In this document: positions 1 through 64,000 of the stretch, piece by piece
Layout: each line of letters starts with the position of its first letter
Numbering within the stretch: the stretch's first letter is position 1
DNA from: Turnera subulata
Taxonomy: Eukaryota; Streptophyta; Magnoliopsida; Malpighiales; Passifloraceae
Direction of reading: 5' to 3'
Length of the DNA stretch: 64,000 nucleotides
NCBI GenBank assembly: GCA_028386065.3
Contig: JAKUCV010006848.1
Location: forward strand, 34,620 to 98,619
The notes under the pieces: generated by a model
Seen by the model: only the letters and a program-made list of their open reading frames with translations
Databases searched by the model: none
What the model was told of the DNA's origin: nothing
Position numbers and translations under genes: made by a program

Positions 1-3000
1 GAAAATTTAAAATTGAAAGTAGAATGCAGAATGGGGGTATACCGCAAGTCGCATGATTTATGAGTTTTTTATGCAAAAAATAAATAAATAAAATTATAGA
101 ACAACTGTATATTAATTGAAATAAATTATTATAGAACAAATTATATATATCTACACAATAATGGAATCAACAAAAAGGTTTTTTAGTCTGGACTATGCTC
201 TTTGTTTCTAGAGAGTATAATGTGCAGTTATTTGCTGAAAATATATATTTTTGTCGCCCATCCAGTTCTGATTTCTTGGTATATTTTCTTTTTTCTATGA
301 GAGGAGATACAGGTGCGAAGTTATGGGTTCACGATTCTAATTGGTAGTTCGGGAAGAACCTACCCCCAATTGAATGTCTATATATTCCACAATCACTTTG
401 CAGCCTGGATGGTGGGGCTGCATGCAAATTGGACCTTGAGGCTTGAGCTTTGAGCAATAAGGATTTCACTCTCCCAATTATTTTGATGAGGTGTTCAAGA
501 TGATGCACTCTTCAATTATGTTTTTTCCTTCCATGCTAGAAAAATGGTATAGGGAGAAGAAGTGACTGATGCGGACAATAGGGGCAGATCCCTTGTGCCC
601 TTTTCTGGCTCTCTCTTTTTCCCCTAACGTTTTGACATCTTTAACGCAATTTTAGTTCTAAAGTTAGAACAGTATGCTAGCTAACAAAATCTTGAGTAAG
701 CTAGGAAGTGGGCAGGCTCATCCATCCTTGCACAACCGTTTGCATTTGAAAGCGAATTTCTCGAATTTCCACAATTGTTTTTCTTTTTTTTTTTGACTGA
801 ATTATTTATTGTTTATGTTTATGATCATTCATTGATCCATCCATCCATCGTCTCTTGTCTCTCTCACCATCCATTTATTCCATTTACTATTCTTTCTCGA
901 AGTAGGCCACACAAAATTTGCCTAAGCTTGCCGGGGACGGAGTTGAGTCAGAGCCAAAGCTCAACAAGATACAAAAATGGCCTAATTTCGAGGAGACTGG
1001 GATACTTAAATCAGCAATAGCTATCATTCTCTCAATATTTTTTTTTTTGGTCGAACTCTGAATAAAAAAATTTTAACTTAAACAGAAAAATAAATAAAAT
1101 ATACAGATATGAAAAACATACAGAAAGGAGATCACCTAGAGGCTATCACTGGCCATACTGAATTTTAACAATTGATAATTCATCTCGTCAGAGTAAATGG
1201 CCGGAAACTAGAAAAAAAAGAACAAAAGAAGAAGAAGAAAAGATGTGAACCTGGCATAGGTGGGAGACTATAGCATTTTTTAAGTTTGAGATTCTCTTGT
1301 ATCTCTAATTTTTTTTTTTGATTGATCTTATATGCTTATATCTCTATTTACTTTAATAAATTATAAATTTAGGCAAGGAACCAAGACATTATCTAAAACT
1401 CGGACCCAAAAAAAGACATTACCTAAAACTTTCTTCACATCTACTTGTATTCTTCTTTGATGCTTCATGTCATTGGTTTCCCTTAATGTTTCTTTTTGTT
1501 TTCACTAGCCTATAACAGAGTACTTATTTTATTGATTGGATCAGACTTCATGTTTACTTTAGGGATGCTTACCTCCTTTTATAGAGCCTAAGACCAATTG
1601 GGCCGTCATATGATCCAGAAGAAAACTCCTAAGTAAGAAGCAGAAGTTAGGCTCATCATACAACCAAGAGACTGGCGTATTCCGAATAGGATCACATTAA
1701 TTTTGACCCAGATATAGTATGCTAATAACACGATGGACTTGGGTCAGTTTATAATAAGTCCAGCCTAACAACCGTTTTTGGACCCCCATCGAATAAAAAC
1801 ACCCCGGTTCGCGGACTTTGAAAATCAAGAAAAACTTTTCCTACCCAACAAGCAAAGGCAGAGACAAAAGCAGCCTTCTACATTTGTTATCTGTTTACCA
1901 TAATTCCCTGATGATGTATAGCACATTGTAACTTGCAGAAAAATCTTAAGCTTTCTACAAAGTTGCCAATAAACATGGAGGCAAGTTAGCACGCCCATTT
2001 GTTTTTTTTTTTTTATGCGAGTGACGCCTACTTATAAGATTTTAGATTAGCTTTGCAGTATTTAGTATTTACTACTTAGAGAAGCATATCAATAACCAAA
2101 GCATACCAGCATGTACGTATTAAATTTAAGACATTGAGTTTGTTCCCATTTTCGTCCCTTAAAGCATTCTTAATGTTATCACAAGCGACGTATATTCCAC
2201 TTATTATCAGTGTAGTCCACTATGATTTAAACACAAAATCTAACGCCTAATAAACCAAAAACAGTGACCCGTGACAAGGCACTGCAATTTTTTAATCATA
2301 CCTCGAGCTTTTGATGGAGCACTTATGAGTTGGACCACCACACATGGTTTACACTGAAATCCTACGGATCCCAAAACTCCATTTAGGACTTGAGAACCGA
2401 TCATCACTGCAGTAATAATGGGGTTTAAGACTTTGGGGACTTCATCAGTTAGTGTCCCAGTACAAATGAGTTTGCAGGCTTTGCCTTCCAGAAAATGGCA
2501 GCTCAAAGAGGGCATCCTATTCCTGAGGACCATTCATGTTCTTTACTAAAGCTCCTTTCTTGCTATGCCACTTCGATCCTCCATTATAAGCTGGCAGCTT
2601 ATCAAGCATATGTGTTCCCCCTTTTTCTTTTCCTTGGGAAAAAAGGAAATGGGTTCTTGCTGATTTGTCCATTATCGAATGATTTGATGGCTGAGTGGGT
2701 AGCACAGTTTTAGAGAGAGGTGATTCGTACAATGTTGTGTATACTTGGCAACAGGAGAGTGGTTAATTTCATCCAACCAAGGACTTGTGCTTTTCATTCA
2801 GGAATAGGTATGCAGTATATATATCACATCATCTTTAGTATTGCCATTATATTTTTAACATAAACAGTGATATTTACCTAAATACATATCAGAGAGACAA
2901 AGATATTAGATGCTGATGGCATACTTTGAACTGCATTTTGCACGTATAGTAATATCATGCAACTCCCATTAATATAAAGTAAACCTCGAACAGAGAATGA

Positions 3001-3097
3001 AATCATGAATTGTTTTAAGGAAACAAAGCCTCCATATTGGCTTGGGAGAAAGACGGATTACATGAAATAGTATCTTCACCGGATAACAATGACTTGG
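1..3097. other. Intergenic AT-rich DNA, no gene recognised
   Basis: About 3.1 kb downstream of the first LRR gene. It is AT-rich with many homopolymer runs. The longest open frames are short, and none shows a family I recognise. A 97-codon minus-strand frame near 2240-2533 looks moderately protein-like (several Cys and hydrophobic segments) but matches nothing I know, and I see no intron signals or neighbouring exons to extend it. I see no TIR or LTR pair here. Confidence 0.5.
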
Positions 3098-4444
3098 TCA
3101 AGGTGAAGAAGAGATTTTAGGAAGCTTAGAGACAGAAGTAAAGGAGGGCTTACAAGGAATGAAAGTATGAGACCACAAATTTGGACAGGGCTTTGGGTGT
3201 GCAAAGAAATCAGCACACTCAACTACTGATCTTTGGTTTGGAAGATCAGGAATGCAATTGTTTCTGACATCAAGAACTCCTCTCAAGATTAGAAACCTAC
3301 ATATTGGCCCCACCGCCGTAAAATAATTATCCGACAATGAAAAGTTGGCCAAATTTGGAAGCTGGCATACCATCTCAGGCACCATACCAAACAATTGATT
3401 ACCTGCAAAATTCAGCTGCTCCACCTTCTCCAGACAAGCCAAGGAGAGCGGTAATGGGCCCGTCAATTGATTGTTGCCAATATCAAACACGATAGCCTCT
3501 CTTAGGAGGCCTACCTCATAAGGCAAACAACCCGTCAGCTGATTGTTTAACAGCAAAACCTCAGTGAGAAACGAGAACGCTTTAAAAATTCCTGTCGGGA
3601 GTGGACCTGTGATCTTGTTATTGGCCAGCGTGAGGTAAAGAATATGTGTACCAACTAAATTATCAGGCAGACCCGTCATGAAGTTATTGTCGTTGATAAA
3701 GAGCACTTCAAGGCTTTGTGTAAAGATCTGTGGTGGTACTGACCCAGCAAAGAAATTAAACCTTAAATCCAAGAAAGTTAGGCCGTTCATGCCAAGAACA
3801 GCTGCAGGAAATGGACCAGAGAATAGGTTGTTGCTTATGTCAAGCTCGTAGAGATAAGGAAGCTTGGAAATATTGGGGGAGATGGTGCCGGCAAAGTTGT
3901 TGGAATTGGCATGGAAGAGTGCAATATCAGGGAGTTGATCGAGGAATCCATCGAGAGTAGGAGCAGAAAGTTGGAATCCATTGAAGTCAATGGAAGCAAC
4001 AGCTATAGCTGACTTGTTGTAAGGAGGGTTGTCGCAGAAGAAACCTGTGTAGTTGCATACATCAGAACCTACCCAGGTCTTGGTGATGTTAAGAGGATCA
4101 GAGGTGATTATGGACTTGAACTTTTGGATTATAGGGTACACAACAGCCAGCCTCTGGTCCGAAAATACCAAGAGTTCTGTATCAAGAGGCAGAGTTGGTG
4201 GAGGAGGAGAAGGGGGAGATGGTGGTGTTGGTGGTGGTGGTACTGCAGTTGTGGCCTTTGAGCACTTGGTGGGTGCTTTGTGATTTCCACCTTTGCAGCC
4301 TCTGCTTTGGCTTCTACCTACCCTGGCAATAGTGAAATCTAGTGTTTCTATGTCGTTGCTAATTGCTACCGTGATGACAATGAGAGAAGTGATGATTATG
4401 TAGTACAGAGATAAAACTGCAAATTCTGCGACCTTAGTTCTCAT
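3098..4444 (-). CDS. LRX-like leucine-rich repeat protein (At4g06744-like), tandem copy 1
   Basis: A single-exon gene of 448 codons with an ATG at 4444-4442 and a TGA at 3100-3098. A hydrophobic stretch at residues 10-30 is probably a signal peptide or anchor. A short Pro-rich segment ([15 protein letters not shown], around 69-84) precedes a capping motif (WVGSDVC..FFCD) and about ten LRRs with consensus pieces such as [24 protein letters not shown] and LTGPLP. Conserved Cys pairs flank the repeats. This matches the N-terminal LRR domain of LRR-extensins, but the long Ser-Pro extensin tail is absent, as in At4g06744-like proteins. By family it is probably a cell-wall or secreted protein; its ligand is unknown. 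It lies 780 bp from a same-strand paralogue, so the pair is a local duplication. Confidence 0.88.
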
Positions 4445-5224
4445 TGTTGTCTATGTTGAACTAAAGTGCCGCTTCTATTTTACAGGTTTAGAAGTGGCAA
4501 ACAAGAGCAAGTGACAGCACCAGGAGAAACCAACTAGAGAAGATAATAAAAGGAGATAGCTACATTCGGATTCCAGAATCATCCACATTTTTTTCTGTTG
4601 CTTTTGTTAATATTTTTTTGGCTCTACCAACTACAAAGCATTCTTCATTCCTGGAAAACAAGTTTATTAGAGTTGTTTAACAATCTTGCCTGGCAATGGC
4701 ATTGCAAGATCAATTAATATGTGGCCAGAGAATTTTACCATATAATAATGCCTTATTCCCACCTCCAGTTTTATACAATTGAATTTACATGATAGCGAGA
4801 TGATGGTCGTACTGAGGAATTAACATCAAAGCAAATTAAATTTCCTTCTATAGTACCTGATTGAGCAATGGTCAAAAAGTGACAATTTTTTAAAGGAAGA
4901 GCTTTTATTGGAAAAAAATTGCTAAAACAACCAAAAAGTATTTTGTGCATCAACTTTTGAGAAGGTGATATTTAGAATTGGAGCTCACTAACTCAATAAT
5001 TATCCATTAACAATTACACACAACACAAAACCAACCAAAAAAAAAGGACAGGGACTTTTAACAGAACTGGTTGAGAAAAATCATTCACGCATTATAAAGT
5101 ATTAAGCTACTACATCTCAAAAACTAATAGTAAAACTGAAAAAGAAAACAAAGAATGCAACACCACACAATCTCTTAATGGGAGATAAAACTATAATATT
5201 AGAATACACTGGTCACGAGTTGGA
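4445..5224. other. Spacer between the tandem LRR genes
   Basis: This 780-bp AT-rich interval must hold the promoter of the 3098-4444 gene and the 3' end of the 5225-6541 gene, both on the minus strand. I see no transposon termini or further coding frames. Confidence 0.5.
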
Positions 5225-6541
5225 TCAGTGAGGAGGCTGTGCAAGGGCTTCATATGATTTAGGTGTAGAAGGCATTTCATCTTCTGTTGGAGGAGAAGCG
5301 ATCTTCAACGAGGATGCAGGAAGAGTACAAGGAACGAACGAGAAAGAAGTCTCACGAGCACAACTCCTGGTGGTTGCAAAGAAACGAGAACACTCAAGTG
5401 CATTCCTCTGGTTTGGAAGGCCCATAATGCAGTTATTGTTCACGTTAAGTCTCCTTGCCCTGATCAACCTCCTGCACTGCGGCCCAACTTGGGTGAAGTA
5501 ATTATAAGCCAGCGTAAAGTTGTAAGCATTTGGTAGCCTGCACAACACCTCCGGGACCTGCCCATAAAACCTGTTATGGGCCATATTGAGGAACGCCAAT
5601 TTAGCTAGACAACCAAATGATTGTGGAATTGGACCGGTTAACAGATTGGACCCAAAATCCAACACTGTGGCTTTGGTTAAATACCCGATTTCGAAGGGCA
5701 GACAACCTGTGAGCCTGTTGCCTAGGAATAACGCTTCGGTTAGTGTATTCCAGGCTCGACCAATGCTTCTTGGGATTGGTCCGGTTAGTTTGTTGTTGGC
5801 CAAGGTGAGAAAAAGTGCAGGAGTATTGCCAAAGTTGGCAGGAATTCTTTGGGAGAAGCCATTGTTGTTAATGAAAAGAACGTCTGTGTCAATGTTAAAT
5901 GCCTGAGCAGGAACACGGCCAAGGTAGCCGTTGAACCTTATATCCACGTAGGTTAATTTCGTGGCACCAAAAACGTTGACCGGAAATCCTCCCATGAACT
6001 TGTTGTTACTCAGGTCAAGCTCGTAGAGATAGCGAAGCTGGTTGATGTTGGGACTTATGGCGCCACTGAAATTGTTAGAGTTTGCATGAAAGAGGGCTAT
6101 GTCTGGCAAGTTCAAGATAAAGCGAGATAAGTTCAAGTTACCGCGGAATCTGGCGCCGGTGAAATCAATGGTTGCTAGGCCGGTGATGTTCCGGTCGGGT
6201 ACTGTGTCGCAGAAATAGCCTTTGAAGAGGCAGTAGTTGTTGCCAACCCAGGTGCCGGTGTAGTTGAGAGGGTCAAATGTGATGTTTCTTTTGAGTTCTT
6301 GGGTGATGGAGAGAATTGTGGCCCTGTTGGATAAGGGTCCTGGGTTGTTGTTGGGTTGGCGAGGGAGGAGATGGCGTGAAGGTGGGTAGAGTGGCGGCCG
6401 GGGACGGATGCGAGGGAAAGGACGGGGACGTGGCGGCGGTGAGATTGGAGGGCAGGTTGGAGGAGGGGGACATTTCTGGGAAAGAGCTTGAAAATATGAA
6501 AATTGTAGGAGTGTAATGAATACTAAAAGATGTATAGACAT
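5225..6541 (-). CDS. LRX-like leucine-rich repeat protein (At4g06744-like), tandem copy 2
   Basis: A single-exon gene of 438 codons. I use the ATG at 6541-6539 because the frame upstream of it offers only a non-ATG codon, and this start gives a clean signal peptide (MSIHLLVFITLLQF, cleavage near residue 22). A basic, Pro-rich segment follows (around 24-60), then the LRX-type cap (WVGNNYC..YFCD) and about ten LRRs (NSNNF, LYELDLSNN, FINNNGF, LTGPIP, LTGCLPFEIG), ending in paired Cys. There is no extensin tail. It shares order, length and many motifs with the neighbouring copy, but the Pro-rich segments differ. By family it is secreted or cell-wall associated; this is an inference. Confidence 0.88.
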   Translation of the reverse strand: MSIHLLVFITLLQFSYFQALSQKCPPPPTCPPISPPPRPRPFPRIRPRPPLYPPSRHLLPRQPNNNPGPLSNRATILSITQELKRNITFDPLNYTGTWVGNNYCLFKGYFCDTVPDRNITGLATIDFTGARFRGNLNLSRFILNLPDIALFHANSNNFSGAISPNINQLRYLYELDLSNNKFMGGFPVNVFGATKLTYVDIRFNGYLGRVPAQAFNIDTDVLFINNNGFSQRIPANFGNTPALFLTLANNKLTGPIPRSIGRAWNTLTEALFLGNRLTGCLPFEIGYLTKATVLDFGSNLLTGPIPQSFGCLAKLAFLNMAHNRFYGQVPEVLCRLPNAYNFTLAYNYFTQVGPQCRRLIRARRLNVNNNCIMGLPNQRNALECSRFFATTRSCARETSFSFVPCTLPASSLKIASPPTEDEMPSTPKSYEALAQPPH

Positions 6542-6598
6542 GGCTAGCAAGCAAGGAGTTACTGCTGTTTTGTAACTTGCAAGTGAGAACAGGTGCCT

Positions 6599-6607
6599 AC
6601 TTATAGG
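6599..6607 (-). promoter_or_regulatory. Likely TATA box of LRR copy 2
   Basis: On the minus strand the sequence reads CCTATAAGT about 60 bp upstream of the ATG. That is a plausible TATA box for a short 5' UTR. No experimental start site is available. Confidence 0.4.
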
Positions 6608-8295
6608 ATATATGCACTCTCTTCTTGTAATAGCTTAGGGAGCTATATGTAATATGATGACTTGTACTCTTATGTACAATTTTTTGCATCTCTTGTTGAT
6701 TGTATTCTTCTCTCCTTTCTCCTTTCTTTTTTTTTCCCCCGAATTTTTTGGTTTTCTTTTTTACGAAGAAGGGAACAAGTGTTGCACCGACACCACATGA
6801 AGATTTTATTAGAATTGACTATAAGACCAAAGCATGAAAATTATAGTTGGGACACAAACATGTATATTGCAGACGAAGAAAGGAAAAAGGTGGCCCAGGG
6901 AAACTTACAAGTCGCGCCCTTTTTCATAATCATAATGCATTTCTTTTCAGGAGCTTACTTTGATGGATGAGTGGAACTTGTCTTCAAAGCACAAGAGATT
7001 TCCTTTGTTTCTTCCCCCCACCCATTTTATCTGAAAGCTAAACCACATATTTCTTGTTTTGCCATTAAAATATGACTTGCAAGATGCTAGCATGCAGAGC
7101 TTTTAGATTCTAAGCATGCATCCTGCAACCTTATATATCAGCAGTTTCCAACGTCTGCTGTGGTATTTGCAAAATATGCTTTTTGCAGACAAATCCCAAA
7201 AAGATTGATTTGTTTTAGTTGATGAAACTGCATGCAGTGAGTTCACATAGGGACAGAGTATCCCAAAACCGAAATGTTATAAACCACATTAATATCTTCA
7301 TGAAAGTATCCTAGCCAGGAGATTAATTAAAAGTATCAATTAATACATGCCAGAAGTACTGTGTTTTCAATTTTCTGTTTTAAAACAAAGCAGCACTTAT
7401 CCAGATAAGTTTGAAACAAATGTTTTTTCCCTTGAGAGAATTATTGGAGCATGCACTAATCGCTTCGATGTTGCAAGTTCATGCCATTGGTGATATCGAA
7501 AGGTCCAAACTCCAAAATCACTTTGATGGGACAAAGTTAAAGTGAATTAAAGCAAGAATTTCTTTTATATCGTACTGTGGCATAAAGCAAGACTTGACAT
7601 TGAGCTTAATAAGGACCTAAGATTCCCACACACTTATAGTGTACTCCCTTGATTTTTTACAAAGAGTCATGATCTCAGTGAAGGCTGAAGGCAGGGGTTA
7701 GGGGATTTAGGCATTTTCTAGAGTGTGATTGCTTCCTATGCACTAAAAAATCCTGGCCGACAAAGATTATCTTAGTTTCTTTTTTTTTATATATAAAAAG
7801 ATTATCTTGGTTGAAGGGGATTGTAACAATGCTCCCATTAAATTGAGATTTGAAATCCTACACAAACAGAAGTAAAGTGAGAGTTTGATAATAATGTGGT
7901 TGTTTATATGATGGCATCTTGGGGCCGGGGTAAGTAGTATTCAAAACAGGACACAGAAAAAAAATAACATGAATCATATTTGAAGCACGAAAGAAAGACA
8001 GATCTAACTTATTATAGTGGGGGCTGGCTTTGTTTTTTGGAAAAAGTGGGATAAGATTTCTACTAATTAATTAAAAATGGGGTGGATCATAACGTGTATG
8101 GACACTATTTATGTCTTAATTTGAAGCAAGGGGCTATAACAACCAGTTGAAGGTTTGGGAAGAAACAGGTGAAGGTAGTTGTCGCTCAAAAGAAGCCAGG
8201 CAAAATGCACAAGAAATTTTTGGTAGTTGCTCGCAGTTCTCTTTCTTTGCTCAACGTAGGTTAGTGTACTACTGTTCCTTTCTCAGTCAAAAATA
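6608..8295. other. Intergenic region between LRR copy 2 and the tRNA gene
   Basis: About 1.7 kb of AT-rich sequence holding the upstream region of LRR copy 2. I see no conserved coding exon, LTR or TIR pair. Confidence 0.5.
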
Positions 8296-8367
8296 GGATC
8301 CGTGGCGCAATGGTAGCGCGTCTGACTCCAGATCAGAAGGTTGCGTGTTCGATTCACGTCGGGTTCA
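8296..8367 (+). tRNA. trnW-CCA: tRNA-Trp (anticodon CCA)
   Basis: A complete 72-nt cloverleaf. The acceptor arm GGATCCG pairs with CGGGTTC at 8360-8366, followed by discriminator A at 8367. The D arm is GCGC/GCGC. The anticodon stem TCTGA/TCAGA encloses loop CTCCAGA, with CCA at 8328-8330. The T arm is GCGTG/CACGT-like around TTCGATT. Internal A and B boxes are intact and there is no intron. The CCA tail is not encoded, as expected for a nuclear gene. A CAA motif lies just upstream, typical of plant tRNA transcription starts. Confidence 0.97.
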
Positions 8368-8385
8368 ATCCCCGTTGGATATCTC

Positions 8386-8390
8386 TTTTT
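8386..8390 (+). terminator. Pol III terminator of tRNA-Trp
   Basis: A run of five T starts 19 nt after the tRNA 3' end, the usual RNA polymerase III stop signal. Confidence 0.75.
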
Positions 8391-10142
8391 AGCATTAAAA
8401 AAAAAAGTGTTAATTAAGAGGTAAGTTGATGGTGAAATGCTAAATAAATTAATTTATTAAGATAACTGGATGGGTTGCTTTGTTCATGCCTGCACAATCC
8501 CGCGGCTGGATGGATGGCTCATATTTAAGAGAAAGCATTTTCATTCAAAAGCTGCATGCAGAATATATACGAGTAGAGGGAAAGAAGACCGAGGTTCTCA
8601 ATTAAAGGAAAAGCTGGATGTGTCGTAACTCGTAAGGTATTAACGTGAAGCACGTTGAAGGGCTCTTTTCTATATTTTATAGGATCGCAAATTGGAAAAT
8701 TAGATTATTTTTTTTTTTATCTCACACCATCTACAGAAGTTGGAAAAGGTAATCAAATAAGGTGAAGTACTTTTTGCAATAAATAATTTAATGATCACGG
8801 AAAAATAATCTTCTAGGAATATCCATGCTATATCCATCCAATGCGCTAAACTCCTACTCGTAGTTCCTTTTTCTGCTACAGAGCAGAGGAGGTCTCTTTC
8901 TTTTTGATATAAATCAGAGGAGGTCTTTGGGGTCACAAAAATCTGAACACCCCAGTATCCACCTTCTTCCCTGGTTTGCAAGTCCTTCAAACATTCAGAA
9001 CAAGTCAAATAACATCATAAGCATCCAGTTAAATCCCAAATTTAAATCTAGAATCGTCCGATCCATTAGTGAGGGCTACCTTCCCAACATTATATTTTCT
9101 ATATGCAAGGCAACACTAAACCCTAAACTTTATTCAAGGAACAAGATCTCGTTACCATGACACTAATAATGCTTGGTAAGGCTATACTTCTGTTGGCATA
9201 TGAAGTCAAGAACTTATTACTTCAAACAAGAGTAGAGAATAAAGGCAGTCCACCGCCTGTTCCATCAAGTGTTATCTTCTGTCTGATAGGCAAAAAGGGG
9301 AATAAATTGCTAAATTGAATGGGGCATTCATTCTCTATCTTCTACACTATTGATCTTTAATCAATCATTTATCACGAGTTCAGTGTTGAGGCCGATGCCT
9401 GCCTCTTCACTTTGAAATGTCTAGATCGCATAGGTCGTGTGGACATATTTCGTTATAAATATTAGTAATTCCGGTAAAAATTATAAGGATTAATACTAGA
9501 AGAGCAAATACTATTTGTTCGTCATTAAAAAATGTTAGTAGTATTTCAAACATTTAATGTTTTTTATATAATACAACTCCTCTAGTCAGAGTCACAGAGC
9601 TTTGGACGCATTTTAAACCAAGAGTTACCAAATCTTTTTGTTTGTTTGAGAAATTTGTCATTAAGAGGGGGAAAAAAAGGAAAAAAAAAAACACTTACTA
9701 TCGAATTTGGGTACCTATCAAAGTGGCCCATTTTCGGGACAAGGCCATGGCCCAACTCATAGATGGTCTCTACTCTCTACTAATGCTGTACACATTCGGT
9801 GTCGGACCTCCAAAAGGGCTCATGGGTAATGGGTAATGCGTGGCTAGAAACGGTGCGAGTTAGGCCCATTACTGAACGATGTGCATCGCCAGGACCGGAA
9901 CATATTGGTCTTTGGTTCTCGTCGAAGATGATGTCTCATTGTCCATAGTAAAGGTCTGTGTACGCGAATATTGCAGTGAATATCTTTTAAATTATAAGTT
10001 CGGAATTAAAAAGAAGAAGAAAATGTATAAGTACGAAGTATTATCTCCCCATACCACATGTAATCTTCCACGAACATTAATTCTAAAGTAAGAGTATGAC
10101 AGAAGGAGATATTTACGGTTTTGCAATTAAGTTTGGAGGAGA
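8391..10142. other. Intergenic region, no gene recognised
   Basis: AT-rich sequence with only short open frames of no recognisable family. No transposon boundaries are visible. Confidence 0.5.
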
Positions 10143-10297
10143 AAGTTATTTTGATTGAGCCCAGTGGGTAATCTGTAAATACCACTGTAAGCGCTCGCTG
10201 AGCCCGGTGGTTTGCTCTGGCTCTGGACTGGGAGAGCCTCTCTTCAACCTAAACTTTTATCAAAAAAAAAAAAAAGAAGAAGTTATTTTGGTTGAGC
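10143..10297 (+). mobile_element. Short SINE-like retroposon with target-site duplication
   Basis: Two near-identical 18-bp copies of AAGTTATTTTG(A/G)TTGAGC lie at 10143-10160 and 10280-10297 (one mismatch). They flank about 119 bp that ends in a 14-A tract plus GAAG. A direct repeat with a 3' poly(A) is the signature of LINE-mediated retroposition. I find no convincing A or B box in the 119 bp, so this may be a 5'-truncated SINE. Family unknown. Confidence 0.65.
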
Positions 10298-11860
10298 TAA
10301 GTTAGTTAGAGCTTATAATTTAAGAAAGGATTTTTTTCCTTATGCCTTGGGGCACATGCCTTCTAACTCTTTTTCAGCTCTGTCCATGATTTTGAGTCTC
10401 TTCAAATTCATTTATAAAATTGACCAAATCATATTGGCTTATGAAATTGGGTATTATGCCATAACCCAAATAATAAGGAAACCAGTGACACCAATATCAA
10501 TCGTTTAGTTATTTATTAATAAGGATATAAATGGGAAATCAGTGATTAATATTCTTAACAATTTTAAAGCGATAGATAATTTGAAACAAAATCAGATCCC
10601 TAAAACATCTAATAAAACGTCTGTATAACCAAAGCAAGTCACTCTATAGCTACTCTATAGATCTTTTCGTTAAGCTTTTTTTTTTTGGTTAAGAAACTCG
10701 ATAGTTTACGCTTGGCTAAGATCACAAAAAAAATTCTCATTTATGAACCAACAAAAACAAGGGAAAAAAAAAACAAAGAAAATCAGGCGGGCCAAGTAAA
10801 ATGGTTTTCGAGAATTAAACCACAAAAACTCGATAACATTATAAGAAACCGAGTCTGTCTACAGCTGTAGGATGTCAACCCTGGCAATAAATGTCAACAC
10901 TTACTTGTCAAGCACAGGAAGGGGAGAATTGAATAGACACCAAACACAGCAATCCACACTTAAATACAGATATTCAAAGACGTAGAAAATCAAATATATG
11001 GTGGGCCATATTCATCATATTCCCAACCGGCCACATTTGACTTTTACAATATATTCGCCAATTTAAGTGGGTCAGCTGTGAAACCCTCAAAAGTCGTACT
11101 AACCCTATTTAAAATCTTCTGGATTCTCCACCCACAAACCCTGTTCCAATCCACCATGATCACAACTTCGATTACCATTATCTACAAACTCTTATTAAAG
11201 GATAATTAAACTAACAAATCAGACAAACACCACGACACAAAATCATCCTCACATATTTATTTAGTTTTTTTATTGGGCAATTGGGGTCAACTATCGAGGA
11301 AAAAAGGTGCTCTAAAATATTTAATACATGATTTATTATGCTCTACGCCTACACGGCTACACCCATTGACTATCTGTCCCCCAATCCACCAATAAAATAT
11401 TTACACATAACGTGAGTGGGAAGAATGGAACAAACAAAAGTGGCATATTGCAAGATCCACCATCGCAATAATAATTTTTCTTTTTGAAAAGCAGAGATCT
11501 GTATAGAAAAGAACAAAATTCTATTTAGCAAGTATAAGAACATTAATTAAGAGAAGGAAAAAAAAAAACCCGCTACTCCTTGATTCAACCTCCACCAAAT
11601 CCACAATATCTACTCTTCTGTACTTGTTTTTTCATTTCTAAACAAAAAAGTCATCAACAAGAAGAGGGAGAGAAAGGGGAGAAAAGGTAAGAACAAAGGA
11701 ATCCTATATTTTCTATCTTGTAGCTAAAGGGGGTACCCACTATAGCCCTAGTGCGTTGACTTCTCAGCACCATAGTCTTGTACAGGCCACAGATCAAAAG
11801 ATCAAACTTTTTTTCCAGGTGGGGAATCACATCATCATCTCGGCCGTTGGATGAGTTGAC
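10298..11860. other. Intergenic region downstream of the WRKY gene
   Basis: About 1.56 kb of AT-rich DNA. The right part must contain the 3' UTR of the minus-strand WRKY gene. TTGAC cores occur near 11757 and 11853. Nothing else is recognisable. Confidence 0.45.
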
Positions 11861-13416
11861 TTAGGATGATTCGAGAACAAGAGCAGCAGGTGCATCATTG
11901 ATTGAATGGGCGTGATTATGATCGCCTTCGTATGTGACAATCAGCATCATTGGGTCATCTAGTGCGCGTTCCACATGTTTTCTTGCAGGACATCCCCTTA
12001 CGCTACTGCACTTGTAATATCCCCTAAAACACACAAAGACCTCAACATCAGTTATCTTTGCCATTAATGGACTCAACCGACAACATTTCTCTGAATCAGC
12101 TTAGCAACATATCAGTTTGGTCGACCGACTAATTTATAGTCGCAGGTTGCCGTCAGTCGATAAAAACAAGGAAATACAATCAGGCATCATATGTCTTGGT
12201 TTCCATTCACATTTTTTAAACAGTAACATTTTTACGGGGATTAGATTTCGGGTCCTTGTTCTACATCTAGCTGTGTATTTGTTTTTTTTTAAAAGGGACA
12301 TGGTAGTACCTGGGATGAGGAGAGCCCTTGATTGGTTTTTGGCCATATTTTCTCCAGGAGAAATCATCAGGGGGAATATCTGCCATTTTGCTGCTGATTG
12401 CAGGGACTCTAACCACTCTCTTGACTCTGGATTTCCTGCTAAATCAAAACAAGATAAATAACATAATCAATACCAAAGGAATCTCCGCCATAAACGAATC
12501 TAACGAATTGAATTCAAAAAAACAGACGGTGGATTTGAAATATCTAGGTAACCAACCTTTTCTTAGAGCAGTGACATCGCCCCGAGGCAGAGGCACACTT
12601 GAGAGCAGCATCATCCATGGAGCTGCACTTTCTTTTAAGCGAAGAAGAAGACAGGGGAGGTTTACCAGAGGAAGGTTGTGTAAACTGGAAGCCAGAGGAC
12701 ATTGAACGCTGGACGCTATCGGTGTCGCCTGTTAAGGAAGATATGAAAGAAGTAGCGGCAGAAATCGATGGTGAATTGGAGAAAGTGATGGTAGAAGCCG
12801 CTTCAGGTCTCTCTGAAAACCCATTTTTGGGAACCAAAGGAGGAGTCTTTTGCTGCTGCTGGTGTTGGTGTTGGTGACTGGTAGGCAGAGGAGGGAGACG
12901 ATGAACTGGGGTCGGTTGATATACCTTAAAGGCAGAAACTGGCTCTTTTGGCTGCGAATTTGACACTTTAGAAGAAAGACCCAGGTCTTGAACTTGCTGT
13001 TTCGGTGTCTCCTGTGGTTGTTGTTGGGGAGGAGAAGTACAAGGAGAAGGAGAGGGAGAAGGGGAAGAAGAAGTAGAAGAAGCAACAGGGGCTCTTCTAA
13101 ACCGGGCATGACCTGTTCTTGTAGCTGGGGTGCGACCAAGCAAAGAAATAACCTTCTTGAAGTTGTTCACGGCCACATCTGTAACAGCCATAATAGTATC
13201 ATCCGACCCGAGATTTGAGCTTGAAGAAGAAGATGCCAAATCTTTGAGGTACTGGCGCTGCTGTTCTTGCTCTTGCCGTATCTGGCTTTGCTTGAGCAGC
13301 TTTATGACCTCTTCCACGCTCTGTATCCCAGCAGTTGCAGCTTCTCTAACCGCACTCTCTTGCAACTTTGTTGCAAAGCTATCACTAGAATAACCCATCA
13401 TCAGTTCCACAGCCAT
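11861..13416 (-). CDS. WRKY transcription factor, group IId
   Basis: Three exons: 12557-13416, 12310-12435 and 11861-12023, all with GT-AG junctions and matching phases (860+126+163 nt, 382 aa). The start at 13416 gives MAVELMMG, the usual group IId N-terminus; the frame upstream has another ATG at 13431 but only a TTG beyond it. Visible landmarks: a C-motif ([11 protein letters not shown], around 83-93), the HARF motif (RTGHARFRR, 100-108), low-complexity Ser/Pro/Gln tracts, the plant zinc cluster ([15 protein letters not shown]), WRKYGQK at 314-320, and a zinc finger C334-X5-C340-X23-H364-X-H366. The second intron splits the WRKY domain after its PR residues, typical of groups I-C, II and III. 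Group IId proteins bind W-boxes and calmodulin in the nucleus, commonly in defence or senescence. Confidence 0.93.
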
Positions 13417-14060
13417 CTCTCTAAACACCATCCAAGGTTGTACTTGTTGTATGTCTCTCTTGTTGTTGGTTGTGTTTTGGGTCAAAGGGAGAGAGGTCTT
13501 GTTATACTAGATATAGGCACAGAAATAGAATAGGATTCAACGGGGACTTTGAAACAAAAGGAAAAAACTATGAGAGAGAAAAAAAAAAAGAAAAAAAAAA
13601 GCGAATACAAAAAAGCAAAAGGAGAGAATGTGAAAGATGATGATAAAAAGAGGGAAGGGGCATAGAATAGATTACTATAGTACTATAGATGAAGTGTATT
13701 GGGAGAGTCAAACCTTGATCCCTTTCTCAATGCAATTGCAATGCAAGGGGGGCATCTACTAAGGTCACTGACCTGTCCTTTCTGTTTTTTCCCTTGCCGT
13801 CAACCCCATGATCGAATGGTCATCCGCCACGTGTTGGGCTTTTGTCTGGATGTTGACCACCTCTTTAAAAGAGAAGAGGGAGAGTGGGGGTTGGGGTCCA
13901 CTCCAAAGAAGAAACTGGTTGGAGAACGTGTAAAAATGATGAGAGATGTGGGGAGGGGGGGGGGAGATAAGGTCAAAAGGCAGCGATGAGCCGTTGGATT
14001 AATGACTCGGTAAAATCGGTGAGTTTGGTTGGGGACAGTGAGGTAGAGTTGACCTTTACC
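13417..14060 (-). promoter_or_regulatory. WRKY upstream region with clustered W-box cores and a G-box
   Basis: TTGAC cores on either strand lie at 13707-13711, 13799-13803, 13853-13858 (TTGACC), 13971-13976 (TTGACC) and 14049-14054 (TTGACC), plus a CACGTG G-box at 13828-13833. The segment is about 290-640 bp upstream of the WRKY start. W-boxes bind WRKY proteins, so auto- or cross-regulation is a reasonable inference. A poly-purine leader lies at 13555-13605. Confidence 0.5.
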
Positions 14061-15865
14061 AGCTTTTAATGCCCAATTTTTTTTTAAAGAAAAAAGAAAT
14101 ACATATAACGAAAGAGTCGTATAAATCAGGGAGAGAGTGGTGGGCCAGGCCGGGTTCCTCTTTTACCGGACACCAGTAGCTGCGTCAAAGCCTCCACCCT
14201 CAAGTCACATGGGATTCTCTTTCCTTTCTTCGTTCCTCGAGAAATTAATACTGGTTTCTTCCTCTTTCTTTTTTCTTTTGTTTTTTCTTCGCTTGCTTGT
14301 TTTGGCACTTTTTGACAAAATAAAAAGGCCCTCCTGCCTGGTCCACTTAACCGGTGGCTTAATTCTACTGTTGTTGGATTTTAGCATCTGTTTTTGCACC
14401 GTTTGATTTGATGTGTTCAAAATCTTTACCAAGATTGATGAATTTGAAGATGTCTTCTCCGGCATAGACCCCACAACCCTACTTCCATGAAGCTTTCCCC
14501 CCTGGCAGGATACCCACAAGTGGACATTCATTTCAAGCTAAAGGGTATCATTAGAATTAATAATCTAATGCGTGCCACGATGGTCAAACCTCAATTATTG
14601 CTTTGTTAATATGATCTGAACAGAGTTTACTATTTGATTTTCCAAATGGGCAGTACTACTGTACTAGTAGTGCTGTTTGACAAAAAACTTTAATCATATA
14701 TTATTGTCAAATATATTTCGAGCATTTTCGGTTGACCTTCCCTTTGTGTGCCTGGCTGGCTGGTTGGCATTATTTTTTTTTTTAACGGTAAGTAAGTAAA
14801 GGTTAAGAAAACGTGATACACAAGCATCCGCTTTAGTTTTTACTCCAGTGAGTCTTTTAGTTTTTTTTCTTTGATTCCTCGTTGAAATTTTTTTCTGTTT
14901 AATTCAAAATGAAGTTACGTGAACCTCGATTCAACAAAACTCGTTGGGAAAATACAGTAACGTGACTTAGATCTATAGACTACTGATCCAGGTGGGGAAC
15001 AGAAGGGAAAGAGAAGAAAGCTTGTCTTAAGATGACGTGAAACCTTGGACATCTCCAACTCCATCATATTTTTAATACATTGAACAGCAACAAGGAACAA
15101 ACAACAATTGGTTTGGTACTTTGGTTTCAATCCCTAGCTAATTGTGCGTCATCTTCTTATTCCAATAATGTGAGCTGTTCTTTTCTCGTCGCCCATCACC
15201 TATATATCATTAGTACCATCCCACTCAAATTATGAATGCTCGTTTTCCTTTTCTTGCAGGCTTGTGATATTGGGCTACGTCTGAATCCACCGTATTTCGT
15301 TAAGGTTTGCTGTCGTAGGCGACATAAAATTCTTGATTTTTTTTCCTTCTCTTTTTATGTTGTTTTTGTGTATGAAGTTGCGGGTCCATTGTTAATTAAT
15401 ATCATGATGATGGATTTTTAAAGTAAGAAGATACAAAATATGTTTTTGTAAATAATGTAGTTCTTTTTTCTTTTTCTTTCTAGATGACATATGCCAAGTT
15501 TTTCTTATCAAGATTGCATATTCAAAGCACCAAAGAAATCTAAAGGAAAGAATATTTATTATAAGTCAATTGCATTGCATTCCCGTCTTCCATCCCTCTT
15601 CTTTTTTTCACTTCGATCTAGACTTGTCTTTTTTTTTTTCACTTCACGGAAATCCATATATTTGATTTCATAATTCTAAACAAAAATTTGAACAAAAACC
15701 CAAGCCCAAAAAGAATAGAACTACAACTAGGAGTGTTGTTGTATAACCTTGAAGAGTGACCTATGTGCTACACTGCCATTAGTGGTGTTGTTCTCCTCTC
15801 TCTTTTTTTTTTTTCATAACCTCGGAGAGGTTGTCACATTTATTGCGCAAAATAATCAAAAATTT
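14061..15865. other. Intergenic region, no gene recognised
   Basis: AT-rich DNA with T-rich tracts. Several short open frames are low-complexity Lys/Phe/Ser strings. I see no exon-like sequence and no transposon ends. Confidence 0.5.
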
Positions 15866-16290
15866 AGGGTGGTTTGGGAGTGTTTTGTATTTTTAGTTAT
15901 TTAAGAATTGTTTGTACCTTAGAATAGTTCTTTAAAAACTAAAAATACAAAGCTTGTTTGAGAAAGATAAATTTAAAAACTGTTTTAAACTTTATGAGAA
16001 TTAATTTAAGTAATAAAAGATTTAAATTATCTATGATAATTTTACAAAAAAAAATGATGACATAATTTATTAATAATTGGATTTGGAACATTAGAATATT
16101 ATTTACTTAATACTTAAATATATAATTGAATATTCAAAGTATGTTTATAAATAAAAAATGAAAAAAAATATATTTTTGGAGATGATAGTTTGATATTTAA
16201 AAATTTTTAATATTACAAATAAAACTATTTTTTTGAGATTATAATTTGATATTGTTGGTTTTATTTAATAATACAAATAAAATTATGGAT
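15866..16290 (+). repeat. Relict end of a TIR-type repeat, homologous to 36072-36460
   Basis: It starts TTTAGGGTGGTTTGGGA and then runs through AT-rich sequence that follows, step by step, the segment beginning at 36072 (shared pieces include GTTTTGTATTTTTAGTT-like, AATACAAA(G/A)CTTGTTTG and TAATTTATTAATAATT-like strings). These are two copies of one dispersed element end. I cannot find its partner terminus nearby, so this copy is probably truncated by the repeat array that begins at 16346. Confidence 0.5.
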
Positions 16291-16469
16291 TGGCAAAACG
16301 CTGCCGTTTGGAAGCTAAAGTAGATCAAAACCAAAACCTAAGTCCAGATGGTGTAGGCAGATCCGAATCAAGATCTACTAGGTGGGGATTGTAAGGTTTG
16401 TACTCCCGAAAGAGAGAGGGAAGGCTATGCTCCAAGTGGTTTAAATGGTTCACGAGCAAGAATTGCCTC

Positions 16470-18869
16470 TTACTTGGAAACTTTTTCCACGGCAATCTTT
16501 TGCTTGGAAACCTCTTCATTGGCATTATCAATCTTTTTATAGTGAGGCTTTTCCTTATCAGTCTCGCCAGCCCCGTCTTTGTCGGCCTCTTTCTTCTCAG
16601 CGTATTCCTCGTCAACTTTTTTCTCGTGAGCCCCTTCCTTATCAACCTTGTCAGCCCCTTCTTTTTCAGCCTTTTTTTTCTCAGTATATTCTGCGTCAAC
16701 CTCTTTCTCGATTTGGTTAAGAAAATCACACAGAGCAGATGGTAAAAAAGGCCAGTATTGTAATTGTCCTTGCTTGAGCTCTTCTGCTGCTCTTGTCACA
16801 TAAGATGCATAGGTATCTATGAACACCCAAATTTGACACATGAGAATCATATTGAGATTAGACTCCAGACATGTTTGAATCATAAGATTGATGAGTTAGT
16901 CTTGGGTTGAAGCATGGATGGGCTTTAATTTTAATAGAATTTATACGTTATAGTAATTAAGACTTTTATATGCCTAAGATTATTGAGACGATTTAATCAT
17001 AGGATATGTTAAGGACTAAATTACTAAAATGTATTTTATCTCATTAAATTTGGGCTTGTTTATTTATTGAACCCAATTATATTTATTTTTGGGTTGAAGA
17101 TAAATGTAAGGGTCCAATTTAATAAGGTATGGACTTTTCTTCAGAATTGCACAGCCCATTAACACCTTGCTTGCAGACAAATTTAGATGGAAAATCAGAG
17201 TTAAATCATTCCTTAATAGCAAGAATGCTTTTGGTATGATTTTGGCTTAAAAGGAGGAATCAATGTGTAATTAGTTAATTAGGAGATGATTGAGGGGAGT
17301 AGTAATCAAGAAAGCAGAGGATTCTAAGCAGTCTAGGGGTTAATTACGTAGTAAGATCAATCAAGGAGGAATTAGGGGAGAATCGGGACCGAAAAAGGAA
17401 AGAACGGGCCCGGGCGGGATGACAGCCGGGCCTGGGCGGTCTTCCACCCATGACCGCCGGCCATGACGGTCATGCACCTCTAGAAACACGTTTTCTCCCT
17501 GATTTTTGCCCGTAATCTGATTCTACTCGGTTTTGGCCCAGATTTTTGGCCATTACCTTGATCATTAAGTTGGTCCACACCCCTAGGCTACCTAGAACAC
17601 TATAAATAGGACCCCCCTCTCATATTTCAAGGGACACATATTCTATTACACAAACACTCTTCATAAAGCTTTGAAGCTTGGAGAAATTCTATCTCTCCAA
17701 GCTTAAGAAATCAGGCAAAACTCTAGCAGAATTTTGTGGGTAGTATCATCCATTGAAGGCAGCAAAAAGGGAAAATCGAGAAAAACTCCAAGATTGAATT
17801 GAGGAGCGGGAGGAAATTGTGTGAGAGGCACAACCCAAACCAAGAAGCTAGAGGGGGGCTACAAGAGGTAATCCTAATCCCTTTTTGTCTGACCAATTAT
17901 TATTGAGATGCTGATGTTGATGATGATGTGATTGTTGTGATGCCATGTCAAGAACTACGTTGGCTTTGAACCTGGTCGTTGGGGTACGTAGGTGGTTTCT
18001 AGTGGTGGAAACTCAAGCCCAATCTTCTTCTTCTCTCCTTTCTTTTTAATATTCAGTTATTATGTGTTTTGATGTTCACACTTGCACACTTGCACAAGGC
18101 ATACATAATCCTCTAATTGCACAAAGTTTTGCCCCAACATGGATGAGTGCCTAACACCTTCCCATCCATGACGAATCTCCGGGTCTAACATCTTTGGTTC
18201 GTTATTCGGTTGCCTAAATGGAGTCACATGAAGGGTTTTTCCTAAGTTTTTGCCCCTTAATAAAATTTGGATGGTGACTCCAAAAATATTGGATGATGGT
18301 TATGAAGAAGGTGTGAAGGAAAGGTGAATAGGCCCAAGTGATTTTGGATCAGGAATTCACAGTATCCAGCTCTTTTCCAGACGAGCCACATGTTGTCTAT
18401 CACTGTCACTCTTAAAAAAATGTGTGATATACTTATTCTGAGAATCCACCTCAGGAAATGCTTCGGCAACCGAAGATATCAACACCTTTCCAATGATGTT
18501 GTGGAGAGCCACAAGTAGGCAGTTGCCAGCCAGCCAACTAGTACCTGCAATCCCTAGGGCGAAGAAACCACCTTTTGGTCTTGCACGACGACACGCGGTG
18601 TTGTGGGGGCTTTGCCATTGCTGCCCCGCTGTGAAATGAGGGAGCCGGAGTTTGGCAGCCGTAGGAATTGTTGTTCTATGAACGCATAAAACACTTGACG
18701 CCCGAGAGACAAGAGTTAGGGATTTTTCATTTTCGGTATGCCACTGTGGATGGGAATCTATGCTGCCACGGTAATTGCCCTGATTTAACCGGCCACAGCC
18801 TCTACCACGCCTCCTCTTAGAAGAAGGACGAAAAGATGCATATAGCTGCACCATATTTACAAAGGACAA
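16470..18869 (-). pseudogene. Antisense Lys/Glu-rich reading frame of the array, copy A, split by the solo LTR
   Basis: Reading the minus strand, the frame has an Arg/Gly-rich start (FRPSSKRRRGRGCGRL), then a hydrophobic segment (FFALGIAGTSWLAGNCLLVA), a region like VAEAFPEV..NKYI..KSDSDRQHVARLEKSW, then after the LTR gap LPSALCDFLNQ and a C-terminal tail of Glu/Lys/Asp/Ala repeats (EKKKAEKEGADKVDKEGAH) at 16470-16883. The parts recur in the same order in copies B and C, so they were once one protein. I do not recognise the family. Frameshifts and the LTR break this copy. Confidence 0.5.
16818..18361. mobile_element. Solo LTR (1544 bp) with TSD GTATC
   Basis: Inserted in array copy A: GTATC occurs at 16813-16817 and again at 18362-18366, and the uninterrupted copies B and C read straight through this point. 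The insert starts TATGAA and ends TTCACA; the expected inverted ends are TGTGAA/TTCACA, so the first G appears mutated to A. TATAAATA at 17601-17608 is a plausible LTR promoter, and the TGGTGACTCCAAA string near 18271 is of a kind seen near the 3' end of Ty3/Gypsy Tat-lineage LTRs. No second LTR or internal domain is present. Confidence 0.8.
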
Positions 18870-19654
18870 ACCTGATGGAATTGCTTTGACGGTTGTCTAA
18901 GTGGACACAGTTGGTGGAATAGCAAGGACTTTCACTGGATCATTTAGGATATATTCCTAGCTGGTTGACAAACTCTGAAGTTCAGAATAGAGGATCGACT
19001 CATATCGTTTGGAGAGCGATCTCCAAAAAATCTTCGCACACCTAACCTAGAACACATAGGTCTTTTTTTGAATCAACCACCACCAGCACCACAAAATCTT
19101 CGCATGTCTAAGGTACCTCAGAATCAACCAGATGCATCAATATTACAAGAAATCCTATTTCTGGTTTTCAAGTTAGTCATCTCAGATTTATTCCCAAAGA
19201 TGTTCCCTTTAGCTAACCATGTTCCTTTACCTGCCCAAACTATAAATCGAATCCTCTTTTAAAATGGGATTTTGTTGATCCTAAAGATGTTACCCTTACC
19301 CAACTATGTTCCCCTTACTACCAAAACTATAGATTGTCTCCTTTCTTAGCTTGGCAACCAGTTACTTCTACTTTGGTAGATGGTGAAATCAGCTTGAAGA
19401 CTTGGTTGGCTGAAAACAAGGTAAGATGGTTACATACATAGTAGGAAACGCTAAATTTTAAAAGAAGGGCCAAGCTTGTAAAAGTCAGTAATTGGAAGCC
19501 CATAATGACCAAAGGGTCATGTGTTCGAATCCAAAGGGCTTTCACTTAAGAGAGGGTGTTAGAGTAATAAGAACCAAAACTAGTTCTGCGGCCTCAACCA
19601 TCAGCTTAAGCTTTTGGTAGAGATGGTCACTTGACATGTTAGTGAAGCGCGTGT

Positions 19655-21470
19655 AGATGGTGTAGGCAGATCCGAATCAAGATCTACTGGGTGCGGGTTG
19701 GAAGGTTTTTGTAGCCCCCAAACATAGAAGGAAGGCTTTGGTGCAAGTGGTTTAAGTGTTTCATGAACAAGAATTACCTCTTACTTGGCAACCTTTTCCA
19801 CGGCAATCTTTTGCTTGGCAACCTCTTCAATGGCATTATCAATCTTTTTATGGTGAGCCTTTTCCTTATTAGCCTCGCAAGCCCCTTCTTTGTCAACCTC
19901 TTTCTTTTCAGCCTATTCCTCGAGAACATTTTTCTCATGAGCCCCTTTCTTATAAAACTTGTCAGCCCTTTCTTTGTCGGCCTTTTTCTTCTCAACATCT
20001 TCCTTGTCAACCACTTTCTTGACTTGGTTAAGAAAACCACACAAAGCAGATGGTAAAAGGCCTAGATTGCAATTGTCCTTGTTGAGCTCTTTTGTTGATC
20101 TTGCCACATAAGTATGCATAAGTATCCTGCTCTTTTCCAGATGAGCCAAATGTTGTCTATCACTATCACTCTTAAGAAGATGTCTGATATACTTATTCCT
20201 ATAACCCACCTCAGGAAATGCTTCGGCAACCAAAGACAGCAACACCGTTCCAATGATGTCGTGGAAAGCCATAAGCAGGCAGTTGCCAGCTTGCCAACCA
20301 GTACCTACAATCCCAAGGGTGAAGAAACCATCTTCAGCCGGCACTAATTAAACGAGACGTCCTGTCGAGACACGGCCACCATCAACCACCATTTGGTCAT
20401 GCACAACGCAACGAGGCAATGTGGGGGCTTTGTCGTTGTTGTCCTGTTGTGATATGTGGGAGCTGGAGTTTGAGGCAGCCGAGGGTGTTCGATGAACGCA
20501 GAAAACATTTGAGGCTTGCGAGAGAGACAAGAGTTAGGGTTTTTTCGTCTTCGGTCTACAACTTTGGACAGGAATCTATGTAGCCACGACAATTTCCCCA
20601 ATTTAAGCGGCCATGGCCTCTACCACCCCTCCCCTAGGAAGGACGAAAAGATGCATCACGCTGCACCACATTTGCAAGGGGCAAACCAAATCGAATAGCT
20701 TTGGTGGTTGTGTCAGTGAAAACAGTTGGTGGAATAGCATGGACTTTCACTGGATCATTTACAATATATTCCTAGATGGTTAACATATTCTGGAGTTTAG
20801 AGTGAAGGATTGGCTCATATTGTGTGGAGACTGAGCTCCACAAAATTTTCGCATGCTTAAGGTTCCTTAGAATCAACCAGATGCATCAGTATTATTTCAC
20901 GTAAAAAATCCTATTTTGGATTCCAAGTTACTCATCTCAGATTCATTCCCAAGGATGTTCCCCTTAGCCAATCATGTTCCATTATCTGCACAAACTATGA
21001 ATCGAATCCTCTCTTAAAATGAGATTCTCCTGATCCTAAGGATGTTACCCCCACCCAGCCATGTTCCCCTTACTGCCGAAACTATGGATTGGCTGTTTTC
21101 TTAGTTTGGCAACCAGTTGCTCCTGCTTTGGTAGATGGCGAGATCAGCTTAGAGACTTGGTTGACTGAAAATAAGGTTAAGATGGTTGCATACATAGTGG
21201 GTAACACTTGATTTTAAGAGAAGGGACAAGCTTGTAAAAGTGAGTAATTGGAATGCCATAATGAACAAAGGGTCATGTGTTCTAATCCATATGCCTCTCT
21301 CCTTGTTGAGTTAAAAATCATAAGGTATGGTTGGACCTGAGTAAGTTTTAAGCCCAAACACTTGAGGGAGGGTGTTAGAGGAATAAGAACCAAAACCAGT
21401 CCTGGGGCCTCAACCATCAATTTAAGCTTTTGGTTGAGATGGTCACTTGACATGGTAGAGAAGCACGTGC
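19655..21470. repeat. Array unit, copy B
   Basis: Second direct copy, 1.82 kb and uninterrupted. Its right end reads GGTGTTAGAGGAATAAGAACC, AACCATCAATTTAAGCTT, GAGATGGTCACTTGACATGG and then GTAGAGAAGC, which looks like a decayed LTR end followed by an initiator-Met primer-binding site (TGGTATCAGAGC type). If so, the units are LTR-element derivatives joined head to tail. Confidence 0.7.
19774..20601 (-). pseudogene. Antisense Lys/Glu-rich reading frame, copy B
   Basis: The middle and tail form one 143-codon open stretch at 19913-20344: FFTLGIVGTGWQAGNCLL, VAEAFPEVGYRNKYI, SDSDRQHLAHLEKS, LLPSALCGFLNQ, then the charged VDKEDVEKKKADKERADK repeats, which continue in a second frame to about 19774. 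The Arg/Gly-rich N-terminal part is out of frame at 20348-20601. It has the same order as copies A and C. Family unknown; decayed. Confidence 0.45.
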
Positions 21471-22650
21471 AGATGGTGCAGGCATATCCGAATCAAGATC
21501 TACTGGGTGCGGAATGGAAGGTTTTTGTAGTCCCGAAAGAGAGAAGGAAGGCTATGCTGCAAGTGGTTTAAGTGGTTCACGAACAAGAATTGCCTCTTAC
21601 TTGGAGACCTTTTCCACGAAAATCTTTTGCTTGGAAACCTGTTCAATGGAATTATCAATCTTTTTATGGTGAGTCATTTCCTTATCAGCCTCGCCAGCCC
21701 CTTCTTTGTCGGCCTCTTTCTTCTCAGCGTCTTCCTCGTCAACATTTTTCTCGTGATCCCCTTCCTTATCAGCTTTGTCAGCCCCTTCTTTGTCGGCCTT
21801 TTTCTCCTTAACATCTTCCTCGTCAACGTCTTCCTTGACTTGGTTAAGAAAACCACACAGAGAAGATGGTAAAAAAAAGCCTGGATTGCAATTGTTCTTG
21901 CCTGAGCTCTTCTGGTGCTCTTGTCACAAAAGTATGCATAAGCATCCAGCTCTTTTCCAGACGAGCCACATACTGTCTATCACTGTCACTCTTATGAAGA
22001 TGTTTGATATACTTATTCCTACGACCCACCTCAGGAAATGCTTCGGCAATCAAAGACAACAACACCTTTCCAATGATGTCGTGGAAAGCCACAAGCAGGC
22101 AAATGTCAGCCCGCCAACCAGTACCTACAATCCCAAGGGCGAAAAAACCACCTTCAGCCGCCACTAATTAAATGAGACGACCTGCCGAGACACGACCACC
22201 GCCAACCACCTTTTGGTCATGCACGGCGCAACGTGGCATTGGGGGGGCTTTGCAGTTACTGTCCCGCTTTGAAATGCGGGAGCCAAACTTAAGGTAGTCG
22301 GGACAATTGCTGTTCGACGGACGCAAAAAACAGTTAAGGCCCGCGAGAGAGACAAGAGTTATGGTTTTTTTTGTCGTCGGTCTGCCACTGTTGACGGGAA
22401 TCTATGTAGCCACGATAATTTGCCTAATTTGAGCGGCCATGGCCTCTACCACCCCTCCACCCAGGAAGGACGAAAAGATGCATCACGCTGCACCACATTT
22501 GCAAGGGGCAAACCAGATGGAATAGCTTTGGCGTTGTGTTAGTAGACAAAGTCGGTGGAATAGCAAGGACTTTCACTAGATCATTTACGATATATTCCCA
22601 GCTGGTTAATAGACTCTGGAGTTTAGAGTAATGGATCGGCTCATATTATG
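21471..22650. repeat. Array unit, copy C (right end missing)
   Basis: Third copy, similar to B from AGATGGTGCAGGCA through the antisense frame (21844-22164 encodes the FFALGIVGTGW..SDSDRQYVARLEKSW block). Homology stops near 22650 after CGGCTCATATTATGTG, where unrelated sequence begins. The unit's LTR-like right end is therefore absent. Confidence 0.7.
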
Positions 22651-22763
22651 TGCACTAAAAGAGGCGACGTATCCCCCGCAACCATGCTTGCTTCTAAACC
22701 GAAAAGACAGCTCAGTGCCACTGAAAAGCAAAACTCCAAGCACCACTAGCATCACGTCACACT

Positions 22764-22813
22764 CCCCTTGCACTAGCTATACTAGGATTGCCTAGTATAG
22801 CTACCGCAAGGGG
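22764..22813. repeat. 23-bp inverted repeat with 4-nt loop
   Basis: The arm 22764-22786 begins CCCCTTGCACTAGC and the arm 22791-22813 ends GCTACCGCAAGGGG. They pair at 21 of 23 positions around loop ATTG. Flanking CACA and TGTG could extend the stem after a small bulge. Confidence 0.75.
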
Positions 22814-23761
22814 GGTTGTGTCGTTCAATGTAACTAAAAGCCAATATTGTGACATCCAAAAAGCCATCCGTTTTGCCAATATTACTGCAGCTATAGTGTG
22901 TATGGGGGAATTAGGGATTGACACTCTTTTAAACAACAACTAACCTCTTCTACTTATATTTGGAATATTTGGAACAACCACTCCATCTTTTGGATTTATA
23001 ATTACATATAGAGAACAAAAAAAAAAAGGAATTTATCATTGCGACAAAATTTTGTGTTGGCAGAGGGGGAAAACCTCATTTGAAATTTGGATTGAGTGAG
23101 AAAGAATATAATATCATTAAATGAGAGAGGATAAGAGAAGGAACTGAAAGGATGGTGTAGTTGTCTAATAAATAGGTAGTAGAGCAGCAACAGTGGTCTA
23201 ATTTGCTCTTGTTCTATTTATTAAGAGGAAACGGAGAGTAGGCATTGTTTGGTAGTGTTGCTTCCGGCTCTTACCCTCGCTGTGTAAAACTATCAAACAG
23301 AAATAGAAACAGGTGATATCCACTACAGCTTCTTTTTTTTTTTTTCCTTTTTCCTAATTACTAAATCTATTTTTTTTTTTTGTTGGGTATATTTTATACA
23401 CATCACTAAGTTTCATTTTCAGTTGTTGTGGCCTGGAGTTGGAACTGGATAGACTCACTTTGGTTTGTTGTCCATATCCCGCCTCTTACTTGTTCAAGAT
23501 CTCTTCTTTTTATTTGCTTTTTCTTTTTCTGTGTTATTTTTTATTCTTAACTTTGTTTGTAGGTTGTGCAAAATGGGGGGTTATGCATGCAAATTGCCTC
23601 CATAACCCCATTAACTCTTTTTATAAGGCTTCCCCTTTTCCTAAATTTCGTTGCTTTTTTAACTGTCATTAGGGTTTGCATTGATACTGAAGATTGGGTT
23701 TTAAGTGTTGTCTCTCTGTTTCTTTATCTGTCTGTATTCACTTTAGATCAATGGCCTGCAA

Positions 23762-24280
23762 ATGCAAGCTTCCCGTTCAAATTTCACTCCCTCCTACTAT
23801 TTCCTGGGAAAAAGAAAAGGAAGATGAAGAAGAGAGCCAAGTAGGGGGAAAATCATTCTAATTCTTCGACCCAGGAGGAGGTGGAGGGGGAGGAAGAAGA
23901 TGAAGAAGAGAGCAAATTAGAGGAAAATCATTCAAATTCTTCGCCCCAAGAGGAGGAGGAGGAAGAAGAAGAAGAAGAAGAAGAAGAAGAAGAAGAAGAA
24001 GAAGAAGAAGAAGAAGAACTCCCAAACAATGCCTCACAGACAAAATCTTCCAAGTCCAAAGCCAAAGCACCTCTTGGGGCCAAATCCAAGGCCAAAGAAA
24101 CCCCTACTTTCACCCCTCCTCTGCCCAAACAAGCTATTGCTTCCAAACGTGGTGCTTAGGTGGAGTCTCCTACGACCAAAAAATCAAAGAGGTCAAAAAA
24201 CAATAAGGTGCAGGCAGTGGATGACCACAAGACAAAGACCAACTCGTCTGTTTGGTGTATGCAGATCGAAATAAAGATCT
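23762..24280 (+). pseudogene. Acidic, Lys/Ser-rich gene fragment (GeBP/STOREKEEPER-like N-terminus?)
   Basis: The plus frame encodes a Glu tract (from the GAA repeat), then NNASQTKSSKSKAKAPLGAK, PLPKQAIASKRGA, an in-frame stop, and ESPTTKKSKRSKNNKVQAVD. Composition and order (Glu tract, Ser/Lys/Pro linker, KKSKRSKN basic patch) resemble the region ahead of the DNA-binding domain in GeBP/STOREKEEPER proteins, but that domain is missing: array copy D begins where it should start. The call rests on composition. A roughly 60-bp direct duplication (about 23824-23880 and 23900-23955) shifts the upstream part out of frame. Confidence 0.3.
23962..24018 (+). repeat. (GAA)19 microsatellite
   Basis: 57 bp of uninterrupted GAA, preceded by GAG repeats. 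It encodes poly-Glu in the plus frame described above. Confidence 0.95.
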
Positions 24281-25505
24281 ACTGGGTGCAAGGTTGGAAG
24301 GTTTTTGTAGTCCCAAAATATAGAAGGATGGCTTTGGTACAATTGGTTTAAGTGGTTCACGAACAAGAGTTGCCTCTTACTTGGCAACCTTTTCCACGGC
24401 AATCTTTTGCCTGGCAACCTCCTCAATGGCATTATCAATCTTTTTATGGTGAGCCTTTTCCTTATCAACCTCGCCAGCCTCATATTTGCTGACCTCTTTC
24501 TTCTCAGCATCTTCCTCGTTAACATTTTTCTTGTGAGCCCTTTCCTTATCAGCCTTGTCAGCCCCTTCTTTGTCGGTCTTTTTCTTCTCAACATCTTCCT
24601 CATCAACCTCTTTCTCGACTTGTTTAAGAAATTCACACGGAGCAGTTCATAAAAAAGGCCTGGATTAGAATTGGAATTTAAGAAATTCAATTGCCGCTAA
24701 TTAAAGAAGAGGACCTATCGAGATACGGCCACCGTTAACCACCTTTTGGTCGTGCACGATGCAACAAGTCGTGTTAGGTGTTTGTCGTCGTTGTCCCGCT
24801 GTGAAATGCGGGAGCACGAGTTTGAGGCAGCCGCAGGAATTACTGTTCGAGGAACATAGAAAGCACATGAGGCCCGCAAGAGAGACAAAAGTTAGGTTTT
24901 CTTCGTTTTTAGTCTGCCACTGTGGACGGGAATCTATGTAACCACGGTAATTTCCCTAATTTGAGTGGTCATGGCCTCTACCACCCCTCCCCCAAGAAGG
25001 ACTAAAAGATGCATCACTCTGCACCACATTTGCAAGGGGCAAACCAGACGGAATAGTTTTGGCGCTTGTGTCAGTGGACACAGTCGGTGACATAGCAAGG
25101 ACTTTCATTGGATCATTTACTATATAATACTAGCTGGTTAACAGACTTTGGAGTTCAGAGTAGATGATCGGCTCATATCGTGTGGAGAGCGAGCTCCATA
25201 AAATCTTTACACGCCTAACCTAGAAGATATAGGTCTTGTTTTGAATCAACCTCCACTAGCTCCACAAAATCTTCGCATGCCTATGGTACCTTAGAATCAG
25301 CGGGATGCATAATGACCAAACGGTCGTGTGTTTGAATCCCTACGCCTCCCTCCTTGTTGAGTTAAAAAGCAGAAGGTAGGGTTGGGCCTATGTAAGTTTC
25401 TAGCCCAAAGGGCTTTCACTTGAGGGAGGGTGTTAGAGTAATAAGGACCAAAACCAGTCTTGGGCCTCAACCATCAGCTTAAGGTTTTGGTTGAGATGGT
25501 CACTC
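24252..25505. repeat. Array unit, copy D (internally deleted)
   Basis: Fourth direct copy, starting TTTGGTGTATGCAGATCG. It has lost about 240 bp of the antisense frame (joined near 24655-24700) and about 370 bp nearer its right end (joined near 25307). It retains the LTR-like right end (GGTGTTAGAGTAATAAGGACC, AACCATCAGCTTAAGG) to about 25505. Confidence 0.7.
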
Positions 25506-25962
25506 GATAATTAGGATCAGATATGCCACATATAAAGGCTACAAACGTAATTAATTTATAGTTATCAATTGTTGTTATTATTAGAATGAGGATAATAATA
25601 TTCGGTGATTTTTTTTCTTTCGTTCCTACTTGCTATCGAGCCATATCTTTACCAATTGTAGAACTCATAAATTTAGAATCAGACATTACCAAAAAAAAGA
25701 TTTACCAACTAGTTCTAGCGCTTGAAGTTTGAGTTTGTTCTGTTATACCATTTCAACACTGAGAATCAGCTATTCTGTTATAACATATATCCAAAGAATC
25801 AGATGACTAATATAATTTCCATATGCCACTAGCCTGCAAATTGCATTATCAAATCAATTTCCTTCTACAACTAATATGATGTTGATTGTATTTACCTGTC
25901 TCTGACATCAAATACTCTTCATCTAAGACCTTCCAGATTGCTTTGTCAATCGGTGAAGAAAC
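25506..25962. other. Short intergenic segment between the array and the CACTA element
   Basis: About 450 bp of AT-rich sequence with no coding frame or repeat that I can identify. Confidence 0.5.
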
Positions 25963-25994
25963 CTTCACTACTAATTTCCAAGCCTTTTCTTAAG

Positions 25995-26285
25995 GCCCAG
26001 TTTGTAAGAAAGACGTAAGAAATCCGTAAGAAAACAACGTTTCTTACGGCGTTCTTACGGTTTACTTACCGGAGCTGTCCGTAAGCAAAATTTGGAAAGA
26101 AACCTAGAGCTCGTAAGAAATCCGTAAGTAAGCCGTAAGAAAACATTCCTTACATCTTCCTTACGTTTTAGCCGTAAGAAAGCCGTAAGTAAATCTCTAA
26201 TGGGCCCACCGAATTGTCGCCTAAATTTCGTAGATTTATCTCTTTCTTACAGAAGAGGGCCGTAAGAAAGCCGTAAGAAACGAAG
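25995..26285. repeat. Left subterminal CCGTAAGAAA motif cluster
   Basis: Many copies of (C)CGTAAG(A/T)AA and its complement TTTCTTACGG occur within 290 bp, some facing each other. In En/Spm elements such subterminal motifs bind the element's TnpA-like protein; that role here is inferred. Confidence 0.85.
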
Positions 26286-26299
26286 TTGTGGAGCTCATA

Positions 26300-28370
26300 C
26301 TCGCGTGTCTACCTTGTATCATTGGTCAGTTTACTTTGTACCAATTAAAGTCTAGTCTAATATTATTTATCAAGAATTAATCGAAATAACAATCATTTAC
26401 AAAAGTGCTCGTACTTTGATTAATTTATAATGGTTGCTCTATACATGTAAGGGAAAAAACACAATCCATAACTATTGGTACACCTCGAATAATGTTTCCA
26501 ATTAAAAACTTGCATAAATACATGAATTACAATAGAAAAAAAAATCAACAGAAAAGACTTCCTAGTTCTAACAAAAGACTAAAATGGTCGTTGTAGGAGT
26601 ATTTGATCTACAAATAAAAAGGAGTACAAGTTGTCTTGATATTTGGGTTACGATTAAGCAAATTCACAAACCAGATTTCTTCCGTACTCAAAAGCCAACA
26701 GTGCAACTTCTGCTGTATGAATTGCTAGAATGGGTAGACTTACAGTTGTGTGATATCAGAGATGCAGTCTTGTAGTATGTCTTCAGCATGTAGTAATCCA
26801 TGCTGCATTAAGAATGCTAAAACTTTGATTCGACTCGGCCACAAAGGGAAAATCCCCAACAATCAGCAATATAAGAAGTAGATGGAAAACAGATAGTTTC
26901 AAGACATCAAAACATAGGAATGTAACACATTATTGGTCATCAATTAGTGCAGCTACAAGTGCCATTGCACAAGACGTAAATGGGATAATCTTCTCATAAA
27001 CAACACCACAAGATTTTGTGATTTTCAAACTCTTAAAACCTCACGAATCAAAGTGCAATTAGTAAAAAAGGGCAAGGCAAAATACCTGTATTGTTGATCA
27101 GTTGTTGAAGTATTCTGCATGGTTTAACCAGTTATAAGATCCTTTGCAACAGCTGACATTATTGTGAGAACCTACAACCATAGCAATGCAAGTATAAACA
27201 AAAATGAGAAGGTAGAAAGGCAAGTGAATGGTAATCCTATCTGTTTCATGCCACCTATTATTCCCAAAAACTGAATAACAGGAATGGTTTTTTTTTTTTT
27301 GTTTATGTAAGAGCATCCCGTTAGAAGTTGGAAGTGGTAATGATGTCCACTATACAAGATTGGACGCATATTTATAGATAGTGGAAACAAACTAATTCTA
27401 AAGGGTCTAGACTCTAGAGCTAAAGCTGTTAGATGCCTATGCTAGGATGCATCAGTCTAATATGTCAATACTGAATGTAGTAGAGATTTACGAAAATGGA
27501 TCCACTACTTTCATGAATAATGCACAAATACCTTCGACAAAAGGAAAGAAAAACTAGATGGAAGATTAATAGTTTGTAGAAGAGATCTATAGAATGCATA
27601 GAACGAGAATGCTTCCCATCATTCTGCAGAAGAAAATCAGCACAATGGGCTGGTAATTTGTGATAGGTATTGGTAAGGAACCCCTGCAGCACAAGCAATT
27701 AAGACCATCAAAATAAAGCATGAGTTGTGAAAAAAATGAATGAGCACAATGACCTGGTAGTTTGTGAGCTCATATTATATCAAATGCTATTGACAATTGA
27801 CTATGATGCTATCAGCGTGGACGCAATGAATTCCAAATTTCCAAAGATCAACTTGCATTCACATAGTCCCAAAAAAAATTTAATTCCAAACTACATCTCT
27901 GGTGAATGAGTCCTGCATGTCATAATTTTTCTAGACTTTTCATCCATAGCAAAAAAAAAAAAACAGACATAAGCCCCTTGTTTTTTATTTATTAAAGATG
28001 CTTACATGGCTTTAGAGAGGAGAAAAAGGCAGCACAACACGTTCAAAATTGAAAGCCAACACATTCTGAACCAGGTGAAGGAAGTAAACAATATCCAGTA
28101 CTGTCCAAATCATCAGCAACTAGAGATCCCAGCTTGGGACCAGTAACAGCAAAACAACACATTATCCATGCAAGTTACCCTACATGGATTTCTGAGCAAT
28201 CCTAATCATCCAACACATGGAAAAATTAAGGGCCACAGGGAACAAATGACAGTTTAAGATTGTTAAATGTTAAAAGGACAATTGTTCTTACAGCATATAA
28301 TAATATCCAAAATAAATACCACTGTGCAACACAATGAACGTTGAACATGAGCATTTCTAAGATATCTTAC
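26300..28370. other. CACTA interior, left half: no exon recognised
   Basis: Mostly AT-rich. Short minus-strand frames occur around 27100-27700, some next to plausible AG acceptors (for example near 27685), but I cannot assign any of them to a family. Confidence 0.4.
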
Positions 28371-28452
28371 CGCTCATTCTTGACATTATATCAGCCACTC
28401 TTTGTTGGCACAGGGCACATCCTATGTTTGCTGAGAGAACAATCTCCTGCAC
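28371..28452 (-). pseudogene. Captured exon with heavy-metal-associated (HMA)-like CxxC motif
   Basis: An 82-nt open exon bounded by a TTTGCAG acceptor and a GTAAGA donor on the minus strand. It reads EIVLSANIGCALCQQRV followed by ADIMSRMS. A beta strand, then G-C-x-x-C and a helix with RV is the layout of HMA domains in plant metallochaperone-like proteins. It is isolated inside the CACTA element, so it is probably a transduced fragment. Confidence 0.42.
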
Positions 28453-28519
28453 CTGCAAAGAAGAACACCCATCATGGAAGAAAAGGGAGAAACTGCACAT
28501 AATATGTAATGCAAGCAAT

Positions 28520-28627
28520 TGCAATAGGTCTGCCAAGGAGGTTCAACTCTGCTTCAAGTTCTTCAATGCTTTTATTTATTAAAGATGTGATTACTGGTAC
28601 GCAGGCTCTAATTACAGACTCCAGATG
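28520..28627 (-). pseudogene. Captured exon of a dynamin-related protein (DRP1-like)
   Basis: A TTTCAG acceptor precedes 36 open codons reading HLESVIRACVPVITSLINK and then SIEELEAELN..GRPIA. This matches the middle-domain segment of plant DRP1 proteins (LESVIRxRIPxIxSLINK..GRPIA). The expected continuation (DAGxxLYTILELCR) is absent, and no GTPase or GED parts are present, so this is a fragment, not a working gene. Its retained splice acceptor argues for capture of genomic DNA, not of a processed transcript. Confidence 0.72.
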
Positions 28628-29328
28628 CTGAAACCACACAAAAAAAAGAGCTAATGATAAAAAAATTACGTAGAATTAGGTTTGGCCAAACAGAAACAAT
28701 CTTATTTGTTAGCTCAAAATGGATATTAAGCCGAGTATATATACACATTTTCAGTAGAAACTTGAAATCGAAAGAACGATATGAAGATCCCCCCACTTTT
28801 CCACTTCTATTACTAAAAAAAGCACAAAACGAACCAAAACAGAGCATATACACACATTTTAAGTAAGAAAACCTAAAATCAAAAGAAACATGCAAAAATC
28901 TCCAGTAAGAGAAAGAACAGCCATTTTTTTCGCTTCTATAACTCAAAGAAAAGCACATAAATGAACTAAAACAGAGTAGAGAAAAAGGAAAGAGACCTGG
29001 CCGCCAACGACAACGACGGAGAATAAGAAAAGAGACCTGGCTTTTGGAAGTGTTCCCTGCACCAGAAAACTGTTAGTCCCAATTAAAATTGGTATCCACA
29101 ATTGGAGCAAAATTTGAAACACAGCTTCAATGAAAGTCTAGAAATTCAAAAGCCTAATTCACTGCCCTGCCTTTGGGGTAGGGGTGTGGGGTTAGAATAC
29201 ATAAAACAGATATGCTATTTTTGAAATTTTGCATGGAAGAACAATCAGTAAAGAAAGGAAGACTAAACTTACAACTAGAAATCCAGCCTACTCCAACACA
29301 TAAACCAAAATGTTTCCCCAATACATAC

Positions 29329-29444
29329 CCTTTATCTGTTCAAAATGTTTAATAAGCCTAGTTGTTGGCCGATCTAGATACTCTCTTTCAGCAACATTAT
29401 ACACAAAAATACCATTTAGATCCTGCAAATCTTCTTTTCCCTCT
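29329..29444 (-). pseudogene. Exon-like fragment of unknown origin in the CACTA element
   Basis: On the minus strand a poly-T tract plus GCAG is followed by an open stretch reading EDLQDLNGIFVYNVAERE and then YLDRPTTRLIKHFEQIK, ending at a GGTATGT donor. Codon content and splice signals look like a real exon, but I do not recognise the family. Confidence 0.4.
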
Positions 29445-30038
29445 GCAAAAAAAAAAAAAAAAGAGAAGAAGAAATAATGTTCAGCTGATGAGTAATGAGC
29501 CCATAAGATAATTGCGCTGAGCAGCAAAATGGACAGCCAGGAGTTCCAATTGAACTTTAATGGCATAGTATAGATTGCATTTGTTATCTAGCATTTGCTT
29601 GCTAAAGATTTTGTCATCTAGCATTTGATGCCTAACCTGGATGAACCGAGCAGACCAATTTATCAAGAACTGAAACTACAAAAATACTTGGAAAGGCAAT
29701 AGAAAAAGCAAAAAGGCAGCCATGATGAAGTTCATTAGTGAGCAAATGAAATTATTCATGTAAGCAATCACACAATTGTGTTCTTAATGTTTCCAGCTCC
29801 AACATAGAATTATTCACAACTCACAACATAGAAACGTACTCGTACATTCCGGAATCTCTGCTCTACTAGTAGCCAAAACAATGAGAAATTGAAATGACTA
29901 GAGATACGTAAAGTATAAATAGTAGCAGATTTTGTGGTAAAGGTTTTGCGGTATGTGTGGAGATACTTGGACAGGCCAGGTTAAACAACATACAGATCAT
30001 GGAATCCCTCTTTGGACCTATCATCCCAGGCTTTTCAA

Positions 30039-30390
30039 TTAAAACCCCAGCTTACCAAATTTCCCTACTGGCAAAATAGTAAACAAACCACACACACCAC
30101 GAGAGCAACAAGTGAACACTACACCCGTGCGGTTTCTTTCTTCAAACGCGGTGGTCAGCTTAGCCGGTACTAGCATGCGGCTGTTTCTTGGGCACTGCCA
30201 GGCTGCGGCGGAGGCAGTAGACGGAGCAGGGGAAGTGAAGTGGAAGAGAGGGGGCAAGACCAGCTCGACGCCGTTGACCAAGAGGGAGAAGGAGGAGGAG
30301 GTGACGCCGTTGGCTGTGAGATTGAGGAGGCGGGAGGGAGAGGAGGTGAAGGAAATGAATTGATGGTGGCAGAGGTGAAGGAAATGAAGA
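30039..30390 (-). pseudogene. GC-richer 5'-exon-like fragment near the right end of the CACTA element
   Basis: The minus strand has about 110 open codons (LNLTANGVTSSSFSLLVNG, then a Pro/Ser/Ala-rich part) in sequence visibly richer in G+C than the element around it. It could be the first exon of a captured gene. No family is recognised and no ATG is certain. Confidence 0.35.
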
Positions 30391-30539
30391 TTTAGGGATT
30401 TGTAAAAGTAATTGAGGAAGAAGAGGGGAGAGAGTCGTCGGGTGAGGAATAATTATATATTATGTATATATTTTTTTTGGACTAAGGACAAAGAGACGAC
30501 ATCGTTTAAGCCTGGGAGTACCTTTTTTCCTTTTCTTAT

Positions 30540-30730
30540 CGCTTCCTTACGAACAATGTCCGTAAGGAAACCCAATAGTGGAGCTCGGAATCTTCTTACG
30601 GATTTAAACCGTAAGAAATCCGAAAGAAATCACCTCTCTCCCCTTCCGTAAGTAATCCGTAAGAAACCGGTAAGAAAGCTCTTCCAATTTGCTTTCGGAT
30701 GGTTTCCGTAAGAAAGTGCCGTAAAAAACG
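30540..30730. repeat. Right subterminal CCGTAAGAAA motif cluster
   Basis: Repeated CCGTAAG(A/T/G)AA-type motifs in the last 200 bp of the CACTA element, mirroring the left cluster. Confidence 0.85.
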
Positions 30731-30984
30731 GCTTGGAAATTAGTAGTGCTTGTTGGTGAGCAAACACAACTTTTTCCTGCTGCTGATTTTTTAAATTCCT
30801 CTTACTTGCAAAATAAACATCACCCAACCATTTTGAATCAAATGACCCATTGAAGCATATAAAGATCCACCCTTCGTTGCTTGTTTTGCAACCATTCAAA
30901 ACCTAACCTTAGTTGTAACTTGTAATTTGAAAGAGAAGGAAGAAAACAAGGGAGGGTACAAGAAGTCCTTTCCAGCTCAATTTC

Positions 30985-31165
30985 CTTATGTTAAACTTCA
31001 CGCTTGGATTCTTCAACCTACACGACATAGCCAGAAAGCCGAAGACAAAAGAGTTATGCAATAAATCAAATACAAGAGCTTGGAAATTCCTTGTGAACTT
31101 CAGGCTTTTGAATTCAAATACAAGAGTTGAACTTCACGCTTGAGTTCTTCAACCTACGTAAGGAA
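30985..31165 (+). repeat. Direct repeat of about 37 bp
   Basis: AACTTCACGCTTG(G/A)(A/G)TTCTTC-like strings occur at about 30989-31024 and 31134-31165. Both are followed by AACCTAC, which then runs into different sequence. Confidence 0.6.
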
Positions 31166-31258
31166 TTCGTAAGTAACCTCTAAGAAACTTTTTCCGATTT
31201 TCTTTTGGATGCTGACCGTAAGAAATAGCCGTAAGAAACCGCTTGGAAATTGGTAGTG
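31155..31258. mobile_element. Second CACTA right-end remnant
   Basis: Ends in GCTTGGAAATTGGTAGTG (to 31258) with CCGTAAGAAA motifs just inside, closely matching the right end of the 25966-30748 element about 500 bp upstream. No matching left end is visible, so this is a relic of a second copy. Confidence 0.7.
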
Positions 31259-31519
31259 AAAGAACCCATAATGCTGTTAACTTGCAAAGAAAGTAATTAT
31301 CGTAAACATGAGCTAGTTTAATTTGTTATGCATTCAATTTATGAAGCATGTCCTATTGTTCTTCACCTCCTCTTTTTGAGCAAACGAGCTTAATTTGTGG
31401 TGTTGCAGCGGATTTGGGGAAAATTGGAGACACCGGTAGCGCATGGACATTGCGTTCAATTTATTGGTTGAAAGATACATAATACTAGAGTGACAGTCAA
31501 CCTGCTAGCTCTTGTATAA

Positions 31520-31645
31520 CGCACTGGCAGCATTCCTTAGTTCAGTCCAAGTCATCCCTGGGTTCGACCCAGAGGTGTGAGGGGTGGGGTTCTTGTCATA
31601 ATGTAACCCTCAAAGTGCAAATCGTGGCATTTTTCTTTCACTAAA
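31520..31645 (+). mobile_element. Possible SINE or tRNA-derived sequence
   Basis: AACGCACTGGCAGC (A-box-like) is followed about 40 bp later by GGTTCGACCC (a good Pol III B box at 31561-31570), then a T-rich segment. No clear TSD was found, so the boundaries are approximate. Confidence 0.35.
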
Positions 31646-32999
31646 AACGAAAAGTGAAAAGAAGCTATGACTTCTCATGGATTAAGGATCAAATAACCCC
31701 ACCGGACACAAACTTGGGGTTTTTGAATATAAGGGCCCGATTTGGATCATTGTAACTAAGCCCAACTACTGGGACCTTCCTCAAATTTGTAAACGAAGTA
31801 ACAAACTTGACTGGGCTCAAACAAGTCCAACTCAATTTTTTTTCTTTCCGGTCGCAAACCAATAATCAACTCTTAACGTGTTGTGGGTCCATAGACGCAG
31901 TTGGATTTGGTCCAACACAAGTATAAGACATACATGCCTCTGATCAAGGTCCACCGTATCCTTCTCGTCATTTTATGTACCAGTAATTACGTGTCTTCTG
32001 TTATAATAATTTTTTCTTTTGTCGAAGTATTCTGTTATAATAATGGTAATAGTTAGAAACCCTCCCGTTGCTTCGGGCAGTCAAAATTTTCTATTAAATT
32101 TATTTCGGTAGGAATGAGAACAAAACTAATAGAGATTATTTTGCAATTTAATGTTTTCAATTGTAATTTTTTAATTGTTTTAAAGGGCAATGAAATTAGT
32201 TGCTTAAATATTTTTAATTTGCATGTAAATATAATAATCCCTAATAATTAGACAGAAAAAAGATATTGGCAATTGTATTGATTGAATACCATAGTATATT
32301 TTCTCTCTTACCATATCTTTTGCCTGGCCAAATGTGCTAATATTTCTCTAACTTTTATATTTATGTCATCCCGACGATAATTTTGATAACAATTTTTATC
32401 GTATTTGCTGAATCGATCTAGACTGCTTCATGATTTTTGTTATCCTTAAGATAATCATATCATGACTTATTAAAAAATAAAAATTATACTACTTATTAAA
32501 AAAAATGATGAAAATCATATTTTGGACCATTTTTTATATCTCTTTTGTCGTTCTCATTCTCCTTTTCACCGTAAGTTTTTTTTTATATAAAATCATAATA
32601 GAAGGATTAAAAAATATATAAATGAATGTTAAAAGAAGAAGAAGTCTAGATACAAACTAATAACAGCACATGCCATATTTACCCCCTGTAAAAGCAAGAG
32701 GAATTTTATGGTGCTCAGACTGTATTGAGTGACATTGTTTATTTGGTATAATATAACTAATAGGATTCTTTTAAAATGAGAAAAATTAAGAGGTCGGAAA
32801 CCTTAACTTATTATATTTTATCAAGTTACTATGCTACATGGTAGTATGGTACAACTTGAGCAATATAAATTTTTTCCCCACAGATAGCCATTAGGTATGC
32901 CATAATTTTGAGGCAGATCTAAAATAATTCATGTAACTCATGTGGGATGTCTACTTAACAAATATGAATCATAAAATAGTTTTCTGAAAGAAAAAGTAT
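31646..32999. other. Intergenic AT-rich DNA
   Basis: About 1.35 kb with no coding exon, LTR or TIR pair that I can identify. Confidence 0.5.
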
Positions 33000-33361
33000 A
33001 GCAATGTAACAGCCCGGGTAAAAATTTTGGATTTTTACCGGACTGTAGAAGTCTATTTACCGTGATTTACTGTTGAATTAATCTTGGGTAATTAATTCAA
33101 GGTAAATCGAAAGTTGCTTTTCGAAACCGAGGGTTTTCCCGCGTTCGAGATTTTCCCGTGAATTTTTCGGAACTAAGTTGGTATTTTTCGGGTTTCGGAA
33201 ATTCTCAGAAAATCACACCGGAAAATAACTAAGGAGGTATCGGTTATTTTCTGGTCCGGATCGGACTCGCTCGTAATACAGACGGATTTGCATTATTTGA
33301 ACCTCACAAGACTAATAGTAAATTTAAAGTTATAAAGAGGAGGAGGCAGCCAGAACCGGGT

Positions 33362-33467
33362 GAGAAAGGAGAAGAAAAAAAAAAGAAAGAGAGAAAAAGA
33401 AAAGGAGAGGAAAAAGAAAAGAGAGAAAAAAAAAGAGAGAAAAAGGAAAAAGAAAAAAAGAAAAAAA
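33362..33467 (+). repeat. Uninterrupted 106-nt purine tract
   Basis: All A or G for 106 nt, continuing as nearly pure purine to about 33568. It lies upstream of the GC-rich core of the solo LTR. Confidence 0.9.
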
Positions 33468-34903
33468 TAAAACAGAAAATGAAAAAAAAAAGAGAAGGAA
33501 AATAAAAAAAAATCAAAGGAAAAGAAAAGAAAAGAAAAGCAGAAAATAAGGAAAAAAGGAAAAAAAACCCGATGAACAGTTGGTCACCTTCTCCCCCGCC
33601 TCAGCACTGTTCACGTGTCGCCGTTCCAGGCCGCCGTTCGCTGCACCGCCGCCACCAGAAGCTTCCTCACGACGTGGCGACCTCGACCTCACCGCCACCG
33701 CTCGACGCCGCTGCGAGACGCGCCGTCCAGGAGCGTCAACCCGAGGACAGACCCGACGGATCCAGCTCCTCGGCGTCTCCCGCCTCCTGCCGGCGTTGCA
33801 GCGCTGGTTTTTCGCCGCCCTCGCGCCGCCCTTCGTCCGCCGCAGATGTTGTTGTGGTCGCTCGCCCTTCCCCGCGCCTGCCGTCGCACCGCCAGCGTCG
33901 AACCCGAGGTGAGCAACCCGATTTCTTCAAGGATCCGTCCGATTGTATCCGGGTCGCGTTTGACCCGTCGTGTTTCTGGGTTGTCTCGTTTGGGTTGGGC
34001 TGGATTTGTATTGGGCCGGGTCTTGGGCGCGGGCCTGTGCTACGGGCCTGCTGCCTTGGTCTGGGCCGACACTATTCAAGCCCAGTCCGTTTTAATTTAA
34101 AAAAAAACTATATTTATATATACTTATTTATTTACAATCTGATATATATATTTTGGAAAAAAAATTATATAGTTATTTTGAGTAAATTACTGCCAATTTA
34201 ACTCTGGTATTTGTGTTAAAATATAAATATATTTACTTGGTTAAATAATTAAGTTTGGTTTTGGAAAACCATTTTTAATTGGAAAAATATATATTTACCT
34301 TGAGAATAATTTCTAGAAATTTAATATATGTATTATTTTCGTCTGAAAAATTATGATTTTGTTATCTATATATAAATATGTATTTTGGAAATTAAAGTTA
34401 ATTATATTTTGTATGGGAAAATTAAATTGTATATGTATTTAGAAAAAGATAAATACTATATATATTTTCTGAAAATTATAAATAGGTTATTATTTTTCTG
34501 GAAAAATATGATGATTATTATTTTGGAATTATACTTATTTTATGAAGTATTTTGAATAGAATTTTAATTAAAATATAGTACCGAAATTATATTCGGATAT
34601 ACGTATGGTTAAATATTTTCGATAAATGATAATAATAAGGGATAAGTAACCGGGATGGGTAATTACGTAGTATTGGCATCATTGCATACCGAATATGTGC
34701 ATTTATGTGTATGTATGATTTTGTGTATAGGTTTGGATATCGGGCAGTTTCCCGAGGAGCCGGCGTCGGACCGGTCATTATTTCCGAAGTTGAGTAATCG
34801 GCCAAGGTGAGGATGGATTTCCTTCAATATGTGCCTTATTACTCGGTTATTGTGTTTGGTGTTGTTGCATTGTTGGATGCTGTGCTTTTGTTGTGTTTTG
34901 GCT

Positions 34904-35219
34904 CGGGATGTCTATCCCGGTGCTTGTTTGGTATTTTTGGGATGTTTATCCCCGTGTCGATTTTCTGTGTCTTTTGGAATAAGTATAATGGCATAATTAA
35001 TGAATAGTGACAAGGATGTCGATCCTTGGTATTTTGGTTAGGGATGTCGATCCCTGAGTTTGGTTTTTGATGACGGTAATATAATTGTCACGTGGTAAGT
35101 AGAGGTACGACCGGATGGTTAGAGACTGTTTTGTGGTGGCCATGATCTGGGTTCGTGTGATAAGCATGTCTATGCTTGGGATGTCTATCCCGGTTTGTTA
35201 TTTTTGGGATGTCTATCCC
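34904..35219 (+). repeat. Seven short hairpins with compensatory stem changes
   Basis: Perfect stems with a 4-nt loop (GTCT, GTTT or GTCG): CGGGAT at 34904-34919; GGGAT at 34939-34952; CAAGGAT at 35011-35028; AGGGAT at 35040-35055; AAGCAT at 35162-35177; GGGAT at 35178-35191; GGGAT at 35206-35219. Stem sequences differ between copies, but both arms change together, so pairing is kept. The first, fifth, sixth and seventh have loop GTCT. Confidence 0.9.
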
Positions 35220-35762
35220 TGGGTTCTTTTTGATCTGGCACCAGGAACAGGTTGATAACCTGGTACGGCCCTAGCTTATCCGTGACGGGGCACAGAAAGA
35301 TAAAAATTGGATAATGGATTTTATTTGAGTCTTTGGGTCGGTTTTTACTTATTTTTGGACTTGAGTAATTTTTAGTGTCCATATTGATCGTCTTTCCATT
35401 GTCGTAAGCACTTCGGACTCACCCCTCACCTGCGGGCTTTCATCCCGTAGGATGAGTTGTTTTATGTACAGGCTTGGTGCATTCCAGACAGGCTGCAGCG
35501 TTATCCCTTGGACAGGGCTTGGATCCATAGTTTGCATGTGTCGCATACAGTGTTAGTGAGATATTAAAGTCTTCTGTGCACTGTTTTTATTGTTATTGAG
35601 CCAATGGGCCGGTTTTGTCATTTATGTTGTTTTATTATTATGGTCTGTTGAGCCGAGTTATGGTTGTTTACACTGTATGCTAGACCTTGTTGGGCTGGGT
35701 TGTCACAGTTCCGGCTCGTGTTTACTGTGTACGGTAAATACGGGTCGGGGCGCTTCAAGCAA

Positions 35763-36071
35763 TATATGGCAAAGAATAAAATTACTAAGAATGACATATA
35801 TATTCTCTCTCTTTTTGTTTTTTCTACAAATTAAAGCCTAAAAAATAATTAATATTTTTGTCAGTTGCACCTTTCTTTATCATAAATTTCAGGAAGAAAC
35901 TACTAATTAATTTTTTCCCAAGGAAAAAATAGAATAGAGACTTTTTTTTTAGAAAATAAAGCAGACAAATCTTTAAAGATAACTTTTTTAAGTAATAAAT
36001 ATAATATGTTTCACGTTTTAAAAAAGTTTCTTAATAAACAAAAAATTTATCGATAAAAAGCTTTGGCAACT
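35763..36071. other. AT-rich spacer
   Basis: About 300 bp of AT-rich sequence between the solo LTR and the next repeat. Nothing recognised. Confidence 0.5.
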
Positions 36072-36642
36072 TTAGGGTGCGTTTGGGAATTGTTTTGTGC
36101 TTTTAGTTCTTAAGAACTGTTTTGAAAATTGAGAACTAAAAACTGTTCTGAGAGTGTTTGAAGCACTGAAAATTCATTTGGATACTTTGTATTTTTCCAC
36201 AGTTCTCCAAGAACTAAGAATACAAAACTTGTTTGGTTAAAAAAAAATATAAAAACTGTCTTTGAACCTTACAAATTTAAAACTTACTAGATTAATAAAT
36301 TAATTTATTTAGTAAAATATTTGAAATATATTTGAGAGTTTTACAACAAAATCACAATGATATAATTATTAATAATTTAATTTAAAATATAATTTATTCA
36401 ATACTTATATTAATAATTATTGTTGAATATTTAAAATATTTTTAATATCACATGGCGATACTAGAAAAACTATGCAATAATGAGGCACTGACAATGTAAC
36501 ATCCACCATATATATATAAGAGCAAAAGTAGCTTATAAGGATAATTTTTAGCTCAATTTAAAATCTCTAAATAATGACTCATATCCTCTAAATAACAATT
36601 CATATGTGATAAAGATCACCGTCAAACAATCAGTGAATAAAC

Positions 36643-36950
36643 TTAGTCAAACAAACTAAATCCCATATCATTGTCAGACTTCTCCTCCTCAGGTAGGCTT
36701 TGCTGCTTCTTCCACCTTGCTAGCAGCAGCACTAGCAACACTTGTAGTTGCAGCTACGAATTTACTTGGATCCTGCAATTTTGCATTTCAATCATTCAGC
36801 ATTAGGAAAGACCAAAACAAAAATAATAGCCACTGACCAAAAAGCACACCTTCAAGTATTCCTTCACTTTCTCAACAACAGGAAGGAGTAGTCAGTGGCC
36901 ACAACAATAGCAAGAACATTCTTGTAGCCGTTTTATTAACATATGAAGAG
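36643..36950 (-). pseudogene. 60S acidic ribosomal protein P0 fragment (C-terminal exons)
   Basis: Minus-strand exon 36850 to about 36950 encodes NGYKNVLAIVVATDYSF and, after a one-base shift, VVEKVKEYLK. A 77-nt intron (36773-36849, GT-AG) follows, and then exon 36643-36772 reads DPSKFVAATTSVASAAASK..EE and, after a second one-base shift, EEEKSDNDMGFSLFD-stop. This is the diagnostic C-terminus of ribosomal stalk protein P0 (EESDDDMGFSLFD). The N-terminal rRNA-binding part is absent. Retention of the intron means a genomic fragment, not a processed pseudogene; two frameshifts disable it. Confidence 0.85.
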
Positions 36951-37690
36951 CAACTGCAATTGTTTATGAAATACATGGGGTATCTAGCATAAACTGAGTT
37001 TCAAAATAGAGAAAAACTATAGGAATGAACATACGTAGAAACTCTTCCGAGGAGTATGTTTCAATCCCCATTTGCCTTATCCTTCTCTTCATCTGGCGAT
37101 GTAGTAAAGCAAATAACTACTGCAACCACAATCAAACCAAGTTGAATAATGTCCCTTGTAGTCATTCCAATAAATTTAAATTTGCCTACTACTCACTTTT
37201 AAGCCACCCAGAAGCACCAACTTGGTGTCTAACATCCAAGAAGAAAATCCATCAGGATTCAAAAAAAGAAAGCTGAAAATACACCTCCATTGCGATAATC
37301 CATTGGGAATACTTTGCTCCATAAATCTCAATCCTGCAGCACTGTCATCAGGAAAATAATTAAAGTGGCTAAGGACATGGGAAATGGCCAAAAGTTGAAA
37401 GGCAAGACTTCAATTGTTTGGTATCATATCAGCCCAACTCAATGGAACAAGTATGCGCAGTACCGGCAAGCAAAACCTCTTCATAGAATTCCTTGCAAGT
37501 TTTCCACACATAAGACCCAACCTACATGAACATTCACAACTCAATGGAAAGCGATGAACCAGAACGGCTCAAAGCCTAAAATCCATCTTGCTCCTACTTG
37601 TTATATTTACCTCCACATCAACTCAACTATTATTATTTAAAATATTCTTAAAAACAATAATTACTGCCATTTATGTTCGCAGCAAAGCAA
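36951..37690. other. Interior of the putative outer element, no gene recognised
   Basis: About 740 bp between the P0 fragment and the Harbinger-type element. Short frames only; none matches P0 exons or another family I know. Confidence 0.45.
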
Positions 37691-38285
37691 TAAGGGTACG
37701 TTTGGTTGGATGTAATGTAATCAGCCCTGTAATGGAATCAAAAAAGTAATGGAATGGAGGTGGAATGGAAAGGAATGATGATTCCATTACTGTGTTTGGG
37801 TATGGAATGTAATGGAATGAGAGATTACAATGTTGATTACAATACAATGTTTGGTTAACCATATAAGATGTAATGTAATCTAGTTGTTTCTAACAAAAAT
37901 AAACATTTTCCAATCTCTATTTGCGATTATTTTTTTTGGTTTATAAAGTAAAAAAAATCACAAGAACTCATTTATGGGTTGGTAAAAAACAAATATTAAA
38001 TTAATAAAAGGCTCAAAATATTAATTCTTTTCACTCTATAAACTTAAGAAATTTAGCAACTTGACAGTTAATCAAAAAGTTAGTATTACAAAAAATAAGC
38101 TAATATATTTGCAATAAAAATAAGCTAATATATTTGCAATAAATTATAAAAAGTAGGCATAATAATAGATTTTTTCAATGTAAACACTGAATTCAAGTCT
38201 TACATTTCTACAAAGTATCCTACATATCCAATATGCACCTAAATAAAATTGTTCAAATTTCAAATATCTCCATTAAGTAATGCCT

Positions 38286-38597
38286 TTACCCAAACTTCTT
38301 TTTCTTCTTTCGGGATAGTGAAAAATATATCAAGCGTTTCACGGTCACACCAATCTTCCTTGTAGCTTTATGTCGCTCAAGCATAGTGAGACCCGATAAT
38401 GATGTCAAAGCATCATTAATCTTCAATCTCTTTTCAATAGCCTCGATGTCCTCCAATGCGCGACTCAAACGATCGGTTGCCTTCCCAATCACCGTACCTA
38501 GAAGCATTGACGACTCTTTAATCGCTTTAGATAATTGCGAACCGGTGTCAAGCTTAATCTTTTTCAATTTTGAACTCTCTTCCCCACCTTCAAATAC
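38286..38597 (-). pseudogene. Fragment resembling the C-terminus of a Harbinger Myb/SANT-like accessory protein
   Basis: About 100 open codons reading EESSKLKKIKLDTGSQLSK, then an Ala/Leu-rich helical part, then LSGLTMLERHKATRKIG and YFSLSRKKKKKFG. The order (charged helix, LxxLxGLTxxER..ARKI, FFSL near the end) is that of plant Myb/SANT-like transposon proteins. There is no in-frame ATG and no N-terminal Myb domain, so it is a remnant. Confidence 0.4.
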
Positions 38598-38639
38598 ATT
38601 AGCTTGGACAAATCTTCCCCACCTTCAAAAAAAATCTTA

Positions 38640-40620
38640 GAACCTGTAGGATTAAAGTCAGTAGTTAAAGGGTGGTTTAAGCGGTAGGTAAACAGCAGGG
38701 TGTGAAAAAAAAAGTGCAGAATCATTATGTCTTGGTCCAAATTACTTTTTGAAAAACATAAAAGATCACTAAACTAGTACCAAAAAGAAAACTGAGAAGA
38801 TAGATACTCTTTTTTCTACTTCTTTTCACCCAAGGAGTAAAAACCATGTGGAAGATAGAAGAGCTTCTCCACGCTTTCTTTTAAGACTTACCATGTATGC
38901 ATAGATAACAAAACCAAGGATCTAAACTGGAAGTATGAGGCAGCCATACGTGCAACTATGAAGGCAGGTGCTACTAAAACTGGAAACACTTTCACAAGAT
39001 ATGCAAATGGAAGACCATATATATAACAGAATGTGAAGTTTGGAGATGAGAGCAGCTTCTTGATAGAACTCAAAATCAAAGACCTTTTCTTCTCCTCACA
39101 CGCTGAAATATCTTTGGCCTTTTCTTATGTGTTTCTTTTAATAGTAATGGACTAGAGGACCTATTCCTAATGCTTGTTCGTCTTATACATTCTTTATCTT
39201 TAATTCCTTCCCATTACAGTCTGCAATTTTTAATGATATTGCAGCAGAACAATGCCAGGTCTAATTGCACTGCATCATTTCTCACTAATCCAGTCTTTAC
39301 TCTTTTCATGTCCTTTGACCTATGTGTCTACTTGGTGCTGCATAAACAACAGAGCTGCAATCCTAATCAACACCTAACCATGTACTAACAACTTAAATTA
39401 GAAACCCATGAGGCGTTATAAGTAAACACAAAGCCATGATATTTTGTGCTTATAAGCCCAGTAACATAGGAAGGAATATCAGTAAAACATATACAAACAG
39501 GCAATTAGAGAGAGGACAAGGAGAATATACCAAAAAAGAAAATGATAGATACAGTTTGTACAACCAAAATGAATTTTTGAGCAGAAAGTGATGATACAAT
39601 ATAGAAGAGCCGGGCATTATCTTGTCAAGTGCAGATTGAATTAGTTGAAGAGGGGTTGCAATCTGGTTCAAAACTGATTGAAACATCAAAAGACCAACAA
39701 TGATAAAACCTTAGTTCAGAGTGAAGCCAATGCAATTGTACAGTAGTGCCTCTTCTATATCTTAGAAGTCTTCATGTGCTTGTTCCTAGAATAATTTATA
39801 AGCTTCTTGAACTACAATTGAAATATCAAGGCCTGAACTCTCCCAGTTAATCAATTGAAAAATTCAAATACGGGCTTAATCGGATATATGTACACATTTA
39901 AAATTTTAGGAGACAGTGACTTCCGACCTAGCTAGACACAGGCAGATGCAACTACTTCATAATTTCAGCATCGAAATAGAGACTTTGCTTCCCCACAAAG
40001 TTGACAGAATTTCTTCCTGAAAGCTATTGCTCAACTTTTCTTTTGTTATTGATACGTGCCTGTTCCATATTCCCTTAGCTTGTTGACTCCAAGTTTATTG
40101 GATATTTCATTGAATTTTGCAGCAGGGCAGGGATAAAAACGATTGAGATCAGGCGTTTTGCTGCATAATTTAGCTTAACAACAAAGGACTTCTATTTGCA
40201 AAACGGTAGCTTAACGAAACGATGAATATGCAAAATGTTTTGATTCGGATTAGCTCTTAGTAAACTCTACCCAGATAACAAACTAGATGTAGAACTAGAA
40301 TAGTACAAAGCAGGATAGAAGCATACATAAAACAGGTACATTCTATACGCAGTTGCAGAATCAGACCAAAGAAGTTCACAGAAAACCAAAATAAATGCTT
40401 CACCTCCAATCCTTGACTACTAAAATTGCAGAAATGAAATACCCAGAACCACAATCAACTGAAATCAAAATTGATGTAATCTAATAATCATATCATGATA
40501 AGAGATTAACAAATTGAGCAATTAGGAACAAGGAGCAGAAAAAGAAACCTATAACCCAACACAAGAAGTTTAAGAAAATTTAATAAACTAACAAACCAAT
40601 ATATTCAAGTAAGGAGAGAA
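38640..40620. other. Harbinger interior, no exon recognised
   Basis: About 2 kb of AT-rich sequence with scattered short frames (for example near 38888-39079 and 39450-39689) that I cannot assign. Confidence 0.4.
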
Positions 40621-41319
40621 TCACTCACCTAGGAGCAGTAGGAGCAGTCGTCGTTGCAGAGGAGGAGTGCAAGGGCAGGTTCGTTGGAGAAGGTAGAGGA
40701 GAGGAGGAGGAAGAGAGGAGGAGAAGAAGAAGAGGTGAGGAGCCGCCGAGGGGCTGGTCGGAGCTGCCAGAGGGACTGGGCGGAGCTGCACGAGGGACTG
40801 GCGGAGCCGCCAAGAAGAGCCGGGCCACTCCGAGAAAGTGCCGCGTCGATGGTGTGGGGATGAGGAGGAGGAGGAGGAGGAGGAGGAGAAAGGGGAAGGG
40901 GAGGGAAAATGGAGACGAAGAGAAAGGAGGAGAGTGTCGGGAAAAAAATTGGGAAGGGAGGAAGAAGTAATGGAATGGGAATTCTTTAATTTAAGGATGT
41001 ATTCGTGATTCAGGGAAAGGACGTAATCGGGGAATGGGCATTACATTACAGTTTCATTTTTGGTTGCAACCAAACATGGGAATGAGATGTTTAATGTAAT
41101 CGCGATTACATTACAGTCCCAATTACGCCCAACCAAACGTGCCGTAAGTATTTCCAATAACAATGACAGTAATTAGTATAATCATTTGACTAATGAAGAT
41201 CAAAATAAATTCTCCACAAGTAATTTTGCTCGACAAGTAATTAGTAGTCTTTCTCTACCAAAAATAAAAAAAGGCTTGGAATTTACATCAATCAGATTGG
41301 CATGAAGGCAACTACCAAC

Positions 41320-41650
41320 ACTTACTTGTTTCCCATCTACGGGCCGGGGAAATTCCGCTGGCTCTTCTCTCCTTCCTCCGCTTGTTATAATACCTCGCCT
41401 CCACCACCGATAGCAGTGACAAGTCCGTAGACCCTTCTCGTAGCCAGATCTGACAGCCTCGTTGTGGATCTCGATGAAGTCCCTGGTTGTGGATCTCCCG
41501 CTGTGATGCCGTTTCTTTCATGACGAGGATCTCGTAGAGGCTGCGAGCCTTGCCGCCACCGGCGCAGTTCAAGGCGACAGACAGGTGGAGGACAACGTGA
41601 ATGAGGAGGAGGGCCGGCGAGAAGAGTAACAACAGAGAATGAAGAAACAG
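41320..41650 (-). pseudogene. DnaJ-like (J-domain) gene fragment, broken
   Basis: The minus strand encodes ARSLYEILVMKETASQREI, matching helix I and the start of helix II of plant small J-proteins (SLYEVLGVKxTAS..EIK). In another frame about 60 bp on comes DFIEIHNEAVRSGYEKG, like the helix III-IV boundary (FIEIHNAYATLSDP). The part that should carry the HPD tripeptide is missing, and the two parts are out of frame. A GC-rich leader resembling a transit peptide precedes them. Confidence 0.5.
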
Positions 41651-42223
41651 AACCAAGAGAGAAGGAACGGAAGGTGGGTGTTTCTTTAATTACAAAAATG
41701 CCATTAATGAAATGGCTTTTTTAAATTTACAGAATTGCCACCGCGAGTTTTCACGGAAGCGTTGAGAACTTCTTTTTTTAGTTTTTAGTTTTTGCTTCTT
41801 TAAGAAGTCTTTTGGGAGAAGTCTTTTTTCAAAACAACCAAGCTTTTTTAATCCAAACAAGCTTTCATAGTTTTCAAAAACAATGAGAACTTTCCAAACA
41901 CACTATTAGTTTTTGCAATGAATAAAAGTGATTTGAAAGGACCTATGCCAAGAAAGTTTTGAAAGTTTTTTTTGGCACGCAGACAAAAGAAAAAGTTACG
42001 GAGAGTTAATACTCCTCTCCAGATTACCTTCCAGATTAAAATAAAAAGTTTAAAGTTGGTGCAAAAGTGGCTATGACACGTAGCACATTCCAAAGTCTTT
42101 TTGCACCAATTTTAATGTTATACTATACATGGTTAAAAAAAACTTAGTGCATTCACTAGAAGGCTAGTGGTATATTGTTGGCTGTAATTTTAGGATTTAT
42201 CATATGGTGACCATAAACAAATA

Positions 42224-42497
42224 CTCCGTTTGTCTCTTTTTTATTGACGTTTTAACCATTTAGAATTATCCTAAAAATATTGTCGCTTTAGAATATTTGA
42301 TGAGCATTAAATGATGTTTTTTTTATTTTGCCTTATTCTCATAATACCAGATTCTTTGATTGTCTCTATTATCTTTTTTAAAATAAGAGATAATTTAGTT
42401 TTAACTTAATATAAAGTTGTCAAATCTATACCTATTAAATGTATTTTTTAATATGTGTGTAGATACCTAAACCAAAAAAATAAAAGGACAGAGGGAG
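42224..42497. mobile_element. Stowaway-type MITE, 274 bp, TSD TA
   Basis: The left end is CTCCGTTTGTCTC and the right end GGACAGAGGGAG (complement CTCCCTCTGTCC), flanked by TA on both sides (42222-42223, 42498-42499). Ends of the CTCCxTCxGTCC type and a TA target define plant Stowaway MITEs (Tc1/mariner). Confidence 0.85.
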
Positions 42498-42848
42498 TAG
42501 TATGCTAGGTGATTTGAAGTCCTGGTGGTTGTGTTTCTACTTATTAGAGCTAAAAGAACAAAACTGACTTTATCTATTAGATCGTTGGGATGCAGATTTT
42601 GGTAAAGTGCTTTACATTAGCTGGGGCCTGGGAATCAGTAGCTTCCTACTGCTATGAAGATGGAAGTTTCCTATAAACTATATATTCCCTTTCATTAGGA
42701 AATCGGGGTTTTCTATTACAATATTCGCTACTCGCTTCCTAGTAATAGTAATAACATTATTACACACCAACTCCGGGGTAAAAATCTCCTGGATGGTGTG
42801 TCAACCAAAAATAAAAGAATAAATATCCAAATCGTGTCTAGGTACTAT

Positions 42849-43028
42849 GGCTATGTTTGTATGCATGGAATCGGAAATGGAAAAGGATTCTAATTCCTTT
42901 TTTTGTTTGGTTGGCACTCTTTAATTGATATCAAAACACGCTTAATGAATGGGAATCGGATGGTTCAATAAAAGATGGTATTTCTGTTCTCATACCCATT
43001 CCATTTTCAATTTATACCAAACATAGCC
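42849..43028. mobile_element. MITE, 180 bp, TSD TAT
   Basis: The left end is GGCTATGTTTG and the right end CAAACATAGCC, a perfect 11-bp TIR with further inner pairing (GGAATCGGAAATGG against CCATTCCATTTTC). TAT flanks both ends (42846-42848, 43029-43031). A Tourist/Harbinger affiliation is likely but not certain. Confidence 0.82.
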
Positions 43029-43031
43029 TAT

Positions 43032-46000
43032 ATTCTAATGAACTACCAGCTAGCTGAAACAGAGTAACACATTGGTAGCCCCAGAAGGTTTAGAAGTGAA
43101 GAGCAGGACTTCATTACCTGTACAGCTTTAATTAAGAGAATCTGTGAGACTATCTACAGCACCTTGAGGTTTCTCCAAAATCATAATTGAAACTGATTCA
43201 AAAGTAATCTGCAGTTACGTGGAGGGATGGGATGGAAGAGGCTTGCCCGTAAATCAAAGCCATTTATCAAAGACACTATGAGTATTGTTCCCCAATTTGA
43301 GATTGTCAATTAGCTGTCAATTCATAAGTAGGCAGGGCAATGGTGCAGCAGACCGGATTGCCAAATCTATTACTAATTTAGTGCCAAATTGGACCCTTTA
43401 TCCACCGTGAAAACTATGTAGGATTATTTGTAAAGACAACATCCAATTGTAAAGATAACAGACTTTTGAGTCATCATATATGATGATTGTAAGAGTACAA
43501 AATCAAAACTAATCCTAATTAAGACTTAACCGTCAACTTGAGGGAAAAAATATAGTGTGAATTGTCTCAAAGCCAATGAGTAAGTTTCAGATCGCCAATG
43601 TTTATGTCGAGTTACCTCTCATACTCGAACTTCGACGAATCTACTTTTAGTCTTGTATGAACGGCCCAGCTGGGTGCTTCTGCATCGTTCTTTTCTCTCA
43701 AGAATGGATGGCAAATGTGGTGGTAGTCTTTTACTTTTCTTTTTCTTTTGTCTTTTTTCACAGTGGTGTGCTGCTACTCTCTTTTTTTAAGTGACCAAGC
43801 AGTAGATTTCAGATTAAATAAAAGTAGGAAGAGAAAGTAGCTTAGTTCCGCATGACACACACTCAAGAACATAAAATATATGAAAAAAATAAGAATAAGA
43901 TAACACTTCCGCACATCCAAAGGCTTGAAAAGAGTGTATGAATGAATTATCACCCCCCTGACAAAAACAGATCAAAGGCGCCGCAAAATTTAAAGAATTG
44001 TTCAATTAATCATTTTCACCCTAAACAGTAATAAAGATTAATCAACCGAACATTAGGAGTAAAAAAACAAAAAAAGGGCATATAATTTCCATAGCCAAAG
44101 AGAATGACATCAATGCATGCGTAGAATGCAGGTGATTGAATAAGGTGTGGTCGGCCATCCCATAACCTGAACCCAACTGTATACTATCGAGTGACTGGAA
44201 CCCAATAAGCTCTTATCAGAAAATTGCTGCTCCAAATCCAATATCGTGGTCTGTTTGGGATACAGTTTTGGTTAGATCAACGGCTGGTAATTCTTCAACT
44301 GTCATCCAATATGGGCCCCACGTAGCCTATAACTGTGGGCCAGCCATACCACTACAAACTCGGTAAAATCAAGGAACAAGTGGGATGGGGCCATTAACAC
44401 GCAACCTGTTGCACTTGGACGAGAAAACGATACGATCCAGAGGAAAAAAAAAACAATACAGAATCTCTACAAAGTCCACTTGAACGGGAGGAGAGAGATG
44501 AGGGGAGTTTGAAGTTAGAACTCAACAGTTCAGTTCCATCCTTCCATGAACATCATCCAGCCCAGCCAGGCCAAGTGTGTTCTAGAGGCTCAAGTGTAGT
44601 AGATTGCAGAACTTTGCAGTGTCAGTCTAGAAGGAGATGGGGAAATTTAGATGGATGTACATTATTTGTGTGTATATAATGAGGTGGGTGAGATTAAAAA
44701 AAAAATAGCCGGATGATAATAAGACAAATTAGGAGAGTGACAGAATTGGAACGGGATTTTGTGTTTTTTTTTTTGTGATATTTAGACAAAATTGGAACTG
44801 GATTTTTGTGATATTCAGATATCAGTTCATGGGCTACTGGGCCCAACTGTCTCCTCTGGCTCCACGACGATTCATAAAGCGGGTTCACGTGGTGGCTTAA
44901 TCCATAATAATACCTATTACCCACATTGAAAATTTTGGTCTCTCTCCTCCCATCCTATTTGGAAATTTCTGATACCATGGTTTATGATGAAGCTTTGTGT
45001 TTGAATATAAAAACTAAAATATACTAAGAACAACAATCACTGATTAAATATTATCAATTTTAACTAAGTTTTAGTTTGTATTCGGTGTTTTAATTTTTTT
45101 CAAAAACACGAACAATTTCTTGAAGAACGAATCAACGAATAAATAAATATCACAACAAAAAGAATCGGAAAATTCATGGGTCAATAATGACAAAACTAGA
45201 ACTTCTAGGTCACTTCGTTTACAACCAGTACCACCAGTACATGGCATCGTCTTCTTCTTTTCTTCTTTATTTTTGTAATGTTACGTGGTGTCTCCGTAAC
45301 TTTATCCTTAACTGAATTCTATCTACTAATTTATTTCGTGTTCTCCGGCAGGAAGTAGGTTTACGAATAATACACGATTGGATGAATCAAAATTCAAAGA
45401 ATAAACGCACGATAATTGGCTCCTTGCATGTGGCCACTGCCTAACGTGTCCTAAAAGCTCTTGTAAATAAATATACATGTTCGTGGGTGGGTAAGATAAT
45501 TAAAATGTTATTGTCAGAATCAAAATGGCATTATCTTATTTATGTATTTGGCAATTAGAAGGTCATCGCTGCATTATTTTCCCTGCCTCCTCCTTAATAA
45601 ATTGCGCCCAAAGATTCAAGGAATCTGTCATATGGCCCATCATCGGGCATCACGGCTGTTATGTCAATGCCTAAAGTTTAAATAATCGTCCTTATCGATT
45701 GATATTCCTTTCTTGTATAGTGACTTGTTTTGCAAGATAAAAATACAGAAAAAGGTATATCAATTATAAGACATTTGGAAATGGTGGGGCGTCTGCCTAA
45801 TGATATTTTTGAGGTCGATTAATACCCTACAACACTGTAAGAGGACAACAAGTACGTATTGGAAAATTTTATTATGAGGACTCCTCCAAACTTCATTAGT
45901 TGTAGACTCCTTGTTTATGGTAATAAAATATATTTAAGGGTTTATTATTTCTATTTTAAGGTTTATTTATTCATCAAATTTACTTTATGGGTTCTCTTTT

Positions 46001-47593
46001 CTCCTCCTTGAATTTATATTTTTTTTCTAATTTATCATGTATTATTTAGGAAATAAATCTGCACATTCAATTTATATATTTAAATGATTTAATTATTATT
46101 AATATAATCAAATTTAAGATCAAGTCTATAACTAATGAAACTTGGGGAGTCTCACCATAAAATTTCTCGTACCTATCCGCTGATAGAAATATAGATCCAA
46201 AAATGGAATTCACTTTGAACATAGCCGAAATTGCTCATTTAGGATAAAACTTATTAATCTTTAGTTTCCTTTTCAATCTATCAACCCCTATTAAGTAATT
46301 AGAAAAAAATCTCACCATATATTTCTCGTGTATTGCTTAAATTATGATATATTGACTCTCCTTTATGACAATGGTTTACAAAAATTTCTCGTTGAGGATA
46401 TATAATTGTTTTGTGTAGTAAAATCTTTATCAACATAAGATTGTCTTTTGTAAGATTTTAATTAAGATCCGTCTACCTTTCAGGCCTAACTAACTCCCTG
46501 TTTGGAGAACATAAGAGCAAACATATACGGAAATTTTTAAAATTTTTGATACTTCAGCATAGTTGGATGTTTGGATCTTGCAAGGTTTTTGATGGATACT
46601 CTCTTAGGTATGTATATGTTCGGACATCTATGTAAGAAAAAAATAATAATTATATCTATATTGCAAGAAAAATAATGACATCTATAATTCAGTATACTGT
46701 GCTCAAAACAAATCAGTACATTGCTGACCTACATTTTGTTTATATTTTTGGTGTGAATTTAACTGATAGATACAGTTAAGTGCGTTTTTTAAGAATTATT
46801 TTTTGATGGTTAAAGTATATATTTTTTCCTTAGAGGGTGCTTAAAATCAAAGATGTAGTGCGTTTTTGGTTCTGGGAACTGGTTGATTTTGCATATCTTC
46901 ACACAACTTCAAGTCGGTCATCTCAATCTTTCGAGAAAGATTTGTATCAATCATAAATGATACAGCTAGAAAGATTAATTGAATCTTTCTTCATTTTGTT
47001 TCAACTTTCAACAAACGTTTTCCATGCACCAGAGATTTTTTTAATCCTCCGTTCAAAACAAGAGAGGGGTTTTTTTAATCCAAATATAATTTCTTCTAAA
47101 TGAAGATATATATTTTTTTTCTGCAGGAAGATTCAAAACCCGATTTGAATTTGGGTTCGAGTCACTAGACAAATGGAGCGGTAATGGAATAAGCAACTGT
47201 GACTGTGTGTATGTGAAAGTGAAGGGGGACGAAATTATTGATACAAAGGCCAAAACATTTAAAAAAATCTTTCAAAAGCTCTCGTTGTAGGCCCCCCTCC
47301 TTGTGACAAAAATAGCAGTCCCAGTCTCCAACTGGCCCAAGGCACCCAAAAGATAAAAGTAAGATGACGTGGCCGATCCTATTTCGCACACCACTATAGA
47401 ACATCAATAAACACACATTAGCGAATGCATACCTAACTTACCCGCGCGTGTGGATTACTTCCCATTACAGTGTTCCCCGGTTCATGGGGGGTTGGTCACT
47501 TTTGGTATCATCTGCTCTTTACTGGCCAATGAAATCTAATCCACATGGTTACTAAATTCTTTTTAGTTTTTGTCTCTCAAGTCATTCGCTGGT
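43032..47593. other. Intergenic AT-rich DNA
   Basis: About 4.6 kb. Only short frames of no recognised family occur. I could not find LTR or TIR pairs, RNA genes or exon clusters. The region between 44880 and 46800 is especially AT-rich. Confidence 0.5.
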
Positions 47594-47613
47594 GGTATTA
47601 TGATAACATTTCT

Positions 47614-50068
47614 TTTTTTTTTTTTTTTTTTGGTCGGAACCGGGAAGTATATTAAAAATATACGTGAGCTGGATACATGGTTAGAAGTCGGTAGCTCAAA
47701 TCGACTCCTATCTTATACAAGAGACGTGCTGATAACAATACAGAACCAACATGAGAATATATCAACATCCCGCTGTGCGGGACAGGAAAAACATCCAAAA
47801 TACAGAACAACACATTATAATGACTGATGAAACAAGGACCAGGGTGGTGTGGTCAGCGAAGATGGAAAGTATCCGGCGGTTGGTCCCCTGCTGCACTCGA
47901 ACTGGAAGCACCTGGAGAGAAGACCATACGATGGTCGTCTTCCGTGAGAACCACCGCCGTATGATTTTGGTGTTTACGGGTTCGAGGAGGGGCTGAGTGG
48001 ATAAAATTGTTGGAAACAACAGGGTAGTTGGCATTGGGAGGAACAGGGGAGTTGACAGGTCCGGTGGAAGAATGGATAACATCGATGTTGGGCGGGAAGG
48101 AGCTGACATTAGAAACATCTTGGAGGGATTGACGCTTAGGGGTATCTTTGGAGATGAGCTTTGAGAGTTTCAGAGGTTGGGATTTTTTGGTGGTCTGTTT
48201 GGCGAGTCGGTTAGCAAGTTTACTTTTGGACCTTTTGAGGGAACCTTCTCCGATAAAATCGTGAAGTGTAGGTAAGTCGGGGATAGGTTCGGGCTGGTCT
48301 TGGTTGGCGCTGACGGTTGGTTGTGGCGGAGGGGGGGCAATGGCATGGGTTGGCACTGTGGGAGCAATGGGCTGTGTCTGCGACATTGGGGTAGTTGTGG
48401 TTGCGCCGGGGGTCGGCATGGTCGGTGGCTCCTCCGAGCGAGCACTCTCCAGGAGATGAAACCTATTGGTTGCAATTCTGGTATGGGGGACTATGGAGGG
48501 AACCGAGGGGCTGGTGAACGGACGTCGAGTGAGCCGGTTAGTCCTCCGGGGGACATTCATCCATTCCCCCCTCCCATTAGATGCCACGGTGGATGACATC
48601 CCTGTAGACATTGTGGGTGCAGCTGGGGGCATTGTCTCGCCTTTCTGAACCTGTGGAGCTTCCGGACAGGCTAAGAGACTATGATCCAAATGACCACAAA
48701 TATAGCATATGTTATGCAACCCTTCATAGGCAACCTTTATGGGTTCGCCTTCCAGGTGCACTGTACCTTGAAGAGGCTTGGTCAAATCCAGACATACAGC
48801 GACTCTAGCAAATTTAGCTCGACTGGGATTAGAAGAATTACCGTCGAGCTTAATCGTCCGGCCCACCATGTTTCCGAGTTGTCTGAGAATCCTAGAATGG
48901 TACCGGTTCGTCGGAAAGTCTGGGAACTGGACCCATGTCACGATCGAGTCGATTTTCCCTGTGGAGGCTCGGAAATTGGGGGACCATGGTTGCACACTCA
49001 GCACATTCCCGTAGATCATCCAAGGACCATCAGTCAAGGCGTGAATGAAGTCTTGGGGTGCCCAGAATCTCACCAAGTAGAAATTATTTTCGAGGTCTAA
49101 AATTTTGAACGCCCCGGTTGGCTTCCAAAGGGTTTGCAATTGGGTGTGGAGGGCCTTGTAGCCGATGGCTCTCCCATACAGTTTGACCACTACGGCATTC
49201 TCCCATTGTTTATCTAGGCGAGCTTTGAAAGGCTCGGACAACTCCAGGTTAGGCACGCCTGCAATATGGGACACAATCAGATCACCGTCCTCGTACTCGG
49301 CTTCGCCTTCGATTTCCCAAGGGTCCGATTGGTACAAAGGATTAGGCCCGCCAAAGAGCGAGTCTCGGTACGTAGGCTTGGCTGCCTCCATGAGCACATC
49401 TGGGTCGGCAGTCTTAGAGTTCTCCTGGTCGGTTAGAGGCAGTGACGGGAGCTCAGGTAAGCCTGGGGTCGCGGCAGCTAAGGTCGGGCGCTCTAGCTCC
49501 TGGACCATTGGTGGTCCGTGCTGTACGGTTGAGGACGAGGGAGGGTCAGGACCAAAGGGGCCGGTGGTGGAGACTGGTGGAGAAGCTCCGGTCTGTCGGA
49601 ACAGGGGGGGTGAGGATGGCCGGAGCCTGTCTCCTGTGAGAGGAGAGGCCGCCACTTCACGGGATCGGGACCGTCGGCGGTGAATGGGACTGGAGGTCAC
49701 TCTTTGGGGTCGGGAGGTGCGACCTCATCCCTCCAGTCGACAGCAGTCCCGGAGGCCACCAAGCAGGTACCGACGCGGCCGGCTTCTCAACCTCTCTCCC
49801 CCACCGTGCGCGCGGTCTCCGCGCCGCGCACCGCCGAGCGAACAGAAGTTGGAGCTAGACCACGACGTCCGGACAGCAACACCTGACTCGGTGGATGGGA
49901 CTGGTTGCGAGGCGTCACACCGGGGGGAGTTGGGCTCCTCACGCCATGCTCTACCTCGCCGGAGATGGTGGTGGCGAGTGGGAATGGTGTCGCTGTGTCT
50001 TTCTTTTTTTTACTGTAGCTTACTGTTGAGGACAGAGAGTGTTTTTGCTTGGCCTGGTTTTTTGGTAT
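47614..50068 (-). mobile_element. L1-type LINE lacking ORF2, with a 20-bp TSD
   Basis: A perfect 20-bp repeat beginning GGTATTATG and ending CATTTCT lies at 47594-47613 and 50069-50088. The element is on the minus strand: its 5' UTR starts at 50068, ORF1 follows, and it ends with a poly(A) tail (T-run at 47614-47631). Only about 215 bp separates the ORF1 stop from the tail, and no reverse transcriptase or endonuclease motif is present. The TSD shows that both ends are original. Confidence 0.92.
47853..49508 (-). CDS. LINE ORF1 protein (DUF4283 plus CCHC zinc knuckle)
   Basis: The open frame extends upstream to 49700 (615 codons), but the first ATG in it is at 49508, giving 551 aa; an upstream TGA closes the frame before any other ATG. 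The N-terminal part is Pro/Ser-rich. The DUF4283 domain follows (WENAVVVKLYGRAIGYKAL, then DLENNFYLVRFW, then GPWMIYGNVLSVQPW), then FPTNRYHSRILRQLGNMVG and a knuckle CYICGHLDHSLLAC (C-X2-C-X4-H-X4-C). The tail is a Pro/Thr-rich linker. This is the gag-like RNA-binding protein of plant L1 elements. The long frame has no internal stop, which suggests a young or constrained copy. Confidence 0.9.
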   Translation of the reverse strand: MVQELERPTLAAATPGLPELPSLPLTDQENSKTADPDVLMEAAKPTYRDSLFGGPNPLYQSDPWEIEGEAEYEDGDLIVSHIAGVPNLELSEPFKARLDKQWENAVVVKLYGRAIGYKALHTQLQTLWKPTGAFKILDLENNFYLVRFWAPQDFIHALTDGPWMIYGNVLSVQPWSPNFRASTGKIDSIVTWVQFPDFPTNRYHSRILRQLGNMVGRTIKLDGNSSNPSRAKFARVAVCLDLTKPLQGTVHLEGEPIKVAYEGLHNICYICGHLDHSLLACPEAPQVQKGETMPPAAPTMSTGMSSTVASNGRGEWMNVPRRTNRLTRRPFTSPSVPSIVPHTRIATNRFHLLESARSEEPPTMPTPGATTTTPMSQTQPIAPTVPTHAIAPPPPQPTVSANQDQPEPIPDLPTLHDFIGEGSLKRSKSKLANRLAKQTTKKSQPLKLSKLISKDTPKRQSLQDVSNVSSFPPNIDVIHSSTGPVNSPVPPNANYPVVSNNFIHSAPPRTRKHQNHTAVVLTEDDHRMVFSPGASSSSAAGDQPPDTFHLR

Positions 50069-50237
50069 GGTATTATGATAACATTTCTCAGCAAACCCAA
50101 AAATTTCAACTTCCCATATATCTAAGCAAAGAGATAAAGCCTTAATTATTTTTTTCCTTTTAAATTAATCCCTCACCCATGTCATATCAATCCATGGTCA
50201 ATTATATTAATTACTCAATGCCCTCATTGATTTTTTC

Positions 50238-50245
50238 TTTATAAG
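50238..50245 (+). promoter_or_regulatory. Likely TATA box of the cysteine protease gene
   Basis: TTTATAAG lies 117 bp upstream of the ATG, consistent with a 5' UTR of about 90 nt. The LINE 5' end lies only 170 bp upstream of this box. Confidence 0.5.
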
Positions 50246-50361
50246 CCCACCATTCCCCACCTTTGCCTCTTCACTTCTCATACCCAACCCAACCATTATC
50301 ATCATCATCACTCCATCTCTCCAACCAAACACTTCCCCTAGCAAAACAAAGGCAAAAAAAT

Positions 50362-53942
<3,581 letters not shown>

Positions 53943-54606
53943 GTGACAGGTTCAGGCTTAAGGCAGCGGATGATGGAATCAAGAACGGATTGGAGAATCA
54001 TGGCAGGGGCTTGATTTTCTCCCTCTATTCTCTTGGTTTATTATACTGCACAGTTTCAATTTCAGCAGTTAAGAATTCCCAAAGATGGACGCTTAGTTCA
54101 GGTGCTGATTGTGTAAATAGCTTCCTATTTATATGCGGTTGCATTTGAACAACATTTGTCGAATGTTATCTGTAAATGATGCGTCATTTAGCGATATGGC
54201 ATTAATCAATTTGGTCTGTCAAATGAACTGGTACTTGTAATTTGCAAAGAAATAATTCTAGCTTTAATCCTTTTCTTCGCGTACATTCTTTCCTGCTGAG
54301 GACCTGTCATAGGCTCCATTGGATGTCACTGACTCATAACTCATAAGGACTGGCCATTTGGCAGTGCCTTTTTCACAAGGTTTCGCAGGTTACTTAGTTA
54401 AATTGGCTTTGCATATAGCATTTACATGAGAAATCCATGGCTTTCTTTGGAATTTTTTATCCACTCCTAGAGGATTGAGTTGTTTACTTGACAGACCACC
54501 TTAACAAATTGGTTCACACTTCAAGCTTTAGTTTTATACACAATCATTATAGACGGAAGGTAACACATTTTTCCTTGTTTCACTAACAAATAACATTCCC
54601 ATATTG
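53943..54606 (+). other. 3' UTR and downstream flank of the protease gene
   Basis: The terminal exon is followed by AT-rich sequence with AATAAT at about 54251, a possible poly(A) signal. No other gene is seen before the hAT element. Confidence 0.45.
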
Positions 54607-54682
54607 CACATGCCTGGCAATTGGTCGGGGTCCCCGCGGGGGAAAGGTTCCACCCCCCCTCCGTTTCAGAAATGTTCCCCCG

Positions 54683-57021
54683 TGTCACGCCCCCACTTAA
54701 ACATGACCGGCCAGGCGCCATGGTGCACCTACACCACGCCACAAGGCACCCCAAGGCCTATAATCGTCACTATAGAAGCTAGCCGCCCTTGCCTAGCGGG
54801 TTAGTCACAACAATGAAATGCGCAGCACAACGCAAGCGAACAAACATATGCAAAGGCAACATAAGATACCAATTGTATCAAAACTCAATATCCACTAATG
54901 TTATAAAGTTCTTGCTACAAGGGGCGCTAACACTTAATCCAAGACATAATCGAATACGGTGTATAAATACAATTACATAATGAAGAGAGTCGACTCGACT
55001 ATACCCATCGACCTACTGCCCGTACACTCATTCTCGCACCTGCAAGGCAAGGGGAGATATGGGGAGTGAGTATAAAACTCAGTAAGCAAATGTGCACACA
55101 AGCAATAACCACTCAAGGCATGCAATGCTCAACAAACATACATCCAATCAGCAAGGTATCCGGTCCTCCGTGATCAGGCCCACGGGTAAGCCAAGTGATG
55201 TACTCCGGGCCTACTTGCATGTCTTGGCAGCCCTGCACACATGCACTACCGAATCCCACAGCCCCACGTACGAGGCATAACCGAATAGCCAACAATGTGC
55301 ATATGGCTTGCTACCGAGGCACACACAGCGCCCTTCGTAGCACCACCCTTTGGCCAAGCGGATCCCATACCGCAATGACCATCTGTCAACAAGACCAAGC
55401 GGACATAATCCTCCGCAAGGTACAACAACCTGTACAAGGCACCCAGTGCCAATATCTTGTGGCGCACAACACAAGTGCCCACCATCTCATGGTACGTACA
55501 AGCCCCGCTTGCACTGCCCTCATGATCCATTGGCCAACGATCCACATCAATGCAAATGTATGCAAGTGCAATGCATGGCCCCTTGGGCACAACCAGCAAG
55601 CCAACCATAAGTCAATAATCAATAACACATGCACCAGAGGTGCTAATAGCAAGCCAACCAAGCAATTGGGCCATCTGCCTAGCAAGCACACAATAGCAAC
55701 TATCACAAGTACGCATCACCTACTTACCTAGACTTTTAGTACAACCATACCAATCATTCCCTCCCTTTGGAGCCCTTGGGCATCCTGGGATCATAAGCTC
55801 CTGTCACAAACATATAAAGTCACATCATAACCCAAGCACATCAAGCATAGCATGTAAACCCAATCTAATTACACAACACTTATCTATCCCCAATTCGGGC
55901 AGAAGCTTCCCTACACCAGCAGTGACTTCAACCCGAAATACAAACCATTAAAGTCAGAACCAGCTTCGGGCCTCAACATACGAGTTGTAGATCTGCCTCT
56001 TATCTTTCCATAGCCACCAAGAACACCAAATTCCAAACCGTCTAACTCCAGTTATGGCTCCTGCATCAACTCGGGGTCAAGCAGCTGGACTGCCGCAGAC
56101 TAGTCCATTTGGAGAGAACATAACTCGCTCAGTTCCCTCCAAAATCCACCAAACTAGTTCCATATGAAAGCTAGAGATGTTAGCTAACCATATGTTTTAG
56201 TTTCACTCAATTCCAACCAGTGGTTTGGCCGAAATCCTCATTTTAGTGAGGAAAGGTCATTCTGCCCGAGAGCAGAACCACCCAAGCCTCACCTCTCCTC
56301 ACCTCTTCTTTTCCGCTCTTTCTCCACTCTGTTTTCTCTCCAGCCCTTAACCACGAAATTGACAGAGATAAGAGTGAGGGAGAGGTGCTTGCTTAACCTC
56401 TTAAGACTTGCCCAAGTAGGTGAGTCATAAACCTACTTGCCACCTCTTCCTCTTTAGGTGCCACATGCACCAAAATGCCACCTCATGCTTATCCATGGCC
56501 AATTGGCCCGTGCCACACAAGCTGCTAGCTTGTTCACCCAAAGCCACCAGCACCTTATTCCCGAGCCACTTGGCTCACTCTGATTGGTCGGTTTGGCCAA
56601 TCACGATTTTACACATCATCGGGTCCAATTGTGCACCGACGGACACCCCAGTGCCCCTGTTGTGCACTATTTCGTGCCAACTCGAGCCAACGGGTTTCTC
56701 CCTTGTGCAATTGTGCCTCCAATGCACTAATTGCACCTTATTAATATATTACCAACATAATCCATCACTTATTGACTGATTAATCAAGTCGAGCACTAGG
56801 TATCCCCTAAATAGGTCATCCATGCTTCGAGTCACCACGAACCCATTTGCGCACACTAGGCCAAGCCTATGTGCACCATTGCCCAAACTCTGACACTAGC
56901 ACATATTACCGACCCTAAACCCATACCATCATAACCTACACGAGCATCCTCGAAGGATAAGTTCCCGACTCTCATCGTGTGAGTGTCCCTCTAGGCACCA
57001 TGGTGTACCTAGGGTATCACA
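54683..57021 (-). repeat. Left LTR (3' LTR in element orientation)
   Basis: 2339 bp, TG...CA. It aligns along its whole length with 58565-60906, with scattered substitutions and small indels visible (for example nine differences in the first 95 bp, but very few over the next 200). Confidence 0.9.
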
Positions 57022-57036
57022 TCATCCCCTCCTTCA
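57022..57036 (-). promoter_or_regulatory. Polypurine tract of the LTR retrotransposon
   Basis: The minus strand reads GAAGGAGGGGATGA directly against the inner edge of the left LTR, the usual position for plus-strand priming. Confidence 0.65.
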
Positions 57037-58545
57037 AGAATTTAGACCGCAAAATTCAGATGTTACTGTAAACTCATTGATAACATCGTTGCCCTTTCAT
57101 TATTCTCATATGTTATTCAGTGTGTTCTTATTCCCCCGCTTTTATCTCAACTGTGCTACTCAGCTATTAACTCAGTCCAATGTATCTCCAATCCATTCAC
57201 CTCAAAATTCTTTCTTGAGTTCAACCTCAACTCCTTAATGTCTCCCAAGCTTGATACTTACAATGTACAATCCAAATGTACAATCCAAACTTATGATCAT
57301 ATCTGACAAACCCATTTCACATACCTTGACGACTTAATCGGAATCTTATAGATTCTAGCTCTAATGACTACCTAGCACTTCTTGCCACAGTACAGATGGA
57401 TAGGCTAAACAGTACTTGCATATTTCTTTCAAAACATTATAAATTGTAGCCATATAGTAAAAGCAAGTAAAATTATGCAATGTACTGCTAACCTTCCAAA
57501 TATAATCATACAAGTTCCCACCATAACTCTTTCACACGATATATAGCTCATTAAGCTATCATAATCCATATGCTCATTCTTTCATCACTAATACCTTCAA
57601 CCACTTATTCGACCCATTATGGTGTAGTGCCTGCACTCGACCATGCCAATTGGCCGTGAAGGCCAATTATTCCCAGCCGAACCTCAAAATGCACCACTCG
57701 CCCACTAGTTTGTGTACTTGGATAGTAGTTGGCCAACCGGGCCACAAAATGCACGAGTCGCACACTGGTGCATGCACTAATGCTCTAATCGGCCAACCGG
57801 ACCAATTGCCTCAACTGGGCCACAAGGTGCTATTTTCCTATACACTGGTGTTCACCAGTGCATGCACTAGCACACCAATTATACCAATTGGCGCACCAAT
57901 TGGCTTAGCAGTGCACCAACTAGGCACCAACAACACTGTAGTGTGCCAACTATGCACCAACAGTGCTGTAGCGTGCCAATTGGGCACCCAGCACTATAGC
58001 GTGCCAATTGCATCCCAAATAAGCCAACCATGCTTCCGCAGTGCCACTCCGCTTATACCTCATAAAAAGATGTAGTACTTCACACACATCTCCATGTTCA
58101 TCATCATACATCATGAGAACTTAGTAGTCCACAAATTAACCCCAAGTAATCCAAACCAACTCCAATACCCTCACATGTGGTATTTGTCCAGGCCATTTAT
58201 AAACCTTCCCTCCATATGTTACTACTTGTATCACTTAAAAAGTTTAGCATAATTGTTGTCCATACTGTATTACATGTTGTACAGCGAAACCCCACAATCA
58301 CTACCATTTTCAAATCCACAACATCATTACTTACTTTCGTTAGTACCATAATCCCAACCTTTCCATGCCATCATAGCATGTCCACGAGTTGCCGATCTGC
58401 ACATCAAGCAAACACAAAAACACAACAACACACGAAAGACAAGCAAAACATACAAGACACAAGCCACTCACCAAACCGCAACCTCTAACTCGACGGGTAC
58501 TTGCCATGACTCATTAGCCTATGCCCCTTAGCAAAATTTTATAAC
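57037..58545. other. Internal region of the LARD-like element
   Basis: Non-coding. Between about 57640 and 58020 it holds a degenerate minisatellite rich in GTGCCAA, GCACCAA and CCAATTGG strings. No protease, RT, RNase H or integrase motif is seen in any frame. Confidence 0.7.
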
Positions 58546-58564
58546 TATGCTCCGCTACCATATC
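58546..58564 (-). promoter_or_regulatory. Possible primer-binding site
   Basis: On the minus strand, just inside the right LTR, the sequence is GATATGGTAGCGGAGCATA. TGGTAGCGGAGC partly matches the initiator-Met PBS TGGTATCAGAGC used by many plant LTR elements. Confidence 0.4.
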
Positions 58565-60906
58565 TGTCACGCCCCCGCTTAAGCATGACCGGCCAGGCAC
58601 CATGTGCACCTATACCACACCACAAGGTAACCCAAGGCCTATAACCGTCACTATAGAAGCTAGCCGCCCTTGCCTAGCGGGTTAGTCACAACAATGAAAT
58701 GCGCAGCACAACGAAAGCGAACAAACATATGCAAAGGCAACATAAGATACCAATTGTATCAAAACTCAATATCCACTAATGTTATAAAATTCTTGCTACA
58801 AGGGGCGCTAACACTTAATCCAAGACATAACCGAATACGGTGTATAAATACAATTACATAATGAAGAGAGTCGACTCGACTATACCCATCGACCTACTGC
58901 CCGTACACTCAATCTCGCACCTGCAAGGCAAGGGAAGATATGAGGGGTGAGTATAAAACTCAGTAAGCAAATGTGCACACAAGCAATAACCATTCAAGGC
59001 ATGTAATGCTCAACAAACATGCATCCAATCAGCAAGGTATCCGGTCCTCCATGATCAGGCCCACGGGTAAGCCAAGTGATGTACTCCGGGCCTACTTACA
59101 TGTCTTGGCAGCCCTGCACACATGCACTACCGAATCCCACAGCCCCACGTACGAGGCATAACCGAATAGCCAACAATGTGCATATGGCTTGCTACCGAGG
59201 CACACACAGCGCCCTTCGTAGCCCCACCCTTTGGCCAAGTGGATCCCACACCGCAATGACCACCTGTCAACAAGACCAAGCGGACATAATCCTCCGCAAG
59301 GTACAACAACCTGTACAAGGCACCCAATGCCAATATCTTGTGGCGCACAACACAAGTGCCCACCATCTCATGGTACGTACAAGCCCCGCTTGCACTACCC
59401 TCATGATCCATTGGCCAACGATCCACATCAATGCAAATGTATGCAAGTGCAATGCATGGCCCCTTGGGCACAACCAGCAAGCCAACCATAAGTCAATAAT
59501 CAATAACACATGCACCAGAGGTGCTAATAGCAAGCCAACCAAGCAATTGGGCCATCTGCCTAGCAAGCACACAATAGCAACTATCACAAGTACGCATCAC
59601 CTACTTACCTAGCATTTTAGCACAACCATACCAATCATTCCCTCACTTTGGAGCCCTTGGGCATCCTGGGATCATAAGCTCCTGTCACAAACATATAAAG
59701 TCACATCATAACCCAAGCACAGCAAGCATAGCATGTAAACCACAATCTAATTACACAACACTTATCTATCCCCAATTCGGGCAGAAGCTGCCCTGCACCA
59801 GCAGTGACTTCAACCCGAAATATAAACCCTTAAAGTCAGAACCAGCTTCGGGCCTCAACATAAGAGTTGTAGAACTGCCTCCTATCTTTCCATAGCCACC
59901 AAGAACACCAAATTACAAGCCGTCTAACTCCATTTATGGCTCCTGCATCAACTCGGGGTCAAGCAGCTGGACTGCTGCAGACCAGTCCATTTGGAGAGAG
60001 CATAACTCGCTCAGTTCAGCTCCAAAATCCATCAAACCGGTGCCATATGAAAGCTAGGGATGTTATCTAACCATAGGCTTTAGTTTTACTAAATTCCAAC
60101 CAGTGGTTTGGCCGAAAGCCTCATTTAAGTGAGGAAAGGTCATTCTGCCCGAGAGCAGAACCACCCAAGCCTCACCTCTCCTCACCTCTTCTTTTCCTCT
60201 CTTTCTCCACTCTTTTTTTCTCTCCAGCCCTTAACCACGAAATTGGCAGAGATAAGAGTGAGGGAGAGGTACTTGCTTCACCTCTTAAGACTTGCCCAAG
60301 TAGGTGAGTCATCAACCTACTTGCCACCTCTTCCTCTTTAGGTGCCACATGCACCAAAATGCCACCTCATGCTTATCCATGGCCAATTGGCCCGTGCCAC
60401 ACAAGCTGCTAGCTTGTACACCCAAAGCCACCAGCACCTTATTCCCGAGCCACTTGGCTCACTCTGATTGGTCGGTTTGGCCAATCACGATTTTACACAT
60501 CATCGGGTCCAATTGTACACCGACAGACACCCCGGTGCCCCCGTTGTGCACCATTTCGTGCCAACTCGAGCCAACGGGTATCTTCCTTGTGCAATTGTGC
60601 CTCCAATGTACTAATTGCACCTAATTAATATATTACCAACATAATCCATCACTTGTTGACTGATTAATCAAGTCTAGCACTAGGTATCCCCTAAATAGGT
60701 CATCCATGCCTTCGAGTCACGACAAACCCATTTGCGCACACTAGGCCAAGCCTATGTGCACCATTGCTCACACTCTGACACTAGCACATATTATCGAGCC
60801 TAAACCCATACCATCATAACCTACACGAGCATCCTTGAAGGATAAGTACCCGGCTCTCATCGTATGAGTGTCCCTCTAGGCACCAAGGTGTACCTGGGGT
60901 ATCACA
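58565..60906 (-). repeat. Right LTR (5' LTR in element orientation)
   Basis: 2342 bp, TG...CA, closely matching the left LTR. The open frames inside (for example about 59076-59612) recur in both LTRs and are antisense to the element. Confidence 0.9.
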
Positions 60907-61514
60907 CCCCGTCCCCATCCCCATTCTCCGTTCGGGGGGAAAATTTCTCCCATCCCCGTTCCCCGCGGGGAATCGGATACCCACGGGGACCCCATTTCCC
61001 ATTTGATAGATAAAAATTGGTAAAATATATATTTTTTTAAAGTAATCAAAGTTAACTTATAAACAAATTTAATTGTCTTGGCTTGCATGATTCAAAATTA
61101 GTATTTTAATTGTTTTGGCTTACATGATTCAAAATATAAGACAAGAAAATTAAAGATGGTTACTAGTTCGTTGTCTCTATTGTTGATTACATACTAGAAC
61201 ACTAAAATAAAATCCAATTATTGCATTCAACTAACTCAACAATTACTTCTCAAAAATTTTGCCTACTCCCCAATTCCAATTTATTGGTTAATCAGATAAT
61301 GACTCAGGGGTATTTTTGTATATTTGCTTATTTCGGGGTCCCCGTGGGTCGTGGGGGAGCACTCCCCGCCCCCATTCCCAAATTTCCAACGGGGCCAAAA
61401 CGTCCCCCGTCCTCATCCCCGCGGGGGCGAAATTGCCCCCATCCCCGTTCCCCATTCTGCGATTCCTGGCGGATTCCGCGTTAATAGACACCCATTGCCA
61501 TCCCTACACATGCC

Positions 61515-62985
61515 ACATGGTTATGACTTATGTGTTGATTTGGAGGAAACATCTTCTGTCAAGATTTCAATAATGCTTTGAGGCGTGATTTTCCGCCCTA
61601 TTTGGTGTATTGCTAATTAATTGTAAATTCTAACGGGTAGACCACGGAATAATGATAAATTAATCTCTAAATTCTAACGAGTATATCTGCTTAATGATGA
61701 AACTCAACTCTACTGTTAATCCTCGCCTTGTCTTTCCTTTATCAAACATGTATAAAGTATTACTAAAGTCTGACGCTCTCTTTTCTAGTTTGTATAAAAG
61801 TTATTATGAGCCCCCAAGGTGCCACTGTTGCAACTTGCAAGATTAGGGAAGAAGGAAGGAGAAGAATTTACACTTGGCTGGGCTAAGAATCCTTCTTGTG
61901 GGCTTAAGCTCTAGGCTTCGGCCTTCTTATTCCATCATGTAACAGTCCATGGCGCAACTAATTACGTGGCTTTCTTTTAGATGCAACTAATTACATGGTT
62001 GGTCGGGAACATTTGTTTAATCTGGTCTCAAAATGCTACCCTCTTTTTTTTTTTTTCTTTTTTACTAATGAACTTGTAACGCATTAGTAGTCTTGTGTCA
62101 AAAACACAAGAGGAGTGAGATCTCGGATTCGAGTTTCACTTTTCACGACTAGTATAAAAAAAAATGCCACTATCTTTAGAGGAAACACAGGTAAAACTGG
62201 TAAAAGTAAAAATCAGGTCATGGTGTGTGTAAATATCCAAGTGAACCCGGATTCGGGTTCAGGCTTCAGTGATTAACAAGGGAGAGTCAAGCGAGCTGAT
62301 GTGTAGAAACAGAGAACATGTTGGGAATCTGAAGTGTTCTGGAACATAAACTAGTACTTCAAAGATATTCGGGGATCTAATTCCAATCGAGGATGCAATT
62401 TTCCAAATTTAGCATTCAGGAATAAAACTAAGCCAACAGTCAAAATTTAGTATTCTTGATATCGATTCATCGCATATTCGTAAAATTGCCTCTAACAATT
62501 ACTGCTTCACCAGTCACCACCAATTTTGTGCAATATTTTCTTGTAAGAACATACTGGATCACTATAATCTTTGTAAACAATGATTGATGCCTGCTTGTTT
62601 TGTTTGCATTGAAAAACATGATGGCTGTAGTGAATCCTGCTACGGTGCTACCCAGAGTTTTTTTTTTTGTTAATAAGCAAATTTAAGAGCTATTATAACT
62701 TCATAAGTTTATAAGAATCTATTATATATATTAATAGCTGAATTCCTCACCAGGTTTTGACACATAGGATTTTTAGAATCTTGTTTTTTTTGCCATGTGT
62801 AGGCTTTGAGGTCTTCGTTTTTTGCCATGTGGAGGGTTTTAGGTGTTGTTTGATTGGCCCTTATTTTCATTATAATTATCCCAATTAGAACTAAGAAAAA
62901 ATCTAATTATACACTATCAGATTTTTTAAACAAGATACCTAATTATACACGATCAGATTTTTTAGCAAGATTAGTACTCTCCACA
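61515..62985. other. Intergenic AT-rich DNA
   Basis: No gene recognised. A weak B-box-like string (GGATTCGAGTTTC) occurs near 62130 next to A/T runs, a doubtful SINE. Two similar 35-bp strings with TAATTATACAC(T/G)ATCAGATTTTTTA lie at 62906-62940 and 62940-62974. Confidence 0.45.
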
Positions 62986-63016
62986 ATCAGAATTTTTTAA
63001 TGATACAGTCCTAAGA

Positions 63017-63304
63017 TATATATTCTATCCTTTTTGTTTGATAAGATTGGTTTGTTTTTTTTTTTTTCTCTAAACTAGAATTTTGGTTTGATTAGAATTT
63101 CCGTTTCCAATCTGATTGTTTTTTTCAACAATTTTGCTTTTAGTAAAATTGGGGAACTACAATTTCGGTTGTTGTTTAATGTATTATTATTTTTTGTATG
63201 ATAATTAAGTTAGAATTTCCGTTTTTAATCTGATTGTTTTTTCTACAATTTCGCTTTTAGTAAAATTGGGGAACTACAATTTCGGATTGGTTTGGTATTA
63301 TAAT

Positions 63305-63354
<50 letters not shown>

Positions 63355-63700
63355 TATCCTTTTTGTTTGATAAGATTGGTTTGCTTTTTTTCCTCTAAAC
63401 TAGAATTTTGGTTTGATTAGAATTTCTGTTTTTAATCTTATTGTTTTTTTCAACAATTTCGCTTTTAGTAAAATTGGGGAACTACAATTTCGATTGTTAT
63501 TTAATGTATTATTATTTTTTGTATGATAATTAAGTTAGAATTTCCGTTTTTAATCTGATTATTTTTTTTCTACAATTTCGTTTTTAGTAAAATTGGGGAA
63601 CTACAATTTCGGTTGTTGTTTAATGTATTATTATTTTTTTATGATAATTAAGTTACTAGAATTTTGATTCAACTAGATTATTATATGTTAATTTTTTACT
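63017..63700 (+). repeat. AT-rich tandem repeat of about 330 bp with nested half-units
   Basis: The block beginning TATTCTATCCTTTTTG at about 63019 recurs at about 63351. Within each, the string TAGTAAAATTGGGGAACTAC appears twice (four times overall) after CAA(T/C)TT(C/T)GCTTT-like sequence. It is a tandem duplication of a unit that itself contains a duplication. Confidence 0.75.
63307..63352 (+). repeat. (AT)23 microsatellite
   Basis: 46 bp of uninterrupted AT dinucleotide at the junction of the two tandem units. Confidence 0.95.
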
Positions 63701-63800
63701 ACAATTTCGTTTTTAGTATAATATCGGATGAGTTTGTTTTTTTTTTTACTAAACTAGAATTTCGGATGAGTTTGATAATTTCGATAGAGTTTGATCAGAT

Positions 63801-64000
63801 TTGAAACGCCCCGACCCGTATTTACCGTACACAGTAAACACTTGCCGGAACTGTGACAACCCGACCAATCAAACTCAACTTACATTGTATAAAACATAAA
63901 CCCTGGCTCAACAGCCCAAAAATATAAACATCAATATGGCCCTACGGCCCAACATCAGTAACATCATAACTGGCCCAACGGCCCAACAACAATAATAATC
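63801..64000 (-). mobile_element. End of an LTR of the 33-kb solo-LTR family, inverted, cut by window edge
   Basis: It starts TGAAACGCCCCGACCCGTA, the reverse complement of the 3' end of the LTR at 33005-35757, and the next 140 bp follow that LTR inward (GTACACAGTAAACA, CGGAACTGTGACAACCC). The rest lies beyond the window, so whether this is a solo LTR or a full element is unknown. Confidence 0.85.

What the first reader, a model, noticed from the sequence alone, without database searches (positions are those of the whole stretch)
34904..35219. Array of covarying hairpins inside a solo LTR
Seven 5-7-bp perfect stems with a 4-nt loop recur in 316 bp. Copies differ in stem sequence (GGGAT, AGGGAT, CAAGGAT, AAGCAT), yet both arms change together. 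Compensatory changes such as GGGAT..ATCCC against AAGCAT..ATGCTT suggest that the fold, in RNA or cruciform DNA, was preserved. Possible roles are a packaging or translation signal, or a protein-binding array near the LTR's 3' part. This is an inference; the pairing itself is read directly.
Basis: partly seen in the sequence, partly recalled or inferred. Interest (0 to 1): 0.75.

Follow-up and report, generated by a model that had tools for sequence, protein, structure and literature searches.

The report
Shape-conserved RNA domain in plant retrotransposon
A plant jumping element carries in its long end repeat a string of small hairpins, part of it enclosed by longer helices, whose sequences differ between branches of the family while the pairing stays, which points to an RNA shape that the element needs in order to spread.

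Summary
The seven hairpins are real and beyond chance (7 against a shuffle mean of 0.21). They lie in a 2753-bp solo LTR, 33005-35757, with AGCAA target-site duplications, of a high-copy plant LTR-retrotransposon family. Copies found without regard to the hairpins keep them: at least three perfect units in 37 of 40, at least two array hairpins in 36 of 40 diverged copies. Diverged subfamilies carry other perfect stems (GGGGT/ACCCC, GGCAT/ATGCC, GGGTAT/ATACCC, CGGATAT/ATATCCG) at the same place. Stems confined to one or two copies are almost never compensated (1, against 61 broken units). One element lacks an upstream leader intron exactly, placing the array in transcribed RNA. Best reading: a cis-acting RNA domain selected while the element spreads, perhaps a packaging signal of elements without gag-pol; the role is inferred. 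Strand bias gave no evidence; an apparent conservation island was sampling bias. Rfam and nine literature searches gave no match.

The parts
33005..35757 (+). Solo LTR, 2753 bp, TG..CA; sense strand = window +
   Evidence: Ends and target-site duplication; orientation from primer-site-like and polypurine-like sequence flanking the LTRs of related complete copies
33000..33004 (.). Target-site duplication AGCAA, left
35758..35762 (.). Target-site duplication AGCAA, right
33331..33337 (+). TATA-like TATAAAG, candidate promoter (inferred)
   Evidence: sequence
33909..34730 (+). Predicted leader intron 1 (GTGAGC...TATAG)
   Evidence: Absent exactly in L059 and L069, two LTRs of probably one element
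34807..34839 (+). Donor-like GTGAGGATGG and following bases, highly conserved; possible start of a second leader intron, unproven
   Evidence: 99.9% identity at 34810-34839 in 27 copies; none of 10 copies (of 48) with the base after CCAAG changed showed an exact removal from there
34904..34919 (+). H1 CGGGAT-GTCT-ATCCCG
34939..34952 (+). H2 GGGAT-GTTT-ATCCC
35011..35028 (+). H3 CAAGGAT-GTCG-ATCCTTG
35040..35055 (+). H4 AGGGAT-GTCG-ATCCCT
35087..35102 (+). P0 outer helix, 5' arm GTCACGTGGTAAGTAG
35134..35147 (+). P1 inner helix, 5' arm TGGTGGCCATGATC
35162..35177 (+). H5 AAGCAT-GTCT-ATGCTT
35178..35191 (+). H6 GGGAT-GTCT-ATCCC
35206..35219 (+). H7 GGGAT-GTCT-ATCCC
35232..35243 (+). P1 inner helix, 3' arm GATCTGGCACCA
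35248..35262 (+). Hairpin CAGGTT-GAT-AACCTG between P1 and P0 in the window type; formed in the fold of 35134-35300 but not in the lowest-energy fold of 35080-35290
35271..35286 (+). P0 outer helix, 3' arm CTAGCTTATCCGTGAC

Best explanation
The array is part of a cis-acting RNA domain in the transcribed leader part (R/U5) of the LTR of a plant LTR retrotransposon. Two nested long-range helices, P0 and P1, hold a variable number of short hairpins (about two to twelve, stems 5-7 bp, mostly with loops GTYN or RCYRA); in the window type a second cluster of the same hairpins lies just upstream. Shown by sequence: the pairing is kept across subfamilies while stems, loops, spacing and number change. 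Inferred: selection acts on the RNA during the element's life cycle. Most likely the hairpins are repeated docking sites for a protein, first of all the Gag of an autonomous relative, so that RNAs without gag-pol are packaged; repetition gives many weak sites, so single units can be lost, gained or rewritten. My split: structure kept by selection, about 0.75; acts as RNA rather than DNA, about 0.7; packaging/Gag recognition as the role, about 0.4.
For: Hairpins far above chance: 159 in 44 copies (8385 nt between anchors) against 16.3 expected; downstream control 11 in 7240 nt; no shuffle of 200 reached the count in 33 of 44 copies. Conditioning on the loop only (2205 GTYN sites in 72 sequences), the number of pairs formed of 5 is bimodal: 365 sites with 5/5, 63 with 4/5, 108 with 3/5; about 2 with 5/5 would be expected with equal bases. 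RCYRA pentaloops: 69 of 238 sites have 6/6 pairs, 8 have 5/6. Seven recurrent tetraloop stems, all perfect, differ by double changes; in 94 sequences one perfect stem is confined to fewer than three copies, against 61 imperfect units. P1: 31 distinct arm pairs from 62 copies, own pairing mean -17.98 kcal/mol, permuted partners -14.75, best of 5000 -16.48; z -6.1, beyond all 42 shifted controls (z -4.6 to +3.4). P0: 34 distinct arm pairs from 57 copies, -15.37 against -14.38, 0 of 5000 permutations as good. Pair count on 15 distinct rows: 95.9% of cells paired (shuffles 90.8, slid controls 13-41), 14 cells changed on both sides against 5.4, covariation score 0.278 against 0.178, 0 of 500 shuffles each. 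Transcription through it: exact loss of intron 1 in one element that keeps hairpins. Internal regions of 4 of 4 complete pairs examined are 2.0-2.4 kb, longest sense frame 114-174 codons, so no gag-pol.
Against: No RNA data: transcript start, splicing and folding are not observed. The subfamilies are few, so independent compensatory events in P0/P1 are perhaps 4-6. In the pair count, the two measures that are least upset by relatedness do not exceed shuffles: pairs with changes on both sides 3 against 2.5 (291 of 500 as high), further pair types 9 against 9.5 (445 of 500). Six of 42 shifted controls have |z| of 3 or more: three negative, all at the offset that overlaps the 3' arm of P0 (-4.64, -3.24, -3.01), and three positive; P0's own z of -3.78 is thus only modestly special, P0 was found through such a control, and at its sixth pair 5 copies have unmatched letters. 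Repeated broken forms exist too: 25 of the 61 imperfect units belong to ten forms seen more than once. The 167-nt window segment folds no better than shuffles (z -0.53); forcing H5-H7 costs 3.7 kcal/mol, and the CAGGTT hairpin with them 12.5, because other pairings compete. The sense/antisense difference is mostly base composition (shuffled arms -2.79 and -3.28, real -3.63 and -3.03). Without biased sampling the array is hardly more conserved than its flanks (0.91-0.94 against 0.90-0.92). Type-3 copies L102, L129, L138 and L140 lack the outer part of P0 (-6.6 to -7.2). No autonomous partner or Gag was identified. L083 lost the array, though it may be dead.
Confidence: 0.5

Rival explanations
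1. The RNA domain is real but its role is in the host cell's handling of the transcript: export of a partly spliced RNA, stability, or translation past the long leader (for example ribosome shunting as in plant pararetroviruses).
For: It lies in a long transcribed leader with an intron; a short reading frame begins at the GATGG used as anchor before P1 and ends after 2 codons in 22 and after 4 codons in 23 of 74 copies with that anchor; pararetrovirus leaders use such structures (PMC5902531, start of abstract seen in listing).
Against: In the other 29 of 74 no stop follows within 6 codons, the window among them by its sequence; the complete copies examined have no gag-pol to translate; hairpin number varies freely.
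Confidence: 0.25
2. Mutational by-product: tandem duplication plus template-switch copying of one arm from the other makes and repairs perfect hairpins without any selection.
For: Such arm homogenisation is known for short inverted repeats (PMC8604942, start of abstract seen in listing); unit number and spacing change by duplication; one rare compensated stem, TGGAT/ATCCA in L069.
Against: Only that one rare perfect stem against 61 broken units; P1 arms lie far apart and still covary; such copying should also invert loops, and only two inverted-type 4-nt loops were seen, in L096 and L114, neither in a clear array unit.
Confidence: 0.17
3. DNA-level element: palindromic binding sites for a dimeric plant protein, or single-stranded/cruciform DNA during reverse transcription.
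For: The bases around the loop (ATGTYNAT) are nearly invariant in the window-type units (which chose units by GGAT or GCAT before the loop); palindromes are typical of dimer sites.
Against: Half-sites change as long as both arms match, which binding sites should not do; the loop is not symmetric; a long-range helix has no use in duplex DNA.
Confidence: 0.13
4. Self-complementary units serve RNA dimerisation: each unit pairs with the same unit in a second RNA molecule.
For: Every unit is self-complementary; unit H5 is the only AAGCAT unit of this LTR and can pair only with itself or with another molecule's H5; Ty1 RNA is modelled to dimerise through hairpins inside long-range stems (PMC5454406, abstract read).
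Against: Loops GTYN and RCYRA are not palindromic, so no kissing start; P0/P1 need no dimer.
Confidence: 0.12

Closest known systems
Ty1 RNA TIPIRT domain (yeast Ty1/copia-type element)
   Same: Structured 5' RNA with long-range stems enclosing hairpins, needed for helper-driven movement of a mini-element; compensatory mutations restore function (PMC5454406, abstract read)
   Different: Other superfamily and host; a pseudoknot rather than nested helices; no variable-number hairpin array is mentioned in the abstract; proven by experiment, ours only by sequence
Retroviral packaging signal (Psi) with long-range interactions, e.g. MMTV
   Same: Leader domain kept in shape by long-range interactions; Gag binds sites inside (PMC11449360, abstract read)
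   Different: Retrovirus with its own gag; to my knowledge not an array of interchangeable hairpins; no Gag identified here
Retrozymes
   Same: Plant non-autonomous LTR elements with a functional RNA structure in the LTR (PMC4918200 and PMC9695139, starts of abstracts seen in listings)
   Different: Retrozymes carry hammerhead ribozymes; no Rfam family was hit in this LTR
Template-switch homogenised inverted repeats
   Same: Short inverted repeats whose arms change together (PMC8604942, start of abstract in listing)
   Different: Here recurrent stems are compensated and rare changes almost never are; a long-range helix covaries too

Membership tests
LTR (solo) of an LTR retrotransposon | TG..CA ends and a short target-site duplication | tested here: met
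   33005-35757, AGCAA on both sides
LTR (solo) of an LTR retrotransposon | Other copies occur as pairs flanking an internal region with primer site and polypurine tract | tested here: met
   L010, L029, L031, L032: internal 1997-2404 bp; starts TTTTGGTAGCGGAGC in three of four, ends ...AATTCTTTTTAAGGTGGGTAG.. in all four; the likeness to a plant tRNA-Met primer site is recalled
Tekay/Del lineage of Ty3/gypsy | Polymerase phylogeny places it there | not tested
   No gag-pol in the copies examined; only the polypurine region resembles that lineage, from memory
Retroviral-type packaging signal | Lies in the RNA leader near the primer site | tested here: inconclusive
   Transcription inferred from one exact intron loss; no transcript data
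Retroviral-type packaging signal | Conserved RNA secondary structure with long-range pairing | tested here: met
   P1 clearly; P0 with weaker covariation; by sequence only
Retroviral-type packaging signal | Bound by Gag and needed for packaging | not testable with these tools
   Bench work needed
Known RNA families (Rfam 15) | Match to a covariance model | tested here: not met
   Whole window at gathering scores: one tRNA at 8296; five loci with arrays at E up to 1: one sub-threshold MIR474 match in L102, E 0.41
Retrozyme | Hammerhead ribozyme in the LTR | tested here: not met
   No Rfam match in 33005-35757 at gathering scores

The most novel reading that the evidence does not exclude
A new sort of retrotransposon RNA element: a 'comb' in which conserved outer helices present a freely rewritten, variable-number set of small hairpins, where selection keeps hairpins as such and not their sequence, serving as a multivalent recognition signal by which elements without proteins borrow the machinery of a relative.
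Probability: 0.3. Interest if true: 0.78.

Novelty: new variant of a known kind. Interest (0 to 1): 0.62.

Why it matters
How plant LTR retrotransposons, and above all those without genes, mark their RNA for packaging is, to my knowledge, poorly known. A paired domain in a family of hundreds to thousands of copies in one genome (836 exact matches to one subfamily pattern; 4883 first-look candidates) gives a definite, short stretch to probe, and the natural variants (types 1, 2 and 3) are ready-made compensatory mutants. It also shows a structure whose parts turn over by duplication while the architecture stays.

Tried and rejected
Conservation island: with copies chosen by array similarity the array looked strongly conserved; with copies chosen by the LTR tail the difference nearly vanished, so I do not use it. 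Strand test: sense pairing is better than antisense, but shuffled arms show the same bias; dropped as evidence. Second leader intron holding the array: 48 copies have a changed base after CCAAG; 10 of 48 were read and none shows an exact removal from there; neither shown nor excluded. A column-wise count on the MAFFT alignment of 36 copies was spoiled by inserted units and replaced by unit-wise counts. The first arm alignment (A3) had two rows (L133, L137) whose P0 3' arm was cut at the wrong place, seen by comparison; both were removed before the count (A4). The script kept 41 of 92 copies (17 distinct rows) and dropped 51, among them the type with a shorter P1 and copies with Ns or cut ends. 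A constrained fold used a wrong place for one hairpin and was redone. L069 and L085 hold stretches that read as the complement without reversal, which would fake covariation; both were left out of the pair counts, L054 (Ns) too. Scan of viral contigs for paired units: 0. The literature searches (nine of ten) showed no description of such an array in the lists returned; absence in print is claimed for these searches only. Odds changed on that check: structure kept by selection 0.8 to 0.75, RNA rather than DNA 0.75 to 0.7, overall 0.55 to 0.5, because of the two measures and the control spread; two rivals rose slightly.

Full report
Observation. The host element is a solo LTR, 33005-35757 (2753 bp), flanked by AGCAA. 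The window is a 64-kb piece of a 518.7-Mb genome in 7125 contigs, a plant by its genes (papain-type protease and DUF4283 frames; that these mark a plant is my reading; species not determined).

Family. A search with the array gave 3231 first-look candidates, of which only the best 40 were scored, all 95-100% alike. A search with the LTR's 3' tail, which does not depend on the array, gave 4883 candidates and 41 listed matches, the window among them. A pattern for diverged subfamilies had 836 matches, of which 40 were read. Complete copies (4 of 4 examined) have internal regions of only 2.0-2.4 kb with no long sense frame; primer-site-like and polypurine-like sequence beside the LTRs fixes the sense strand as window +. 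The likeness of the polypurine region to Tekay elements is recalled, not tested.

Do copies keep the hairpins? Of the 40 tail-selected copies fetched, 37 show at least three perfect 5-bp stems with 4-nt loops of the array kind (L069 and L085 counted outside their artefact stretches); the other three are a copy with Ns (L054), a copy with the array deleted (L083) and a distant one (L092). Of the 40 diverged copies, 36 have at least two array hairpins; L103 (cut by a contig end), L114, L117 (Ns) and L122 (one) do not. Between the anchors GGTACGAC and CTAGCTT, 44 copies with both anchors hold 159 hairpins against 16.3 in shuffles; the stretch downstream holds 11 in 7240 nt; 28 of 72 sequences without suitable anchors were not counted.

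Do both arms change together? Units chosen by 5' arm and loop alone (351, in the window and 51 other copies) have pairs 1 to 5 formed in 96, 97, 96, 95 and 89%; among 87 distinct units pair 3 is formed in 75 (3' arms dealt anew: mean 60.0, maximum 68) and pair 5 in 58 (mean 42.2, maximum 56), while pairs 4, 6 and 7 stay within the shuffles. Chosen by loop alone, 2205 GTYN sites in 72 sequences give 528, 737, 404, 108, 63 and 365 sites with 0 to 5 pairs. Seven stem types recur in three or more copies: GGGAT, AGGAT, AGCAT, GGCAT, GGGGT, GGGCT, GGGTT, each with its exact complement. With all 94 sequences (L069 and L085 masked at their artefact stretches), 435 sites are perfect, one perfect stem (TGGAT in L069) occurs in fewer than three copies, and 61 units depart from a common type by one or two changes: 36 forms seen once and 25 units in ten repeated forms. 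So recurrent stems are compensated and rare changes almost never are: what selection in the spreading lineage predicts, rather than continual arm copying; the repeated broken forms show that the rule is not absolute. Some GGGCT stems lie further downstream in the LTR, outside the array. A third class has 5-nt loops: GGGTAT/ATACCC, GGATAT/ATATCC and AGATAT/ATATCT (69 of 238 RCYRA sites with 6 of 6 pairs).

The enclosing helices. Folding of L105 and L104 (z -5.2 and -3.9) and of the window (z -0.5) led to a helix closing the 3' cluster. Its arms, P1, read TGGTGGCCATGATC x GATCTGGCACCA in the window..GACC x GGTC.. in another branch, TGGTGTCATGGCC x GGCCTGGCATCCA in type 2 and GGATGCTATGGTC x GACCTGGCATCC in type 3, with an unpaired U kept. 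For 31 distinct arm pairs (62 copies; 30 of 92 lacked a usable arm) own partners pair at -17.98 kcal/mol on average, permuted partners at -14.75, the best of 5000 permutations at -16.48. Of 42 control segment pairs at other offsets the mean z was 0.29 with a range of -4.64 to +3.39, six of them at 3 or more either way; P1 has -6.14. The three strong negatives share one 3' offset and led to a second helix, P0, GTCACGTGGTAAGTAG x CTAGCTTATCCGTGAC. For P0, 34 distinct arm pairs (57 copies, 35 dropped) give -15.37 against -14.38, 0 of 5000 permutations as good, z -3.78; GTCACG x CGTGAC (20 copies) stands against GTCACT x AGTGAC (15 copies), with 5 copies unmatched at that pair. The pairing of P0 is strong, but its covariation is only moderately above what related sequences give. 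The pair-counting tool, on 15 distinct rows, finds 95.9% of cells paired against 13-41% when slid; paired cells, cells changed on both sides and covariation score exceed all 500 shuffles, but the number of pairs with both-sided changes (3, two in P1 and one in P0) and of pair types does not. That is few independent events.

Is it transcribed? In L059 and L069, probably the two LTRs of one element, the exon end ..CGAG is joined directly to GTTATGATATCGGGC, exactly removing a stretch that begins GTGAGC and ends TATAG in the window (33909-34730). This is what splicing followed by reverse transcription leaves behind, and it places the start of the transcript upstream of the array, which that element still has, in part in L059. 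It is a single event. Whether a second intron begins at 34807 is open.

What it does. These copies have no proteins of their own that I could find, yet copies from several diverged branches keep a folded, non-coding leader domain; something acting on their RNA in trans is the simplest reason. Packaging by the Gag of a relative is my first choice (about 0.4), by analogy with Ty1, where a helper moves a mini-element and leader stems are needed (PMC5454406, abstract), and with MMTV, where long-range pairing shapes the packaging signal (PMC11449360, abstract). Export, stability, translation or dimerisation remain possible.

Results against. Strand preference is explained by composition. Conservation is not raised when sampling is unbiased. 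Identical units can pair with each other, and forcing the three hairpins costs 3.7 kcal/mol in the window, though P0 and P1 form either way. Some type-3 copies lack most of P0. Nothing was measured on RNA.

Noticed in passing
L069 (about 170 bp) and L085 (about 125 bp): Stretches that match the LTR as complement without reversal, which no DNA process I know of makes; probably an artefact of the held assembly, and a trap for covariation tests. None found within the window.
   Followed up: partly
window 34810-34839: Thirty bases after the donor-like CCAAG|GTGAGG are 99.9% identical in 27 copies selected without regard to them, the highest bin of those measured between 34690 and 35439; function unknown.
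   Followed up: no
L010:5421-7789, L031:4058-6054, L032:2629-5032: Internal regions of three of four non-autonomous copies carry an antisense stop-free frame of 251-256 codons (174 in L029); the 227-aa piece of L010 has no Pfam match; its end looks like a LINE endonuclease from memory.
   Followed up: partly
L131:33-92 and L136:17-52 (LTR-sense coordinates): Type-3 hairpins (GGGTAT accga ATACCC, CGGATAT gccga ATATCCG) also occur upstream of the 3' cluster in two type-2 LTRs, so hairpin classes mix between clusters.
   Followed up: no
window 54683-57021 and 58565-60906; 53369-53895: A 2.3-kb duplication (96%) and, nearby, a 263-bp tandem duplication (98-99%) that reads like a cysteine-rich coding stretch near a papain-type protease frame; recent gene duplication or assembly duplication.
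   Followed up: no
window 47853-49700, minus strand: 615-aa frame with DUF4283 and a weak zinc knuckle, probably of LINE origin (recalled).
   Followed up: partly
LTR 3' tail, e.g. L093 and L098: A further hairpin GGGCT gttg AGCCC with the same kind of loop lies downstream of the domain in several copies; degraded in the window near 35640.
   Followed up: no
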